Source: Cumulibacter soli (GTDB lineage Bacteria > Actinomycetota > Actinomycetes > Mycobacteriales > Antricoccaceae). From it: a stretch of 64,000 nt of DNA. The stretch spans positions 124,001-188,000 of the forward strand of contig NZ_SMSG01000006.1 in assembly GCF_004382795.1 (NCBI RefSeq). The letters run 5' to 3'. The position numbers and the translations under genes were made by a program. The notes under the pieces were generated by a model, which saw nothing but the letters and a program-made list of their open reading frames with translations, had not been told where the DNA came from and did no database searches. Positions 1-64,000 of the stretch are shown one piece after another; the first letter of the stretch is position 1, and each line of letters starts with the position of its first letter.

Positions 1-83
1 AAACGACCCTCACGATCGATGTCAGACGCGCGCGTCGCGAATTCCTCGGCAAGGTCGGTGGCAACAGCAGCCCAGTCGGTCAT
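1..83 (-). CDS. Acyl-CoA dehydrogenase, N-terminal fragment (runs off the window)
   Basis: An ATG at 83 opens a frame that continues past the left edge. Only 27 residues are visible. The stretch ending EEFATRASDIDREGR matches the usual N-terminal helix of acyl-CoA dehydrogenases, where a DREG-x-FP motif is common. The start lies 2 nt beyond the stop codon of the alcohol dehydrogenase gene, so it is the fourth gene of the same minus-strand operon. A flavoenzyme that dehydrogenates an acyl-CoA would fit a degradation pathway. The call rests on a short piece and the catalytic part is not in the window. Confidence 0.5.
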   Translation of the reverse strand, partial: MTDWAAVATDLAEEFATRASDIDREGR

Positions 84-85
84 GG

Positions 86-1117
86 TCACGGCTCCACGAT
101 GATCTTGCAGTGCTCTTCAGGGTTTCCGAGTGCTTCGAACGCCCACGGCACATCGTCCAGCCCGACTCGGGCGGTGACCAGCGGTGCGACGTCGATATCT
201 CCCTCGGCAATCGAACGCAGCGATGCCGCGAACTCCTCAGGTGTGTAGCCGAGGACGAACTGCAGCGATAGTTCTTTGCTGATCCCGAAGTAAGGGTTGA
301 CCGTATCCGCGTTCATACACACGCCGACCACGACAGCGCGCGATTGCGCGGGGGCGTACCGCAGGATCTCGTCAAGGATTCCTGGTACGCCTATGGCCTC
401 GAACACGACGAGGGGTGCTGCCGAGCCGGCACGTGCCCACGCGGTCTCCTCGCGAGGGTCGACCACGTCGGTCGCACCCAACTTCGCGGCGAGCGCACGA
501 CGCGCTGGCGAGTAATCGGCGGCGATGATGGTGTCGACTCCCCGAATCTTCAGCGCCCCGATCACCGCCAGCCCGACCGGCCCGCAGCCGAGTACCACCG
601 CCTTTTCGGCCTGCTCGATCTTGGACCGGTTCACCGCGTGCAAACCGACCGCCATCGGTTCGGTCAGCGCCGCGAGATGGGTCAGCAGCCCGTTCGGCAC
701 CGGTAGCAGCAGCGGAGCGGACAGCAGCAGCCGCTCGCCGTACCCGCCGGCAACCCTGTTCGAGTAAACGATGGGGTCGACGCCGCCGTCCGATCGCAGC
801 AGTATGGGGAATGCCGTGACCGGCGTGCCCGCTGGCGGCGCTTCGGCGTCCGGTCCGGCCTCGAGTACTTCACCGGCGAACTCATGCCCCATGAAGACGT
901 CCTGGCTCAGGTCGAGCGGCTCGCCGCTGCGCGCCGGCACGCCTTCCATTTGCTGGCCGAGGGCCAGCATGTCTGCGCCGTGCTTGGCGAAGTGTAGGTC
1001 TGACCCGCAGATCCCGCAGGCCTTGACCTGCACGAGTACTTGGCCCGGACCGGGCACCGGCTCGGCAACATCGTCGCGAACCAGAAGTTCGCCGTCCCGC
1101 AGGACCGCTGCGCGCAT
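86..1117 (-). CDS. Zinc-dependent alcohol dehydrogenase (MDR family)
   Basis: 343-residue medium-chain dehydrogenase/reductase, probably oxidising an alcohol with NAD(P). The N-terminal GroES-like domain has the catalytic-zinc signature CGICGSDLH (Cys37) and GHEFAGEV (His78, Glu79). The region that usually carries four structural-zinc cysteines (about residues 95-125) has none, so only the catalytic zinc is expected. The Rossmann fold begins at VVLGCGPVGLAV. The ATG at 1117 shares one base with the stop of the upstream flavin monooxygenase gene, so the two are translationally coupled. Its substrate is not readable from the sequence; the neighbours suggest a diol or secondary alcohol from a cyclic or terpene-like compound. 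Confidence 0.9.
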   Translation of the reverse strand: MRAAVLRDGELLVRDDVAEPVPGPGQVLVQVKACGICGSDLHFAKHGADMLALGQQMEGVPARSGEPLDLSQDVFMGHEFAGEVLEAGPDAEAPPAGTPVTAFPILLRSDGGVDPIVYSNRVAGGYGERLLLSAPLLLPVPNGLLTHLAALTEPMAVGLHAVNRSKIEQAEKAVVLGCGPVGLAVIGALKIRGVDTIIAADYSPARRALAAKLGATDVVDPREETAWARAGSAAPLVVFEAIGVPGILDEILRYAPAQSRAVVVGVCMNADTVNPYFGISKELSLQFVLGYTPEEFAASLRSIAEGDIDVAPLVTARVGLDDVPWAFEALGNPEEHCKIIVEP

Positions 1118-2310
1118 TACCGCACCGCCTTCTGGTTCGTTTCTTGGGCGTGGCTCTTGATCGCGTTGACGATCGCTTCGCCGGCGCGGCCGAGCAGCTC
1201 GTCTTTCTTCGCCACTGCCCAGTCGTGCGAGGCCCGCGGTGGCGCCAGGCGACCCTTGAAATGCGGGATCACGTGGCGGGCGAATAGCCGATACGACTCA
1301 ATGGTGGCGGCGGGCGAGGCCCAATCGTGGCCAAGCATCAGAAACGCGCCGAACCCACCGGACTGCTCTAGCAGCCCTTCGATGTACTCGATGGCATCGT
1401 CCGGCGTACCGATCATGGCGCGGCCGCTTTCGGCATACTGTTGGATAAACGCCTCGTCCGAAACCGATCCGTCATCGCCGTCGGCCAGTGGCACGAATCC
1501 CGCACCACCCCCGCCGAAGTACGCAGCGAAGTCACGCAGTCCGTACTTGCAGTCGTCGATCGCCTGCTCACGTGTGGCCGCGAGATGCATCTGTCCGAGC
1601 ACACGCCACGTCGAGCGGTCCGGAGCAGGCTGCCCGGCTTTGGCCGCCTGCTCTTCGACCACACCCCATGCGTTTCCGATCGCGGCGAATCCCTCTGCAG
1701 CCGCGGACATCGACAGCGAAAGCAGTGAGACGCCGTACTGCCCGGCCAGCCGCGGACCGGACGGCGAAACCATCGCTGCGACGGCGATCTCGGGATGCGG
1801 CCACTGATACGGGCGTACCTGCAGGCGCGCATCACGCATCGTGAACCAGTCGGTCTCCCGCGTCACCGGCTCATCGCTGGTGAACAGTGCGATCACCGCT
1901 TCCAAGGCCTCCTCGTGCATCCGCCGCTGATTGACCGGGTCGATACCGAGGATGTGCGCGTCCGTGGGTAACGCGCCGGGTCCGGTACCGAAGATGACAC
2001 GTCCCCGGGTCAGGTGGTCGAGCAGGCTGATCCGGTCGGCCAGCAGCCACGGGTGGTGGTACGGCATCGACACGACACCGGTGCCGAGCTTGATGTGCTT
2101 GGTGCGCTGCGCGGCCGCCGCGATCATGATTTCGGGGTTGCCGATGAGTTCGTAACCACCGGAGTGGTGCTCCCCCAGCCAGGCTTCGTCAAATCCGAAT
2201 CGGTCGAGGGCTTCGATCCGCTCGAGGTCGTACTCCAACGCGAGCGTTGGGTCCTGCCCTACAGGATGGAATGGAGCGTAGAAGACTCCGAAGTTCAATG
2301 GACGGCCCAC
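1117..2310 (-). CDS. Luciferase-like flavin-dependent monooxygenase (LLM class)
   Basis: Bacterial-luciferase-type TIM-barrel oxygenase using reduced flavin. The opening LNFGVFYAPFHPVGQDP, the segment FDEAWLGEHHSGGYE and GRVIFGTGPGALPTDAH are typical of the family, whose limonene-hydroxylase-like branch has this length. The open frame extends to 2370, but that would overlap the upstream hydrolase by 59 nt. A GTG at 2310 lies directly after the hydrolase stop codon and is preceded by GGGGAG at 7 nt spacing, so I take it as the start, giving 397 residues. It belongs to the four-gene operon with hydrolase, alcohol dehydrogenase and acyl-CoA dehydrogenase. The substrate is unknown, and a separate flavin reductase is not present in the window. 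Confidence 0.85.
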   Translation of the reverse strand: MGRPLNFGVFYAPFHPVGQDPTLALEYDLERIEALDRFGFDEAWLGEHHSGGYELIGNPEIMIAAAAQRTKHIKLGTGVVSMPYHHPWLLADRISLLDHLTRGRVIFGTGPGALPTDAHILGIDPVNQRRMHEEALEAVIALFTSDEPVTRETDWFTMRDARLQVRPYQWPHPEIAVAAMVSPSGPRLAGQYGVSLLSLSMSAAAEGFAAIGNAWGVVEEQAAKAGQPAPDRSTWRVLGQMHLAATREQAIDDCKYGLRDFAAYFGGGGAGFVPLADGDDGSVSDEAFIQQYAESGRAMIGTPDDAIEYIEGLLEQSGGFGAFLMLGHDWASPAATIESYRLFARHVIPHFKGRLAPPRASHDWAVAKKDELLGRAGEAIVNAIKSHAQETNQKAVR

Positions 2311-2311
2311 G

Positions 2312-3307
2312 TTAGTTCTCCCCTGCGTTGTCGCGCGCGTTGTCGGTTGTGTCGTCGTTTGTGATGTCACGCAGCCAGGACAGCAATGCGGCGTTGACCT
2401 CGTTCGCCTTCTCTTGCTGGACCCAGTGGCCGGCGTCCTCGATCAGGACGTTGCCGCGGAAGTCGGTCAACCACTGTGCCTGGTTATCCGGTGGTGCCAT
2501 GAGGAGCACGGGATCAAGTTTTCCGCCGATGAATAGGCTTGGCACGTCGATGGTGGCCCCATCCAACTGCGGGGTCAGCTCCCAGTTGCGGTCGAAGTTC
2601 CGGTACCAATTGATGCCACCGCCGAATCCGGTCCGCGCGAACTCGGCGCTGTAGAAGTCGAGTTCTTCCTGCGAGAGCCAATCGGGCAGGTTCTCCGGCT
2701 CGGCAAAACGGTCGGCGAAACCTCGACCATCATCAGCATTCGCTTCGATCGAACCGCCACGGTCAGTTCGCGTTCCCGACAGCAGGCGCCGCATGACCTT
2801 CGCCGCATCGGCGTCCAGTTCGGCCTCGGCGACGCCGGGCTCCTGGAAATAGAGGATATAGAAGAACTTTCCGGCAAAGACCTGCCGCCATATCTGGGTG
2901 GGCGGGACCGGTCCGCGAGGACTGAACGGCACGCTCATCCCACACACGCCGCGTACGCGCTCCGGATGCAACAACGTGGTCTGCCAGACCGCCATCGATC
3001 CCCAGTCATGACCCACGAGGACGGCTTTCTGCGCGCCCACGTCGTCGATGAGCCCGATCAGGTCGGCGCTGAGGTGCTCGATGTCGTAGTCGGCGATATG
3101 TTCCGGTCGCGAACTGCGGCCGTAGCCACGTTGATCAGGTGCCAGCACGCGGTAACCGGCCCCCGCCAGGGCAGGAATTTGATGCCGCCACGAGTAGGCA
3201 AGTTCGGGAAATCCGTGGGCGAGAATCACGAGCGGGCCATCCTTCGGGCCCTCGTCGATGACATTCAGTTCGACACCGTTTACTGCGACTGTGCGCTGAT
3301 TGGGCAC
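2312..3307 (-). CDS. Alpha/beta hydrolase, epoxide-hydrolase-like
   Basis: 331-residue alpha/beta-hydrolase with the epoxide hydrolase/haloalkane dehalogenase layout: oxyanion motif HGFPE at residues 31-35, nucleophile Asp101 in GHDWG, a second acid near GGKLDP and the catalytic histidine in DAGHWVQQE. The Asp nucleophile in GHDWGS and the HGFPE motif favour an epoxide hydrolase over an esterase. It starts at GTG 3307, with AGGAGG 7 nt upstream, and that Shine-Dalgarno lies inside the large palindromic operator at 3315-3342. It is the first gene of the minus-strand operon, divergent from a TetR regulator. It would open an epoxide made by the neighbouring monooxygenase. Confidence 0.88.
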   Translation of the reverse strand: MPNQRTVAVNGVELNVIDEGPKDGPLVILAHGFPELAYSWRHQIPALAGAGYRVLAPDQRGYGRSSRPEHIADYDIEHLSADLIGLIDDVGAQKAVLVGHDWGSMAVWQTTLLHPERVRGVCGMSVPFSPRGPVPPTQIWRQVFAGKFFYILYFQEPGVAEAELDADAAKVMRRLLSGTRTDRGGSIEANADDGRGFADRFAEPENLPDWLSQEELDFYSAEFARTGFGGGINWYRNFDRNWELTPQLDGATIDVPSLFIGGKLDPVLLMAPPDNQAQWLTDFRGNVLIEDAGHWVQQEKANEVNAALLSWLRDITNDDTTDNARDNAGEN

Positions 3308-3314
3308 GACACCA

Positions 3315-3342
3315 CCTCCTGGTAACGAGCGTTACCAGGAGG
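3315..3342. promoter_or_regulatory. Palindromic operator O1 between hydrolase operon and tetR
   Basis: Perfect inverted repeat with 13-nt arms (CCTCCTGGTAACG and its complement) around a central AG. It contains the Shine-Dalgarno of the hydrolase gene, so a bound repressor, or the hairpin in the mRNA, would block both transcription and ribosome loading. The core GGTAACG-n2-CGTTACC recurs at 3352-3367. Position and symmetry fit the operator of the adjacent TetR regulator. Confidence 0.8.
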
Positions 3343-3351
3343 TTAGAGTAC

Positions 3352-3367
3352 GGTAACGCTCGTTGCC
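3352..3367. promoter_or_regulatory. Second operator O2 of the same type
   Basis: GGTAACG-CT-CGTTGCC repeats the O1 core with one mismatch in the second half-site. It covers the first possible (TTG) start of the TetR gene, which suggests autoregulation, and also suggests that translation may begin further down at GTG 3408. Confidence 0.7.
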
Positions 3368-4019
3368 AAGAGTTCCCGATCAATCCAGATCAACCCGGTG
3401 GGCAGGGGTGCCCGTTGCCGACCGGGTCGCTCAACGCCGCTCTTTGCTGCTTGACGCGGGACTTGAACTCATCGGCAGGCGTGGCCTATCAGGCACCACC
3501 GTTCGCGGGGTGTGCGCCGAAGCCCAACTCAACGCGCGCTACTTCTATGAGAGTTTTCCCGACCTGGATGCGCTCGTCCTGGCCGTTTTCGACGAGGCCG
3601 TGACCCAATTGCGGGCCTGTGTCAGCGAAGCAGTCGAGGCAGCAGGGTCGCAGCGCGCTGACCGCATCCGCGCAATGATCGCCAGCACCGTGGCGTACGT
3701 CGATTCTGATCGACGACGCGCCCGCGTGCTCTACGTCGAGGGTCGCGAACTGGCCAAACTCCAGCACCGTCGATCCGAATCCTCCTCACTGATCGTCGAG
3801 CTGGTCGCCGACGCGGCTGCCGGCCATCAGCCGGGCGCAGCCACGCATCGCGCGGTCGCTTCGTTCCTGGTCGGCGGGTTCGGCGAGTTGCTGGTGCGCT
3901 GGCTTGATGAGCAGATCCCGCTGGAACGCGACCAGTTCGTCGCGACTGCGACCGAACTCTTTCTCGCCGTGGGACGCGTCGGCGCCCGGCTCTCCTCGGC
4001 CCACGACGCCGATACCTGA
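3363..4019 (+). CDS. TetR-family transcriptional regulator
   Basis: 218 residues from the TTG at 3363. The helix-turn-helix is in ELIGRRGLSGTTVRGVCAEAQLN followed by RYFYESFPDLDALV, the classic TetR recognition helix and its following aromatic pair. The C-terminal ligand domain is unassigned. An alternative start is GTG 3408 (203 residues), which keeps the whole DNA-binding domain and avoids starting within operator O2; neither start has a strong ribosome site. The divergent position and two palindromes between the genes make it the probable repressor of the hydrolase-monooxygenase-dehydrogenase operon and of itself. Confidence 0.88.
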   Translation: MPRVPDQSRSTRWAGVPVADRVAQRRSLLLDAGLELIGRRGLSGTTVRGVCAEAQLNARYFYESFPDLDALVLAVFDEAVTQLRACVSEAVEAAGSQRADRIRAMIASTVAYVDSDRRRARVLYVEGRELAKLQHRRSESSSLIVELVADAAAGHQPGAATHRAVASFLVGGFGELLVRWLDEQIPLERDQFVATATELFLAVGRVGARLSSAHDADT

Positions 4020-4085
4020 TGTCACAGGCACAACCAACATGGGCGCGTGGTGCGCCATCGCTGCAACACAGCACACTTCGCAAGC

Positions 4086-4109
4086 AAAGCGCGAAAACAT
4101 TCGCGCTTT
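4086..4109. terminator. Hairpin downstream of tetR, terminator-like
   Basis: Perfect 10-bp stem (AAAGCGCGAA / TTCGCGCTTT) with an AACA loop, 66 nt after the tetR stop. There is no long T-run, but many actinobacterial terminators lack one. The right arm recurs in a second hairpin at 39444-39470. The rest of 4020-4283 holds no gene. Confidence 0.5.
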
Positions 4110-4283
4110 CGGCTATGACCACGCTTCCGCGCTGAGTGACGGCGAAAGCGGGTTGTCGCAACGGGTCCAACGTCATGCTGCTGAGGTCCCGCTGACGTCG
4201 CCGACCATTGAGAATCGGCCGCCGGGCCGTTACCCTCGCCACACGCGGTCATTACGCGACCGCGGCCACGGGGAGGGCGAAGG

Positions 4284-5867
4284 ATGCACCGGCGTACTCG
4301 AGTTTCCGTCACAGCGGCGATAGCAGTCTTGCTGATCAGCGCATGCGGCGGCGCCCCCGAGTCGCGAGGATCCGGACCAGAAAAAGGCACGCTACCCACG
4401 AGCGTCGAATTGAGCGACGAGTACGACGACGGCGCAGAGTTCAACTTCGGATTCTCCGTCTACGCGACAAGTTGGGATCCGCTCATGGGATTGTCGGACT
4501 ACGACATGACCCTCCTCTATCCCGTGTACGACCGCCTCCTTACCTTCGACGCCGCGGGCGAATTGCAGCCGATGCTCGCCACCGAGTGGGAACTCGCCGA
4601 AGACGGTTCTTCGGTCACGCTCACGTTGCGTGAGGGCGTGACGTTCTCCGATGGCGAGCCTTTCAACGCGGACGCCGTCAAAGAGAACCTCGAGCGCGCC
4701 AGGGTAGCTCCCAGCAAGATCACTGAGCAGGTCTCCTCGATCACCGATGTCGAAGTTGTCGACGACTACACCGTGCGCATCGATGTCGACGGGCGGATCA
4801 ACCTCGTGCTCGGCTTACTGGCCCAGCGGGCGGGCATGATGGTGTCGCCGGCAGCGATTGCCGACGGAAACCTCGAGACGATGCCCGTCGGCATCGGACC
4901 ATACGTCGCAACCGATCTCGACCCCGGAAACGTCGCCAGGTTCGAGAAAACGCCTGACTATTGGGATCCCGACGCTCAGCGGGTCGCGAAGATGAACTAC
5001 TTTCACATGCCCGACGCCCAGACTCGCTTGAACGCGCTACTGAGCGGCGAACTGACCGTCGCCGACATTCAGGCAAATCAGATCAGTAGTGCGCAGAACG
5101 ACGACATGACGGTAATTGCCGGTCCGATGTCCTCGCTCACCTACCTTGTCGTCAATAACAGCATTGAGCCGTTCAACGACCCCCAAGTTCGCCTCGCGAT
5201 GAACCTGGCGATCGACCGCGAGACCATCGGCGAAGGTCTCGGCGAGGGATACTGCGATCCCACGATCCAGCCATGGCCAAGTTCGAGTCTCGCCTACAAC
5301 TCTGATGTGGGCGACGGTTCAGAGGCATGGCCGTACGACCCGGAGAAAGCGAAGGAGCTTCTCGCGGATGCCGGCTATGCCGACGGATTCGAAATGGACA
5401 TAGCGACGACCAACATCACGTTCTACACATCTCTCACCGAAATCGTTCAGGACCAGTTCAAGGACATCGGCATTACGGTGAAGATCTTCCCGTCTACCCG
5501 CCCCGAAGTCGTCGAGAAGTTCCAGGTACAGAAGTCAGTAGAGGGCGCCGTACAAGCGATGCCCGCAGCCGTCGACCCCGATCAGTCTTCCGAGTTGCTG
5601 TACGCCACCGGCACATTCAACAACCCGGGGGACCCACTTCCGGAGGAGAAGCTGACGCTGCTCGAGGAGGCCGGCAACGAGACAGACCCGGACGCGCGTA
5701 ACGCGTTGTATTCGCAGTTCATCGACCTCACGATCGACGAACCGACGCCCTTCATGCCGATCTGCATCACGCAGACTGTGCTTGCGATGCAGCCGGGCGT
5801 GAGCGGCGTCGACGTGTTCAGTACGTCGGTGCGCGACTTCCGGGGCGTTGCCGTCGACCCGGCGTAG
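4284..5867 (+). CDS. ABC transporter substrate-binding lipoprotein (family 5), copy 1
   Basis: 527 residues. A lipoprotein signal with lipobox LISAC anchors it to the outer face of the membrane. The body is a family-5 extracellular solute-binding protein (peptide/nickel/opine type): LTLREGVTFSDGEPFNADAVK, the MPVGIGPYVATDLDPG segment and the RLAMNLAIDRETI segment are family hallmarks. It is followed after 138 nt by a close paralogue; long stretches are identical, such as MNYFHMPDAQTRLNALLSGE. No permease or ATPase genes lie nearby. The ligand cannot be told; possibilities are short peptides or other small molecules. Start ATG 4284 follows a purine-rich GGGAGGGCGAAGG. Confidence 0.88.
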   Translation: MHRRTRVSVTAAIAVLLISACGGAPESRGSGPEKGTLPTSVELSDEYDDGAEFNFGFSVYATSWDPLMGLSDYDMTLLYPVYDRLLTFDAAGELQPMLATEWELAEDGSSVTLTLREGVTFSDGEPFNADAVKENLERARVAPSKITEQVSSITDVEVVDDYTVRIDVDGRINLVLGLLAQRAGMMVSPAAIADGNLETMPVGIGPYVATDLDPGNVARFEKTPDYWDPDAQRVAKMNYFHMPDAQTRLNALLSGELTVADIQANQISSAQNDDMTVIAGPMSSLTYLVVNNSIEPFNDPQVRLAMNLAIDRETIGEGLGEGYCDPTIQPWPSSSLAYNSDVGDGSEAWPYDPEKAKELLADAGYADGFEMDIATTNITFYTSLTEIVQDQFKDIGITVKIFPSTRPEVVEKFQVQKSVEGAVQAMPAAVDPDQSSELLYATGTFNNPGDPLPEEKLTLLEEAGNETDPDARNALYSQFIDLTIDEPTPFMPICITQTVLAMQPGVSGVDVFSTSVRDFRGVAVDPA

Positions 5868-6005
5868 AACTAGCACCGCGGGTACCCATCTCGCGGACAA
5901 TTCGGCCCATTGGGTCGATTCAAATACCGAGCGGTACCCACAACACCAATACGCCGGCCCGAACATCGATCACTTGACTTGTGGGCCAGTCGGGAGGACT
6001 CCACG

Positions 6006-7595
6006 ATGCGTCGTCGTACTCAGTTCACCGCCGTCGTCGCGGCCGCCGTGCTGCTATTGAGCGGATGTGGGGATTCGCCTGATAAGGGCGAATCCGGTCC
6101 GGAAAAAGGCTCACTCCCCACGAGCGTCGACCTCGTGGAGGGGTACGACGAGGACGCCGAGTTGAACTTCGGCTTCGCGGTCTTCGCGACGAGTTGGGAC
6201 CCGCTGATGGGCGTCTCAGATTTCGACATGACGCTGCTCTATCCCGTCTACGACCGACTCATCGCCTTCGATTCCGCTGGCGCTATGCAACCCATGCTCG
6301 CGACCGACTGGGAACTGGCCGAAGACGGTTCCTCGATCACGCTCACGTTGCGCGAGGGCGTGACGTTCTCGGACGGAGAGCCGTTCAATGCGGACGCCGT
6401 CAAGGAGAACCTGGACCGGGCCCGGGTCGCGCCGAGCAAGATTGCCGAGCAGGTCTCCTCTATCACCAATGTCGAGGCGGTCGACGAACACACCGTTCGC
6501 ATCGACCTCGATGGACACCCCAACCTCGTGCTTGGACTGTTGGCTCAGCGCGCAGGAATGATGGTGTCCCCTGCCGCGATCGCTGGTGGCACTCTCGAGA
6601 CCATGCCCGTGGGCATCGGGCCGTACGTCGCAACCGAACTCGATCCAGGGAACGTCGCCAGGTTCGAAAAAACGCCTGACTATTGGGATCCCGACGCTCA
6701 ACGGGTCGCGAAGATGAACTACTTCCACATGCCCGACGCGCAGACGCGCTTGAACGCACTGCTGAGCGGCGAACTGTCGATCGCAGACATCGAAGCCGAT
6801 CAGATTAGTGGGGCGCAAGGTGGCGGTATGAACGTGATTGCCGGCGGAATGTCATCGCTGAACTACCTCGTGGTGAACAACAGCATCGATCCGTTCGGCG
6901 ATCCGAAGGTACGTCTAGCCCTGAACCTCGCTATCGATCGCAACACCATCAACGAAGGGCTCAGCAACGGATACTGCGACCCGATCATCCAGCCATGGCC
7001 GAGTTCGAGCATCGCCTATAACTCTGATGTGGGCGACGGCTCAGAGGCGTGGCCGTACGACCCGGAGAAGGCCAAACAATTACTAGCGGACGCCGGTTAT
7101 CCCGACGGATTCGAGATGGACATCGCGACCTCGAACATCACCTTCTACACCACACTCACCGAAATCGTTCAAGACCAGTTCGCCGATATCGGCATCACGG
7201 TCAATATCTTCCCGTCGACGCGGCCCGAGGTCGTCGAGAAGTTCATGACACAAGAGTCGGTCGACGGCGCCGTACAAGCGATGCCCGCCGCGGTCGATCC
7301 GGACCAGTCCACGGCGCTGCTGTACGCGACCGGAACGTTCAACAATCCCGGCGATCCGTTGCCCGACAACATGATGGCGCCGTTGGAGCAGGCCGGGGAC
7401 GAAACCGACCCGGACGTGCGCAATGAGTTGTACTCGGAGTTCATCGACCTCACCATTGAGGAGCCGACTCCCTTCATACCGATCTGCATCACCCAAACAG
7501 CGCTGGCGATGCAACCGGGTGTGAGCGGTGTGGAGGTGTTCGACACGTCGGTGCGCGACTTCCGCGGCACAGCGGTCGATCCGACCAAGAATTAG
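6006..7595 (+). CDS. ABC transporter substrate-binding lipoprotein (family 5), copy 2
   Basis: 529 residues from ATG 6006, which has GGGAGGA at good spacing. The frame is open 96 nt further upstream, but that part lacks a signal peptide, whereas ATG 6006 gives MRRRTQFTAVVAAAVLLLSG then a lipobox cysteine. It is a tandem duplicate of the preceding gene, with near-identical cores and divergent signal peptides. It has the same family-5 solute-binding fold. The 138-nt gap between the copies has no clear terminator, so co-transcription is possible. Duplicated binding proteins commonly feed one transporter with different ligands, but no transporter is encoded here. Confidence 0.88.
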   Translation: MRRRTQFTAVVAAAVLLLSGCGDSPDKGESGPEKGSLPTSVDLVEGYDEDAELNFGFAVFATSWDPLMGVSDFDMTLLYPVYDRLIAFDSAGAMQPMLATDWELAEDGSSITLTLREGVTFSDGEPFNADAVKENLDRARVAPSKIAEQVSSITNVEAVDEHTVRIDLDGHPNLVLGLLAQRAGMMVSPAAIAGGTLETMPVGIGPYVATELDPGNVARFEKTPDYWDPDAQRVAKMNYFHMPDAQTRLNALLSGELSIADIEADQISGAQGGGMNVIAGGMSSLNYLVVNNSIDPFGDPKVRLALNLAIDRNTINEGLSNGYCDPIIQPWPSSSIAYNSDVGDGSEAWPYDPEKAKQLLADAGYPDGFEMDIATSNITFYTTLTEIVQDQFADIGITVNIFPSTRPEVVEKFMTQESVDGAVQAMPAAVDPDQSTALLYATGTFNNPGDPLPDNMMAPLEQAGDETDPDVRNELYSEFIDLTIEEPTPFIPICITQTALAMQPGVSGVEVFDTSVRDFRGTAVDPTKN

Positions 7596-7694
7596 TGACG
7601 CGCCTCCTGGGGCCGCGCCCAAACCGCCCGCGCTTCGGATCGGCATCATCGCCTAGTTTCGCAATAGCGTCCTGATTGCGCTTGAACGTCTTGG

Positions 7695-7759
7695 TTGCGC
7701 ATTAACGTGCGCGCTTATGCTCCGTACTCGGGTCACAACCGCGCCACTAAATGCGCAAC
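7695..7759. repeat. 65-nt palindromic dispersed element, copy A
   Basis: Begins TTGCGCATTAACG and ends ACTAAATGCGCAA, so the ends are inverted repeats (TGCGCATT / AATGCGCA). It matches copy B at 8976-9040 at roughly nine positions in ten, and is related to copy C at 11246-11310. It lies in the 240-nt non-coding gap between the second solute-binding gene and the DUF559-type gene; nothing else is seen in that gap. Confidence 0.7.
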
Positions 7760-7835
7760 ATAACTAGACTGAAGCAACCACCCACCTCGGCAGTACCCGA
7801 TCCAGTGCCTGGGGTGCGAACGGTGGTGCGATCGC

Positions 7836-8741
7836 TCAGGGGCAACGAGGGCAGCGGCGTAGGCCGGCGAACGCGATGATGGACGCGACCATCCGTGCGA
7901 CGGCGCACGGATCCAGATCAACACGTCCCCACGAGAGGCGCTCCGTACGTAGTCCGTGCGTTCCGTGCAGGATGTCGAGGGCCTCGTCCGCCGCCTTGTC
8001 GTGATAGCGAACGCCGTCCAACTCGATCAGCAGCCCGTGCTCCGCATAGGCACCGTCAGCATCGTGCCCGCTGACCGGAACGGTGTACTGCCGAACCATC
8101 GGCGGCAAACCGTGCGCCCTTTCGACGTTCTCTAAGTACAGATGCTCAAAGGCGCTGTGCGCACCCGCGGCGCTATCCCCGATAGCCGTCAACAACAACG
8201 TTCGGTGTCGAACTCGTCCGCGTCGCTCGATTGCGTCATAGAGCCGTTCTGGCGTCGTTCGCTGCTCCTGCAGCGCGCGCGACACGAGCGCGAGCGCATC
8301 GAAGCGGCTCGCGCAGGCGGCATTGTCGATGACGGCGTCCTCCAGCGCGACACGCGGCGGGTCGACGTCAACGATCCGTCGTAGCCGATGCTCATCTCGG
8401 CGCCACCGCAACCAAGGCAACGGCGCTGGACGCCGCTTATTGCTGAGAATCTCGATGCGGTTGCGCCGCTCGCCGAGCCCCCACAGGGCGAGCGCCGTCC
8501 CGCCGTACGCCGCTGCGCCACGACCGCCTAACTCGAGTCCGGCGTACACCCGTTGAAGCCAGGCGTCGTGGTTTCCGGGGACCGCGAACACCCCACGAGC
8601 GACTACCCGCCAATCGCGTGTCATCCGCGAAATCACATTCGGGCCTAGGCCGGAATCGGTGAGATCGGAGCGGCAAACGATCCCCTCGCGCCGATTCGCA
8701 AGTCGGACAATCTCGTCAGGAAGTGGAGTTCGCGCGTACAT
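7836..8741 (-). CDS. AbiEi-type winged-helix plus DUF559-like protein
   Basis: About 301 residues from ATG 8741 (open frame to 8792 with GTG). The N-terminal half (PDEIVRLANRREGIVCRSDL and on) resembles the winged-helix of AbiEi-type antitoxins. The C-terminal half contains YAEHGLLIELDGVRYH, the pattern of DUF559/Vsr-like nuclease folds, where the glutamate and aspartate after a hydrophobic strand are the predicted active-site acids. Such two-domain proteins are common and often multi-copy in actinobacteria; most are not paired with an AbiEii toxin, and none is next to this one. No Shine-Dalgarno supports either start. Function unknown. Confidence 0.65.
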   Translation of the reverse strand: MYARTPLPDEIVRLANRREGIVCRSDLTDSGLGPNVISRMTRDWRVVARGVFAVPGNHDAWLQRVYAGLELGGRGAAAYGGTALALWGLGERRNRIEILSNKRRPAPLPWLRWRRDEHRLRRIVDVDPPRVALEDAVIDNAACASRFDALALVSRALQEQRTTPERLYDAIERRGRVRHRTLLLTAIGDSAAGAHSAFEHLYLENVERAHGLPPMVRQYTVPVSGHDADGAYAEHGLLIELDGVRYHDKAADEALDILHGTHGLRTERLSWGRVDLDPCAVARMVASIIAFAGLRRCPRCP

Positions 8742-8975
8742 GCGCACAACATGCCGCGCAGCGGACGTGTTCGCGACTCGGTCAACAACCACTGGGAAAA
8801 CGCGCTCACCTGTGGATAGGTCGGCGCCCTTTCTTGCGCATTCCCATCCGACGACGTAACGCGACTATCTCTCAGACCAGTTGCGGGTTGCCCGCCGCGA
8901 GTCGCGCGGTGCCCGGGGCGGAGCGAGCCACGTACTGCGGTGCGATTCGAGGTGCGTTCTGTGCGCGAGTCCGTG

Positions 8976-9040
8976 TTGCGCATTAACGAGCGCGCTAATG
9001 CCCCGTACTCAGGTTGCAACCGCGCCACTAAATGCGCACC
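8976..9040. repeat. 65-nt palindromic dispersed element, copy B
   Basis: Same length and ends as copy A (TTGCGCATTAACG ... ACTAAATGCGCAC). It sits in the 440-nt non-coding stretch 8742-9181 together with the hairpin at 9049-9078. No gene is seen in this stretch. Confidence 0.7.
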
Positions 9041-9048
9041 ACTGATCT

Positions 9049-9078
9049 CAACGCATCGCGGACCCGCGCGATGCGTTG
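9049..9078. terminator. Strong hairpin, terminator-like
   Basis: Perfect 12-bp stem (CAACGCATCGCG and its complement) with a 6-nt loop, no T-run. It lies 104 nt past the stop of the minus-strand surface-protein gene, directly next to the 65-nt element. It may be a terminator or part of a composite repeat. Confidence 0.4.
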
Positions 9079-9181
9079 ACGCCCCGTTTCCAGCTTTACC
9101 CGAGAACGCGCGCGTCTCAACACACCGCGCTCGCGCGGCGACGCCGGCTCAGAGCCGCGATTGTCCGGTCCTTGGCGCGGC

Positions 9182-10906
9182 TTACGCGCGCCGGCGCCGA
9201 CCGATCAGCATCAACGCGGCTCCACCGATCAGCAGACCGCCCCCGAGCATCGCCATCGGAGCGGCGTCCGCGCCGGTCGCTGCTAGTGGTTCGCCCGATG
9301 CTGGCGCCTCGTGGCCCGCGTCGGGCAAGGCGGACGGCGAGTCGGCAGACGACGGATCGACGGCAGGCCCGGCAGGATCATCAGTAGACCCGACAAGATC
9401 GTCGTCGGTTGGCAGCGCCTGATTATCCGGGTCGTCTGGGACCGCGGCCGGATCGACCACGGTCAAGGTGAACTCGCGACTGATGCCGGACCCACTGGTG
9501 ACGACGACAACGAAGCTATATGTGCCAGTCTCGGTAGGCACGCCGGTGAGTTTCCCGTCGAAGTCGAGCGTGAGCCCGGGCGGCAATTGCGAATCCGGCG
9601 GGATCGACCACCAGTACTGCCCCAACGGGCCGGCGACAGCCGTGAACGTCGCCTCGTACTCCTCACCCACCACCGCGGTGGGCAGGCTCGGCGTCGTGAT
9701 CAAGATGTCCTGGTGCACGGCCACCGTCGTGGTGATCACCTCGTCGCCGTGGGTCGCGGTAATCGTTACTTCGATCGTTTCCGTCACGACGGACGTCGTC
9801 ATTGGCATTGTGACGCTGATGCTCCCTGCCGGGAGCGTCACGGTCGCCGGAAGTACGGCCACGTCACTGGACGTCGACAATGTCCACACAGTGTCGGACT
9901 CGCGCGCAGGCACGGTCAGGGTCACCTGGGCATCCCGCCCGCCCGGGATGCTCGGCCAATCGATGCTGATCGCGGGGTGGATGATGCTCGGATCGGCGAA
10001 TTCGATCACGACCTGAGCAACCATGCCTTCGGTGGCATCGGACGTCGTTCCTTCGTCGCCGCCGTCCGAGTCGTCATCGCCAGCCTTACTTGAACCGCCA
10101 CCACCGCCGGAGCCAGGCGATCCGACTGGCACGGGGGTGCTGCCGACCAGTGATCCGCCTCCTCCGCCGAATGCGCCTCCGCCGCCACCACCACCGCCGG
10201 CTTGATCGCTGCTGGCGCCGTCGCCGCCGCGGCTCCCGGACCCATCGTCCGCGTCCGGGCCGCCGCGCCACCCAGCGCCGTAGTTGACTGGGCCGTATCC
10301 CGGCGCGGCACCAGTTCCTGTGGCACCGGATCCGCCGCCGGCGCCACCAGGCTGATCGGTGCTGCCGCCACCGCCGCCGCCACCGCTGGCGACAAGAACT
10401 GTTAATGCGTCCGCGCCGACCGAGTCATGGACGGATGAGGCCCCGCCGCCACCACCTCCGCCGCCACCGGCGATTCCGGATCCGCCGTCGCCGCCGCCGT
10501 TGTAGCCGCCCGCACCGCCGGGGGCGCCAGCTGCGTTGGGCGCGGCTCCGTCGCCACCGACACCGCCGACCTCGATAGCGAACTCCGCGCCGGAGTACAC
10601 GGACTCGCTCTGGATCTGCGCAACGCCCGCGAGCCCGCCCGCGCCGCCAGTTTCACCACCGCCAGAGCCGCCGCGCGCGCCGACCGCCAGGATGCTCATT
10701 TCATGGACGCGTTCCGGCACGGTGAATGTCTGCGTTGCGCCGGTGTAGAGGTAGACGCATCTGACCGTTTCGGTCTCGGATTGCTGCGTGCATTCGGACG
10801 GAAGCTCAGCCGAGGCTGGGCTAGCGCCCGGTCCGGCGGCGACGCCCACGAATGCCATCGCGCCCGCTCCCGCTAACAGAGCTACGTTTCGCCGCCACAG
10901 ACCCAT
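9182..10906 (-). CDS. Glycine-rich, sortase-anchored surface protein
   Basis: 574 residues. A Sec signal peptide (to about residue 33, ending ASPASA) is followed by a cysteine-containing segment and a long glycine-rich region (about 75-290), resembling the Gly-rich domain family. Then come an Ig-like stretch and a He_PIG-type putative Ig domain (LPPGLTLDFDGKLTGVPTETG). The C-terminus has LAATG, a hydrophobic segment and RRRR: a sorting signal of the LAxTG type used by class E sortases of high-GC Gram-positives. The mature protein should be cross-linked to peptidoglycan and exposed. Only two or so cysteines are visible. No sortase gene is in the window. Monocistronic. Confidence 0.85.
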   Translation of the reverse strand: MGLWRRNVALLAGAGAMAFVGVAAGPGASPASAELPSECTQQSETETVRCVYLYTGATQTFTVPERVHEMSILAVGARGGSGGGETGGAGGLAGVAQIQSESVYSGAEFAIEVGGVGGDGAAPNAAGAPGGAGGYNGGGDGGSGIAGGGGGGGGGASSVHDSVGADALTVLVASGGGGGGGSTDQPGGAGGGSGATGTGAAPGYGPVNYGAGWRGGPDADDGSGSRGGDGASSDQAGGGGGGGGAFGGGGGSLVGSTPVPVGSPGSGGGGGSSKAGDDDSDGGDEGTTSDATEGMVAQVVIEFADPSIIHPAISIDWPSIPGGRDAQVTLTVPARESDTVWTLSTSSDVAVLPATVTLPAGSISVTMPMTTSVVTETIEVTITATHGDEVITTTVAVHQDILITTPSLPTAVVGEEYEATFTAVAGPLGQYWWSIPPDSQLPPGLTLDFDGKLTGVPTETGTYSFVVVVTSGSGISREFTLTVVDPAAVPDDPDNQALPTDDDLVGSTDDPAGPAVDPSSADSPSALPDAGHEAPASGEPLAATGADAAPMAMLGGGLLIGGAALMLIGRRRRA

Positions 10907-11022
10907 CGAGACCCTCGCATCACATAGATTTCAGGTTGCACTAACACTGAACCTACACAGGGGTCTGGTTTACACGAAGGCCCGGTCGCGCCTCCAACAG
11001 GCCTACCGATCGCACACCGCCC
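10907..11022. promoter_or_regulatory. Upstream region of the surface-protein gene
   Basis: Non-coding; presumably carries the minus-strand promoter of the surface protein. No convincing -35/-10 pair was recognised. With the palindrome at 11023-11050 and the repeat at 11246-11310 it forms a 469-nt gene-free stretch (10907-11375). Confidence 0.3.
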
Positions 11023-11050
11023 GTTTATGTACCGAAGTCGGTACATAAAC
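11023..11050. promoter_or_regulatory. Perfect 28-nt palindrome, operator-like
   Basis: 13-nt arms (GTTTATGTACCGA and its complement) around a central AG. It is AT-richer than its surroundings and lies 117 nt upstream of the surface-protein start. Length, symmetry and location suggest a binding site for a dimeric regulator, not a terminator. No regulator gene is adjacent. Confidence 0.55.
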
Positions 11051-11245
11051 AAGCGCCGCGATATGCCCGATCGGCTCGTTGAGTCGCCGTACATCGATCA
11101 TGTCCGACCGGACCCCAAGATATCTTCGGCGATGAGGTTGTCGACGCGCTCCTTGAAACCCTGCACCGCATCAACGACGCCGCCGTCTCCACCGAGGTTG
11201 CCTGATCCCGACGGAGGCCCGCGGTTCGGCGCACTGTCGAGCATC

Positions 11246-11310
11246 TTGCGCAGTAACCCGCGCGGTTATGCCCCGACTACGGGGCGGAAGTGCGCTACTT
11301 AATGCGCGAA
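11246..11310. repeat. 65-nt palindromic dispersed element, copy C (diverged)
   Basis: Begins TTGCGCAGTAACCCGCGCG and ends ACTTAATGCGCGAA. It has the same 65-nt length and the same ends as copies A and B, with a diverged centre (CCCCGACTACGGGG forms its own small inverted repeat). Confidence 0.5.
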
Positions 11311-11375
11311 CAAGGATCCACATGCGAACTTCGACGCTGTACATGACCATTTATGCCGTCTGACCTGCGGTTTTG

Positions 11376-11451
11376 TGGTGGGCGTAACAGGACTCGAACC
11401 TGTGACCACTCGCTTGTAAGGCGAGCGCTCTACCAACTGAGCTATACGCCC
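11376..11451 (-). tRNA. tRNA-Val (anticodon TAC)
   Basis: Cloverleaf on the minus strand: acceptor GGGCGTA paired with TACGCCC, D-arm with AGCTCAGTTGGTAGAGC, anticodon arm CTCGC-CTTACAA-GCGAG with anticodon TAC, T-arm with GGTTCGAGTCC, discriminator A and an encoded CCA. All stems pair. Confidence 0.97.
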
Positions 11452-11658
11452 GCTGTGCGGCTTGTCGATACTACTCGACCAGCCGCACGCGGCTCATCTA
11501 GGGCTGTCACGAACAGGAATTCACTCAGACGGCCGTACTCGTACGATGACCTGCGGAGGATTCGCCCACGGTATCGACCGAAAACGTAGGCAAACCCGCC
11601 GCATACCGGAACACCGAACGCGAATCCGCCGCAGAACCCTAAAGCCCGAAACTGAGGG

Positions 11659-12123
11659 CTACGCCAACGAAGCGATCGCCGACTTCCACTCGCCCTGGTC
11701 ACGCGCGTCGCCAGGTCCGTTCACCGAGGTGTACTGGACCTTGCCTTCCTTGTCGATCAGGAAGGTGCCGCGCAGCGCGAAGCCGGCCGCGTCGTTGAAC
11801 ACGCCGTACTGCTGGGCGATGCCGCCGTGCGGCCAGAAGTCGGCCAGCAGCGGAAAGTTGTAACCTTCCTTCTCCGCGAACGCCTTGAGCGTGAAGGGGT
11901 GATCAACCGAGATCGGCAGCACCTGCACCTTGTCGTTCTGGAACGAGGCGAGGTCGTCGCGGACCGCGCACAGCTCCCCGGTGCAAACACCGGAGAAGGC
12001 GAACGGGTAGAAGACGAGCAGCACGTTCTGCTTGCCCTGGAAGTCGCTGAGTTTGACCTCCTGGTTGTGCTGGTCCTTGGTGGTGAAATCCGGGGCCTGG
12101 TCACCGACGTTGATGGTGGTCAT
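11659..12123 (-). CDS. ahpE: Peroxiredoxin, AhpE type
   Basis: 154-residue thioredoxin-fold peroxidase reducing hydrogen peroxide or organic peroxides. PFAFSGVCTGELC holds the peroxidatic Cys47 in the PxxxTxxC-like context, and Cys52 follows. Length and sequence fit the one-cysteine AhpE group of actinobacteria. In mycobacteria ahpE also lies just upstream of and divergent to aceE, so the synteny supports the name. Start ATG 12123. The region 11453-11658 between it and tRNA-Val holds no gene. Confidence 0.88.
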   Translation of the reverse strand: MTTINVGDQAPDFTTKDQHNQEVKLSDFQGKQNVLLVFYPFAFSGVCTGELCAVRDDLASFQNDKVQVLPISVDHPFTLKAFAEKEGYNFPLLADFWPHGGIAQQYGVFNDAAGFALRGTFLIDKEGKVQYTSVNGPGDARDQGEWKSAIASLA

Positions 12124-12209
12124 CCGTACTCCTTTAACTCATCAGGACCGGCGACTAGCGTCACTGGCCGTTTCGCTCCGATCGGTGACGGTCGCCGCCG
12201 ATCGCTACT

Positions 12210-12683
12210 TCACTTGCAGTATTCAGTGGTGGAGTTGACTGCCGCGCTGTACGCCGACAGTTCGACTGCGATGCCGGACTGCAGGCCGATCACGATCGAG
12301 TTCATCTCGGACACGATTTGCTGCACGTGCGACACGAGGCCATCATCGCTGATCGTCGGCATCTGGGCATTTAGTTCGTCAACGTAGCCCTGGACTTCTT
12401 TCGCAAGTTCCTGGCGCTGTTCAGCCGTCGGCGGCGCGGATCCGGTCGCTACGTCTTTCCAGCTCTCGATGAATCCCTTGGCGCTGGTCAAGGCGTCGGC
12501 GCACTGCTGCTGCGCCTCCTCGGTGAGGCCATCGGCCTTGGCGCTCTCCGAGGGCGGACTGACCACGGTTCCAGGCGCGTGACCAGCGGTTCCCGGCAAC
12601 GTCGTGACGCATCCAGCGACGCCAAGCACACCGGCGGCGCACAGGACAGCCGTGGCTGTTCGTCTGGCCAGAGTGGAAGTCAC
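12210..12683 (-). CDS. Small lipoprotein of unknown function
   Basis: 157 residues with a lipoprotein signal peptide and lipobox VAGC, so it is expected on the outer membrane face. After a Pro/Ser-rich linker comes a helical domain with two cysteines (near residues 61 and 156) that could form a disulfide. No family recognised. It lies between ahpE and aceE on the minus strand, with 86 nt to ahpE, so the two may be co-transcribed. Confidence 0.75.
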   Translation of the reverse strand: MTSTLARRTATAVLCAAGVLGVAGCVTTLPGTAGHAPGTVVSPPSESAKADGLTEEAQQQCADALTSAKGFIESWKDVATGSAPPTAEQRQELAKEVQGYVDELNAQMPTISDDGLVSHVQQIVSEMNSIVIGLQSGIAVELSAYSAAVNSTTEYCK

Positions 12684-12815
12684 CTACATCGCTTTCGTCC
12701 TGGGGTGCCGGGCAGAGTCCAAGCACCAGCCTAGACGACGCCAGAGCCCGAAACCGACCGATGGATGTGACCATCGCGACGCCGAGAATCGGCGCCGTCT
12801 CGCATCGTGCCGGTT

Positions 12816-12834
12816 ATTCGATCACGTGACGAAT
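12816..12834. promoter_or_regulatory. Palindrome and possible promoter upstream of aceE
   Basis: Core TCACGTGA is a perfect 8-nt palindrome flanked by ATTCG and CGAAT. A TAGATT hexamer (12841-12846) fitting the actinobacterial TAnnnT -10 element follows 6 nt later, with no good -35. The palindrome could be an operator for aceE. Confidence 0.4.
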
Positions 12835-12917
12835 AAGGAATAGATTAGGTCCAACGGGTGCCCTCGCCCACCTCATCGATGGCACCGGATTCCGCCAGAA
12901 GCGAAGGAGAACCCATC

Positions 12918-15749
12918 GTGGCACGAAATCCACATGACATCGCGGACGAGCTTCAGCCCTCCGCCGATCCGCACACCGATGACACATCGGAGCATCTCAT
13001 CGGTACCGACCCGAAGGATCGCACCCAGGTCATCACCGACGGTATGACCGCCCAGATTTTCGACGCAGACCCGGACGAAACGACCGAATGGCTCGATTCG
13101 ATCGACGCCGTCGTCGAGAACAACGGCACTCGCCGCGCCCGACACCTCCTGCTCCGCGTCAACGAACGCGCCCGCCACCTGGGCGTCGGCCTACCCGCGC
13201 TGCGCTCGACCGACTACATCAACACGATCTCCCCGGCTGAGGAGCCCACGTACCCCGGCGACGAGGACATCGAGCACCGCTTCCGCCAGTATCTGCGCTG
13301 GAACGCGGCAATAATGGTGCACCGCGCGCAACGCCCCGGCGTCGGCGTCGGCGGACACATCTCGACCTACGCCTCCTCCGCCGTGCTGTATGAAGTCGGG
13401 TTCAATCACTTCTTCCGCGGCCCGGACGCGCCTGGCGGCGGCGACCAGATCTACTTCCAGGGGCACGGCTCGCCCGGCATCTACGCGCGCGCCTTCCTCG
13501 AGGGACGCCTCGAGGAGTCCCGCCTCGACGGGTTCCGGCAGGAACTCACCGCGAAGCCCGGCCTGCCCTCGTACCCGCACCCGCGGCTGATGCCCGACTT
13601 CTGGCAGTTCCCGACCGTCTCGATGGGGCTCGGCCCGCTGAACGCTGTCTACCAGGCCCGATTCAATCGCTATCTGCACAATCGCGGCATCAAAGACACC
13701 AGCGACCAGCATGTATGGGCGTTCCTCGGCGACGGCGAGATGGACGAGCCCGAGTCGGTCTCCGGTCTCGCGCTCGCGGCACGCGAAGAACTCGACAACC
13801 TCACCTTCGTGGTCAACTGCAACCTGCAGCGCCTGGACGGTCCGGTCCGCGGTAACGGCAAGATCATTCAGGAACTCGAGTCGCTGTTCACCGGCGCCGG
13901 GTGGAACGTGATCAAGGTTGTGTGGGGCCGTGGCTGGGACGACCTGCTCGCGCGGGACACCGAGAACGCGCTACTGCACATCATGAACACGACGCCGGAC
14001 GGCGATTACCAGACCTACAAGGCGAACAACGGCGCGTTCGTTCGCGAGCACTTCTTCGGTCGCGATCCGCGAGCGCTCAAGATGGTCGAGCACATGAGCG
14101 ACGATGCGATTTGGCGTCTGCAGCGCGGCGGGCACGATTACCACAAGGTGTATGCGGCGTACGCCCGCGCGGTGGCCCACAACGGCCAGCCAACCGTGAT
14201 CCTGGCAAAGACCATCAAGGGCTGGACGCTCGGTCGCTCATTCGAGGGCCGTAACGCCACCCATCAGATGAAGAAGCTGTCCAAGGACGACTTGAAGGTC
14301 TTCCGCGACCGGATGAACATCCCGATTCCGGACGACCAACTCGACCCGTACCTACCGCCGTACTACAAGCCGAGCGATGACTCCGAGGAGATGCAGTACC
14401 TGCTGCAGCGCCGCCGCGATCTCGGCGGAAGTCTGCCCAAACGGCGCACTCAGCACAAGGCACTGCCGACTCCCCCGGATAAGACGTTCGAGGTCATGGC
14501 ACGCGGGTCCGGCAAACAACCGGTAGCGACCACGATGGCATTCGTGCGGCTCATCCGGGACCTGTTTAAAGACGAAGGTATCGGCCACCGTATTGTGCCG
14601 ATCATCCCCGACGAAGCCCGCACCTTCGGTATGGACGCGTTCTTCCCCACGCAGATGATCTACTCCCCGCACGGGCAGCATTACACGTCCGTCGACAGCG
14701 ATCTCATCCTCGCTTACAAGGAGTCGGTCAAGGGCCAACTGCTGCACGAAGGTATCGACGAGGCCGGGTCGGTCGCGTCCTTCACCGCGGTCGGCTCGTC
14801 GTACGACACGCACGATGAGCCGATGATCCCTATCTATATCTTCTATTCGATGTTCGGGTTCCAACGCACCGGCGACGGTATTTGGGCAGCCGCCGACCAG
14901 ATGAGCCGCGGGTTCATGTTGGGCGCCACCGCGGGGCGTACGACGCTCAATGGCGAGGGGTTGCAGCACGAGGACGGGCATTCGCTGCTGCTCGCGGCCT
15001 CGAACCCCGCGGTCGTGGCGTACGACGCGGCCTACGCGTTCGAACTGGGCCACATCGCCAAGGACGCGCTCAAGCGGATGTACGGCGACGGGTCGGACGG
15101 GCGCGACCAGAACGTCATTTACTACCTGACGATGTACAACGAGCCATACCCGCAGCCGGCTGAACCAGAGGACACCGATGTGGAAGGAATTCTGCGCGGT
15201 ATCCATCTCTATAGCCCCGGCCACGAAGACACCGGGCGCCCTCGGGTGCAACTACTCGCATCCGGCGTCGCGATCAACGCGGCGCTGAAGGCGCAACACA
15301 TCCTCGGCGAAAACTTCGGTGTCGACGCAGACGTGTGGTCTGTGACGTCCTGGAACGAGCTGCGTCGCGACGGCCTGGAATCCGACCGACACAACCTGAT
15401 GAATCCCAATGAGACGCCGCGCGTGCCGTTCGTGACCAGCAAACTCGCCGATAGGCAGGGGCCGGTCGTCGCCGTTAGCGACTACATGCGGGCCGTGCAG
15501 GACCAGATCAGGCAGTGGGTTCCGGGGCGGTTCGACTCGTTGGGCACCGACGGATTCGGCCTGTCGGACACTCGTCCGGCGCTGCGTCGGCACTTCGGAG
15601 TCGACGCGGAGTCGATCGTGTTGCGTGCGCTGACGTCGTTGACTGAGGAGGGTCAGTACGACCGCTCGCAGTTGCAGTTGGTGATCGATACGTACCACGT
15701 GGATGACCCCAGCGCGGTTGAGGAGGACCATTCCGGCGGCCTCACCTAA
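12918..15749 (+). CDS. aceE: Pyruvate dehydrogenase E1 component, homodimeric
   Basis: Thiamine-diphosphate enzyme decarboxylating pyruvate and passing the acetyl group to E2 lipoate. 943 residues from GTG 12918, which has AAGGAG at 8 nt; the frame is open 60 nt further up without support. The long homodimeric AceE length is typical of actinobacteria and gammaproteobacteria. The ThDP/Mg motif [10 protein letters not shown] sits near residue 271; the substrate-binding HGH-like stretch is present early ([20 protein letters not shown] region), and the C-terminal transketolase domain includes [20 protein letters not shown]. It supplies acetyl-CoA directly upstream of the fatty acid synthesis operon. 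Confidence 0.97.
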
Positions 15750-15810
15750 CCCGCCCATACCGAGGGCGCTCGCGCTTCTGGCCACTGGTTCTGATCGCGA
15801 GCGCCCCGGA

Positions 15811-15906
15811 CATCGAACCGCATGAACATCGAACCGCCTCGGCATCGAACCGCATGAACATCGAACCGCCTCGGCATCGAACCGCATGAGCATCGAACCG
15901 TTGGGC
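15811..15906. repeat. Tandem 16-nt repeats (six units)
   Basis: CATCGAACCG recurs exactly every 16 nt at 15811, 15827, 15843, 15859, 15875 and 15891, each with a 6-nt tail alternating between CATGAA/G and CCTCGG (the last is TTGGGC), so the higher-order period is 32 nt. It lies in the aceE-fabD gap (15750-16038), which has no gene. Confidence 0.9.
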
Positions 15907-15998
15907 ACCGCAGCGCGAGCGCTTCACACCGCGCGCGAATAGATTCGCGTTGCGCCACGCGGCATCTGACGCCGCAGTGTGGCGACACGCACCGCCGG

Positions 15999-16022
15999 TA
16001 TCCTGGCATTACCTGTAGGTAA
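15999..16022 (+). promoter_or_regulatory. Probable fabD promoter and operator-like inverted repeat
   Basis: TATCCT at 15999 fits the TAnnnT -10 element. TTACC-TGTA-GGTAA at 16009-16022 is an inverted repeat just downstream, in the position where a fatty-acid regulator would act. These elements lie inside the longest possible fabD frame and therefore favour the later GTG 16039 as its start. Confidence 0.4.
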
Positions 16023-16038
16023 CGACGAAAGTGGACTC

Positions 16039-16941
16039 GTGATCGCGATAGTTGCGCCCGGTCAGGGCTCGCAGACCCCCGGAATGCTCGCTCCCTGGCT
16101 CGAGTTGGAGTACGCTCGCGAAACTGTCGCGGCAATGTCCGAACTAAGCGGGATCAACCTGGAGCGCCTCGGCACTACCGCGGACGCCGAAGAAATCAAG
16201 GACACGGCCGTCACCCAGCCGCTGGTCGTCTCACTGGCCCTGCTGGCGTACGGCGCACTCGCTCCGACCAGCAGTGACCTGGTCGTGGCCGGGCACAGCA
16301 TCGGTGAGGTCGCAGCGGCGGCTATGGCCGGTGTCATCGCGCCGGATGCTGCAGTCAAACTCGCCGCCGTCCGCGGCCGCGCCATGGCCGACGCATGCGC
16401 GCTCGAGCCGACGTCGATGGCCGCTGTACTCGGCGGAGACGAACAAGACGTGATCGACACGCTCAGCGGCTTCGGCCTGGACCCGGCGAACCGCAACGGA
16501 GCCGGACAGATCGTCGCGGCCGGTCCGGCCGGTGCGATCGCCAAGCTGAAGGAGAACCCGCCGGCGAAGGCTCGCGTCATGCCGTTGTCGGTCGCCGGCG
16601 CCTTCCACACCCGCTTCATGCAGCCCGCGCAGGACCGCGTAGCCGAACAGCGCGCGTCACTGCAAGCCGCTGATCCCAGCGTCACCCTGCTCTCGAACGC
16701 CGACGGCAAACCTGCGGCCTCAGGAGCCGCGTTCCTGGACAGCCTGGTCACCCAGGTCACCAATCCGGTTCGCTGGGACCTGTGCATGTCGCAGATGCTG
16801 GAGTTGGGTGTCGAAGCCATCGTCGAGTTGCCACCGGCCGGTGCACTCAGTGGTCTGGCCCGCCGCGGCATGAAGGGCGTAAAGAATGTCGCGGTAAAGA
16901 CTCCCGACGACCTCGACGCCGTACGCGACTTGCTCACCTGA
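16039..16941 (+). CDS. fabD: Malonyl-CoA:ACP transacylase
   Basis: Transfers malonyl from CoA to acyl carrier protein. 300 residues from GTG 16039; the frame opens at 15979 but the family begins with the strand IAIVAPGQGSQ, which here follows the later start. GQGSQ is at residues 8-12, the active serine is Ser87 in GHSIGE, and the partner histidine is in AFHTRFM. It is the first gene of the FAS-II operon, with the next start 1 nt after its stop. Confidence 0.95.
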   Translation: MIAIVAPGQGSQTPGMLAPWLELEYARETVAAMSELSGINLERLGTTADAEEIKDTAVTQPLVVSLALLAYGALAPTSSDLVVAGHSIGEVAAAAMAGVIAPDAAVKLAAVRGRAMADACALEPTSMAAVLGGDEQDVIDTLSGFGLDPANRNGAGQIVAAGPAGAIAKLKENPPAKARVMPLSVAGAFHTRFMQPAQDRVAEQRASLQAADPSVTLLSNADGKPAASGAAFLDSLVTQVTNPVRWDLCMSQMLELGVEAIVELPPAGALSGLARRGMKGVKNVAVKTPDDLDAVRDLLT

Positions 16942-16942
16942 A

Positions 16943-17902
16943 ATGTCACTGAACATCGACCGCCGCAGCGCCGCGATCCTTGGATTCGGCGCCTACCGGC
17001 CGAGCACTGTGGTCACCAACGACGACCTCGCGCAGCGGGTCGACACCGACGACGACTGGATCACGAGCCGAGTCGGAATCAAGGAGCGTCGGTTCGCCGA
17101 CGAGTCCGAGACCATCGTGTCGATGGCGGTCGAAGCCAGTCGCGACGCGCTCGCCAATGCGGGTATCACCGCCGAGGACCTTGATCTAGTAATCCTGGCG
17201 ACGTGCACCGCCGTGTCGCAACTACCCTCGGCGGCACCCCAAGTCGCGCACATCCTCGGCGCGAAAGCCCCCGGCGCGTACGACGTGAATGCCGCGTGCG
17301 CCGGATTCTGCTACGCGCTTTCGCAGGCCTCTAACGCGATCCAGGTCGGCGATGCGACCACGGCGCTGGTCGTCGGCGTGGAGAAGCTCACCGACTGGGT
17401 CGATCCGCAGGACCGTTCGACCTGCATTATCTTCGCCGACGGCGCTGGCGCCGCCATCGTCGGACGCTCGGAGACGCAGCAGATCGGGCCGGCGGTGTGG
17501 GGATCGGCCGGCGATCGTCCCGAGGCCATCATCGTGCGCGACCGCGACAGCCTGATGGAGATGGACGGTCGAGCCGTATTCCGGTGGGCGACCACCGAAG
17601 TACGCCCGCAAATCGAGAAGATTTGCACCGCCGCTGGTATCACGATGCGCGATATCGACGTCTTCGTCCCCCATCAAGCCAACCTGCGAATCACCACTAA
17701 CATGCTTCGCGCACTCGACTTCCGCGAGGATGTCGTCGTCGCAAAGGACATCGAGTACTCCGGGAACACGTCGGCTGCGTCAATCCCACTCGCCATACAA
17801 CGGCTGGTTGCCGACGGTCTGGCCCGCTCCGGAGATAAAGTGCTCACGATCGGTTTCGGCGCGGGGCTCACCTACGCCGGGCAGATCTTCGTGATGCCCT
17901 GA
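16943..17902 (+). CDS. fabH: Beta-ketoacyl-ACP synthase III
   Basis: Starts fatty acid chains by condensing an acyl-CoA primer with malonyl-ACP. 319 residues with the complete catalytic triad: Cys119 in NAACAGFCY, His244 in VPHQANLRI and Asn275 in YSGNTSAAS. ATG 16943 is 1 nt past the fabD stop, so translation is coupled. Its presence between fabD and acpP follows the Streptomyces order and is consistent with a bacterial-type, non-FAS-I pathway. Confidence 0.96.
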   Translation: MSLNIDRRSAAILGFGAYRPSTVVTNDDLAQRVDTDDDWITSRVGIKERRFADESETIVSMAVEASRDALANAGITAEDLDLVILATCTAVSQLPSAAPQVAHILGAKAPGAYDVNAACAGFCYALSQASNAIQVGDATTALVVGVEKLTDWVDPQDRSTCIIFADGAGAAIVGRSETQQIGPAVWGSAGDRPEAIIVRDRDSLMEMDGRAVFRWATTEVRPQIEKICTAAGITMRDIDVFVPHQANLRITTNMLRALDFREDVVVAKDIEYSGNTSAASIPLAIQRLVADGLARSGDKVLTIGFGAGLTYAGQIFVMP

Positions 17903-17987
17903 CCGGCACCGTCTCCCGTCCGCGGGAGGTAACCAGCAACCGCTGGCGGCGACCGCCGCCCGCACCCCGAGAAAGGAACACCACATC

Positions 17988-18230
17988 GTGGCTACCACCC
18001 AGGAAATTCAGGACGGTCTCGCCGAGATCCTCGAAGAGGTTGCCGGCGTTCTGCCTGAGGACGTCGCTCCGGAGAAGTCGTTCACCGATGACCTCGACGT
18101 CGACTCGCTGTCGATGGTGGAGATCGCCACCGCCGTTGAGGACAAGTGGGGCGTTGCCATCCCCGACGAGGAGCTCGCCAACATCAAGACCGTCGGCGAT
18201 GCGATGAAGTACGTCGAGGATCACCAGTAG
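17988..18230 (+). CDS. acpP: Acyl carrier protein
   Basis: 80-residue acidic four-helix carrier. Ser40 in DVDSLSMVE takes the 4'-phosphopantetheine arm. GTG 17988 is preceded by GAGAAAGGA. Third gene of the FAS-II operon, in an 85-nt gap after fabH. Confidence 0.97.
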   Translation: MATTQEIQDGLAEILEEVAGVLPEDVAPEKSFTDDLDVDSLSMVEIATAVEDKWGVAIPDEELANIKTVGDAMKYVEDHQ

Positions 18231-18321
18231 TCTTCCGCGCATACGCGCACGTGACGCGGGTGCCCGCCGACGGCGAGCGCCCGCGTCTACCCAGCAGCAC
18301 ATCAGCGAGAGAAGGACGTTC

Positions 18322-19545
18322 GTGACCGACGTAGTGATCACCGGACTCGGTGCAACGACGCCCCTAGGCGGTGACGTCGAGAGCTCCTGGGCCGCACTAC
18401 TGGCCGGTCGCACGGGAATCGCACCCATCACCGATGAGCAGTACGCCGACGTCCCGTGCCGACTCGCGGCTCCGTTCGCTGACTCGCCCACCAATCACAT
18501 TCCACGTCCGAAGGCTCGCCGCCTCGACGTATCACAGCACGCCGCGATCGTCGCCGCGCGTGAAGCATGGGAGTCCGCCGGCACCCCGGACGTCGACCCC
18601 GAGCGCATCGCGGTCGTCGTCGGCACCGGGATCGGCGGCGCAGTCACCCTGCTGGCGCAGGACGACATCCGCGAACAGCGCGGCGCCAAGCGCGTCTCTC
18701 CGCACATGATCCCGATGCTGATGCCCAACGGCCCCGCAGCAGCTGCCGGTCTCGAACTCGGCGCGAAGGGCGGCGTCCACACCGTTGTCTCCGCCTGCGC
18801 CTCGGGCGCTGAGGCTATGCAACTCGGTCGCGACCTGATCCGGGCCGGGCGCGTGGACGTCGTCGTCGCCGGCGGCGCCGAGGCCTGCCTGCATCCCACG
18901 CCGTACGCCGGGTTCGGTATGGCCCGTGCGATGTCCACCCGCAATGACGATCCCCAGGGCGCGGTCCGCCCATTCGACACTGGTCGCGACGGTTTCGTGA
19001 TGGGCGAGGGTGCGGCCCTGGTCGTACTGGAGACCGCCGAGCACGCTGCGGCCCGCGGGGCGCGCGCGATCGCGCTGCTCGCCGGTGCCGGCACCACCTC
19101 GGACGGGTACGACATGGTGGCCCCCGACCCGACCGGCGGTGGCGCAGCCCGGGCCATCAAGCTCGCGCTGCGCGACAGCGGACTGGAGCCCACCGCCGTC
19201 CAACACGTGAATGCGCACGCCACCTCGACTCCGGTCGGCGATATCGCCGAGGCGGCCGCGATCCGTGCCGCGCTCGGCGATCACCCCGCCATCACCGCCA
19301 CCAAGGGGGCGACCGGACACATGATGGGTGCCTCCGGGGCGGTTGAGGCTCTGTTCACGATCCTGTCGATACGTGACCAGATGGTGCCGCCGATCTTGAA
19401 CCTGCACGACATTGACCCGGACGAGAACGTCCAGGCGCTGGACCTAGTACGCGGCGACGCGCGTGCGATGAAGATTGACGCCGCCGTGAACGACTCGTTC
19501 GGATTCGGTGGCCACAACACTGCCCTGCTGTTCACCACGATCTAA
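18322..19545 (+). CDS. fabF: Beta-ketoacyl-ACP synthase II
   Basis: Elongating condensing enzyme, 407 residues. Catalytic Cys159 in VSACASGAEA, His299 in NAHATSTPVGD and His333 in KGATGHMMGASGA are all present, as is the GFGGHN glycine-rich C-terminal loop. GTG 18322 follows AGAGAAGGA. It is orthologous in position to Streptomyces fabF and mycobacterial kasA. Confidence 0.96.
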   Translation: MTDVVITGLGATTPLGGDVESSWAALLAGRTGIAPITDEQYADVPCRLAAPFADSPTNHIPRPKARRLDVSQHAAIVAAREAWESAGTPDVDPERIAVVVGTGIGGAVTLLAQDDIREQRGAKRVSPHMIPMLMPNGPAAAAGLELGAKGGVHTVVSACASGAEAMQLGRDLIRAGRVDVVVAGGAEACLHPTPYAGFGMARAMSTRNDDPQGAVRPFDTGRDGFVMGEGAALVVLETAEHAAARGARAIALLAGAGTTSDGYDMVAPDPTGGGAARAIKLALRDSGLEPTAVQHVNAHATSTPVGDIAEAAAIRAALGDHPAITATKGATGHMMGASGAVEALFTILSIRDQMVPPILNLHDIDPDENVQALDLVRGDARAMKIDAAVNDSFGFGGHNTALLFTTI

Positions 19546-19556
19546 GGAGCACCTTC

Positions 19557-20963
19557 GTGTCGACGACGACCACCGAGCCAGCTGTTGATCCCCGAGATCC
19601 AGTCACCCGGCTGGCCACGCTGTTCGATGCGGACACGCTGGAGTTGGCAAACCGTCGCGACGAAGGCACCGGTGTCGTGTGGGGGCGCGGGAAGATCGAC
19701 GGTTCGCCGACCGTCGCATTCTGCACGGATGCCACGAAGATGGGCGGCGCGATGGGCTCGGCGGGTTGCGCCAATATCGTCGACGCCATCGACACGGCGA
19801 ATCGCGAGCGAGTCGCATGCGTCGGTATCTGGCACTCCGGCGGAGCCAGGCTTGCCGAGGGCGTTGAAGCGCTCGACGCTGTGGGGCAGGTATTCGCCGC
19901 GATGGTGCATGCCTCGGGCCGGATTCCGCAGATTTCTGTCGTACTCGGCCCGGCTGCGGGCGGTGCGGCGTACGGTCCGGCACTGACCGACGTGGTGATC
20001 ATGTCGTCGTCCGGTCGGGTATTCGTCACCGGGCCGGAGGTCGTCCGGTCGGTCACCGGTGAACAGGTCGACATGGAGGCTCTCGGCGGCCCCGATACGC
20101 ACGGCAAGAAGAGCGGCGTCGTCCACATCACGACCGACGACGACGAGTCCGCACTGAACACCGCCCGGGAACTGGCCACGCTGTTGAGCGAACAGGGCAA
20201 GTTCGACCTCACCCAACTCAAGGAAAAACCGGCGCTCGAGACGGCACTGCCGGAGTCGGCACGCCGGGCGTACGACGTCCGACCGCTGCTGCGTGAACTA
20301 CTGGACGGCGACCTGCTGGAGATCCAGCCGAAGTGGGCGCCGAACATCGTCTGCGGCCTCGGCCGAATGGCCGGACGCACGGTCGGCGTTGTCGCGAACA
20401 ACCCGATCCGGCTCGGTGGTTGCCTGGATTCGCACAGCGCCGAGAAGTCCTCGCGCTTCGTGCGGATGTGCGACGCGCTCGGCGTTCCGCTGGTTGTCGT
20501 CGTCGACGTCCCCGGTTACTTGCCGGGCGTCGGTCAGGAGTGGGACGGCGTCGTACGCCGCGGCGCGAAGTTGCTGCACGCGTTCGCTGAGTGCGTGGTG
20601 CCGCGAGTCACTCTGGTCACTCGAAAGGTGTACGGCGGGGCCTACATCGCGATGAACTCGAAGTCGCTCGGCGCGACCAAGGTGTTCGCCTGGCCGACCG
20701 CAGAGGTCGCCGTTATGGGGGCGAAGGCAGCGGTGGGCATTCTGCACCGCAAGACCCTCGCTGCCACCCCGATCGAGGAGCGCGAGGCGCTGCACGACAA
20801 GTTGGCCGCCGAGCACGAGAAGATCGCCGGTGACGTCAACCGTGCCGTCGAATTGGGTGTGGTGGACAGCGTGATTGAGCCCGTACAGACTCAGATCGAA
20901 CTGGTCACGGCGTTGGCGAGCCGCCCAAGCGGCCGGGGTATGCACGGCAACATCCCCTTGTAG
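19557..20963 (+). CDS. Acyl-CoA carboxylase beta subunit (carboxyltransferase), AccD6-like
   Basis: 468 residues with the two crotonase-like carboxyltransferase halves. Oxyanion glycines appear in GPAAGGAAYGPALTD and in KVYGGAYIAMNSK. It would carboxylate acetyl-CoA (and perhaps propionyl-CoA) with a biotinylated alpha subunit encoded elsewhere, making malonyl-CoA for fabD. Its place after fabF, 11 nt from the stop, matches mycobacterial accD6. GTG 19557 has AAGGAG upstream. Confidence 0.9.
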   Translation: MSTTTTEPAVDPRDPVTRLATLFDADTLELANRRDEGTGVVWGRGKIDGSPTVAFCTDATKMGGAMGSAGCANIVDAIDTANRERVACVGIWHSGGARLAEGVEALDAVGQVFAAMVHASGRIPQISVVLGPAAGGAAYGPALTDVVIMSSSGRVFVTGPEVVRSVTGEQVDMEALGGPDTHGKKSGVVHITTDDDESALNTARELATLLSEQGKFDLTQLKEKPALETALPESARRAYDVRPLLRELLDGDLLEIQPKWAPNIVCGLGRMAGRTVGVVANNPIRLGGCLDSHSAEKSSRFVRMCDALGVPLVVVVDVPGYLPGVGQEWDGVVRRGAKLLHAFAECVVPRVTLVTRKVYGGAYIAMNSKSLGATKVFAWPTAEVAVMGAKAAVGILHRKTLAATPIEEREALHDKLAAEHEKIAGDVNRAVELGVVDSVIEPVQTQIELVTALASRPSGRGMHGNIPL

Positions 20964-21219
20964 CGCCACCGCCCAGCACCCACCGAATCGTCACGGGCAC
21001 CGCGACAACCGGCCGTTCCTCATTGCGAGCGACCGATACGTACCGAATCGGTGCCCCCACTGGTCCTCCATCGAGGCGGCCGTACACGGTCGCCAGCCAA
21101 AGCGCGGCCACACCCGGTCACCCGCCGAAGCTCGGCCGCCCGGTCAGCGATCGGGGCGGCGGCGCGGGGCGGGAGGGTACTGCAGCGGTGCTAGCCGCCG
21201 CGGCGCGGTGATGGCGGAA

Positions 21220-21711
21220 CTAACCGGCGCGGTGCAGCCAGGTCACGGGAGCGCCGTCCCCGCCCTCGCGGTAGATTTCGAGCGCATCGTCGATACTTTG
21301 GCCGGTCAACTGGTCCAGTCCATGCCGGAACTCCTCGACCGTGCGGGCCGAGTCGCGTAATGCTCGCAGCTGATTCTCGGAGACGACGATGTCGCCGTTC
21401 ACGCCGACCTGAGCACGGAAGATTCCGCGTCCCGGAATGTGCGCGATTCGTTCACCGTCAGTGCCTGCGGTCGGCTCTTCGGTAACCTCGAAGACCAACA
21501 TCGGCCACGCCTTAAGCGCCGAGGCGATTCGGTGCGCCGAGCCGGACGGTCCGGAGAACACCACCTCACCACGCAACTCGCCCTCGGCGGCCGGCTGTGC
21601 GGTCCACTGGATACGCACGGGAAGTCCAAGGGTCGACGAAATGGCCCACTCGGCATGCGGCGTTAACGCCGGCGGGGCGGAGTGGACAAACACAACACCA
21701 CGCGTCTGCAT
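21220..21711 (-). CDS. DUF3145 family protein
   Basis: 163 residues from ATG 21711, chosen because GGAGG lies 8 nt upstream; the frame is open a further 36 nt. The start MQTRGVVFVHSAPPALTPH and the following EWAI segment are characteristic of DUF3145, a conserved actinobacterial family of unknown function that commonly sits beside the FAS-II genes. It is convergent with the FAS-II operon, and the 256-nt gap 20964-21219 shows no clear terminator or gene. Confidence 0.85.
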   Translation of the reverse strand: MQTRGVVFVHSAPPALTPHAEWAISSTLGLPVRIQWTAQPAAEGELRGEVVFSGPSGSAHRIASALKAWPMLVFEVTEEPTAGTDGERIAHIPGRGIFRAQVGVNGDIVVSENQLRALRDSARTVEEFRHGLDQLTGQSIDDALEIYREGGDGAPVTWLHRAG

Positions 21712-21991
21712 AGCGGCACCTCCAGGTCGATCGGTCGCCTTCCCCAACGGCCGTGACTGAAGTGACGTATGTTGCGCGTGTTCGTGACGTTCCTATTGTT
21801 ACGTAAACCGCCGCATTGCTCAACCCCGCCGATTCACTGCTGTTCGGGCGTCGACTTCGACCAGCCTCGAACGACCACGCTGGGGCTGAAGTGACCAACA
21901 CGGCAACGCCTGGCATACACCGAGCGGTTGAGCACTAAACAATCCGTGTAGGCTGAAGGGCGCTTATTTTCCGGTTCGAAGGACACAGCAC
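21712..21991. promoter_or_regulatory. Divergent intergenic region DUF3145 / ino1
   Basis: 280 nt without a gene. It should hold promoters for both neighbours. TTGAGC at about 21928 and TAGGCT at about 21949 could form an ino1 promoter with a short 15-nt spacer; this is weak. GAAGGA before ATG 21992 is the ino1 ribosome site. Confidence 0.3.
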
Positions 21992-23065
21992 ATGGGCTCG
22001 ATCAAGGTCGCAATCGTCGGCGTAGGAAACTGCGCCTCCTCGCTTGTGCAGGGTGTGCACTATTACCGTGACACCCCTGCTACGGAGACCGTTCCGGGCC
22101 TGATGCACGTGCAATTCGGTGACTACCACGTCGGCGACATCGAATTTGTCGCCGCGTTCGACGTCGATGACCTGAAGGTCGGCAAGGATCTCGCCGAGGC
22201 GATCAATGCCAGCCAGAACAACACCATCAAGATCTGCGATGTGCCGACCCTCGGCGTCGAGGTCAGCCGCGGCCACACCTTTGACGGACTCGGCTCGTAC
22301 TACCGCGACATCATCGACGAGTCCGCTGCCGAACCGGTCGACGTCGTACAGATTCTCAAGGATCGCGAGGTCGACGTCCTCATCTCGTACCTTCCGGTGG
22401 GCTCCGAAGAAGCCGATCGCTTCTACGCACAGTGCGCCATCGACGCCAAGGTCGCGTTCGTAAACGCGCTGCCGGTGTTCATCGCAACCGACCCCGTGTG
22501 GGCGAAGAAGTTCGCCGATGCTGGCGTGCCGATCGTCGGCGACGACATCAAGTCTCAGGTCGGCGCAACCATCACGCACCGCGTGCTGACCAAATTGTTC
22601 GAAGACCGTGGCGTCAAGGTTGACCGCACCTACCAGCTGAACTTCGGCGGCAACATGGACTTCATGAACATGCTCGAGCGTAAGCGCCTCGAGTCGAAGA
22701 AGATTTCCAAGACCCAGGCCGTCACTTCGCAGATCGACCGCGAGCTGCCCAGCCGCGACGTACACGTCGGCCCCTCCGACCACGTGCCGTGGCTCGATGA
22801 CCGTAAGTTCGCGTACGTGCGGATCGAAGGCAGTGGCTTCGGCGACGTCCCAACCTCGCTTGAGTACAAGCTTGAGGTGTGGGACTCCCCCAACTCCGCC
22901 GGCGTCATCATCGACGCGCTGCGCGCCGCGAAGATCGCGAAGGACCGCGGCATCGGCGGCCCGATCCTTTCGGCGTCCTCCTACTTCATGAAGTCCCCGC
23001 CCGAGCAGTACGACGACTCCACCGCCCGCGACGCGGTCGAGAAGTTCATCCAGGGCGAGTCGTAA
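21992..23065 (+). CDS. ino1: Inositol-3-phosphate synthase
   Basis: Converts glucose 6-phosphate to 1L-myo-inositol 1-phosphate with NAD, the first step to inositol for phosphatidylinositol and mycothiol. 357 residues, the short actinobacterial form. NAD-binding [12 protein letters not shown] is at residues 6-17; the family core [18 protein letters not shown] and [13 protein letters not shown] are intact. A very strong terminator follows 11 nt after the stop. Confidence 0.95.
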
Positions 23066-23076
23066 CAGGCGACAGC

Positions 23077-23116
23077 AAAATGCCCGCCGGGACCGTTCGG
23101 TCCCGGCGGGCATTTT
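23077..23116 (+). terminator. Rho-independent terminator of ino1
   Basis: Perfect 18-bp stem (AAAATGCCCGCCGGGACC and its complement) with loop GTTC, ending in TTTT then GGTTT. The A/T ends make it usable in both directions, so it may also serve the convergent TetR gene. Confidence 0.93.
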
Positions 23117-23130
23117 GGTTTCCCGACGCT

Positions 23131-23712
23131 TTACAACTTCGCGAACGCCTCTTCGAGCCGTTCCAGCAGATCACCCGTCAGCCCCGCGCCCACGTGCACC
23201 CACAGCACGGCGCGAATGACGCCCATCGCCTGAAACGCCGGCATCACCACGTCAAGCCCATCGTGTCCGGCCCGCTCAACGGCCACCGCGACAACCGCAC
23301 GTTCCATCCGCGCTGTCGAACCGAACATCGCATTCGCCAACTCCGGGGCCGTGCCTGCCAGTTCCATGCGCAGTCGCCACGACTCGACGTCCTCGGCCAA
23401 TACGGCGAGGCGCGCTGCAAACACGGCGTGCACACTGTCAGTGATGCTTTCATCATCCGGCCGCTCATGTAGCGCTGCGGACACCTCCGCAGCCAGATCC
23501 GGGCCGAGCCCGACAAACGCCTGCTCCTTCGTAGCGAAGTAGTTGAAGAAGGTCCGCGGTGAGATCCCGACTGACTCAGCGATGTCGTCAATCGTCACCC
23601 TGTTCGGCCCGCGCGCGATCGCCAGCTCCAGAGCGGCCCGATGAATACTCCGCCGAGTCTCCAGCTTCTTTCGCTCACGCAGCGACGTTGCAACGTCGGC
23701 GTCAGGCGCCAT
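23131..23712 (-). CDS. TetR-family regulator of the adjacent MFS exporter
   Basis: 193 residues from ATG 23712, with GGGGAGGGG just upstream; the frame is open for 88 more codons with no support. The N-terminal HTH is in VTIDDIAESVGISPRTFFNYF. It is divergent from a drug-exporter-type MFS gene, with a perfect palindrome at 23759-23781 between them. This is the classic arrangement of a repressor controlling an efflux pump and itself; the inducer is unknown. Confidence 0.9.
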   Translation of the reverse strand: MAPDADVATSLRERKKLETRRSIHRAALELAIARGPNRVTIDDIAESVGISPRTFFNYFATKEQAFVGLGPDLAAEVSAALHERPDDESITDSVHAVFAARLAVLAEDVESWRLRMELAGTAPELANAMFGSTARMERAVVAVAVERAGHDGLDVVMPAFQAMGVIRAVLWVHVGAGLTGDLLERLEEAFAKL

Positions 23713-23758
23713 GAAACGTCCCCTCCCCGCCAGCCGCCACGTGTGTGACGCAGGCACA

Positions 23759-23781
23759 ATTATTGCAGTACGTGCAATAAT
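23759..23781. promoter_or_regulatory. Operator between tetR and MFS gene
   Basis: Perfect inverted repeat ATTATTGCA-n5-TGCAATAAT, strongly AT-rich against a GC-rich background, centred between the divergent genes. It is the likely TetR binding site and may overlap both promoters. Confidence 0.8.
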
Positions 23782-23840
23782 ATGCTTCACCGCACGACGG
23801 CGGCTGCCCATCAAACCTACGTGCCACTGGGAAGGATCGC

Positions 23841-25523
23841 ATGTCGAAACGCACTGAGCGCAATCACGACGCGGTCGCGGCATATCGACTTTCTCCAGAG
23901 CACCGCAAGATCTTCCTCGGTTTGATGCTCGGCATGTTCGTCGCATCGGTGAGCCAAACCATCGTCGGACCGGCAATGCCCCGCATCGTTGCCGAACTCG
24001 GCGGTATGGAGTACTACAGCTGGGTCGCCACCGCGGCCATGTTGGTGTCGGCCGTGACGGTCCCGATCGTCGGAAAATTCTCCGACCTCTACGGCCGTCG
24101 CGTGTTCTATCTGGCCGGAATCGTCGTGTTCATGATCGGCTCCCTGGTCTGCGGGTTCGCCGAGGACTTCTGGGTGCTGGTCACCGGTCGCGCGATTCAA
24201 GGCATCGGCATGGGCACCCTGATGCCGCTGTCTCAAACCATCATCGGAGACATGATTCCGTCGCGCCAACGCGGCAAGTATCAGGGATTAATGGGTTCAG
24301 TCTTCGGCGTGACCTCGGTCGCCGGCCCGATCGCCGGCGGCGTCATCACCGACCACTGGGGTTGGCGTTGGCTCTTCTTCGCCGCCGTCCCGATCGGTTT
24401 CGTGGCGCTTTTCTTCATCGCTCGCTTCCTACGCCTGGACTTCGAGAAGCGGAAGGCAAAGATCGACTACGGGGGCATCATCACCCTGACGATCGGGCTG
24501 GTCGCGATCTTGCTCACCTCATCGCTCGGCGGGGTGACCTATGACTGGACGTCCCCGCAGATCATCACCTTGATCGCGATCGGCGTCGTGTTCCTGGGGG
24601 CCTTCATCGTCATCGAGCAGCGCGCCGAGGAGCCATTGCTCCCGCTGCGGTTGTTCTCCAGCAGCATCTTCAGTTGGTCGATCGTGGGCGCGTTCACCGT
24701 GACCATGGTGATGTTCGGCGCCATCATTTACATCCCGGTGTACGCACAAGCGGTGATCGGCGTGAACGCGACCAATTCCGGGCTGATCCTGATGCCGCTC
24801 ATGCTGGGCTTCATCCTGCTCGGCGTCGGTACCGGGGCGTTGATCACGCGTACGGGCCGCTACAAGCCGTTCATGCTCGTCGGCATCGTCTTGATGGGCG
24901 TCGGCATCTGGATGATCACGCGACTCGGTTTCGGATCGACAGCCGAAGAGTTGACCTTCGCCATGGTCGTGCTCGGTGTTGGTCTCGGCATGTGCATGCA
25001 GCAGTACACCATCGTGGTGCAAAACCAGGTTTCCCAGCGGGATATCGGCGTGGGTACGGCGGCTACTCAGTTCTTCCGCAATGTCGGCTCGACGATCGGC
25101 ATCGCGGTGTTTGGTACGGCGATGACGCTCGGTCTTCCCCAGGCGATCACCTCGCACATGCCCGAAGGTGCCGAGTCGCAGATACCGCCGGGAGGTTTCG
25201 ACGCTGCGTCCGTCCTCGACCCCGCACAGCTCGCTGGTCTACCTACTGCTGTGGAGGACGCCGTACGCGCTGGGATGGCGGATCGGTTGCATGTCGTGTT
25301 CCTGCTGGCACTGCCGATCCTCGCCGTCGCGTTCATCGCCACGGCGCTGATCAAGGCGGTGCCGCTACGCGAGACACTCGACGACTCGCCGTCCGAGCAA
25401 GGCCCCGACCTAGCTCCCGGTATCGCTGATGCCACTGTGATCCCGACTTCTGCGCCGCCCGCGAGCACCCCGTCCGCCACCGCCCAGAACGCGGTACGAA
25501 GCGCCCCGGGCAGCCGGTCTTAA
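23841..25523 (+). CDS. MFS multidrug exporter, DHA2 (14-TM) type
   Basis: 560 residues, drug:H+ antiporter of the EmrB/QacA group. Motif A-like GKFSDLYGRRVFY lies after TM2, motif C-like segment GSVFGVTSVAGPIAGGVITD in TM5. Hydrophobic segments run throughout, with a soluble loop near residues 430-470 and a Ser/Pro-rich cytoplasmic tail. ATG 23841 follows GGGAAGGA. Controlled by the divergent TetR. Substrate unknown. Confidence 0.92.
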   Translation: MSKRTERNHDAVAAYRLSPEHRKIFLGLMLGMFVASVSQTIVGPAMPRIVAELGGMEYYSWVATAAMLVSAVTVPIVGKFSDLYGRRVFYLAGIVVFMIGSLVCGFAEDFWVLVTGRAIQGIGMGTLMPLSQTIIGDMIPSRQRGKYQGLMGSVFGVTSVAGPIAGGVITDHWGWRWLFFAAVPIGFVALFFIARFLRLDFEKRKAKIDYGGIITLTIGLVAILLTSSLGGVTYDWTSPQIITLIAIGVVFLGAFIVIEQRAEEPLLPLRLFSSSIFSWSIVGAFTVTMVMFGAIIYIPVYAQAVIGVNATNSGLILMPLMLGFILLGVGTGALITRTGRYKPFMLVGIVLMGVGIWMITRLGFGSTAEELTFAMVVLGVGLGMCMQQYTIVVQNQVSQRDIGVGTAATQFFRNVGSTIGIAVFGTAMTLGLPQAITSHMPEGAESQIPPGGFDAASVLDPAQLAGLPTAVEDAVRAGMADRLHVVFLLALPILAVAFIATALIKAVPLRETLDDSPSEQGPDLAPGIADATVIPTSAPPASTPSATAQNAVRSAPGSRS

Positions 25524-25555
25524 CCGGCACAGAGGCGGCGCATAGGATCGGGATC

Positions 25556-27354
25556 ATGCCCGAGGATTCTGTAGAACACCTGAGCCTGCGGGGCGGATCT
25601 GAAGCGACGCTGCAGCAGTGGCAGGACGCCGTCGCCGGCGTACTGCGCAAGAGCGGCCGGCTCGCCGAGGACGCCGACCCAGCGCAGGCACCCGACAAGC
25701 TCACCAAGCGGACGACGGACGGCCTGACGATCCCGCCGCTCGCCGGTACCGAAGTGGCCCGCGGACTGGCCGATGGCCCCAGCGGCGCCGACGCCGTACG
25801 CGGCGCTGCCCAAGGGCAGCGTGAGCCCGGCGACGTACCGACTTGGGATCTGCGCGCACACGTCACCAACACCGATGAGTCGATCACCAGCCAGCTCGAA
25901 GGTGGCGCTGGCTCGGTGTGGATCGCGACCCGTCCCGGCGCGGTGACTGACCTGGCCAAGGCGTTGGATGGCGTCTTGTTGGACGTCGCCCCTGTCGTAC
26001 TCGACTCCGCCCAGCCGCTCGCCGACGCTGAGACGCTGGTTTCGCTCAGCGGCGGGAAGTTGCACCCAACCACGAACTTCGGCATCGACCCATCCGGTGA
26101 ACGACTGCTGACCGGTGCGGCCCTCGATGTCGATCTGGCTGCCGCCGCCCGTCTGGCGCAGCAGCACGGGGTCCGCGCGTTCGTCGTGGACGCCAGCATC
26201 GTGCACGACGCCGGCGCCGGTGAGGTGCTGGAACTCGCGTACGCGGCAGCAGCCGGCATCGATCTGCTGCGCCAGTTGGATTCCGCCGGCGTCGCCGCGG
26301 CCGAGGCCGTCGGCTTGATCGAGTTCCGGTACGCCGCCACCGACCAACAGTTCACAACCATCTCGAAGCTGCGCGCGGCTCGGGCGATCTGGGCCCGCAT
26401 CTGCCAGGTGCTTGATGTCGTGGATGACGTTCAGCACCAGCACGTCGTCACCTCCGCGCGGATGCTCACCCAGTTCGACCCGTTCACCAACCTGCTCCGC
26501 ACGACCATCGCGACGTTCGCGTCCGCGGTCGGCGGCGCAGAATCCATCACCGTGCGCGCGTACGACGACTCCCTCGGACAGACCGACGAGTTCGGCAGCC
26601 GGATGGCGCGCAATATCTCCAATCTGCTGGTGCACGAGTCACATATCGGCCAGGTCACCGACCCGGCCGGTGGCGCAGGCAGCATGGAGGCGCTCACCGA
26701 TAGCCTCGCGCGAGCCGCATGGGAGAAGTTCACCGGCATCGATGCCGAGGGCCTGCAGGCCTTCATCGACGGCCAGCTCACCGACGAGATCGCGAGCTCA
26801 GTTCAGTCGCGGGCGGAGGCCATCGCCAAGCGCAAGCAGGCGATCACCGGCGTCAGTGAGTTCCCGCAGTCCAACGAGCAACTGTTGGAGCGGTCTGCGG
26901 GGTACTCCCGGTTCACCGATTCGGCGTTACTGCGTCCGGTGCATGACGCCGATGAATTCGAGGCCCTGCGGCACAATCCGGTTTCCGCACCGATCTTCCT
27001 GTGGCCCGTCGGCGACCTCGCCTCGACCACGGCGCGCGCGACGTTCGTCAGTAACCTGCTGGCCGCCGGCGGCATCACCGTCGTCAGCGGTACTGCCGGC
27101 CGTAGCTTTGACGAGTTGAAGGGCGAGTACGACGCTGCTGGCGCTGGCGCAGCGTGCCTCGTCGGCAGCGACCCCGGATACTCCGCCGAGGGCGCCGCAC
27201 TCGTCGATCAACTGCACGCCGCCGGGATCGCGCACGTCGCGGTCGCCGGGAAGCCGGTCGCTGAACTCGATGGCAAAGTCGATGATTCTGTCGCGGTCGG
27301 ACAGAACGTGCTCGACTTCCTCAACCGCACGCGTTCCGCTCTGGAGGCAACACG

Positions 27355-27358
<4 letters not shown>
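25556..27358 (+). CDS. mutA: Methylmalonyl-CoA mutase small subunit
   Basis: 600-residue non-catalytic beta subunit of the B12-dependent mutase that interconverts methylmalonyl-CoA and succinyl-CoA. It keeps the TIM-barrel domain and the cobalamin-like C-terminal domain, but the latter lacks the DxHxxG cobalamin-ligand motif found in MutB, as expected. The last four bases (ATGA) overlap the mutB start. Confidence 0.93.
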
Positions 27359-29526
<2,168 letters not shown>

Positions 29527-30516
29527 ATGGCGCACTGGCGTCAAGATCCAGAAGCGGTCGCCCAGGCTGTCAGCCAGGGCGACCGCTCCGCTGTTGCCCA
29601 AGCGATCACCGCGGTCGAGTCGACGAATCCCAAGCACCAAGCGCTGGCTCGCCGGCTGCTGAGTGCGTTGACCGAGCCCGAGTCACCCACCGTGCGCGTG
29701 GGTATTTCGGGCGTGCCCGGGGTCGGTAAATCGACGTTCATCGAATCGTTCGGTCGGATGCTCACCGACAACGGACATCGCGTCGGCGTACTGGCCATCG
29801 ACCCCTCCAGCGTGCGAACCGGCGGATCGGTGCTGGGCGACAAGACCCGGATGCCCGAGCTGTCGGTAAACCCGTCTGCGTTCGTTCGCCCGTCCCCGTC
29901 GTCCGGCACTCTTGGCGGCGTCGCAAAGTCGACGTCCCAGGCAATGCGGATTCTGGAGGCTGCCGGGTACGACGTGATCCTGGTGGAAACCGTCGGTGTC
30001 GGGCAGTCAGAGACGACGGTCGCAACGATGGTCGACACGTTCCTGTTTCTCGGGTTGGCGCGCACCGGCGATCAGCTGCAGGGAATCAAGAAGGGCGTGC
30101 TAGAGATCGCCGATGTGGTGGCGATCAATAAGGCGGACGGCGAGTTCGAGAAGGCCGCGATGTCAGCGGCGCGCGAGCTGCAAGCTGCGCTACGAATGGT
30201 GAACACGGGTCAGTCGGGTTGGCTCCCACCGGTGCTCACCTGCGCCGGATTGACCGGGCTGCGGCTGGACGAGGTGTGGGAGGCCATCGGCTCGCACCGC
30301 GAGTTCCTGGGTACGGACGGCCTGTTAGCCAAACGGCACTCGCAGGAATGGGAGTTGACCGAGAAGCTGGTGATTGCCGAACTGGAGGCACGGCTTCAGC
30401 GCTCCTCCGCCGTACAGGCGGTTCGGGCTGACCTGCGACGCCAGGTGTTCGATGGCGCACTCGCGGCAGCCACTGCCGCCGACGAGATCCTCCGCGCATT
30501 CGACTCGTCTGATTGA
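29527..30516 (+). CDS. meaB: Methylmalonyl-CoA mutase G-protein chaperone
   Basis: 329-residue P-loop GTPase of the MeaB/ArgK family that protects and reloads the mutase with adenosylcobalamin. P-loop GVPGVGKST is at residues 62-70; the base-specificity NKAD motif is in VVAINKADGEF. ATG 29527 follows the mutB stop with no gap, so mutA-mutB-meaB is one operon. Confidence 0.95.
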   Translation: MAHWRQDPEAVAQAVSQGDRSAVAQAITAVESTNPKHQALARRLLSALTEPESPTVRVGISGVPGVGKSTFIESFGRMLTDNGHRVGVLAIDPSSVRTGGSVLGDKTRMPELSVNPSAFVRPSPSSGTLGGVAKSTSQAMRILEAAGYDVILVETVGVGQSETTVATMVDTFLFLGLARTGDQLQGIKKGVLEIADVVAINKADGEFEKAAMSAARELQAALRMVNTGQSGWLPPVLTCAGLTGLRLDEVWEAIGSHREFLGTDGLLAKRHSQEWELTEKLVIAELEARLQRSSAVQAVRADLRRQVFDGALAAATAADEILRAFDSSD

Positions 30517-30553
30517 GATCCCGACGGCGACCGCCCGCCAGACTTTGTGGTCA

Positions 30554-30616
30554 TGGCTCGCTTTTCTTGGCGCTGAGCCTGGCTCGCTTACTTTGACTGG
30601 CTGCTATGGCTCGCTT
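30554..30616 (+). repeat. Three 10-nt direct repeats
   Basis: TGGCTCGCTT occurs at 30554, 30580 and 30607, spaced 26 and 27 nt, inside the 281-nt gap between meaB and the lipoprotein gene. Otherwise the gap shows only a short GATAG-G-CTATC palindrome near 30730. The copies could be protein-binding sites on successive helical faces or chance. Confidence 0.45.
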
Positions 30617-30797
30617 GTTGTCGCTTGGCCTTCGCGAGGGAGCGGACTCGACTTGATGCCTTTCCCTGCAGCGGCGGTGTTTGCCCGGATTGGCACTGTG
30701 GATAACTTGGTTACCACTGTTAAATACCGATAGGCTATCCGCCACAAACATGAAGTCCCGGCTGTTGGAGCCGTGACTCGCTGAGTCGGGAGTGTGG

Positions 30798-31385
30798 ATG
30801 GGTCAGAAGCGGCGAGGCGTGACGCTGCTGAGTGCGGGAATCCTCGCATTAGCGCTCGCCGGATGTGGCGATGACCCCGACACGAAGCCGACCGAACTGA
30901 GCGCCACCTCAAGCTCCAGCGCGAGCGCATCCCCGAGTGACACACCGCCGCCGAGCGAATCGTCGACGTCGTCCGCACCGGATGTCGATCCCGAGGAACA
31001 AGCCGTGATCGACGCCTACAAGGGCTTCTATACGACACTTAATTCGCTGACGGATCTCTCCGAAGCGGCAGTGACAGAGGCCATGTCCCCCTACGCGAAG
31101 GATGGTGCACTGCAGCAGGTGATTGCAGCGGCCGCGAATTTCGCGTCTCACGGATATATCCCAGGCGGATCCATCGAATATGCGCAAATTGAGGTGGCGT
31201 TCACCGGTGACTCGGAGGCCACCGTCAAAGAATGCAGAGACACGTCGAACGAAACGATCCTGGATGCTGACACGGGCGCTGAGATTTCCAAGGGCGGTCC
31301 AGGAACATCGATTCAGGCGTTCGTCGACAAGGACGAGGGTGGATGGCGCGTCAGTGGGTTCTTGGCGAAGGAGGATCAGTGCTGA
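30798..31385 (+). CDS. Lipoprotein of unknown function
   Basis: 195 residues from ATG 30798; a GTG 6 nt upstream is also possible, but GGGAG is better placed for the ATG. The signal peptide ends in lipobox ALAGC. A Ser/Thr/Pro-rich low-complexity linker (to about residue 60) precedes a domain starting EEQAVIDAYKGFY, resembling the NTF2-like lipoproteins often seen in actinobacteria; two cysteines lie in that domain. It overlaps the next gene by 7 nt, so the two are co-translated. Confidence 0.75.
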   Translation: MGQKRRGVTLLSAGILALALAGCGDDPDTKPTELSATSSSSASASPSDTPPPSESSTSSAPDVDPEEQAVIDAYKGFYTTLNSLTDLSEAAVTEAMSPYAKDGALQQVIAAAANFASHGYIPGGSIEYAQIEVAFTGDSEATVKECRDTSNETILDADTGAEISKGGPGTSIQAFVDKDEGGWRVSGFLAKEDQC

Positions 31386-32359
31386 CGAGGCGGTGGAGCC
31401 GATCCGTCACGTCCGCCCTGATGTTGACAACCCTCAGTTTCGCCATGCCCGCCTACGCCGAGCCTCAAGGCCCTGCCGCAGGCGCATTGCCTGAGGCACC
31501 CATCGGTACCACATTCGGCACGACGACTGGCGGCGATGCCTACTACGAGGCTTTCGCGCAGTACTCCGAGCAATCTTCCACGCCCGGGAAACCGTCTACA
31601 CCCGAAGCCAGCGGGCAGGCTGGATCATCGGCACCTGCGGCGGCGGATCCTTGCACGTATACGGCGCGGAACGCAGAGACCGTGGGGTGGGTGTCGGCGG
31701 CTCGCGCGATCAGCGACCTGACGGAGACAACGGCGTCAACGGGATCGTGGTACGAGCAGTCCTGCCCGGGGCGCGCTGTCGACCTCGTCGGATGGGCACC
31801 ACCAGCGGAGGACACGGCGGAGGCTGACGCTCCGTTGCCGTCACCGGTGTCGCTGGCAGAGCAGGCGGTGACGTCCGTAACGGTGACCACCCCAGATATC
31901 GTCCTGGACCCGTTCTACCTACTCGACGACGGTCGACACGCAACGTTGAAGAATGCCCAGACCTGGATCTGGATCGATCCGGCACAGTGGAAGACCCTGA
32001 CGCCGAAGGTAGAGGTCGGCCCGGTATGGGTTGAGGCCACGATTACACCGCAAACGATTCACGTGGACCCGAATGACGGCGTCACACCGCCGTACTCCTG
32101 CTCGGGTCCGGGGACGACAATACCGGCGAGCACGCCGATCGACGAAGCCTCACCGACCTGCTCGATCCAACTCACCGAACCGACCGACGGCGACACGTGG
32201 CCGGTAGAAGTCTGGGTGTCGTATTCGGCGTCGTGGGAAGGTTTCGACGGGACTCAGATGGTCTCAGGCACCCTCGACGATTTGGTGAGTGCGCCGACCA
32301 CGATCCCGTTGGCCGTGCTGACCGCGAAGACAGAACTGGTCGACCCGAACCTCGACTAA
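31379..32359 (+). CDS. Secreted protein of unknown function
   Basis: 326 residues from GTG 31379, supported by GAAGGAGG 6 nt upstream; the frame is open 36 nt further. A Sec signal peptide (cleavage about AYA-EPQG) and no membrane anchor indicate export. There is one CTYT and a later pair of cysteines in PPYSCSGPG and SPTCSIQL, so disulfides are possible. No catalytic motif is seen. The upstream lipoprotein gene overlaps it. Such lipoprotein-plus-exported-protein pairs recur in actinobacteria, function unknown. Confidence 0.72.
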   Translation: MLTRRWSRSVTSALMLTTLSFAMPAYAEPQGPAAGALPEAPIGTTFGTTTGGDAYYEAFAQYSEQSSTPGKPSTPEASGQAGSSAPAAADPCTYTARNAETVGWVSAARAISDLTETTASTGSWYEQSCPGRAVDLVGWAPPAEDTAEADAPLPSPVSLAEQAVTSVTVTTPDIVLDPFYLLDDGRHATLKNAQTWIWIDPAQWKTLTPKVEVGPVWVEATITPQTIHVDPNDGVTPPYSCSGPGTTIPASTPIDEASPTCSIQLTEPTDGDTWPVEVWVSYSASWEGFDGTQMVSGTLDDLVSAPTTIPLAVLTAKTELVDPNLD

Positions 32360-32509
32360 CTCCAGTTCGACCTCGAGGAGCCCCCTTGCACGGGCTACAA
32401 CCGCGCGGCGTCCTCAGACAGGGCAACGCTCTTGAGCCGACGGCCCCATCTCGATGCCGGCGTAGCTAGGCACCAGGGGCCGCTTCCGGTCGGCATGGAC
32501 GGTGAGAAT

Positions 32510-33142
32510 CTACGACGTCCTCGCGGCTGGGGCTCGCCACATGCCGGTCAGTTCGATCGTGCCGTACGCCGGGATAACACTGCGCTCGACGAAACCGAAC
32601 CGGCTGTAGTAGCCCACGTTCGCGCGCGACGACGATTCGAGATAGACCCCGACTCTCTGCTCGTCAGCCACACTCAGCCGATGCGTCAACAGCGCCGTGC
32701 CCACGCCTCGACCCCGGCCTGCCGTTGCCGTCCCGATGTCCTTGAGATACCAGTGCGGAACGCCCGGGCGATGCGCCTCGCACGAACGATCCGTGCGGTG
32801 TGCGTCAAACGCTCGCTTACCAAAGATATGTAGAAACTGAGGAGCGTTGATGACCGTTCGCCAGGTTGGGACATGCGCGCCAGGGGCCTCCCACAACGCC
32901 GCACCGAGTGCAGAACGATCGGTCGCGTCAACAGCGAGCCACGCGTTTCCGCCGGAGGCGAAGGTGTCTGCGACGGCGACGTTGAAGAGGCGCCGTAACC
33001 GTGCCGAACGATTATCTGTGGGCAGGAGACCGGTGGTGTGCTCGTCCGCGGCGAATGCATCTGCCAGGACGTCGGCCACTGCCCCGCTGTCGGAGCGGGC
33101 GGCCGGTATGACTAAAAACTCCTCGGACGAGCGATTCTTCAT
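32510..33142 (-). CDS. GNAT-family N-acetyltransferase
   Basis: 210 residues from ATG 33142 (AGGA upstream); the frame extends to 33223 without support. The acetyl-CoA loop is in HWYLKDIGTATAGRGRGVGT, which matches the Q/RxxGxG/A motif, and the C-terminal strand-helix (GVYLESSSRANVGYYSRFGF) is typical. Substrate unknown. The gap 32360-32509 has no gene. Confidence 0.87.
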   Translation of the reverse strand: MKNRSSEEFLVIPAARSDSGAVADVLADAFAADEHTTGLLPTDNRSARLRRLFNVAVADTFASGGNAWLAVDATDRSALGAALWEAPGAHVPTWRTVINAPQFLHIFGKRAFDAHRTDRSCEAHRPGVPHWYLKDIGTATAGRGRGVGTALLTHRLSVADEQRVGVYLESSSRANVGYYSRFGFVERSVIPAYGTIELTGMWRAPAARTS

Positions 33143-33216
33143 GCTGTCGATCCTATGCGCAGCGAACGGTCGCGCTCCCTGCCCGCTTGCTACGGTCCAC
33201 TCGGGACGGAGACAAC

Positions 33217-33579
33217 ATGACAATCATTGGGCTCGATCACGTTCAGGTAGCTATCCCGTCGTCTGGGGAGGAGGATGCTCGCGTTTTCTATGGCGTGCTT
33301 CTCGGTATGGATGAAATCCAGAAACCGCCGGTTCTCGCGACCCGCGGCGGGTGCTGGTTCCAATCCGGATCTGCTGTCCTGCACCTCGACGTGGAAGAAC
33401 CATTCGCGCCAGCGAGGAAGGCTCACCCGGCGTTTCTGGTCGACGAACTCGACGCGTTAGCAGCGCAGCTCGTTGCCGCCGGCTATGAATGCATCCGCGC
33501 TGACGACCAGATCCCCGGCGTACGACGCTTTCACACGTTCGACCCATGCGGCAATCGAATTGAGTTCCAGCAGGTTTGA
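33217..33579 (+). CDS. VOC (glyoxalase/bleomycin-resistance-like) protein
   Basis: 120 residues from ATG 33217. Two beta-alpha-beta-beta-beta units: IGLDHVQVAIPSSGEEDARV carries the first metal histidine, and TFDPCGNRIEFQQV carries the C-terminal glutamate. Likely a metal-dependent lyase, isomerase or dioxygenase-fold protein; specific reaction unknown. Divergent from the GNAT gene by 74 nt. Confidence 0.85.
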   Translation: MTIIGLDHVQVAIPSSGEEDARVFYGVLLGMDEIQKPPVLATRGGCWFQSGSAVLHLDVEEPFAPARKAHPAFLVDELDALAAQLVAAGYECIRADDQIPGVRRFHTFDPCGNRIEFQQV

Positions 33580-33732
33580 GCAGTCAACAGCGCACGTTGA
33601 CGGCCGCTCGGTTCGTGGGCTGCGCCGTGAACCGTGTAGCACGATCCCTGAGCGGTGGCGTACGCCACGTCGGCTACGGTGAGAAAAACGACCGTCCGCG
33701 ACAGCGCGGACGCAGAATGCAGCGGAGGCGCG

Positions 33733-34923
33733 ATGAGCGAGGACTTCCGGAGCACCGTACGTGCGTTCCTGGAAACCAACCTGCCCGATGACTGGCGCGG
33801 GATCGGGGCACTGACCGAAGAAGAGCGGGCCGAGTTTGCCCCGCAATGGCGCAAGAAGATATTCGATGGTGGCTACCTGGCCTATGAGTTCCCGAAGGAG
33901 GTCGGCGGCAGCGGTTACGGCGTCCGCGAGGCCGCGATTATCCAAGAGGAGTTCCTGCGGTACGGCGCCCCACTGACCACGCACCCGAACGATAGCTTCT
34001 TCCTGAAGATGTGTGGGCCGACTCTGCTGCATTGGGGCACCGAAAAGCAGAAGGAATTCTTCTTCCCGAAGGCGTTCAGCGGCGAGCACAAATGGTGCCA
34101 GGGTTACTCCGAGCCGGGCGCTGGTTCCGACCTCTTCGCGCTGCGTACCCGCGCGACTCGGGATGCGAACGGCGACTTCATCATCAACGGCCAGAAGATC
34201 TGGACCACTCAGGCCTTCAGCGCCAACTGGATCTTTGCCCTCGTGCGCACCGATCCGGACGCTCCGAAGGCCAAGGGGATCTCCTTCTTGCTCGTACCGC
34301 TGGACCAGCCGGGTGTCGAAGTTCGACCGATCCGCACTATGTCTGGAAAGTCGGAGTTCTGCGAAGTGTTCTTCACCGACGCTCGCACCTCGGCCGACAT
34401 GCTCGTTGGACCCGAGAACGGAGGCGCGAAGGTCGCGCTGACCCTGCTCGGCTTTGAGCGGGGGTCCGGTGCCGCCGGCACAGCTATGCAGCACAAGATG
34501 ACCCTTGAGCGTCTCGCCCGACTGATCAATGAACGCGGGCTGGCTGATGACCCATCGGTGCGCCAGCGGTTCGGCTGGTGCGTCGAACGCGTCGACGCCC
34601 TTGATGCGATGGCTCGGCAGATCGTCGACACCGCCGCGGAAGGCGCCGAGCTCGGCCCTGAATCCTCGTTCATCAAGCTATACGCGACCGAATTCGACAA
34701 GATCATGCTCGAGTTCGCGCTCGACGTGTTGGGTCCAGATGCACTCGAGTACCAGGGCGCACGCTCAAGCGTCGAGGTCGGCTTGGAGCCGAAGGGATCC
34801 CCGCTGGATTCCGGAGTATGGATCGACAACTACCACCTGTCGCGCGCTGCAACCATCTACGGCGGATCCAGCCAGGTGCAGCGCACGACCATCGGCGAAC
34901 GAATCATGGGGTTGCCACGATGA
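33733..34923 (+). CDS. Acyl-CoA dehydrogenase, subunit 1 of a coupled pair
   Basis: 396 residues from ATG 33733, with GGAGG upstream; the open frame begins at 33655. FAD- and substrate-binding segments are clear: GYSEPGAGSDLFALRTRA, WTTQAFSANWIF and the C-terminal IYGGSSQVQRTTIGERIMG. The start of a second acyl-CoA dehydrogenase overlaps its stop by 4 nt (ATGA). Coupled pairs of this kind form alpha2-beta2 heterotetramers in actinobacterial sterol side-chain degradation (ChsE/FadE types), which is the model I favour, but the substrate is unproven. Confidence 0.88.
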   Translation: MSEDFRSTVRAFLETNLPDDWRGIGALTEEERAEFAPQWRKKIFDGGYLAYEFPKEVGGSGYGVREAAIIQEEFLRYGAPLTTHPNDSFFLKMCGPTLLHWGTEKQKEFFFPKAFSGEHKWCQGYSEPGAGSDLFALRTRATRDANGDFIINGQKIWTTQAFSANWIFALVRTDPDAPKAKGISFLLVPLDQPGVEVRPIRTMSGKSEFCEVFFTDARTSADMLVGPENGGAKVALTLLGFERGSGAAGTAMQHKMTLERLARLINERGLADDPSVRQRFGWCVERVDALDAMARQIVDTAAEGAELGPESSFIKLYATEFDKIMLEFALDVLGPDALEYQGARSSVEVGLEPKGSPLDSGVWIDNYHLSRAATIYGGSSQVQRTTIGERIMGLPR

Positions 34924-36041
34924 CGATGACCGAAGCACCGAACACCGTGAGCCTGGTCCTCGCCGAGGAACAGCGCGATCTACAGAAAGCCGTACGCCGC
35001 TTCCTCGAGGAGCGGGCACCGCTGGCACGCGCAGCCGAGATGCTCGAGCCACGCGTCGCGCGCGATGATGCCGTGTGGCAGACGCTGACCAGCGAACTCG
35101 GCCTTGCGGCACTCGCGATCCCGGAGGAAAGCGGAGGCGCCGGCGCGAGTGTGATCGAACTTGGCCTCGTCCTGGAGGAGACCGGGAAAGTTCTGCTGGT
35201 CTCGCCGTTCTTTGCCACCGCGGCGCTCGCAACTCCCGCGCTACTCGCCTCGAATGCGGAGGTTGCCGCTGCTTTGCTGGAGGCCATCGCCGCTGGCGAA
35301 ACCACCGCGACATTCGCACTGCCGGCGATCACTGGCGAGGCGTCGTCGCTGAGTGTTGCCGATGCGCGCATCAGCGGCACGGCTCGCTTCGTCATCAACG
35401 GCGCGGACGTCGATCAGATCCTGGTGACGACCACCGATGGTGGCGTGTACGCCGTCGCTCGAGATGCCGACGGCGTCTCCATCAGCGAATGCGACTCGAC
35501 GGATCCGACGCGGCCACTCGCGCACGTTACGTTCGCCAACTCCCCCGCAACCGAACTTGGCACCGGACAGGACGGTGCCCGGATCATCGCGCATGCAACG
35601 AATACTGCTCGGGTCATGCTCGCCGCGGAAAGCGCGGGCGCCGCACGCGCCGCGCTCGAGATGGTCGTGGAGTACGCGAAGACCCGTGAGCAGGGCGGCA
35701 AGGTGATCGGCTCGCACCAAGGGCTCAAGCACATGCTCGCTGACACTCGGCTCGAGGTGGAAGCCGCCGCCGCGGCGGCGCGCCGTGCTGCCGCGGAATT
35801 ATCGGTAGCACCCGTCGGCGCCGAACTGCGCTGCTATCTATCGGCGAAGTCGTTCGCTGCCGAGGCCCTGCACCTGGCTGCGGCAACGAATATCCAGGCG
35901 CACGGGGCGATCGGCTTCACCTGGGAGCACAACGCGCACCTGTACTTCAAGCGCGCAACCAGCGGCCGCCGGATGCTCGGTACCACCAGCAATATCCGCG
36001 ATGCACTCGCCGCTGACCTGCTGGCCCAGGTAGCAGGCTAA
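34920..36041 (+). CDS. Acyl-CoA dehydrogenase, subunit 2 of a coupled pair
   Basis: 373 residues from ATG 34920, which overlaps the previous stop codon. It is more divergent than its partner: the central domain is short and the C-terminus has GAIGFTWEHNAHLYFKRATS, but the FAD-binding GSSQVQ-like loop is missing at the very end. This asymmetry is what is seen in heteromeric acyl-CoA dehydrogenases, where only one subunit keeps a full active site. It overlaps the convergent NUDIX gene by 4 nt. Confidence 0.85.
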   Translation: MTMTEAPNTVSLVLAEEQRDLQKAVRRFLEERAPLARAAEMLEPRVARDDAVWQTLTSELGLAALAIPEESGGAGASVIELGLVLEETGKVLLVSPFFATAALATPALLASNAEVAAALLEAIAAGETTATFALPAITGEASSLSVADARISGTARFVINGADVDQILVTTTDGGVYAVARDADGVSISECDSTDPTRPLAHVTFANSPATELGTGQDGARIIAHATNTARVMLAAESAGAARAALEMVVEYAKTREQGGKVIGSHQGLKHMLADTRLEVEAAAAAARRAAAELSVAPVGAELRCYLSAKSFAAEALHLAAATNIQAHGAIGFTWEHNAHLYFKRATSGRRMLGTTSNIRDALAADLLAQVAG

Positions 36042-36895
36042 TCGCGATCGAGGTAGTCCAGTACGGCGCTTGGCCCGATGGGTCGGGCGCCGTACTGCGT
36101 GACACGCTCCCGCAGCACTCGATCGGCAGTGACCACCACGACGTCAGCGTCGGGTCGTTTCATCACCTCGTCCACGATCGCCGAGTCGCCGTCCTGATCG
36201 GCGCGCACGACACTTAACCGGTTGGATTCGGTGGCCTTAGCGGCGGTTGCTTGTCCTTCGATAACGACCAGGACCTCCGGCCAGAGGTGCCATCGTTCGT
36301 CGAGCCCGAACCACGCACCCGGGGTTCCGTCGGCTTCGATTCCTTGCAGATTGGCGATCAGTCGCTCAGCAGCACCGACGCGATCGCGCCACCACCCATT
36401 CGGACGCGAGCCGACCACGTTCGCCGCGTCGATCACCAGCAGCGGCGGCGATTCCAGTCGCTGCCGTAGCCCCGGCCACGCGTCTCCGAATCCGGAATGC
36501 AGCGGCATGTCCGCGATCTCGGCCGGAGGCACCCACCGCAACTCTTCACTCTCCGGGTCGGTGATCTCGGCTTCGAACGGCTTAGTCACCTCAACGTGCA
36601 CCGTGGTGTAGGACCAGTACCCGACATCAAATGTGAACGTCGCGCGCAGGCTCAACCCGTCGCGGACGACGCCCGCTTCCTCACCGGCTTCGCGTAGTGC
36701 ACCATCGATCGCGCTCTCGCCAACGTGCCGTGCGCCACCGGGCAGACCCCAGGTTCCGCCCTGATGACTCCACGCAACGCGGTGCTGCAGCAGTACACCG
36801 CGGTTCGGATCGTGCGCGAGCAACCCGGCCGCACCGCCGCGTCCCCAGAACCGCCCGGCGGGGCCATCTGCCCAGCCATCATTGGGATCACGCAC
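36038..36895 (-). CDS. NUDIX hydrolase fused to a PIN/NYN-like domain
   Basis: 285 residues. Domain 1 (about 1-140) has a full NUDIX box: GGARHVGESAIDGALREAGE then EAGV. Domain 2 (about 150-285) begins LLVIDAANVVGSRPNGWW and contains DQDGDSAIVDEV and VVVVTADRVLRERV, the acidic pattern of PIN/NYN ribonucleases. The fusion would join nucleotide-pyrophosphate hydrolysis with RNA cleavage. Substrate unknown. Stand-alone gene. Confidence 0.85.
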   Translation of the reverse strand: MRDPNDGWADGPAGRFWGRGGAAGLLAHDPNRGVLLQHRVAWSHQGGTWGLPGGARHVGESAIDGALREAGEEAGVVRDGLSLRATFTFDVGYWSYTTVHVEVTKPFEAEITDPESEELRWVPPAEIADMPLHSGFGDAWPGLRQRLESPPLLVIDAANVVGSRPNGWWRDRVGAAERLIANLQGIEADGTPGAWFGLDERWHLWPEVLVVIEGQATAAKATESNRLSVVRADQDGDSAIVDEVMKRPDADVVVVTADRVLRERVTQYGARPIGPSAVLDYLDRD

Positions 36896-37064
36896 GATCT
36901 ATCTCCCGGTTGTCGAGAACTGCACCGCCTCAACCCTACGTGTGGGTCTGGGCAGCGACGAACCCGCCAGATCGCTCACCAGGAGCGACGCGCGCCTTCG
37001 CTACCCGATCCTCTTCCTTGGCGTGTCTGCATTCAGCGCCGACACCACATGACGCGTGTACGCA

Positions 37065-37094
37065 TTGACTTCCGTATGTAGCGGTCGTTAGATA
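37065..37094 (+). promoter_or_regulatory. Promoter of the third solute-binding lipoprotein gene
   Basis: TTGACT (-35) and TAGATA (-10) separated by 18 nt, 38 nt upstream of the ATG. It is the best housekeeping-type promoter seen in the chromosomal part. The rest of 36896-37064 shows nothing. Confidence 0.5.
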
Positions 37095-37132
37095 CATTGA
37101 CGACCGTAATCCAGATCACAGGAGGACTCTCG

Positions 37133-38713
37133 ATGAGGCGACTACGTACTTGGGCCGCGATGGGCACGGTTGCCGGGTTACTCCTGGCCGGCTGCGGAGA
37201 CGCACCCGAGAGCACCAGCAAAGAGACCGCCGAGTACCCCAGCATCATCGAGCAGAGCGACGACTACGACCCGGACGCCACGTTCACGTTCGGTTACACC
37301 GCGTTCCCGCCCAGCTGGGATCCGACAGAGAGCACGAGTTCGGCAGACCGGATCCCGTACTCCATCGTGTATGACGGGCTATTCATCGAGAAGGCGGACG
37401 ACTCGAGTTTCGTACCCGGTCTGGCCACCGGGTACGAACCCGCTGAGGACGGGAAGTCCGTCACGCTCACGCTGCGTGAAGGCCTGAAGTTCTCCGACGG
37501 CACCGAGTTCGATGCCGAGGCAGTCAAGTTCAACCTCGACCGCAACCGTGCTGAAGGCAGTCGTCTCGCCGGCGAGTTGTATCAGGTGGAGTCTGTTGAG
37601 GTCGTCGACCCGTTGACCGTAAAGATCAACGTCAGCGGCGGGATCAAGCCCCTGCTAACCAGCCTCATTGGTCGCGCAGGTCTGGTCGTCTCCCCCAAAG
37701 CCGTTGCTGACGGCGTCCTCAAGGACAAGCCGGTCGGCATCGGACCTTACGTCTCCACCGATATCGAGCCAGGCGTAGAGGCTACGTTCGAACGCACGCC
37801 AGACTACTGGGAGCCAGAGGCGCAGAAGGTGAAGACTCGCGTCCACCGGTTCATTGCCGACGACCAATCCCGGTACAACGCATTGATCTCCGGCGAGATC
37901 GACGGCGCCCAGATCAATCCGGACCAACTCAACGCTGCTGAAGACGCGGGTATCCAGACGCTCGCCAAGCCCAGCACCCTATTCCTGAACTTCGGGATGA
38001 ACATCAGTGTTGAACCGTTCGACAACGTCGAGGTGCGCAAGGCCCTGAACATGGCGATCGACCGCGAAGGCATCGCGAAGGGTCTGTACGACGGCCACTG
38101 CACCCCTCAGGTCCAACCGTTCCCCGAGGGCGGCGTGGGCTACAACGAGGAAGTCGGTGACGGCCTCGATGTGTACCCATTCGATCCCGAGCAGGCCAAA
38201 GAAATCCTCGCCGAACAGGGTGTAACGGACCTGGAGTTCGACACGGTCGCACCGAACGTCACGATCTACACGAAGTTCGCCGAGATCGTCCAGGAGAACT
38301 TCGCGCAGGCGGGCATCACGGTGACCGTCAAGTCGATTCCCAGCCAGCAGTTGGTTCAGGACTACATCATCGACAAGACGGTGTACACGAGCAGTTCGGT
38401 CACGACCGGGATCATCGATCCGGACTTCGTTTGGGGCTCGTTCGTATCGCCCACCGCTTCGTCCAACCCCGGTGGGACGACCGACCCGGATATCACCAAG
38501 TACGCGACCGAGGGTGCGAACGCCCTTGAGGACGCCGACCGTACGGCGGCCTACGCAAAGATGGTCGACGCCTGGATGGCCAATCCGCCGCACATCATTC
38601 CGGTCTGCATGATTCACCTCGCCGCCGGCTACGCGCCCGGCGTAGCAGGTGCCGCGCAGAACCTCAGCGGGATGAACGACCTGCGCTACGTCTCGGTCGC
38701 CCCCGAGGAGTGA
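37133..38713 (+). CDS. ABC transporter substrate-binding lipoprotein (family 5), third paralogue
   Basis: 526 residues from ATG 37133, with AGGAGGA at 7 nt; the frame opens 36 nt earlier. Lipobox LLAGC. Same family and same skeleton as the tandem pair at 4.3-7.6 kb (TLREGLKFSDGTEFDAEAVK, KPVGIGPYVSTDIEPG, KALNMAIDREGIAKGLYDG, and the C-terminal PPHIIPVCMIH matching their PTPFMPICIT), but clearly more diverged. Again no permease or ATPase gene is adjacent. Ligand unknown. Confidence 0.88.
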   Translation: MRRLRTWAAMGTVAGLLLAGCGDAPESTSKETAEYPSIIEQSDDYDPDATFTFGYTAFPPSWDPTESTSSADRIPYSIVYDGLFIEKADDSSFVPGLATGYEPAEDGKSVTLTLREGLKFSDGTEFDAEAVKFNLDRNRAEGSRLAGELYQVESVEVVDPLTVKINVSGGIKPLLTSLIGRAGLVVSPKAVADGVLKDKPVGIGPYVSTDIEPGVEATFERTPDYWEPEAQKVKTRVHRFIADDQSRYNALISGEIDGAQINPDQLNAAEDAGIQTLAKPSTLFLNFGMNISVEPFDNVEVRKALNMAIDREGIAKGLYDGHCTPQVQPFPEGGVGYNEEVGDGLDVYPFDPEQAKEILAEQGVTDLEFDTVAPNVTIYTKFAEIVQENFAQAGITVTVKSIPSQQLVQDYIIDKTVYTSSSVTTGIIDPDFVWGSFVSPTASSNPGGTTDPDITKYATEGANALEDADRTAAYAKMVDAWMANPPHIIPVCMIHLAAGYAPGVAGAAQNLSGMNDLRYVSVAPEE

Positions 38714-38800
38714 GCGTAGCGACCCAGAGTCGCGGCGGTGATCCCGCCGGGATGATGGACAGGTTTGAACCGCTCGGTCCGAGGCCCCTAGACTCGGGCG

Positions 38801-39418
38801 ATGAGCGAGATTCAGACGATCGCACAGTTAGAAGAGTTGTATCCACACCAGCCCTCGAAAGGCGCGATCGGTAAAGAGTGTGACCACCTCACCCCGGCCT
38901 ACCAGGAGTTGATCCAGGCGTCGCCGTTCATGGTGATCGCCACCGCTCGCGAAGGCGCGCTCGACTGCAGTCCCCGTGGCGACGGCGCCGGGTTCGTCGA
39001 CGTCCGTGACGAGCGCACTCTCGTGATCCCCGACCGCAACGGCAACAACCGGCTCGACACGCTTCGCAACATCGTCCGTGACCCACGCGTGGGACTCATC
39101 TTCCTGATTCCGGGCGTGGGCGAATGCATCCGGGTGCGCGGGACCGCCAAGGTGACTGCCGATCCGGATGAACTCGCGACCTATGCGGTCAAAGGTCGGC
39201 TGCCCACGAGTCTGCTTCAGGTCGATGTGCAGCGAGTCTTCTTCCAGTGCTCGCGAGCAATCATGCGCTCTAAGCTCTGGGACCCGGAGAGCGTCGTCGA
39301 CCGCGGGGACCTGCCGAGTTCGGGGCGGCTCCTCGAGGAGGCCAAGACGATCACGCACGAGCAGGCGGAGGCCTACGACAAGACCGCGTACGAACAACTG
39401 GCCGCGCACCTGTACTAG
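38801..39418 (+). CDS. PPOX-type flavin-dependent protein (pyridoxamine-phosphate-oxidase-like)
   Basis: 205 residues of the split-barrel FMN family, MSMEG_1061-like group. Core strands FMVIATAREGALDCSPRG and TLVIPDRNGNNRLDTLRNIV bind flavin; VFFQCSRAIMRSKLWD is the subfamily C-terminal signature. Likely an F420- or FMN-linked reductase or oxidase of unknown substrate. Monocistronic, followed by a terminator-like hairpin. Confidence 0.85.
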   Translation: MSEIQTIAQLEELYPHQPSKGAIGKECDHLTPAYQELIQASPFMVIATAREGALDCSPRGDGAGFVDVRDERTLVIPDRNGNNRLDTLRNIVRDPRVGLIFLIPGVGECIRVRGTAKVTADPDELATYAVKGRLPTSLLQVDVQRVFFQCSRAIMRSKLWDPESVVDRGDLPSSGRLLEEAKTITHEQAEAYDKTAYEQLAAHLY

Positions 39419-39443
39419 CAGCGGTCGCAGCGGGTTCCGTGAG

Positions 39444-39470
39444 CAAAACGCGAACGCTTTTCGCGCTTTG
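39444..39470. terminator. Hairpin downstream of the PPOX gene
   Basis: 11-bp stem with one mismatch (CAAAACGCGAA / TTCGCGCTTTG), 5-nt loop, 26 nt after the stop. It shares the right arm TTCGCGCTTT with the hairpin at 4086-4109. Confidence 0.55.
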
Positions 39471-39581
39471 TGTTCGCAGAACCTCGCTTCGCGCAGTACG
39501 CCGCCATCGCGCAGGACCTACTCAGCACCTGCCGCTCTGTATCCCAGCTATTCCTGGGTGTACGCCAGAACGTCACGAGAG

Positions 39582-39655
39582 TGGGGCGGGCGGGGCTCGA
39601 ACCCGCGACCGGCAGATTATGAGTCCGCTGCTCTAACCAGCTGAGCTACCGCCCC
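39582..39655 (-). tRNA. tRNA-Met, elongator (anticodon CAT)
   Basis: Cloverleaf on the minus strand: acceptor GGGGCGG / CCGCCCC, D-arm AGCTCAGCTGGTTAGAGC, anticodon arm GCGGA-CTCATAA-TCTGC, T-arm with GGGTTCGAGCC, discriminator A; CCA is not encoded. The ACTCATAAT loop and acceptor fit elongator Met better than lysidine-type tRNA-Ile2. Confidence 0.93.
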
Positions 39656-39796
39656 ACGCGGCGGTCACCGCCAGATCATCTTAGTGGTGGCCTAAAAGGC
39701 GGCGTACCCCGCCTGCCGAGCAGGATTCGGCAGAAAGTCCGACGCTACCGGCGATGCGCACGCAAACAGCCATCCGGCAGTTGACAGAATCGGCGC

Positions 39797-40342
39797 ATGG
39801 CCGACATCGATCTTGACCTCGACTCCGCAACCGCTTGGCTCGCCCCCGATGAACTGCGCAGTGCCCGCGAGCGCCTACCCATCTTGTACGTCGACGTCGT
39901 ACCGGTGCGCGCCGATGAGCGCGGGCAGATCGAGTCGGTCGGGATCCTGCTTCGGGCCACCACAGATGGGCAAATCACTCGCGAATTGGTGTCGGGTCGA
40001 GTGCTCTATCACGAGCGGATCCGGGACGCGCTGATGCGTAACCTCGAGAAGGACCTCGGCGCGCTCGCTCTGCCGGAAATCCCGCCGTCGCCGGTGCCAT
40101 TCACCGTCGCGGAGTACTTCCCTACCCCGGGCGTCACACCATTCCACGATCCTCGTCAGCACGCGGTCTCGCTAGCGTTCATCGTGCCCGTTCGCGGAGA
40201 GTGCGAGCCGCAGCAGGACACCCTTGACTTGACCTGGTTGACGCCCGAGGACGCGCTGGCGGACGGCGTACTAGCCGATATGGACCGAGGCCATGGCGTG
40301 CTGTTACGCCAGGCGCTCAGCCATCTCGGTTATGCCCTCTGA
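39797..40342 (+). CDS. NUDIX-related protein, DUF4916 family
   Basis: 181 residues. LPILYVDVVPVRADERGQIE and the C-terminal LTWLTPEDAL match the DUF4916/NUDIX-like family of actinobacteria. A canonical NUDIX box is absent: the helix region reads RIRDALMRNLEKDLG, with only part of the REUXEE pattern, so catalysis as a NUDIX enzyme is doubtful. Function unknown. Confidence 0.75.
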   Translation: MADIDLDLDSATAWLAPDELRSARERLPILYVDVVPVRADERGQIESVGILLRATTDGQITRELVSGRVLYHERIRDALMRNLEKDLGALALPEIPPSPVPFTVAEYFPTPGVTPFHDPRQHAVSLAFIVPVRGECEPQQDTLDLTWLTPEDALADGVLADMDRGHGVLLRQALSHLGYAL

Positions 40343-40484
40343 CCATCCGCCTACTCGACGCCGGCTAACCCGCCCAGTGCCGCCAGATCGACGCCAACAA
40401 ACACGAGGCGTAGCCGCCAGGTCATCATGCCCATTGCCGCCAGGGCTCAGTGGCACCGACGTTTGGCCTGCACCAGTTCCAGGG

Positions 40485-41117
40485 TCATAGGCGCCGCAAC
40501 AGCCAGTAGTCGGCGCCGCCGTTCTCCAGGTATGGCGCGTTGATCAGTTCGCTGATGATCTCGACGCTCTTCTCGGCCGCTAATTCGGCGATCCGGTCTG
40601 GATATCCCGCATCCAACGAATGGGTACGGCGTACGCTGAACGCGATATGACCGCCACGCTGCGTCAGCGACAGCAATGCATCGACACCTTCGATGCCGAT
40701 ATGTCCCAGCGTCAAGGTGCCCGAACAGAGCACCAGATCGAACAGCGGACGCTGGTCGGGTTTGGCGTATTCGAGCAGGTCGACATTGCCAAACACTTCG
40801 GCGTACGCCCCGGATTCGCGAGCCTTCTGCGCCATGTCTTCGGTCAGGTCGACTCCGGTGATGACCGCACCCGGCCGTCGCTGTTTGAACGCTCGACCGA
40901 CCAACCCTGTGCCGCACCCGGCGTCGAGGGTGACGGGGGTCGCGTTCGGCTGTGTCACCATCGCGGCGAGACCAGCGACGATCACCGGCGAGGTGAAGCC
41001 CTCGGCGGCCATATCGCCGTCGTAATCTGACGCCCAGTCGCGGTAGTAACTGGCGATCTTGTCATGGTCACCGTTCAGTTGCAGTGCACCATCGGCGTGT
41101 GCGGACGAGTCACTCAT
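40485..41117 (-). CDS. Class I SAM-dependent methyltransferase
   Basis: 210 residues. SAM motif I is LDAGCGTGLVG near residue 65; motif II-like VITGVDLTEDM and motif post-I FDLVLCSGTLTLGH follow. The N-terminus has KIASYYRDWASDYD, common in Methyltransf_11/25 proteins. Substrate unknown. It is the last recognisable chromosomal gene before the prophage boundary; the gap 40343-40484 is empty. Confidence 0.88.
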   Translation of the reverse strand: MSDSSAHADGALQLNGDHDKIASYYRDWASDYDGDMAAEGFTSPVIVAGLAAMVTQPNATPVTLDAGCGTGLVGRAFKQRRPGAVITGVDLTEDMAQKARESGAYAEVFGNVDLLEYAKPDQRPLFDLVLCSGTLTLGHIGIEGVDALLSLTQRGGHIAFSVRRTHSLDAGYPDRIAELAAEKSVEIISELINAPYLENGGADYWLLRRL

Positions 41118-41182
41118 CGTTGACTACCTTCCGGTCGACATCCTTCGATGGTCTCGACCGTACCGTCTCGCGCGGCGCGTTG

Positions 41183-41263
41183 TTCTGCTGAAGACGCAGG
41201 CCTGGAGGCCGCTCATCTGCTATAGATCGATAAATAGCCGGTCACGCTGCGTCTTCAGCAGAA
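41183..41263. repeat. 17-bp perfect inverted repeat, 47-nt spacer
   Basis: TTCTGCTGAAGACGCAG at 41183-41199 and its exact complement at 41247-41263. The spacer holds another small hairpin (GGCC-TGGA-GGCC) and an AT-rich ATAGATCGATAAATA stretch. There is no gene in 41118-41680. It lies 57 nt outside the prophage att core. Confidence 0.85.
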
Positions 41264-41278
41264 GCCGCGACGAACGAG

Positions 41279-41315
41279 TGATGCCCTGACCGCGTCTCCG
41301 CAGGTCAGGGCATCA
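41279..41315. terminator. Hairpin terminator next to the prophage junction
   Basis: Perfect 13-bp stem (TGATGCCCTGACC and its complement), 11-nt loop, followed by TTTCT on the plus strand. It probably was the terminator of the tRNA-Asn gene in the unoccupied chromosome or of the next chromosomal unit. Confidence 0.7.
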
Positions 41316-41319
41316 TTTC

Positions 41320-41350
41320 TGGCTCCCCCGGCTGGACTCGAACCAGCAAC
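41320..41350 (-). other. Prophage attachment site: 3' end of tRNA-Asn
   Basis: The minus strand reads as the T-arm and acceptor 3' half of tRNA-Asn, GTTGCTGGTTCGAGTCCAGC then CGGGGGA, G and CCA. Beyond 41351 the sequence no longer follows a tRNA except for a weak CTGTAAC resemblance, so no 5' half is present. A 3' tRNA fragment at the edge of a phage late region is the standard footprint of tRNA-targeted integration. The intact tRNA-Asn should lie at the other end, right of the window. Confidence 0.85.
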
Positions 41351-41627
41351 CGTTCGAGTTACAGGCACGCGATTCTGCTAGTTTCCGTTGGACTTCATTT
41401 ACGCCCTCTGACCTGGGTAAATGTCGGGAGGTACCGTGGTATTGGTTCCTATAGTTGTCATTGGATTCTGTCGTTTTCGTTGGGTTAACGTTGGATCGGC
41501 AACCCCCGCGACATCCGACGAAATACTGTCCGTCCACCCTGTCATTCTGTCTGCGTGATGGTGACTGAGAAGCCCCCGCCGACGTGCCACCCAGGTGAGT
41601 AATAGGTACTCACCTGAAACGCAAAAT
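41351..41627. other. Non-coding att-proximal region with hairpins
   Basis: No gene is supported. It holds a 7-bp inverted repeat CATTTAC/GTAAATG (41396-41423), imperfect direct repeats TTTCCGTTGGA (41382), TTTTCGTTGGG (41474) and AACGTTGGA (41487), which could be integrase arm sites, and a perfect hairpin CAGGTGAGTA-n5-TACTCACCTG (41592-41616). Confidence 0.45.
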
Positions 41628-41661
41628 CGGCCCCACACCCTCAAGCGAGAGTGTGGGGCCG
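41628..41661 (-). terminator. Terminator of the Fic gene
   Basis: 15-bp stem CGGCCCCACACTCTC with one mismatch, 4-nt loop; on the minus strand it is followed by ATTTTGCG. It lies 19 nt past the fic stop. Confidence 0.88.
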
Positions 41662-41680
41662 GTTGGCGCTTGGCGCGGAT

Positions 41681-42868
41681 CTAATCGTCGGTTCCTCTGT
41701 AAGTCGCCGGTAAGAACGCCTCGATTATCCCGTGGTTCGTCCGGTAGCCGCCTTTACCGCGGACTAGTAAGCCCCGTCTTACTAGTTCGTTCAAGTCACG
41801 AGTGAGCGTCTTATCGCCAGTCTTGGCGTACTCGCGTGCGATTCGCACCGAAACGTCGGGGATTTTCGCCCGAGCGACAGTCTCGCCTGCCGGGAAGTCC
41901 AGTACTAGTAGGCGTTGACGTAGTTTAGCGGGCGTCTCTTCGTTGTGGAAGCGGTCATGTACGTAGTTGATCCACGTGATGTGCCGCTGCTGCTCCTTAA
42001 TTGTCTCGATTTGATCGACCAACTCATCTACGAAACCGCGCAGCGCGTACTGGATGAACCCCTCGATGGGGAACCCCGGCTCGCGTGAGGTGCGGTCAAG
42101 TTCGACCAGGTACGCATCTCGTGTGCGGTTGTAGTGGTCCGACAGGAGGTGTGCCGCGGGGACCGGGGCGCCCGCCTCAATCATTAGTTGAAACTCAACC
42201 AATCTTGCTGTTCGACCGTTACCATCCCCGAACGGGTGAATCCACGCGATATATAGGTGCGCGAGTATCGATTTCAGGACTGCTAGAGGGAACGCGAGTT
42301 CGGGACAATCGCGGGGAGCCTGGAGGCTATTCAGCCAGTCGACGAGTTTCTCGAGGAGCATTTCGCAGTCTGCGGCAGGAGCGCCGCGATACGAGCTGAG
42401 GCCGACCGTAACGCTGTGCTTCCTAATCTGGCCGGGGGTCACGTCCGGCTTGAGTGGCAAGCCTTCAAGGATCGATCGGTTGTACTCCTTGATAACGCCG
42501 ACGCTGATTCCAGCCTTGTCGTCCGCGATTACGCGTTCAACGACTCGGTTGCATACCTCGACAATGTTGTCGATCTCCTTCCCGAGGTACGCCTGCGACT
42601 GCGGCAGTGGTAGGTCGCCACCGATCCGCTTTTGGACCTCCTCCTCCGAAAGCGTGTTGCCTTCGATGCTCGCAGTCCCGTGTATCCCTTTGGAGAGGTA
42701 TACCTCATGCAGGGTCTTCGCCACCGAGGGCGTAAGAGGGACTCCTGCGACGTGCTCACACTTTGACCCAGCCTCACCTAGCAAGAGCCAGGTCTTGTAG
42801 TTCAGGCGGTTCAGGTCAAGCTCAAAGGTGAGCCATGGATGTGTTTCAAGGAAGCGATGGGCGGTCAC
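41681..42868 (-). CDS. Fic-domain protein (predicted AMP transferase)
   Basis: 395 residues. The Fic motif HPFGDGNGRTAR (211-222) is complete, including catalytic His211 and the phosphate-binding loop. The inhibitory motif TASIEG (65-70) fits (S/T)xxxE(G/N), so it is a class II Fic enzyme held inactive by its own N-terminal glutamate. The C-terminus (KTGDKTLTRDLNELVRRGLL) looks like a winged helix. It would transfer AMP (or another nucleotide part) to a protein hydroxyl. It is separated from the lysis genes by 107 nt, has its own terminator and a slightly AT-richer sequence, so it is terminal prophage cargo. GTG start; CATAAT 7 nt upstream would fit a leaderless transcript. Confidence 0.93.
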   Translation of the reverse strand: MTAHRFLETHPWLTFELDLNRLNYKTWLLLGEAGSKCEHVAGVPLTPSVAKTLHEVYLSKGIHGTASIEGNTLSEEEVQKRIGGDLPLPQSQAYLGKEIDNIVEVCNRVVERVIADDKAGISVGVIKEYNRSILEGLPLKPDVTPGQIRKHSVTVGLSSYRGAPAADCEMLLEKLVDWLNSLQAPRDCPELAFPLAVLKSILAHLYIAWIHPFGDGNGRTARLVEFQLMIEAGAPVPAAHLLSDHYNRTRDAYLVELDRTSREPGFPIEGFIQYALRGFVDELVDQIETIKEQQRHITWINYVHDRFHNEETPAKLRQRLLVLDFPAGETVARAKIPDVSVRIAREYAKTGDKTLTRDLNELVRRGLLVRGKGGYRTNHGIIEAFLPATYRGTDD

Positions 42869-42975
42869 GTTGTCGATTATGGCATACGTTTTTGTCCATG
42901 AACGCTGTCCCTTAGATCCGTCCTCGCTCCCGTCCGTCAGATCGCGCTGACTGCTGGTCAGACGAGGTCGCGGGA

Positions 42976-43296
42976 TTACGTCGTCCCCAGCAGGGTACGG
43001 AGATGGTCGCGTTCTGCCTCCGCCGCAGCGCGCGCCGTATTCGCAGCATCGAGTTCGGTCGTGAGGTCATGGACCTTGGTTTCCAGCGCCGCAATATGCA
43101 GCTCTAGCCGGCCGATGCGGTCACGCAGTGGCTGCAGCATTTCCAGCGCGGCGCCTTGGATCACGCGCGCGGCCTGCGCCGTGTCAAGGCTGGTCGCTGC
43201 GGACTCTCGGCGGCGGCCGAAGATCCAGTTCACGAGTGCGACGAGCGCGCCACCGAGCGGCGCCGATATCACGGTGGCCAGCCACGCCGAACTCAT
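42976..43296 (-). CDS. Small membrane-anchored coiled-coil protein
   Basis: 106 residues from ATG 43296, which overlaps the upstream stop (ATGA). An N-terminal membrane segment (LATVISAPLGGALVALVNWI) is followed by a charged helix with heptad character (LHIAALETKVHDLTTELDAA). Phage lysis cassettes often carry such a protein. It could help disrupt the envelope or tune the holin. No family is recognised. Confidence 0.7.
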   Translation of the reverse strand: MSSAWLATVISAPLGGALVALVNWIFGRRRESAATSLDTAQAARVIQGAALEMLQPLRDRIGRLELHIAALETKVHDLTTELDAANTARAAAEAERDHLRTLLGTT

Positions 43297-43751
43297 TCGG
43301 CATCCGCCAGCGCCGTGGTGAGTTGCATCGCGGCCGCGGCACGGACCACGCGCCGCCGGTCCCGCATCGCGGTCACCGACCGCGTGAGAGACCCTAGCGC
43401 GACAGCCGAAAACATCGTGATGCTCGCCCACGGCCGGCCATCGAGCGCCGACCACATCACGACGGCGTAGACGCCGAGTTCGACGCCGACGATCATTGCG
43501 CCGAGGGCTTCGAGCGCGAGGCCGTGCAGGAGGTGCCGCGCTGGTACGGCGACACCGACGAGTGCGAGCCCTGACCCGACGAGGAGCGCGACCTGCCACA
43601 CGACCGCGATAACGCCGCTGGTCTCGTCTGTCAGGCTCGCCGCGGCTGCGACGTCTGTCAGGTACAGGACAGCGAGTATCGCGACACCGAGATAGCAGGC
43701 GACCGCTACCGGGTGGTGTCGTGACGTGATCGCGAGGGCGCGGGCAGGCAT
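43293..43751 (-). CDS. Phage membrane protein, lysis cassette
   Basis: 152 residues with about four hydrophobic segments (YLGVAILAVLYLTDVAAAA; VVWQVALLVGSGLALVGV; LEALGAMIVGVELGVYAVV; the last weak) and a basic C-terminus. It lies between the holin and the coiled-coil gene, overlapping the latter. It may be a second holin or an anti-holin; not assigned to a family. Confidence 0.65.
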   Translation of the reverse strand: MPARALAITSRHHPVAVACYLGVAILAVLYLTDVAAAASLTDETSGVIAVVWQVALLVGSGLALVGVAVPARHLLHGLALEALGAMIVGVELGVYAVVMWSALDGRPWASITMFSAVALGSLTRSVTAMRDRRRVVRAAAAMQLTTALADAE

Positions 43752-43756
43752 GGGGG

Positions 43757-43990
43757 TTAGTCGCTTCCGGTGATCTGCTCGGTGTTGGTGGCGGACGGTC
43801 CGCCGCCCATCGCGCCGGACCCGACCGACGTCAGCACGGACACGATCGCGGCCGTGGCGGCGATCCCGAGCGCCTCGCCCCAGGTCTGGTCGAGGACGCT
43901 GGTGCCGACGACGATGAGTGCGACGAGCGCCTGCGCGAATGTCTTTACGGCGCGTTCGGTGGTTGCTTTCCAGAATGCGGCGGTGGTCAT
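43757..43990 (-). CDS. Holin (r1t-type)
   Basis: 77 residues from ATG 43990, which overlaps the stop of the upstream 36-codon gene. FWKATTERAVKTFAQALVAL and the two hydrophobic stretches (ALIVVGTSVL; ALGIAATAAIVSVLTSV) match the r1t-like holin family of actinophages and lactococcal phages. It forms membrane holes that release the endolysin. Confidence 0.82.
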   Translation of the reverse strand: MTTAAFWKATTERAVKTFAQALVALIVVGTSVLDQTWGEALGIAATAAIVSVLTSVGSGAMGGGPSATNTEQITGSD

Positions 43991-44097
43991 TCGTTGGCCT
44001 CCATGATGTCGAGGATTGCGGGCACGAGCCACAGCAGCGCGGATAGCGCCACGGATGCGATGCCCGCCAGGATTAGGACGGGTGCGGGCAGCCTCAT
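43987..44097 (-). CDS. 36-residue membrane peptide in the lysis cassette
   Basis: ATG 44097 overlaps the endolysin stop and its own TGA overlaps the holin start, so it is coupled at both ends (ATGA/ATGA). It is almost entirely one hydrophobic helix (VLILAGIASVALSALLWLVP) with an acidic end (DIMEANE). It could be a mini-holin or holin regulator. The tight coupling supports it as a real gene in spite of its size. Confidence 0.7.
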   Translation of the reverse strand: MRLPAPVLILAGIASVALSALLWLVPAILDIMEANE

Positions 44098-44918
44098 TGC
44101 TTCAGTCGTTTCGCGAGTTCGTTCGCGACCTGCCCGGCGATCTCATCCGGGATCGCAGCGGCAAGCGCTTTCGCGTCGATGACGTGCGGATCGCGACCGA
44201 CGAGGGTCGCCACACCCTTACTGATCGACAGCGTGGAGCGGCGCATCTTGTCGAGCACGGTCCGCATCGACTCTGCGCCGCTGCCGCCGTTCACGTTGAA
44301 TGCCAGTTTGTCGATTTTCTCCAGCCGGTCCTTGATCGCCATAAGCGCGGCGCGCTCGTCTGCCTTCATGTCGTCCTCCTGGATTGCTCCGCCAGCGAGG
44401 ATCGCGGCGGCCTGTCTGCGTAGCGTCGGCGCGTATGAGCCGATATCGATTTTTTGATTGGTCCACTCCGAGTGCCCGCACGCGTGTGTGAGCGGACTCG
44501 TCTTAGTCAGGTAGTGGTACGCGGCGACGATCTTCGGGTACGCGACGCGCTGCGCGTCCGTGAAATCCGTCCCGTCACGGCCGCCGATCGTGCCCTCGCA
44601 CTCGGTGCCGAACACCGAATCGTTCCCGCTCATGCCGTTGTATCCGCCCGGACCGGCGTGGTTCGCCATTCCCGCAGCGACCACGATCGCGACACCGTTA
44701 CGGTCCAGGAACACATTGCACAGCGGCCCATCGAGGTCGGGTCGACCGTAGATGCAGATGCCGAGCGAGGGACGCGGCCCGCCGGGGCTCGCGGTCCAGT
44801 GCGACACCGACCCGGTTGGATTGAGTCCGGACCAGCCGCGCGTGCCCCAACCGTCCACGACCTCGACCGTGAGCCCGAAGCGACGCAGTGCGTTCGGTAT
44901 GCCTAGTTGGTACGGCAT
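44094..44918 (-). CDS. Endolysin, N-acetylmuramoyl-L-alanine amidase
   Basis: 274 residues. Amidase_2 domain: zinc ligands His40 (VSHWTAS), His149 (ACGHSEW) and Asp158 (KIDIG). It cleaves the glycan-peptide amide bond. The C-terminal third (about 185-274) is helical and charged and may be the cell-wall-binding part, of no recognised family. Its first 27 residues are copied in the small ORF just upstream. ATG overlaps that ORF's stop by 1 nt. Confidence 0.92.
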   Translation of the reverse strand: MPYQLGIPNALRRFGLTVEVVDGWGTRGWSGLNPTGSVSHWTASPGGPRPSLGICIYGRPDLDGPLCNVFLDRNGVAIVVAAGMANHAGPGGYNGMSGNDSVFGTECEGTIGGRDGTDFTDAQRVAYPKIVAAYHYLTKTSPLTHACGHSEWTNQKIDIGSYAPTLRRQAAAILAGGAIQEDDMKADERAALMAIKDRLEKIDKLAFNVNGGSGAESMRTVLDKMRRSTLSISKGVATLVGRDPHVIDAKALAAAIPDEIAGQVANELAKRLKQ

Positions 44919-45114
44919 TACTCGACCCGCCCGTCACTGTCTACATTCCGGCCCTGTCGGGAATCCGCCGCGGTCCGCGCCGGGACCGATCCAAGAATGC
45001 GGAATCCGTCGCGGTCGCGCGGGGTCCAGCCGTCTACAACCTTCGCCCGCACGCCGAGCCGCCGCAGCGCATCAGGCAAACCTGGATGATTTGTCATTAC
45101 TCGACCCGCCCGTC
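44916..45114. repeat. Partial tandem duplication at the endolysin 5' end
   Basis: The 20-nt sequence CATTACTCGACCCGCCCGTC occurs exactly at 44916-44935 and 45095-45114, 179 nt apart, at the stop/start junctions of two successive genes. Downstream DNA after each junction is also similar and encodes the related openings of the 59-codon ORF and the endolysin. Confidence 0.85.
44918..45097 (-). pseudogene. 59-residue chimeric ORF (endolysin start fused to upstream gene tail)
   Basis: Residues 1-27 align with the endolysin start: GLPDALRRLGVRAKVVDGW against GIPNALRRFGLTVEVVDGW. The tail (DSRQGRNVDSDGRVE) resembles pieces of the upstream 51-residue protein (DTRQGWDV, DPDGRVE). It overlaps both neighbours by 1 nt. 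It looks like the product of a tandem duplication followed by an in-frame deletion; it may still be translated to keep coupling to the endolysin. Confidence 0.7.
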
Positions 45115-45252
45115 TGGATCGGTAAGGCCCTTCGCTACTGGGTCCTTGTCGGGGTCGTAGGGCTCGATCGCGACGTCGATCGGCGTATTGGCGTAGTCAG
45201 CCATGCGGCTGTCACGCTCCACATCCCAGCCCTGCCGGGTATCCATAACCAT
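45097..45252 (-). CDS. 51-residue phage protein of unknown function
   Basis: ATG 45252 with TAGGAG immediately upstream; the TAG is the stop codon of the preceding tail gene. Acidic, without membrane segments, ending DPDGRVE. It fits between tail-tip and lysis genes. Not recognised. Confidence 0.6.
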   Translation of the reverse strand: MVMDTRQGWDVERDSRMADYANTPIDVAIEPYDPDKDPVAKGLTDPDGRVE

Positions 45253-45257
45253 CACTC

Positions 45258-46001
45258 CTAGACGTGGATGCGGGGGAACAGCGCGCTACACGAGATCCAG
45301 CCCGTGCCGCTTCCCGCGGTTAACTCGATCTGGCCATTCGTGCGGATACGCAGCCCGGTCACGCCGTTCTGCCCGTGCACGGGTACCCACGAGTCCGCGA
45401 CCTGCAGAGCGCCGATATGGTCGCCAACATTGCCGATCGGGTTAGTCGTGGAGGACGACGCGACGATCATTCCGTCCGTGACCAGGCCCGCCGAGGTCAT
45501 GCGCCAGCGCAACCCCGGATATGACTGGGAACCAGCGAATGTTCCCCAGGGCGAGTTGTAGGTGACGGTCTTCCAGTCACCGATCATGACCCGCTTGTCG
45601 ATGATCTGCGTCGCGGTCTGTGTCTGTGTTGACGGCGGCAACACGAACGTCGCCACGAGCAGTTGATAGTTGCCGGTTGGCGATTGTGTGGGCGATGTAT
45701 CCACGCACTTAGCCGCGATGATGTTCGTCGTCGGGTTCAACTCGATGACGACGTACATCGTGCGGCTAGTCGCCAGACTGTTCGGGGTGAACGTGACAGC
45801 GAGCGAGGTCGTGTTCTCGTACATGTGGCCGTCGACCCACGCGCTACCCGCGGACACGTTGATCGTGTTCACCGGCCCGACGCTGACCGCGAGGCCGGAC
45901 ACGACACCGGGCGGAGACCACAGCCGGCCCATGCGCCGCCATTGGGTCTCGGTCGCGTTGTCGCCGTTGCCGTCGTCGAACGGGTAATACAACTCTGCCA
46001 T
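45258..46001 (-). CDS. Tail-tip / receptor-binding-type protein
   Basis: 247 residues, rich in Thr, Ser, Val and Gly, with beta-strand character throughout (e.g. AVSVGPVNTINVSAGSAWVD). The second half (IRTNGQIELTAGSGTGWIS) resembles tail-fibre/baseplate tip domains. It sits after Dit and hub genes where siphoviruses encode minor tail proteins. Likely contacts the host surface. No exact family is named. Confidence 0.7.
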   Translation of the reverse strand: MAELYYPFDDGNGDNATETQWRRMGRLWSPPGVVSGLAVSVGPVNTINVSAGSAWVDGHMYENTTSLAVTFTPNSLATSRTMYVVIELNPTTNIIAAKCVDTSPTQSPTGNYQLLVATFVLPPSTQTQTATQIIDKRVMIGDWKTVTYNSPWGTFAGSQSYPGLRWRMTSAGLVTDGMIVASSSTTNPIGNVGDHIGALQVADSWVPVHGQNGVTGLRIRTNGQIELTAGSGTGWISCSALFPRIHV

Positions 46002-46029
46002 GCGGCTACAGTGACCGCGGGCGTGTCAG

Positions 46030-47286
46030 TTAGGCGGCGCCCTCGATCTGCTGCAGCCGCCGCGACGTCTCACGCTGCCCATTCACCAGCGACACCGACC
46101 CGTCCTCACCCACTACCGGTGAGAACACGACACCGCTAGGCGTCGCCTCCCACTGGACCTGTTGCACGCGGTCCACGATTTCCCGCAGGACGATCGGGCG
46201 GCCGTCCCATCGCTGCCCGTCGACCACGACCCTGACCTTGTCCCCGAGCGCGTAATGCTCTCCGTAGGTCAATGCGGGCGTGGCCTCGACGCGGATCGTT
46301 TCCCGCGCCCCGTTCTTCGCCAGTTCGGCCTTGTTGTCGGCGTGCATCTGCGTCTTATCCGACTCCGACCGCTGGTCACGGAACAACTCGATGTGGCGGT
46401 GGTAGCGGAACTCGTCCGCTTTCGCGTCCTGCGCGATGATCCGCGCCGTCAATTCACCCGTGCCGGCCGCGATCACCTGCGTCGCTGTCGGCGCCGACTT
46501 CCGCCACGTCAAGTCACTGACCGTTCCCCGCCCAACACTGAACACGGCCCACATCGAGCGGTCCTTTGGCTGGTATACCTCGAATGTAGGGTGGCCGCTC
46601 ATCTCACGCGTGATGCGGAAACCGACGCCACCCTTCAACGCGGCGCGTTGCAGCGTGTCCAGCAGCCCAGACCAACGCTCACGCATACTGATCGTTGACC
46701 CGGCGACCGGGTCCGGCCCCATCTGCAGGTTGCCGTAGGCGCGGCTCCACGTCCCGAGCACCGGATCACCCATGCGGGTGTGGTCCAGCGCGTACCCCAT
46801 CATCACGGTCGACGCGGTACCGCTGCGGCGGTCGTGTGACTGCGTGGTCTGGATCTCCGGCCACCGCTGCGGGTCCGGGTAGATGACGCGGTCCTGCAAG
46901 ATCACTTCCTCCGTGACGCCCCACACCTCACACATGAGTTTCCCGGTTGCGTCCGGGCTGATCTCGTAGTCCTCCATCGGGCCGCTCGTGAACACCGTCC
47001 CGCCGGCCGTGAACATAAAGATCGCGTCCTCAGTGGGGATGTCCTGCGAGTCGTACAGCGGGAAACGCGTGTGCCACGCGCCCACGTCGCACCACGTCAT
47101 CGTGCCGCTCGCTGACGCCGGCGTATGCACATGCCGGTTCACGACAGCATCCGCGTCCGCGTCCGAACCGTTGCGGCGCATCCACCACACGCCCAGCGGC
47201 TGCGCCAGACGCGGCGCCGGGATCGCCCCGGCCCAGTCGATCCCGCGCGTGACCGTCACGTTCCCGTGAGTGACGTCCTCAGCCAT
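46030..47286 (-). CDS. Minor tail protein, ReqiPepy6 Gp37-like (baseplate hub)
   Basis: 418 residues. Layout and phrases such as EDYEISPDATGKLMCEVWGV and the C-terminal WEATPSGVVFSPVVGEDGS fit the Sipho_Gp37 family found in actinophages, a Tal/gp27-like hub that closes the tail tube. ATG 47286 abuts the Dit stop codon. It would lie at the tail end with Dit and tape measure. Confidence 0.75.
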   Translation of the reverse strand: MAEDVTHGNVTVTRGIDWAGAIPAPRLAQPLGVWWMRRNGSDADADAVVNRHVHTPASASGTMTWCDVGAWHTRFPLYDSQDIPTEDAIFMFTAGGTVFTSGPMEDYEISPDATGKLMCEVWGVTEEVILQDRVIYPDPQRWPEIQTTQSHDRRSGTASTVMMGYALDHTRMGDPVLGTWSRAYGNLQMGPDPVAGSTISMRERWSGLLDTLQRAALKGGVGFRITREMSGHPTFEVYQPKDRSMWAVFSVGRGTVSDLTWRKSAPTATQVIAAGTGELTARIIAQDAKADEFRYHRHIELFRDQRSESDKTQMHADNKAELAKNGARETIRVEATPALTYGEHYALGDKVRVVVDGQRWDGRPIVLREIVDRVQQVQWEATPSGVVFSPVVGEDGSVSLVNGQRETSRRLQQIEGAA

Positions 47287-48225
47287 TTACTCGTCCCCCG
47301 TACCCGATACCGCTTGCGGGCCGGTGGACCGCCACGACAACCACCGCGTCCGGTACTCCAGCACGATCCGGCTCGTTGGCCCGGTGCCCGACATGGACGC
47401 GCCGATCTCCTGACCGTCCGCGGTGATCGGCCACAGCTGCGACGGCCAGATAACGCCGTCCCACACGTCGACGCCGAGCGCGGGGTTGTCGCCGTACCCG
47501 CCGACACCGATCGTGGTCGCGAGCGGATCAAAGTCCACGTTGAACCGCGCGCCGGTCGGCATCGCACGCCCGTACCGGAACGAGTCGCCGGTGCTGCTGT
47601 AGAACTCCAGTTCGTCGAACGGGCCGTATGCGGTCCATGACGGCCACGACGGCGCGTCCCCGGTAGTGCCTGGAACGAACGATCCGAACGTCGCGTTGGG
47701 GTTCAGTTTGATAGGGAAGATCGGGAAGAATTTCCGCTTGGTGTTCTCGCTGAACGTGACGCTCGTCAGGGCGCTGTCGGACCAGAACGGGTCATGCGCG
47801 CGGAACCGCAACTCGCCTAGCCACCACGTATCGCCTTCGCGGTCCCTCGACAAGTCGCCTTCCATACCGCCCACGAACGAACACGTGAGGAACCGGTCGA
47901 ACCCTTCGGACGTGATCCGCAGTAGCCCGGTGCCGCGTTGCGGCGTCAAATGCTGCAACAGCCGCGCCCACTTGTCGAGGTATTCGCCGCGGCTGCGTGC
48001 CCGGATCATGACCGCGAGGGTCACGTCCCGCGGTTCGTACCGCCAGCCGCGGAGCCGTTCACCGTGCACGCCGAGGCCCGTGATCGCGTCGAGGGTGTGC
48101 GGTGGCGCGTCGAGGCCAGTCGTCCCGTTTTTCAGGACGCGGATGGACCGGGCACTGTCGCCGTGCAGCGTGATCGAATCCCACGTGGTCCCGATCTGGT
48201 GTTGCCACTGGATCGTGGTGGTCAT
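47287..48225 (-). CDS. Distal tail protein (Dit)
   Basis: 312 residues. The N-terminal half (GWRYEPRDVTLAVMIRARSR) and the central WWLGELRFRAHDPFWSD are typical of Dit-type phage tail proteins, which form the hexameric ring joining tube and tip. ATG overlaps the tape-measure stop (ATGA), the usual coupling. Confidence 0.83.
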   Translation of the reverse strand: MTTTIQWQHQIGTTWDSITLHGDSARSIRVLKNGTTGLDAPPHTLDAITGLGVHGERLRGWRYEPRDVTLAVMIRARSRGEYLDKWARLLQHLTPQRGTGLLRITSEGFDRFLTCSFVGGMEGDLSRDREGDTWWLGELRFRAHDPFWSDSALTSVTFSENTKRKFFPIFPIKLNPNATFGSFVPGTTGDAPSWPSWTAYGPFDELEFYSSTGDSFRYGRAMPTGARFNVDFDPLATTIGVGGYGDNPALGVDVWDGVIWPSQLWPITADGQEIGASMSGTGPTSRIVLEYRTRWLSWRSTGPQAVSGTGDE

Positions 48226-51200
48226 CGGTCGCCCCTTGAGTCGAGGTAGTCCATGAGCTCGAGTTCGCGGCGGATCGCTTTAGCGGTCTCGCGCGGGTCC
48301 CCGCCCGCTTGGGTGATCGCGAAGTTATAGGTCTTCGTGTCTCCCCCACGGGTCGTCTGCGGCGCCACCACCGTCACGCTCCCGCCCTGCTGCCCCGGAT
48401 CAGCAAGCACCTTCCCGCTCGCGCGCGCCGCGTAATCGAGGACGTCCATCGACCGCGCCGACATGTCCAGCGGGATGAACGCCTCCTCCACGTCCATGCG
48501 GTCACCGCTCACGATCTGGTTCGTGCCGGGCTGCAGCATCCGCGCCCCGGCAGCAAGCGACAGCGACGGGCGTCGCCCACTGACACGGTGCCCATCGACC
48601 ACGCTCGGCACACCGCCGCCAGCCATGAACCGATAACCACCCTGGTACACGCCGCCGGCGGCAGCGCCACCCCCGCCCAGCAGGCCGGCCCCCAGGCCTT
48701 TCACCACGCGGTACTCGGTGACGGTGTAGCTCTTGTCGTTGACCTGTTTCTGGTTCAGCGTTTCCAGGTTCGCTATCACGTTGCCTGCGTTGTCGGTGAT
48801 CTTGACCGATCCATCGCTCAGCGTGGTCGTGTTCAGGTCGATGTCATCTAGGTTGCTGATGACCGTGCCGCTGTTATCGGTCACAACGACCGTGCCGTCA
48901 TCCAGCGTCACCGTCTTCAGGTTCAGTTTCGACAGTTTGTTGATGGTCTCCGGGCTGTTGTCGCTGATCGTGATGACGCCGTTCGGCAGCGTCGTCGTTT
49001 TCACGCCCACGCCCTCCAGCGAGATCACGGTGGCGGCGCTGTTCGTCGAAATCTTCACGTTCGGGTCCGTCAGGTCAACGATCCCGGCCTTCTCGATCAC
49101 CGCGTCCAGGTCGGCCTGGGCCACTTCGTCGCCTTCGACCGCGACCAGCACCTGGGTCCCGTCCTCCAACGTCTCCAGTTGCAGGCCGAGCGCGTTAAGT
49201 TGCTCCTCGACTTCCGGGAGCAGCGGTGCCTCGACCGTCACCCCGTAGGTGCCGTCACTCAGCAGAGTCGCTTTGCCGTCGATGGCATCGATCGCGCCCT
49301 CGACCGACTGCACCCCGGTCAGGGTTAGTTCGGTGACGATTTCTTCGGGCATTCCGCTGTTGATCATGTCGACGACGGACCCGATCCGGGCCTCGGCTTC
49401 GGGGCCGTTGTCGGAGATCTTCAGCATTTTCGTGCCGGGGATCTGTTCGACCTCGAACCCTAGGTCTTTGAATTGCTGGACCGTGTCCGCGGTAAGTGCC
49501 GTAGTGACGATCGTTTTTTCGTCGGGAGCGTCGATGATGCTGGAGGCGAGCAGGTCGGCTTGCGCTGTCGCGTCGAGTACGCCCGGCATTGTGACGAGCG
49601 TGGTCGAGTAGTCGGGGATGCTGATGACCTGGTCCGCGTAGGCCTTCGCTTCGTCCGCGGTCATCCCGAACGAGATGGCTGTGTCGATCAGTGCCGCGCG
49701 GGCGTCTTTCTGCGACGCCGTGACTTCCGTGATCGATGACCCGTTAGCCGCCATCGCCGCTGCAGTGTCGTTCGCGCTCTTCGCGATGTCGTCCAGCGCG
49801 GCCTGGTTCGCGCGTCCCGCCTCGGTATCGATGTCGAGTGTCGCTCCGTGCTCGGCCAGAGACGCGTTAGCATCGTCCAACGCCGACTGGTACGACCGCT
49901 GCGCGGCCGACAAGTCCAGTGCAGCGGCAGCAGCGTCGTCGGCGGCCTTCTGCGCCGCAGCGATCGCTTCCGCTTGCGCGTTGAATGCATCCGCGGCTAG
50001 TTGAGCCTCACCAGCGGCGTCGGACGTTGCCCCGGACAGTTCACCTTGCGCATCGGAGAGCGCGTCACTGTGCCCCTTGGTGGCTTCCATCTCGCTGCCC
50101 ATGCCCGCGAGTTGTTTGATGTTGGCCTCGATCGCCTCGCCCTCATCGGTGAGGACCGAGTGGAAGTTTCCGCCCTTGTCCGCGACAAGCATCGAGTTCT
50201 TCGCTTTGTTCGCGGACAGCATCTTGCTTGCGTAGTCGTCGAGTTGTTTCCCGCCCTGCGCGTAGGCAACGATCAGGTCCGACTCGTTCAGGCCAAGTTT
50301 GTTGTTCGCCTCGATCAGCGAGTAGGTGGCGTCTTCACGCTTCTTCAGCAACTGCGTCTGCGCGACCTTAGCCACGTTCGCGTCAAGAACGCCGTTGCTC
50401 TGGTCCAACGCATCAGCGAGTTCCCGCGCCGCGTCCGCGTTCGCCTGTTGCGCCGCCGCCGCGTCCTGGTTCGACTCCTGGAATAGCGACAGGAGCGTGA
50501 TCCCCGCAGTCACCGCGAGACCGAGCGGGCCGCCGAACGCTCCCGTGAGGCCACGCATCGCGCCCTTCATGATGCCCGCAGCACGCGTCGTGCCCGTCGC
50601 GGCACTCATCACCGACTTCGTGATGCCCTCACCGCCAGCACGCGCGTACCCGTAGGCCTGCATGAACGCCGGGCCAACATCGCGCGCGTTCGTCGCTATG
50701 GTCTTGATCCCGGTTGCCGCACCCGTGCCCATCTTCGCGATTGCGTCGCCGCGACGGGACAGCAGTAGCGCAGCTGCGGCGGCTGCCTGCAGCGGCTCGG
50801 GTAAGTCGCTGAATAGATCGGCTAGGGTGCCGACGACGCTGATCAACGGCGACGCGGCCTGCAACAGACTCACGAACCCGTTGAGGCCGACAAGGCCCAC
50901 GGAAGCGGCAGCCGACGCGATCTCGACAAGCCCGTCCACGAGGTCCGGCACAATGTCCGTCAGTCGACGAATAACGTCCTCAGCCTGCCCACCGGTCTGG
51001 GTGAAGATCTCCAGCTGCGCGGTCTCGAACGCGGACTGCAGCGACGCGAGCGCACCCGACAGGCCTTTGCTCTTCGCTTCCGCGAGGGCCTGAGCGTTCC
51101 CCGCTTTCGTGACTTTGTCCGCGAGTTCGTCGAACCCGTCCGCGCCCTGCCCCGCCATCGCGACCGCGGCACGCATCGCGTCCGTACCGAACGCCGTGCT

Positions 51201-52067
51201 AGCTGCAGCGTTGAACTGTTCCCGCGTCAGGCGGCCCTGAGCCGACGCGAGTTGCCCTGACAGTTTCTCCATGCCGACGAACTCGCCCGACGCGTCATAC
51301 GCCGACACGCCTAACTGTTCGAGCGCGGCGGCCTGCTGCTTCGTTGGAGACGCGAGAGCGAGGAGCATCGATTTGAGCGAGGTGCCGGCGTCACTGCCTT
51401 TGATGCCGGCCTGGGCCATCGCCGCCAGCGAGGTGACCGTGTCATCGACGCTGATACCGAATGAGTGCGCGACCGAACCGACCTGCGCGAGGCCCTGCCC
51501 GAAGTCGCTGATCTCGCCCGTGGCGGCGTTCGCGGCGCCGGCGAGCGTGTTCGCGACCTTGGACGCCTGATCGCCGGACAAGCCGAAAGCGTTCAGGCTG
51601 TCGGCCGTTAATTCGGCGGCGGACGCCGCATCTGTTCCGGCGGCGGCAGCGAGTAAGAGCGTGCCCTCGGCGGCGGCCATGCTGTCGCTAGCGGACAGGC
51701 CACCTTTCGCGAGAATCTCCATCGCCGTTCCCGCGTCTTTCGCAGACGCGGCAGGTAGGAGCGTGGAGTTGCCGAGCGCCAGGGCCGACTTCGCGGCCTG
51801 GTCCATTTCCTTAGCGGTCGCCCCCGACGCCGCCTGAAACTGGTTCATCGACTGCTGGTACTGAGCCCCAGCAGTGAACGTGTCTTTGACGAACCCGACG
51901 ATCGCGGCAGCGCTGAACGCCTTTGCCAGGCCGGATCGGAGTTTCGAACCCTGTGTTTCCGCGCGTCCGGTGGTCTGCGCGATGGCCTGGTCTGACTGCT
52001 GCAGTTTCGTGAGCAGTTCGCCGTTATCAGCGGTCAGAATGTAGGCGAGGGTCCCGACAGTCGCCAC
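48222..52067 (-). CDS. Tail tape measure protein
   Basis: 1281 residues, sets tail length and is ejected with DNA. The first 400 residues contain the conserved tape-measure core (AMEILAKGGLSASDSM, SLAAMAQAGIKGSDAGTSLK, FNAAASTAFGTDAMRAAV), followed by hydrophobic segments (about 380-530) and a long coiled-coil region. Between about 870 and 1095 there are several short repeats of the form L-x-T-x-T-L-x-D-G-x-V-x-I-x-D-N. GTG 52067. Using about 1.5 Angstrom per residue, it implies a tail of roughly 190 nm. Confidence 0.95.
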   Translation of the reverse strand: MATVGTLAYILTADNGELLTKLQQSDQAIAQTTGRAETQGSKLRSGLAKAFSAAAIVGFVKDTFTAGAQYQQSMNQFQAASGATAKEMDQAAKSALALGNSTLLPAASAKDAGTAMEILAKGGLSASDSMAAAEGTLLLAAAAGTDAASAAELTADSLNAFGLSGDQASKVANTLAGAANAATGEISDFGQGLAQVGSVAHSFGISVDDTVTSLAAMAQAGIKGSDAGTSLKSMLLALASPTKQQAAALEQLGVSAYDASGEFVGMEKLSGQLASAQGRLTREQFNAAASTAFGTDAMRAAVAMAGQGADGFDELADKVTKAGNAQALAEAKSKGLSGALASLQSAFETAQLEIFTQTGGQAEDVIRRLTDIVPDLVDGLVEIASAAASVGLVGLNGFVSLLQAASPLISVVGTLADLFSDLPEPLQAAAAAALLLSRRGDAIAKMGTGAATGIKTIATNARDVGPAFMQAYGYARAGGEGITKSVMSAATGTTRAAGIMKGAMRGLTGAFGGPLGLAVTAGITLLSLFQESNQDAAAAQQANADAARELADALDQSNGVLDANVAKVAQTQLLKKREDATYSLIEANNKLGLNESDLIVAYAQGGKQLDDYASKMLSANKAKNSMLVADKGGNFHSVLTDEGEAIEANIKQLAGMGSEMEATKGHSDALSDAQGELSGATSDAAGEAQLAADAFNAQAEAIAAAQKAADDAAAAALDLSAAQRSYQSALDDANASLAEHGATLDIDTEAGRANQAALDDIAKSANDTAAAMAANGSSITEVTASQKDARAALIDTAISFGMTADEAKAYADQVISIPDYSTTLVTMPGVLDATAQADLLASSIIDAPDEKTIVTTALTADTVQQFKDLGFEVEQIPGTKMLKISDNGPEAEARIGSVVDMINSGMPEEIVTELTLTGVQSVEGAIDAIDGKATLLSDGTYGVTVEAPLLPEVEEQLNALGLQLETLEDGTQVLVAVEGDEVAQADLDAVIEKAGIVDLTDPNVKISTNSAATVISLEGVGVKTTTLPNGVITISDNSPETINKLSKLNLKTVTLDDGTVVVTDNSGTVISNLDDIDLNTTTLSDGSVKITDNAGNVIANLETLNQKQVNDKSYTVTEYRVVKGLGAGLLGGGGAAAGGVYQGGYRFMAGGGVPSVVDGHRVSGRRPSLSLAAGARMLQPGTNQIVSGDRMDVEEAFIPLDMSARSMDVLDYAARASGKVLADPGQQGGSVTVVAPQTTRGGDTKTYNFAITQAGGDPRETAKAIRRELELMDYLDSRGDR

Positions 52068-52078
52068 AGCGCGGCCGC

Positions 52079-52830
52079 TCAGTCGTCGAATAACTCCAGG
52101 CCCGTGTCGGGATCAGGCTTGTCGTTTGCTTGGATAGTGGGGTTCTCGGTGTCAACCCGCTTGCGTTGATGCTGTTTCGTGGCGCTCGTGGGCGGCAGGT
52201 ACAGGTACCGGACGCGGAACCACCGCCACGACCGTTTCTGGATCTCGTCAACGAGGTCCAGGCCGTAATGCTGCTGGAAATCGGACTCGACCAGTGGCCA
52301 CGCCACCAGCAGTTCCGTGTACGGGTTGAACCGCGGCGCGGCTAGCCGATCGAGGTCGACCGAAGGGTCGATCCAGTCAGGCCCGTCAGGATCTAGGAGT
52401 TCTCCGTCTGGGCCAATGTTTCCCCCAGGCTCTCAGTGGCCTGTTCCAGCTTCCCTTCCCAATGCATGGCGGCTACCTCACTGCCGTACATGTAGTGGAT
52501 GAGGAGGGTTTGTTGCAGGTGCCGGATTTGCCGCAGCGTGCAGCCGTTCTCGGCCATCTGGTCGCGGACCTGTTTCGGTATGAGGCCGCGGGAGACGCGT
52601 TCTTCGATGTCGGCTTGCAGCAGGGGGTCGTTGACGGCGGACGCGTCACCGGCCTGGATGCGTTTGCGGAGGTCTTCGAGGCGTAGCCGGTGTTCCACGA
52701 TCCGCATTCCCAGCAGCGCCGGGAGGTCGTCAGCGCTCGACGGGAATCCGTAGGTGTGGCCGTTGAGCGTGAACGCGACCGGTTCGGACTCGTGCTCGGC
52801 CATGAAGTCGCGGACTTCGGTGTAGAGCAT
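52079..52830 (-). CDS. Tail assembly chaperone GT, -1 frameshift product
   Basis: Reads the 145-codon G frame to the slip at 52419-52426, then the -1 frame, which is open from there to 52079, adding about 113 residues (including TELLVAWPLVESDFQQHYGL). The extension alone could only start at an internal GTG 52306. Two overlapping frames just upstream of the tape measure, joined by a G-run, are the conserved arrangement of siphovirus gpG/gpGT chaperones. The gene codes for a minor product that guides tape-measure and tail-tube assembly. Confidence 0.85.
52393..52830 (-). CDS. Tail assembly chaperone G
   Basis: 145 residues from ATG 52830 with AAGGAAA upstream. Mostly helical (RIVEHRLRLEDLRKRIQAGD). 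Zero-frame product of the G/GT pair, ending ETLAQTENS at TAG 52393. It acts as the abundant chaperone coating the tape measure before tube assembly. Confidence 0.85.
   Translation of the reverse strand: MLYTEVRDFMAEHESEPVAFTLNGHTYGFPSSADDLPALLGMRIVEHRLRLEDLRKRIQAGDASAVNDPLLQADIEERVSRGLIPKQVRDQMAENGCTLRQIRHLQQTLLIHYMYGSEVAAMHWEGKLEQATESLGETLAQTENS
52419..52426 (-). other. Probable programmed -1 frameshift site
   Basis: Minus-strand GGGGGAAA, zero-frame codons CTG GGG GAA ACA. Slipping back one base on the G-run gives GGA AAC ATT in the frame of the T extension. It lies 8 codons before the G stop codon, as in other tailed phages. Confidence 0.75.
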
Positions 52831-52918
52831 GGTTGTTTCCTTGTCGGGTAGGAATGGCCCGGTCCGTGTAGGGCGTCGCTGGAACCCAGAAGGGCGGCGC
52901 CCTACGCGGACCGGTTCG

Positions 52919-53413
52919 TCACGGGGTCTCGGGCTCGGTGGCGGGGATCAGGACCATCTCGCCGTCACCCGACAACTCCAGGTTGAACGGGTTCAGGCTG
53001 GCCTTATCAGCGCCGCGCGTGCGGAGGTGAACGTTCGCCCAGCCCATGAATCCGGCTCCGGTGACCCGGTTTGTGCGGCGCACGAGGATCTGCGCCTCGT
53101 CACCGATCGCGTTGGCCTTCTCCTCCAGGAGCGCCTGAGCAGCGTTGTAGGTGCGGGACCCGTCCGCGGCCTTGGTGAACGTCTTCGTGCCGTCGCAGGC
53201 GATCGCCCAAGCGCGGCCAACAATGAACTTCGAGTCCCAGCCTTCACTGTCCATGTCGGTCGCGTCGACTTCGGTGCCGTCGACGGTGAGCGTGTTGGAC
53301 TGTAGGCCCGGGACGGCCGCCCACACTGGCGTTTCGGCGTCCCCGGTGTTGATCTCTAGTTTGTATTCGCGGGCCAGTTCCTTGCCGGTCTGCTGAGGAA
53401 GCGGTGCGGTCAT
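52919..53413 (-). CDS. Major tail (tube) protein
   Basis: 164 residues from ATG 53413; frame open to 53464. The N-terminus ELAREYKLEINTGDAETPVW and TVDGTEVDATDMDSEGWDSK, and the strand-rich end, match tail-tube proteins of siphoviruses. Located between tail terminator and the G/GT chaperones, its usual place. A 5' flank of 88 nt to the chaperone contains a CGTAGGGCGC / GCGCCCTACG inverted repeat (about 52866-52907). Confidence 0.83.
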   Translation of the reverse strand: MTAPLPQQTGKELAREYKLEINTGDAETPVWAAVPGLQSNTLTVDGTEVDATDMDSEGWDSKFIVGRAWAIACDGTKTFTKAADGSRTYNAAQALLEEKANAIGDEAQILVRRTNRVTGAGFMGWANVHLRTRGADKASLNPFNLELSGDGEMVLIPATEPETP

Positions 53414-53427
53414 TGGATTCCCAATCT

Positions 53428-53865
53428 CTAGGCGCTGTAAGTCACTCGGAGGACGAGGGACCACTCGTGTGCGTTGCCGCTTTCGTCGGGGCCTAGCGGT
53501 GTCGGCATGTCTGATAGTGGGAGTGCCTGTGTCAACAGGTAGGTGGTCCCGGTGTCGGGGTCGGTGATGGTGGTGTCGGCGCTTCGGGTGTCGTCGCCGA
53601 GCGCGCGTAGCAGGTTCTCGGCTAGTGCGCGGCCGGGTTCGGTCAGGTCGCTTTCGGTCCCTGCGTGGCGGACGACGCCGCGAATGTCAGCGGTGACGAC
53701 GGTGTCGAGGGACGCGGGTTGGCCGGTCGGCTCGAGCCACCACGTGACACAGTCGACCGGCGCGTGGGGTTGGCGGCCCCAAAATGATTGGATGCCGGGT
53801 TGGCCGGCGTCAGTGACGAGGCCGGTCTGTGTGGCGTGCTGCGTCCACGCTCGGAGGAAACTCAC
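53428..53865 (-). CDS. Tail terminator / neck protein
   Basis: 145 residues, alpha-beta: TVVTADIRGVVRHAGTES and HEWSLVLRVTYSA at the end resemble tail terminator proteins, which cap the tube at the head side. Assigned from position (between gp10-like and tube genes) and size. Exact family uncertain. Confidence 0.65.
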   Translation of the reverse strand: MSFLRAWTQHATQTGLVTDAGQPGIQSFWGRQPHAPVDCVTWWLEPTGQPASLDTVVTADIRGVVRHAGTESDLTEPGRALAENLLRALGDDTRSADTTITDPDTGTTYLLTQALPLSDMPTPLGPDESGNAHEWSLVLRVTYSA

Positions 53866-53889
53866 GCCCGCAGGGTGCGCTGCTGCGTG

Positions 53890-54252
53890 TCACCTGACGG
53901 CTTTGCGGACCTCGGCGGCGATGATGTCCCGGTATTTCGCTTCGTTCTCTTCCGCGGTCAGCGCGAGCCACTTGTACCGTCCGGCGCCCTGGTACGTGAG
54001 CCCTGGTTTTTCGTGGACTATCAGGGCATACGGGGTGTTGTACGAGACAGTGGCTTGGACGTGGCGCGAGTTGGTGCCCGCGAACGTCACGGCGGCACTG
54101 TTCCGGAGGGTGCCGGTGTCGAGGGGGCAGGTCGCGCCAGCGTCACGCCGCAGCATCTGCCCGGCGACCTTCACACCCGCGTTCAGGCCGCCCTGCGCTT
54201 TGCCGCGGTAGTCGCCGTACTTCCGCCCGCTGATGCGCGTGTACGTCGCCAT
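53890..54252 (-). CDS. Head-tail joining protein, HK97 gp10 / minor capsid type
   Basis: 120 residues. CPLDTGTLRNSAAVTFAG and YNTPYALIVHEKPGL are the conserved patterns of HK97-gp10-like / Minor_capsid_2 proteins (a phrase 'P.dTG.L..s' followed by 'YA..vHe'). It would link tail to connector. Confidence 0.8.
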   Translation of the reverse strand: MATYTRISGRKYGDYRGKAQGGLNAGVKVAGQMLRRDAGATCPLDTGTLRNSAAVTFAGTNSRHVQATVSYNTPYALIVHEKPGLTYQGAGRYKWLALTAEENEAKYRDIIAAEVRKAVR

Positions 54253-54561
54253 CTAAGTAACTTTCACTTCGTGGTGGTACACGGTGCCGTCGATCATGAC
54301 GAGTTCGTCGACCGCGACCACGGTGTGCGTCTCGCCGCGGTACGTGACCGTGTCGTCGAGGCCGGGGGCTGGCGACGCTGGCCAGAACAACAGGCCGCTG
54401 TAGGTGCGGGTTCGGCCGTCCTTCCCCACGACGGAACCGGTTTTACGTTCGTACCGGACGCGGACAGTGTCGGCGGGTCCGTACACCGGGCCGCCGCCGC
54501 CCATACCTGTCAGCGCGCGGTGCTCGACCTTGTGCGGGCGTAGGAACATCGGGATACCCAT
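54253..54561 (-). CDS. Head closure / minor capsid protein
   Basis: 102 residues from ATG 54561; the frame opens at 54618, but the stop codon of the upstream gene overlaps ATG 54561 by 1 nt. Beta-rich (VRVRYERKTGSVVGKDGRTR). By size and order it is a neck protein such as a stopper. Not tied to a family. Confidence 0.65.
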   Translation of the reverse strand: MGIPMFLRPHKVEHRALTGMGGGGPVYGPADTVRVRYERKTGSVVGKDGRTRTYSGLLFWPASPAPGLDDTVTYRGETHTVVAVDELVMIDGTVYHHEVKVT

Positions 54562-54917
54562 TAGTAGGCCCTCGCTCGCGCGACGTTCAGTACGCCAGCG
54601 CTGCGCAGAAACGCCCACACGCTCGACGACAACGGGACTGCGCCGCTCTCGCTCGCGTTGCCGCTGCTAATGCTGACGTGCCCGATAGAGATCGAATCGG
54701 AGGAGCTGCCTCCGGTGTCCGCTTGCCACTCGATCCAAGCGACTAGCGCGTCTTCGAGGAACATGATCTGTCGCTCGGTCGGGTCGGTGGGGATCGTCGC
54801 TATAGCAGCGAACGCGCGTAATGCCCGTCCGAGCGACCATTCGATGTCGTCGGGGCGTTTATCCGGCGCGATGAGGCCGCTGATCGTGGTCGGGCGTACC
54901 CATTCTGGTAGCGGCAT
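54561..54917 (-). CDS. Head-tail connector (adaptor) protein
   Basis: 118 residues from ATG 54917, preceded by AGAAGGTGA; the longer frame to 55106 has no support. Helical, with ISGLIAPDKRPDDIEWSLGR and QIMFLEDALVAWIEWQA, fitting gp6/gp15-type adaptors that dock on the portal. Confidence 0.65.
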   Translation of the reverse strand: MPLPEWVRPTTISGLIAPDKRPDDIEWSLGRALRAFAAIATIPTDPTERQIMFLEDALVAWIEWQADTGGSSSDSISIGHVSISSGNASESGAVPLSSSVWAFLRSAGVLNVARARAY

Positions 54918-54931
54918 GTCGTCACCTTCTG

Positions 54932-55336
54932 CTATGGCGTGTCTGTGAGGACGCGGAGAATGTCGGCTAGGGATTGACCGACGGGTCCAGGGATTGCTTC
55001 CACGGTGGGGATTGCGTCCGCCAAGTTCGCTAGTTGCGCGGCGCGTTCGGCCGCGCGTTCTTCGTCCTGGGCGCGGCGCGTGGCGTCGATGACACGGACA
55101 GGCCACTCCCCCACGCGGACACCGCTGCTCATGATCGCGACGCTGGAGCGTTGTGGTAGCCAGTCGGCAGTGACGTCCGCAGGCACGTGGACGGTGGTTG
55201 TGCCGTCCGGGTTGCTGGTGCAGTCGAGTGCGTCGGTGGTGCCCGCGACGACGGCGATCGTGCCGCCGGTGGTGGTCGCGGGCACCGTGACGTCGGTGGT
55301 GACGCCGGCGTCGATCACGGCCTCGTTGTCATTCAC
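54932..55336 (-). CDS. Phage protein of unknown function (neck region)
   Basis: 134 residues from GTG 55336 with GAGGAA upstream. The first half is Val/Thr-rich and beta-like (VTVPATTTGGTIAVVAGTT), the second has a charged helix (ATRRAQDEERAAERAAQLAN). It overlaps the preceding small gene by 8 nt. Could be a capsid decoration or neck protein. Confidence 0.6.
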   Translation of the reverse strand: MNDNEAVIDAGVTTDVTVPATTTGGTIAVVAGTTDALDCTSNPDGTTTVHVPADVTADWLPQRSSVAIMSSGVRVGEWPVRVIDATRRAQDEERAAERAAQLANLADAIPTVEAIPGPVGQSLADILRVLTDTP

Positions 55337-55511
55337 CGGCGGGTTCCTCGCTGGTCTCGCTGGCTGCGGGCTTGGCGCGTGGCTCGCGGGGTTTGCGCGG
55401 CTTGCGCGGGGCGCGGCGTGGTTTCGGTTCGTCGACGCGTCGCCATCCGTGGCGGGTCATGTCGGCGTCGCTGTCAACGTTGGCGCCTGACAGCGTGATC
55501 CATCGCGCCAT
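55329..55511 (-). CDS. 60-residue basic phage protein
   Basis: Starts ATG 55511, overlapping the upstream stop by 1 nt (TAATG). The sequence has an Arg/Lys/Pro-rich centre (PKPRRAPRKPRKPREPRAKP) typical of disordered, nucleic-acid- or capsid-contacting tails. Unknown function. Confidence 0.6.
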   Translation of the reverse strand: MARWITLSGANVDSDADMTRHGWRRVDEPKPRRAPRKPRKPREPRAKPAASETSEEPAGE

Positions 55512-55684
55512 TACTGTGCCTTCTTCGGGCCGCGGCGAGCAGTAGCCTTCTTCGGCGGGATCACGTCGTCCACGATGTCGGCATCGACAGCGTCATCCTT
55601 GTTCGAGTCGTTCTCGACCGGGACAGCGTCAACAACCGCCGACGCTGCCGCTTCTTCACGCATACGTCGCGTGCCTAGTCCCAT
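55511..55684 (-). CDS. 57-residue phage protein
   Basis: ATG 55684 with GGAGGGAAC upstream; the frame is open to 55747. Acidic middle, basic end (PPKKATARRGPKKAQ). It lies directly after the capsid gene and is coupled to the next small gene. Unknown function; a decoration protein is possible. Confidence 0.6.
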   Translation of the reverse strand: MGLGTRRMREEAAASAVVDAVPVENDSNKDDAVDADIVDDVIPPKKATARRGPKKAQ

Positions 55685-55711
55685 AACGAGTTCCCTCCAG
55701 ATAGTTATGGA

Positions 55712-55754
55712 CCTGCCCGTGGGCAGCACCCCGACAGTGCCGCCCACGGGCAGG
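55712..55754 (-). terminator. Hairpin after the capsid gene
   Basis: Perfect 13-bp stem CCTGCCCGTGGGC and complement, 17-nt loop, 4 nt past the capsid stop. It has no T-run. It may attenuate transcription into the neck genes or protect the abundant capsid mRNA. Confidence 0.6.
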
Positions 55755-55758
55755 AGAA

Positions 55759-56595
55759 TCAGCCCTCGGGCTCTGGCTCCGGCTCCGCGTCGGCGCCGAA
55801 CTTCACGATGCCATCCGGACGCTGCGCGAACGTCGCGTAATGCACGTCCGCAGTCAACAGAGTCGACTTGTTGCGGGTATCGCGCTCGGTCTCAAGCATG
55901 ATGTTCCGCTTCATCGCGAGCGTCATCGCGTCCTTCTCCAGCAGCAGCGCGCCAGCCTTCGCCTTCGACGTCACCACCACGGGAATGTTCCAGATGAAAC
56001 CGACCGTGCCGCGGAGCAGCGTGGAACCCTGACCGGACTTCGACGCGTCCGTGAACCGGTCGTCGCGGCGGATGTTCTGGAACGCGGCGTTGCTGATGAA
56101 CCACGCCGCGAACATGTCGTCCTCGGGCTCGTCGTACAGGTCCAATGCGCCCAGCGCGGCGTCGATCGACCACGGGTCCGTGATCGACTTACCGGCGGCG
56201 GTGCGTGCAGTGGTAGCGACGTCGCTGTCCATCTTGAACCGGCACGCGTCCGCGATCTGGGACGCGGCCTGTTGCTGCGGGTTGCCCATCGCGCGCAGGA
56301 TCGACTCATCCGACAGGATGGCGCCCTTGCCGACCTTCGCGATCGTGACGGACGAGGTCCCGGTGTCCAACTTCTCGATGGGGATGTCGCCGTACTCTGC
56401 GACGGTCTCAGCGTCGCCGATGCGGTTCCACTGCCCGTAGTTGATGGTCTCGCCGGGCTGGCCGACGAGCGTGTCGTCGACGGTCACGTAGGGCATGAAC
56501 TTGACCTTGGCGCGGATCGCGGCCTCGATCACCGGAGCGTAAACCTCGGGGACGATCAGGTCAGTGGCGGTAGTTGCGCCAGTGGGTGCAGCCAT
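55759..56595 (-). CDS. Major capsid protein
   Basis: 278 residues, HK97-fold type. TDLIVPEVYAPVIEAAIRAK, QPGETINYGQWNRIGDAETV and the later WFISNAAFQNIRRDDRF are conserved in the N4-gp56/phage major capsid group of actinophages. The acidic tail EPEPEPEG is unusual. It follows the scaffold gene. Confidence 0.88.
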   Translation of the reverse strand: MAAPTGATTATDLIVPEVYAPVIEAAIRAKVKFMPYVTVDDTLVGQPGETINYGQWNRIGDAETVAEYGDIPIEKLDTGTSSVTIAKVGKGAILSDESILRAMGNPQQQAASQIADACRFKMDSDVATTARTAAGKSITDPWSIDAALGALDLYDEPEDDMFAAWFISNAAFQNIRRDDRFTDASKSGQGSTLLRGTVGFIWNIPVVVTSKAKAGALLLEKDAMTLAMKRNIMLETERDTRNKSTLLTADVHYATFAQRPDGIVKFGADAEPEPEPEG

Positions 56596-56753
56596 GAGCA
56601 GTACTCACTTTCCATCCAGGAATCGGTTGTGGTTCCCGGATGACCTGGTCCGGTGCGCCCTCGGTGAGTGGCCGTGGGGTGATTCCTCGGTGGTGCCTGC
56701 CCGCTGCTTGCCCGCGCGGTCCGGGTTCGGTTCACATGTTGTGGTGGTGCGTG

Positions 56754-57419
56754 TCAGCCTGCGGCTTGTTCCTCGGCCGTGAGGCGCTGGAACTCGCCGG
56801 GGTGTTCGCGGTAGACCTTGGTGCGGGCGTCGATGCCCATGCCGCGCCATTGCGCGAGGGTGAGTCCGGTCTGCGGTGCGGGCGTCGGTCCCCCGGCGGT
56901 ACCTGGAACGCTGGTCTGTTTCCATTCCGGGTACTCGTCGAGGACGGCAGCGATGCGAGCCGTTACCTGCTCGGCCTGCTCGGGGCCGGTGAGTGCGTCG
57001 AGGCCTTCGCGGTCGACGAGGCGGGCGACAGCATCGCGGCGGTCTTTCCGCGTGTCTGATCCGGCGATCGCCGCGTAAACGCGCGCGTTCAGGATCTCCG
57101 CGCGGGCTTCGGTGCGGGCCTGCTCGGCGAGTTGCTGGTACTTCTCGACGTCCAGTTTCGCGGCGTCCAACTCGGACTTGCCTGCGCGTTCCGCGGCTTC
57201 GGCGATTTCGGCGTCATGCTTACGCTGCTGCTCAGCGAGACGGTCCTGAACGATCTGGTTCACCTTCGCCTGCTGCGCTTCGCTGAACCGCTCGGTACTG
57301 CCTGCGGAGTGGGCGTCGATCGCGGACGGCGCGGCGGCTGCCTGCGGTGGTTCGGTGGGTGCCTGCTGTTCAGTGGCCTGCTGCTGCGGGGCTTCTGCTG
57401 CGGGTGCCTGGTCGGTCAC
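56754..57419 (-). CDS. Capsid scaffolding protein
   Basis: 221 residues from GTG 57419, supported by AGGGAGAC at 8 nt; the frame is open to 57521. A Gln/Ala/Pro-rich N-terminus precedes a long coiled-coil (about 45-110) with many Gln and Glu, then a C-terminal AQWRGMGIDARTKVYREHPG hook that may bind capsid. Located just ahead of the capsid gene, the usual place. Confidence 0.83.
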   Translation of the reverse strand: MTDQAPAAEAPQQQATEQQAPTEPPQAAAAPSAIDAHSAGSTERFSEAQQAKVNQIVQDRLAEQQRKHDAEIAEAAERAGKSELDAAKLDVEKYQQLAEQARTEARAEILNARVYAAIAGSDTRKDRRDAVARLVDREGLDALTGPEQAEQVTARIAAVLDEYPEWKQTSVPGTAGGPTPAPQTGLTLAQWRGMGIDARTKVYREHPGEFQRLTAEEQAAG

Positions 57420-57481
57420 GGCGATTGTCTCCCTGGTCGGGTCCGGGTTGCTGTCCGGTGCGGACCGTGACACGCCGCGTG

Positions 57482-58549
57482 TCAGTACGGGGCGTCGCCG
57501 GGGCGCGGTACTTCCCGCCACCGGTTCCGTTTCAGGGTGTCGTTCGCTTTCCAGATATTCACGTGATCTGCGAGCGCTGCGCGGGCGTCCTTCAACCGCT
57601 GCGCCCGCGCTGGCGATATGCCGCCGGTCGATGCTTCGACGTCCGCGAGGAGTCGTTCACGGCGCACGCGGCGTTCGAGTGCGCGTTGCTGCTGCGACGC
57701 GCGGTACCCGTCTGGGTCCGGTTGACCTGGCGCCGGTAGGTCGTCGTACTCCGCCCACCAGCCGTACACGGCGTGGCGGCAGTTCGGATGCATGAGGCCG
57801 GCGGCGCGCGCCTCGTCCAGGGTCGCGCCGGCGACGTCGTCCGTAGCCCCGTCGACGCGGAGTACGCGTCCCTCCCACGGTCGGCACGCCGGGCATTCTC
57901 GGTGCGCGTCAGACACGACCACGTAAGGCGTGCCAGCGTCGGCCGCAGCTGCGAGGGAGGACCGCGTGTGCGCTGCTTGTGCTTCGGTCCGTAGCACGGT
58001 TTCCGTGTAGGTCGCGGGCTGCCAGCGTCGGCCGCGTTTGTCGTGGAGGACGTGGACGCCGTCGTCGATCATGCGTTTAGCGGCGCTGCGGGTTGCCTGC
58101 TCGAGTGTCGCCTCCCCCGCGGCCATTGCGGCGTGCGCGTCGCGGAGTGCGCGGCGCGCGTTGTCGGTGAGGCCTTGGATGCCGTACCGCCACTGTTCTC
58201 GTGCGGTACGCACGTTCGGCAGGTCGCCGGGGTCGGGCATGCCGGAGTCGATACCGGCCCGCCGCACTACGTCAGCGAGACCAGCCATGGCGTCGTCCCC
58301 GATGACGGCTGCTGCGGCGATCGCGGGCGCGGCGTCGTTGAGGCGTTGCTGCGCGGCCCATTGCCACGTCAGTGTGGTCTCGCCGCGCCTCGGCAGCAGC
58401 GCCTCGACCACGACGCGGACGACAGCGTCTTGCGCCCACCACACGACACTCATCAGTTCAACGATAAGTACGTCGATGCGGTGCGCGAAGTCCCGGCCCG
58501 CGCGGCGGATGGCTGCGGCGATGCGCCGCGTCAATCCCCGGTCAGCCAT
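57482..58549 (-). CDS. Phage minor capsid protein 2
   Basis: 355 residues. HRECPACRPWEGRVLRVDG and LMHPNCRHAVYGWW contain the conserved Cys/His pattern of Phage_min_cap2, a head morphogenesis protein. The N-terminal half is helical. It starts 4 nt after the portal stop and is separated by 62 nt from the scaffold gene. Confidence 0.88.
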   Translation of the reverse strand: MADRGLTRRIAAAIRRAGRDFAHRIDVLIVELMSVVWWAQDAVVRVVVEALLPRRGETTLTWQWAAQQRLNDAAPAIAAAAVIGDDAMAGLADVVRRAGIDSGMPDPGDLPNVRTAREQWRYGIQGLTDNARRALRDAHAAMAAGEATLEQATRSAAKRMIDDGVHVLHDKRGRRWQPATYTETVLRTEAQAAHTRSSLAAAADAGTPYVVVSDAHRECPACRPWEGRVLRVDGATDDVAGATLDEARAAGLMHPNCRHAVYGWWAEYDDLPAPGQPDPDGYRASQQQRALERRVRRERLLADVEASTGGISPARAQRLKDARAALADHVNIWKANDTLKRNRWREVPRPGDAPY

Positions 58550-58552
58550 GGG

Positions 58553-60031
58553 TTATCCGATGAGGTCGAGCGGGCTGGTCGTCTTGTTCTCGTCCATGAT
58601 CCGCCGGACCTCGTCGTCGACCTGGTCCGGGGATAGGTCGGGTTGGGCCATGCGGACGCTGGTTTCGATGCTGATTGCGCGGGCGTCCCGTAGCGCCTGG
58701 ATCGTCGACGCGGTCTCAGCAGCGTCGCCTAGGTTGTCATCGGACCATTCCAGGTTCAGGCCGTCGACCATGCCTGCGTCGGGCAGCCCCAACTGTTTGT
58801 CGATGGCGAGCATCCACTGCGCGGCGCGGAGGACGGCGGGTTCCCACGCCCGCTGTTTTCGGCCGAGAGTGCGGTACGTGCGGCGTTCGCGGAGTTTGTG
58901 ACTGGTGCCGCTGATCGCGCCCTCGACATGCAGGCCGAATGTTTGCGGCGCGTACCCGCATGAGGTGATGATTCGTTCGGTTTGCGCGAGCGCGGTCGCG
59001 GCGAAGTCTTGGACGCGGAGGTCGAAGTGCACTTGCTCGACCGGTAGGCGGCTGCTGGCGGTGCCCTGGTCGAGGCCTTTCAGTTCGGTGAACACTTCGT
59101 CGTCGAGGTCGAGTGCGCCGTCAGGGCCGAGTGCGCCCTCAGCGACGAGGATGCGGGCCTGACCGACGCGGATCTCCCGGTCCCACGCGGACAGGGTCTG
59201 TGACAGGGAGTCGATGTCGGGGAGGCTGCTGGCGTGGTCGGGTGCGCCGTATTCGCCGCCGCGGTACCGGCGCCAGAATCCGTTACTGACGTAGGACGGC
59301 AGCATGCCTTTCACGCCGAAACCGGTGAGGTCGATTCCGCCGTCCTGCTGGACGATGTCGCCTAGCGCGGCCGTGGAGGGGTGGTCAGCGAGCGGGCGTA
59401 CAGCGCCCAATTCGTTGGGGTTGGTGGCTTCGCGGAGCGCGTGCCACACGCGGCCGTCCTCGTGACGTTCGATGTGCCTCCATGTCGAGGTGTCTGCTTC
59501 GGTTTTCGCGGGCAGCGTGACCACGAACGACACCGCCGTCAACACGCCGAGCGTGTACTCGGGGACCGCCTGGTCCTGCCCGATCGCCTGCAACGTGGAC
59601 CGGTCCGACAGGGTCGTGTTCCAGCGAGGTACGAGCCACGCCCCGCCGGTCCCTGACGCGATGTCAGCACCGGCCTGCAGCGCGGCGGCGACCCGGTCGC
59701 TGAGTTCTTCGAGGCGCGTCTGCTGTTGGCCGCTGCCGGGTGCGGTCAGGATCGCGGGCGACCCGAACAGCAGGTCGCTGGCGACGGCGGCGACGTCACC
59801 GGCGATAGCGGCCGGGATGAACGACCGGGCTCGGTGCGTGTCCACTTGGTCGGTTGCGCGGCGTTGCCACCACTTCCCGCGGGCCTTCGCCGGGGTCGAG
59901 GGGGTCTGCGTGAGGACGTCCCGTTCGTCGCTGGTCCACGCCGCGACTAGCCCGGTGAGGTCCCGGATTTGTGGTTGGTATGCGAGGGGCGGCCAGGGAG
60001 TGTTAGCGGGGGCGTCAAGCGGCAGGACCAT
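58553..60031 (-). CDS. Portal protein (SPP1 gp6-like)
   Basis: 492 residues from ATG 60031; the frame is open to 60094 with no ribosome site for either. Family features: the N-terminal clip AWTSDERDVLTQTPSTPAKA, the SDLLFGSPAILTAP strand and the stem/wing SISGTSHKLRERRTYRTLG-like region. It forms the dodecameric DNA channel. Confidence 0.9.
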   Translation of the reverse strand: MVLPLDAPANTPWPPLAYQPQIRDLTGLVAAWTSDERDVLTQTPSTPAKARGKWWQRRATDQVDTHRARSFIPAAIAGDVAAVASDLLFGSPAILTAPGSGQQQTRLEELSDRVAAALQAGADIASGTGGAWLVPRWNTTLSDRSTLQAIGQDQAVPEYTLGVLTAVSFVVTLPAKTEADTSTWRHIERHEDGRVWHALREATNPNELGAVRPLADHPSTAALGDIVQQDGGIDLTGFGVKGMLPSYVSNGFWRRYRGGEYGAPDHASSLPDIDSLSQTLSAWDREIRVGQARILVAEGALGPDGALDLDDEVFTELKGLDQGTASSRLPVEQVHFDLRVQDFAATALAQTERIITSCGYAPQTFGLHVEGAISGTSHKLRERRTYRTLGRKQRAWEPAVLRAAQWMLAIDKQLGLPDAGMVDGLNLEWSDDNLGDAAETASTIQALRDARAISIETSVRMAQPDLSPDQVDDEVRRIMDENKTTSPLDLIG

Positions 60032-60127
60032 AACCGGAATCGTTCGGTTATGAATGTCAGCGCGCGACGCTATGGTTCCAGGCAAAGGAAACATCGCAGT
60101 GATGTGCCCACAACCTGGAGAGCTTTC
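60032..60127 (+). promoter_or_regulatory. Promoter region of the opposite-strand cargo gene
   Basis: The gap between the portal start and the divergent plus-strand gene. TATGGT at 60071 fits TAnnnT; the -35 is weak (TTATGA around 60048). The cargo gene must have its own promoter because it opposes the late transcript. Confidence 0.35.
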
Positions 60128-60601
60128 ATGCCCGACGATGACGACAACGCCACGTGGACACCACAGACCGACCCGGACGGGTACACGAGGGCCGAGTTAA
60201 GACCGCGCGATAATCTGCTGAACTCGTTGCTGAGCATCATCTTCGATAGCGAAGCCATCCCTGATGAGGCGTCATTTTCAATGACAGTGGTGACGGGTGG
60301 AGCCCTTGTAAGTGGAATCGTCGTTAGCCAAGCTGTATTCGCCCGACGCGTCTCTGATGGACTTCGTCAGGCGAACGGTGGCGATAACTTCGCGTTCATC
60401 GTTGACGAGATCGTGAACGCCCAGAGCGAACTAGACGCCGAGATTAAAGCGGGTCGCGATGGGATTGCGCCGGCAATCCCCGTTCGGTATCTGCATATGC
60501 GCGATGTGACCGTAATGTCAGGGGGCGGGCCACTTCAGTTCAGCAATTGGCGATGCCGGCTAGAGTCCATCGACGGGTGGACGTTTGGCAGTCTGGGCTA
60601 A
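60128..60601 (+). CDS. Opposite-strand prophage cargo protein, GvpU-like
   Basis: 157 residues from ATG 60128 with GGAGAG upstream. It is the only plus-strand gene supported in the prophage and is inserted between portal and large terminase. The pattern SMTVVTGGALVSGIVVSQAV, then YLHMRDVTVM and finally RCRLESIDGWTFGSL resembles the gas-vesicle accessory protein GvpU of actinobacteria (strand-rich core with 'vsG.lvs..yf', 'ihl.da', 'W..RL..vdgf.lG'). The similarity is remembered, not computed. No other gas vesicle gene is present. Its stop TAA overlaps the terminase stop. Probably a lysogenic-conversion gene. Confidence 0.6.
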   Translation: MPDDDDNATWTPQTDPDGYTRAELRPRDNLLNSLLSIIFDSEAIPDEASFSMTVVTGGALVSGIVVSQAVFARRVSDGLRQANGGDNFAFIVDEIVNAQSELDAEIKAGRDGIAPAIPVRYLHMRDVTVMSGGGPLQFSNWRCRLESIDGWTFGSLG

Positions 60602-61914
60602 CTGACCGAGCGAGTTAGTCCACGGATGCGGCGGCGGGAGTCCGACACGAACTCGCCGTCACCCTCGGGCACCGGGGCAGGCGCGAGCCACGATCGCCAC
60701 TGCGACCGGAGCGCCATCACCCCATACCTGAGCGCGTCCACGCCGTGATCGTTCAACTTCACCGGCCGATCCTCGCCATCGTCCGCGGCCTTCTCATCCC
60801 ACACGTACCCCAACAGTTCGTCCCACAACGCGGACGCATCCGCGCGATGCACAACGAGGTGCTGGTTCTTGAACAGCGCGGCGACGGACCGGATGCCGTC
60901 GAGGACGGTGTTGTCTGCCGAGCGGACTGTCCAGCCGTCGCGTCGGAGTTGCTGTCGGAACGACGCAGCCGAGGGGTCGACAACGATCGGGAGGCTGCTG
61001 GTCGCGTGGCCGAGGCCCTTCACCCACTCGCCCAACTTCGCGCTGGTCTCGCCGTCCGTGAGTTGGCCGTCATTCCTGCCGTCATGCCGCCACTCACTCG
61101 CGGCAGTGATCCGACGCCGCGACTTGTCAACGTGAAGGAGGACGGCATGGGTCGGGTTCAAGGTGCCGTAGTCGAGCGCGATCAAAGCGGGCGCGCCCGT
61201 CACCTCACTGGTGGTGTTCGCTTCCTCTGACAGGGCCTCGAAGATCGCGCCCTCGGCAGCGACCCAAAGGCCGTCGATGAACCGCTTATAGAACAACCCC
61301 GCGAGGGAGCGTTTGAGGCGCGCTTTCTCCTGCTCGTCAAGGGCCGGGTTGTCGTCGAGGGTGAAATGCCAGGTCCGCATCCCGATCTCTCGGGCCTTGT
61401 CGATTTTCTTCCGTTTCAGCCAGTGCGCGGGGCTGTCTGGGTTTGTGGTCGCGAAGATCTTCGCGCCCTGGCTGAACGTCGTGATGTGCCGCGTCTCCAG
61501 CATCGACCAGTAAGACTCGTTCGGTAGCAGCGTGGCCTCGTCCACGTATGCCCCGGCCAGGGTCAGGCCGCGGATTCGGGACTCGGCTTTGGCGTCGTTC
61601 GCGCCGACCATGTGCACGCGCCGCCCGAACAACCGTCCTTCGTTGGCGCCGGCCGTGTGGGCTAGCGGTGACGCGTCACCGAAGTACGCGTCGATCTCGT
61701 CGAGAACGTTCCGGCGGATCGTGTCTTTCGTTTTCCCGATCATGATCAGCGGGCCGGGTGGCGCTAGTGCGTCGACGTAGGCGCACCACGCGAGGACGCT
61801 CGCTGTTGTTTTCCCGCTACGGACGGCGCCTTCCCATAGGTGCAGTGGGTCGGGTGATCGGAGCGTGTCCCGGATCGATACTCGCTGCTTCCGGCTCAGC
61901 TTCGCGGGTTTCAT
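60598..61914 (-). CDS. Terminase large subunit
   Basis: 438 residues, ATP-driven DNA packaging motor and nuclease. Walker A GAVRSGKT (29-36), Walker B AYVDEA (122-127), coupling motif TTNPDSP and nuclease acids in ALDYGTLNPTHAVL and VDPSAASFRQ, and DHGVDALRYG close to the end. The PBSX/SPP1 type. Its start overlaps the terminase small stop by 4 nt. Its stop overlaps that of the convergent cargo gene. Confidence 0.94.
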   Translation of the reverse strand: MKPAKLSRKQRVSIRDTLRSPDPLHLWEGAVRSGKTTASVLAWCAYVDALAPPGPLIMIGKTKDTIRRNVLDEIDAYFGDASPLAHTAGANEGRLFGRRVHMVGANDAKAESRIRGLTLAGAYVDEATLLPNESYWSMLETRHITTFSQGAKIFATTNPDSPAHWLKRKKIDKAREIGMRTWHFTLDDNPALDEQEKARLKRSLAGLFYKRFIDGLWVAAEGAIFEALSEEANTTSEVTGAPALIALDYGTLNPTHAVLLHVDKSRRRITAASEWRHDGRNDGQLTDGETSAKLGEWVKGLGHATSSLPIVVDPSAASFRQQLRRDGWTVRSADNTVLDGIRSVAALFKNQHLVVHRADASALWDELLGYVWDEKAADDGEDRPVKLNDHGVDALRYGVMALRSQWRSWLAPAPVPEGDGEFVSDSRRRIRGLTRSVS

Positions 61915-62417
61915 TCGTCACCGTCGTCGTCGAGGCCAGCGACCAGCCGCTGAATCAACGCGGACGCTTCACCGCTCGTCGCCCGTTCCGCTTCAAGCCG
62001 AGCGAGATCATTCGCCGTCTTCACCAACGTCGCCGCCGACGTAACGAGATTCCGAATGTCGCCAGTCGGCGGGCGGTCGAGCGTGTGCTCGGTGTAGGTG
62101 TTGTCTTTACCGCCGATGTTGAACACGAGATGCGGACGGCCGAGCTGCTGCAGGAACTCGCCCGCCCGACGCAACGATTCTTCCTGCAGGTTCTCACGCC
62201 GCGCCGCGTTCCGTTCACGCGCGGACTCATGCGCCGCAGACACCTTCGACAACGCCGCATCATTCGTAACGCCATAACGCTTGCACGCGTCACGCACCGT
62301 CGACCTCGAACACGCGAACCGCTCGGCAACCTCACGCAGCGAATAACCGGCAGCGCGCGCGTCGGCCATCGCTTGACGCTCCTCAGCGGTGAACCGAGGA
62401 CGACCACCACCGGCCAC
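61911..62417 (-). CDS. Terminase small subunit
   Basis: 168 residues from GTG 62417. An N-terminal HTH (MADARAAGYSLREVAERFAC and SRSTVRDACKRYGV) would bind the packaging site, followed by a charged helical oligomerisation part. Overlaps the large subunit start (ATGA). The packaging site is expected in the adjoining gene-free 62418-62665. Confidence 0.85.
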   Translation of the reverse strand: MAGGGRPRFTAEERQAMADARAAGYSLREVAERFACSRSTVRDACKRYGVTNDAALSKVSAAHESARERNAARRENLQEESLRRAGEFLQQLGRPHLVFNIGGKDNTYTEHTLDRPPTGDIRNLVTSAATLVKTANDLARLEAERATSGEASALIQRLVAGLDDDGDE

Positions 62418-62450
62418 GGGCAGCCCTCTCTATCGCGCGCGCAAGACACG

Positions 62451-62468
62451 GCACTGCCTGTGCAGTGC
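62451..62468. repeat. Small hairpin in the terminase upstream region
   Basis: GCACTGC-CTGT-GCAGTGC, 7-bp perfect stem. In the gene-free 248-nt region that should contain the packaging (cos or pac) site. Confidence 0.4.
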
Positions 62469-62500
62469 TTGGGGTGTCAGTGTGGTGTGGGTGGTGTTTG

Positions 62501-62578
62501 TGGACCTATGGGGAGTCGAACCCCAGTCCAGCGTGGTTCCGCGTGCGGCTTTCCTCGCTGTCGATACCTTCTAGGCCC
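62501..62578 (-). ncRNA. 78-nt tRNA-like structure resembling a tmRNA TLD without mRNA part
   Basis: Minus strand. Acceptor stem GGGCCTA / TAGGTCC, 7 bp including a G3-U70 wobble, and discriminator A: the alanine identity set. T-arm TGGGG-TTCGACT-CCCCA is perfect. There is no D-stem (an 11-nt loop GAAGGTATCGA instead), and no anticodon arm: a 5-bp CAGCG/CGCTG helix encloses 22 nt. This is the layout of a tmRNA tRNA-like domain, but with the tag-coding part absent. CCA is not encoded. Alternatives are a decayed tRNA or a packaging-site hairpin. Confidence 0.55.
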
Positions 62579-62579
62579 T

Positions 62580-62618
62580 GCGTTGGGCGGCCCGTGTAGT
62601 GGACAGGCAACCCAACGC
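62580..62618. repeat. Hairpin adjacent to the tRNA-like structure
   Basis: GCGTTGGG and its complement CCCAACGC, 8-bp stem, 23-nt loop. It ends 2 nt before the 5' end of the tRNA-like structure and could be a processing signal or part of the packaging site. Confidence 0.5.
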
Positions 62619-62665
62619 GTCAAGGTTCTGGCGCCGGGTGTCAGCGTGGCGCGTTCGGTATCCGC

Positions 62666-63049
62666 TTATTGAACTCGGCGTTGCTCTTGTCGCCCGCGCA
62701 GAGCGACGTTGAACTTGGCCACTATGTCTTGTCGCTTCTCGATGTCTTGTCGCTTCTTGCTGTTCTCGTCGATCGCCTGGCCGAATGCCTTGTAATAGCG
62801 AGCGATCAGGGGCTCATAGTCGAGGTCGGCGCCGGTCATCCCGGCGACGACGGTTGCTTGCCCTTCTTCATCGTTCTCAACGTTGAGGGAATTGGCCTCA
62901 AGGTAGCGTTCTTCGGACGGCGTGATGGGTCGAGTGGTGTGGAATCGGACAGAGACACCGATCAGATGGTCGCCCTCGTCGGTTTCGAGGATCTTCACGT
63001 CATCGGTGGTTATCTCATCGGGGCCAGTGATCCCTGGGATTTCGGTCAT
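62666..63049 (-). CDS. Phage protein of unknown function
   Basis: 127 residues from ATG 63049 with AAAGGA upstream. Acidic N-terminal half with strand pattern (DHLIGVSVRFHTTRPITPSE), followed by helix with KKRQDIEKRQDIVAKF, a short internal repeat of K-R-Q-D-I. No family recognised. Confidence 0.65.
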   Translation of the reverse strand: MTEIPGITGPDEITTDDVKILETDEGDHLIGVSVRFHTTRPITPSEERYLEANSLNVENDEEGQATVVAGMTGADLDYEPLIARYYKAFGQAIDENSKKRQDIEKRQDIVAKFNVALRGRQEQRRVQ

Positions 63050-63124
63050 GTTTGGTCCTTTCGTCGGGAGGGCCGCTTTGTGCGCGTCCATTGTGAATAG
63101 GCCGGTCGGGATTTCGTACCGCGT

Positions 63125-63520
63125 TTATGCGGTTGCGCGACCAGCTTTGCGGCGTGCCCGTGCTTCCTGTTCGTATTTTGCGTGCGCGTCCCGACATTTC
63201 CCGCAACGACACCCCGGCCAGCGGCTGCTGCCCATGTACCGGGATCGGGAGCCATGGACGGGCCGCAGGTCGCGGTTCGTGATCGCGAACAGCTCGCCGC
63301 GTTTGCGGGCGGGGAGTCCGGCGATGATGCCCATGTCGGGGTCGCGGCCATGTTCGAGGAGGCATTCGAGCGCGACGGGGCACGTGTTGCAGACGAGGAT
63401 CGCTTCGGCGTTGATGTGCGGAGGTTGGTCGGCGTCCCAGGATTGGACGGGTAGATCGGATTGGGCGCAGGCTGCTTGTTCGGTCCAGGCGCTGGGTCGG
63501 CCGATGGGTGGCGAGGTCAT
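63125..63520 (-). CDS. WhiB-family iron-sulfur regulator (phage-encoded)
   Basis: 131 residues from ATG 63520, AAGGACG upstream; open frame to 63571. Four cluster cysteines: Cys18, Cys44, Cys47, Cys53 (C-x2-C-x5-C), and GIIAGLPARKR in place of the G-[V/I]-W-G-G turn. An extra C-terminal CRCGKC (Cys104-109) is beyond the usual family length. Phage WhiB proteins can act on host WhiB2 targets. It overlaps the neighbour by 4 nt. Confidence 0.88.
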   Translation of the reverse strand: MTSPPIGRPSAWTEQAACAQSDLPVQSWDADQPPHINAEAILVCNTCPVALECLLEHGRDPDMGIIAGLPARKRGELFAITNRDLRPVHGSRSRYMGSSRWPGCRCGKCRDAHAKYEQEARARRKAGRATA

Positions 63521-63747
63521 GCTGCGTCCTTGCGGTGTTGGGGTTGGCTCGTTAAATGCCACGCGGTGCACCGGCAGCGGTATGCGGCGGTGGGCGGGTG
63601 GCCGGCGGGTAGGCCTTGCGCGGTGAGGTGGCCGGTGATGGTGCGGGAGTAGGCGAGGGCGCGGGTGGCGTCGCGTTTGTTGCGGAAGGCCCGTTTTTCG
63701 GGGTGTGGGCAGCCCGGCCGCGGGGCGGCTAGAACGCGGGGCCGCAT
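63517..63747 (-). CDS. Small zinc-ribbon-like phage protein
   Basis: 76 residues from ATG 63747 with AGAGGACC upstream. Cys13 with a nearby His, and CRCTAWHLT near the end, form a C/H set typical of small actinophage proteins with 'YRC.CGAWHLT'. Unknown role, possibly DNA binding. Overlaps the WhiB start (ATGA). Confidence 0.72.
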   Translation of the reverse strand: MRPRVLAAPRPGCPHPEKRAFRNKRDATRALAYSRTITGHLTAQGLPAGHPPTAAYRCRCTAWHLTSQPQHRKDAA

Positions 63748-63916
63748 ACGGGGTCCTCTTTGATCTGGTTTAGGTAGGTGCCGAACGGCGTCCAGCCGTC
63801 GCCATGGTTGACCTTTACCGGGCGGCCTTCGGGGTTGCCGTCGGGGCCGTCGGTCATGTGGAAGATGACGGCGATGTGGTCGTCGGTAGGTCGATGGCTT
63901 CGATCAGGTGTCTCAT
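63729..63916 (-). pseudogene. Frameshifted small phage gene
   Basis: ATG 63916, with GGAGGGACC just upstream, reads MRHLIEAIDLP and then loses the sensible frame, stopping after 20 codons. Moving -1 after CTA CCG gives DDHIAVIFHMTDGPDGNPEG and an open frame to 63729, ending KEDPVCGPAF. The length (188 nt) is one short of a multiple of three. It is a one-base deletion in the phage, a sequencing error, or recoding. An internal ATG could give a 42-residue product. Confidence 0.55.
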
Positions 63917-63959
63917 TGGTCCCTCCAGATGAACGGCTGAGTGACAGGTAGCGGATCAG

Positions 63960-64000
63960 TCATGACATGGCCTCCGGATCGAGCAGGGACGCCTGCCGCA
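63960..64000 (-). CDS. C-terminal end of a phage gene (partial)
   Basis: The frame entering from the right edge ends RQASLLDPEAMS with TGA at 63960. The stop overlaps ATG 63963, which has GGAGGCC and opens a 16-codon reading frame (MTDPLPVTQPFIWRDQ). Too short to identify. Confidence 0.35.
   Translation of the reverse strand, partial: RQASLLDPEAMS

Follow-up and report, generated by a model that had tools for sequence, protein, structure and literature searches.

A tag-less mini-tmRNA in a Cumulibacter soli prophage and in diverse phages, a probable antagonist of trans-translation

What is the 78-nt tRNA-like sequence that lies ahead of the terminase genes in a prophage of Cumulibacter soli, and what could a phage use it for? 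We analysed this sequence within a window of 64,000 nt, the whole stretch of DNA under study (contig NZ_SMSG01000006.1, positions 124,001 to 188,000), in which the first-pass annotation had described a structure with alanine identity and no anticodon. The element is a mini-tmRNA, that is, a tmRNA tRNA-like domain without the mRNA-like domain, and is encoded on the minus strand, with its 5' end at 62578 and its 3' end at 62501.

Read in order, the element is GGGCCTA GAAGGTATCGA CAGCGAG GAAAGCCGCACGCGGA AC CACGCTG GAC TGGGG TTCGACT CCCCA TAGGTCC A. The 5' strand of the acceptor stem, GGGCCTA (62572..62578, with G3 at 62576), pairs at 7/7 positions with the 3' strand, TAGGTCC (62502..62508), which places the U70 equivalent at 62504 opposite G3, and the discriminator A (A73) is located at 62501. 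The tmRNA-type D-loop, GAAGGTATCGA (62561..62571; loop sequence GAAGGTATCGAC), has no stem and aligns both to RF00023 and to GGTTTCGAC of the homologues. The P2 arm is formed by CAGCGAG (62554..62560) and CACGCTG (62529..62535), with a subsequent G-C pair and one A-A mismatch, and the T arm, TGGGG-TTCGACT-CCCCA (62509..62525), has 5/5 pairs. The mRNA-like domain is wholly replaced by a conserved core, GAAAGCCGCACGCGGA (62538..62553), consisting of an internal loop and a CCG-CACG-CGG hairpin. Every structural part that the first-pass annotation had listed was recovered on the minus strand, namely, the 7-bp acceptor with G3-U70 and an A discriminator, the stemless D-loop, the short helix in place of the anticodon arm, and the perfect TTCGACT T-arm. 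The minus-strand fold reproduces exactly the acceptor, P2 and T-arm (MFE -29.9, z -1.97); a plus-strand RNA was rejected, its fold not being significant (z -0.93). Such single-sequence folding energy is moderately unusual and too weak as proof, and it is the comparative evidence that is decisive. The discriminator is directly followed by CAA, so that the CCA end is not encoded in the window element; it is encoded in 10/62 relatives.

The tmRNA model RF00023 matched the minus strand from 62578 to 62498 at 49.6 bits, against a gathering score of 47, and was aligned end to end, apart from a large internal deletion, in agreement with the earlier proposal of a tmRNA tRNA-like domain with alanine identity from which the tag insert is gone. 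The tRNA model RF00005 stayed below its cut-off, RF02544 (the tag-less mitochondrial tmRNA) gave no match at its gathering score, and ARAGORN reported no tRNA or tmRNA on the element. The element resembles tRNA-Ala in its alanine identity and tRNA-like length, but it has no anticodon arm with an alanine anticodon, and a D-stem is absent both from its fold and from the homologue alignment. With canonical tmRNA (RF00023; exemplified by the host gene and that of Streptomyces phage Riptide, 94862-95130) it shares the acceptor with G3-U70, A73, the D-loop, the T-arm and the start of P2, whereas the mRNA-like domain of about 300 nt, with its pseudoknots, tag frame and stop, is absent.

In the window element, the D-loop and the GGAC motif are just 30 nt apart. 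Across 62 non-redundant elements, we found no conserved stop position or tag frame: stop positions are scattered, and 15 of the 62 lack a stop in all frames from the D-loop to the T-stem. A candidate tag frame read within the core (GCC GCA...) was rejected for want of a conserved stop. Some relatives are reduced to a bare hairpin, with a total length of 67 or 64 nt. An Anaerolineae MAG carries a 64-nt bare-P2-hairpin form (66.6 bits) with a second, weaker match directly upstream (L160:592-668 and 737-800).

To delineate the family, we searched viral and cellular sequences. In phage records, blastn matched Streptomyces phages LuckySocke and GiJojo over the full length of the element, and its partial matches in BRock, pSt2308 and Riptide proved to be full length once inspected. 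A consensus query added Alone3 and Stenotrophomonas phage Jojan60, giving seven named isolates with Streptomyces and Stenotrophomonas as hosts. The isolate records that were read have no annotated RNA there, and that of GiJojo places a hypothetical protein across the element. The exact 16-mer GAAAGCCGCACGCGGA occurs in 35 viral contigs, in 33 of them with the T-arm and tRNA-like surroundings. A search pattern that fixed only the D-loop GGTTTCGAC, GGAC, the T-arm and a gap of 15-45 nt, leaving the acceptor and P2 free, matched at least 120 viral contigs versus 5 in a 257-Gb genome collection. Of the latter five, two, from Microvirga, do not pass the acceptor test, and three are on contigs assembled from metagenomes. 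The Microvirga lenta matches (L157, L158) are tmRNA-like copies with a 39-nt insert and a poor acceptor (5/7), perhaps ssrA remnants or attachment-site copies. A D-loop variant, GGATTCGAC, was found in 5 viral contigs only, and a plasmid search returned nothing beyond a 31-nt T-arm match.

Since the search pattern was silent on both the acceptor and P2, their pairing provides independent tests of the fold. Among 77 distinct raw matches, 75 have seven acceptor pairs together with G3-U70, neither of which the pattern demanded, and A73 is universal among matches with at least 6 acceptor pairs; G3-U70 is likewise present in 33/33 aligned and 62/62 non-redundant sequences. In P2, a mean of 5.5 of 6 pairs form, compared to 2.6 after swapping 3' halves between sequences (maximum of 500 swaps, 3.0). 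Over 33 diverse homologues, 95.9% of base-pair cells are kept versus 72.4% in shuffled alignments, 14 pairs show two-sided changes, and the covariation score is 0.613 versus 0.133 when shuffled and at most 0.112 when slid. The compensatory changes, which the first-pass annotation had proposed to look for in relatives, fall in the acceptor (positions 4-7), P2 (helix 19-25/46-52 of alignment A2) and T stems (outer pairs), and RNAalifold recovered the same three helices. The conserved core has the consensus AAA-CCG-CAYG-CGG-A. Moreover, in LuckySocke, GiJojo and a third phage background (L018), the element is 78/78 identical between unrelated flanks (11-18 identities in 60-nt flanks), so that conservation starts and stops at the RNA.

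The covariance model R1 was built on alignment A2, which has uniform spacing, a first MAFFT alignment (A1) having misplaced acceptors with 4-5 nt spacers. R1 scored the window element at 89.7 bits and mini forms in general at 48-93 bits, against at most 40 for the tested tRNAs and ordinary tmRNAs; near this boundary lie an 89-90-nt form of Microbacterium phages (39 bits) and the Microvirga pair (36 bits). In 299 genomes of the host order and 396 of the phylum, a strong R1 match occurred in the window's own genome only, under a strict prefilter that may lose weak matches. The element is virus cargo, almost confined to viruses.

In the window, the element resides in a prophage of about 36 kb (extent estimated from gene order) that encodes an endolysin, tape measure and other tail proteins, a major head protein, portal, terminase, RecE-like exonuclease and integrase, the last about 14 kb from the element at the other end. 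The element ends 83 nt upstream of an HTH protein gene in the small-terminase position (61911..62417, minus strand; phrog_5536, unknown function), which adjoins the terminase large subunit gene (60598..61914, minus strand; phrog_2, E 1.6e-40), as expected from its first description as lying ahead of the small terminase gene. Upstream of the terminase genes, the prophage also encodes a WhiB-like regulator (63125-63571, minus strand). Two inverted repeats flank the RNA: GCGTTGGGCGGCCCGT/ACAGGCAACCCAACGC (62580-62618), which ends one base short of the RNA 5' end and could be a leader hairpin or the terminator of the preceding gene, and a perfect 7-bp repeat, GCACTGC/GCAGTGC (62451-62468), in the gap separating the RNA from the small-terminase-like gene, possibly a site for packaging or regulation.

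Elsewhere the surroundings differ. By simple ORF picking, and therefore approximately, the element lies between the head protease and major capsid genes in about 29 contigs and near exonuclease, DnaB-like helicase or endonuclease VII genes in about 20; tRNA genes are located within 1.5 kb of it in 24/136 cases (also approximate), and some copies are inside tRNA arrays. No neighbour is common to all homologues, nor does any gene family consistently accompany the RNA. Such variable contexts favour a trans-acting RNA over a packaging site or cis regulator. The host encodes its own full tmRNA on another contig (C1:72282-72652, 133.6 bits) as well as SmpB (C1:78391-78813), and no SmpB gene was detected in 26 phage records searched, which suggests that any SmpB partner would be the host's. 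We found no second, full-length tmRNA in 18 IMG/VR records. In Streptomyces phage Riptide (L013/L168), a full tmRNA whose tag can be read as ANSKFAFALAA coexists with a diverged mini form at 83.3 kb.

The first-pass annotation had known of no described mini-tmRNA, a claim that the literature overturns. Two papers describe a 'TLD only' tmRNA in mycobacteriophage DS6A, crediting Mao et al. 2009, and state that this form, or a similar molecule, inhibits the host tmRNA, with E. coli as the setting (PMC4131195; PMC11915505). One of the citing papers has the inhibition independent of charging and names SmpB titration as a possible cause (PMC11915505; PMC4131195, citing Mao et al. 2009). Like the DS6A molecule, the window element is phage-borne and comprises little more than the tRNA-like domain of tmRNA, without a tag: 78 nt in a prophage that has genes for integrase, terminase, capsid and tail. 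DS6A, which we compared by description only, is a single published example, whereas the family identified here is found in many unrelated phages and shows covariation. Loss of the mRNA-like region with retention of the tRNA-like domain is also described for the jakobid mitochondrial tag-less tmRNA (RF02544) and for a CDS-less plastid tmRNA of about 65 bp in Mallomonadaceae (PMC11915505). These RNAs share the tag-less tRNA-like plan with the window element but are organellar, the mitochondrial ones being mostly permuted genes with nuclear SmpB, and have no relation to phages or to the phage core. The kind of molecule is therefore already known, from DS6A and from mitochondria and plastids. The breadth of the family, the conserved core hairpin, the covariation and the invariant G3-U70 appear to be undescribed in the literature searched, although absence there is not proof, and, apart from the published DS6A example, the widespread family appears to have been unrecognised so far.

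In tmRNA, the D-loop and T-arm form the docking region for SmpB and EF-Tu, and G3-U70 together with A73 constitutes the identity recognised by AlaRS. Sequence comparison establishes the fold of the element and shows that this fold is conserved in many phages, that the element carries the alanine identity pair and that it lacks a tag frame. We propose that the element is probably a decoy, able to be alanylated and to bind SmpB, that antagonises trans-translation in the host, which retains the decoy reading of the first-pass annotation. Under this model, the phage would encode a tag-less tmRNA with a complete tRNA-like domain, in which a short P2 arm and the conserved hairpin take the place of the mRNA-like domain and pseudoknots. 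The RNA would be transcribed in a phage operon and processed as a tRNA is, by trimming and addition of CCA; host AlaRS would alanylate it via G3-U70, and host SmpB and EF-Tu would bind it. Having no template, the mini-tmRNA could not complete trans-translation and would thus compete with the host tmRNA for SmpB, EF-Tu and stalled ribosomes, sparing phage products from tagging and degradation. We favour antagonism on account of these template-less docking and charging features combined with the inhibition reported for the DS6A-type molecule. That diverse phages strictly retain G3-U70 suggests that it is the charged form that acts, rather than mere titration of SmpB: pure titration would not require an invariant G3-U70, and the reported activity irrespective of charging by itself leaves this pair unexplained.

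Two observations fit antagonism less well. Simple titration would not call for the conserved core (AAA-CCG-CAYG-CGG-A), which counts against the favoured reading, and the full tagging tmRNA that Riptide carries alongside the mini form is awkward for a plain inhibitor. Both speak for a minimal rescue factor, in which the alanyl-mini-tmRNA with SmpB would take the nascent chain onto its alanine in stalled ribosomes and free it untagged, so that truncated phage proteins are released rather than degraded, in the manner of the tmRNAs without a tag in some mitochondria and plastids. The core would then have a specific partner, possibly ribosomal, the invariant G3-U70 and A73 together with the complete T-arm imply that charging and EF-Tu are required, and the tag-less organellar tmRNAs are conserved together with SmpB (PMC11915505). 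Nevertheless, peptide release without a stop codon has no known step, and the single published test of such a molecule reportedly gave inhibition, making a rescue function unlikely. More tentatively than simple antagonism, the family could be more than a trimmed tmRNA, namely, a distinct, virus-specific class of charged, tag-less rescue or anti-rescue RNA whose AAA/CCG-CAYG-CGG core is dedicated to binding the ribosome or SmpB, through which many phages would seize the handling of stalled ribosomes in an alanyl-dependent manner. The retention of the core hairpin beyond what titration needs would also suit another use of the alanylated RNA, as an alanine donor to a phage or cell-wall enzyme or as a platform for a phage protein via the CACG hairpin; this we consider improbable given that no gene family is consistently linked to it.

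The remaining explanations dispense with a charged RNA. That RNase P and 3' nucleases excise the fold from a polycistronic phage mRNA, creating a new 5' end for the next gene, accords with its location directly ahead of the major capsid gene in many contigs and ahead of the terminase genes in the window. Nonetheless, G3-U70, the tmRNA D-loop sequence, P2 and the core hairpin are conserved though RNase P needs none of them, and many copies, in tRNA arrays or replication regions, share no downstream gene, so we regard such processing punctuation as quite improbable. A cis-acting DNA element, whether a cos/pac or an attachment site, that merely resembles tmRNA would fit the proximity to the small-terminase-like gene and the flanking inverted repeats. 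It is very improbable: the packaging signal suggested by the first-pass annotation is contradicted by homologues in tRNA arrays, ahead of the capsid gene or in replication regions, untied to terminase, and pairing is kept by compensatory change, the conserved G-U included. An attachment site was rejected specifically, given that no long exact core is common to the element and the host ssrA and that the integrase lies at the far end. The small size of the element, and nothing else, speaks for a decayed tmRNA or tRNA relic, as also suggested earlier, or for a chance fold; the chance of either is negligible, both being refuted by the covariation, the swap controls and the sharply bounded identity of the element in three phage lineages.

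Phage control of trans-translation is an old question that has so far rested on one odd phage, DS6A. The alignment, the covariance model and the named Streptomyces phage isolates make it directly testable, and the breadth of the family suggests that phages commonly block or bypass ribosome rescue, a point of relevance to phage-host conflict and to trans-translation as a target for drugs. Mini-tmRNA genes are missed or misnamed by standard annotation, the Rfam label being that of a plain tmRNA.

The searches also brought up other tmRNA-like forms. Matches by blastn to the 3' half alone, in Gordonia integrase regions, cyanophages, Pseudomonas phages and a fecal phage, included none at a mini-form score, and those in cyanophages are other tmRNA forms. 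Cyanophages S-CRM01, S-CAM1 and S-SSM7 (L175, L176, L181) carry permuted, two-piece cyanobacterial-type tmRNA genes above the Rfam cut-offs (RF01851/RF04321), which in their records are unannotated or lie under hypothetical proteins. Finally, the 89-90-nt tRNA-like form of Microbacterium phages, including Skylord and Quenya (L051:2938-3027 and L052:2939-3027; about 10 records), is unannotated, adjoins tRNA-Asn/tRNA-Gln close to the right genome end, and has the same acceptor with G3-U70 and the same T-arm with a longer internal hairpin, possibly representing a second type of mini-tmRNA.
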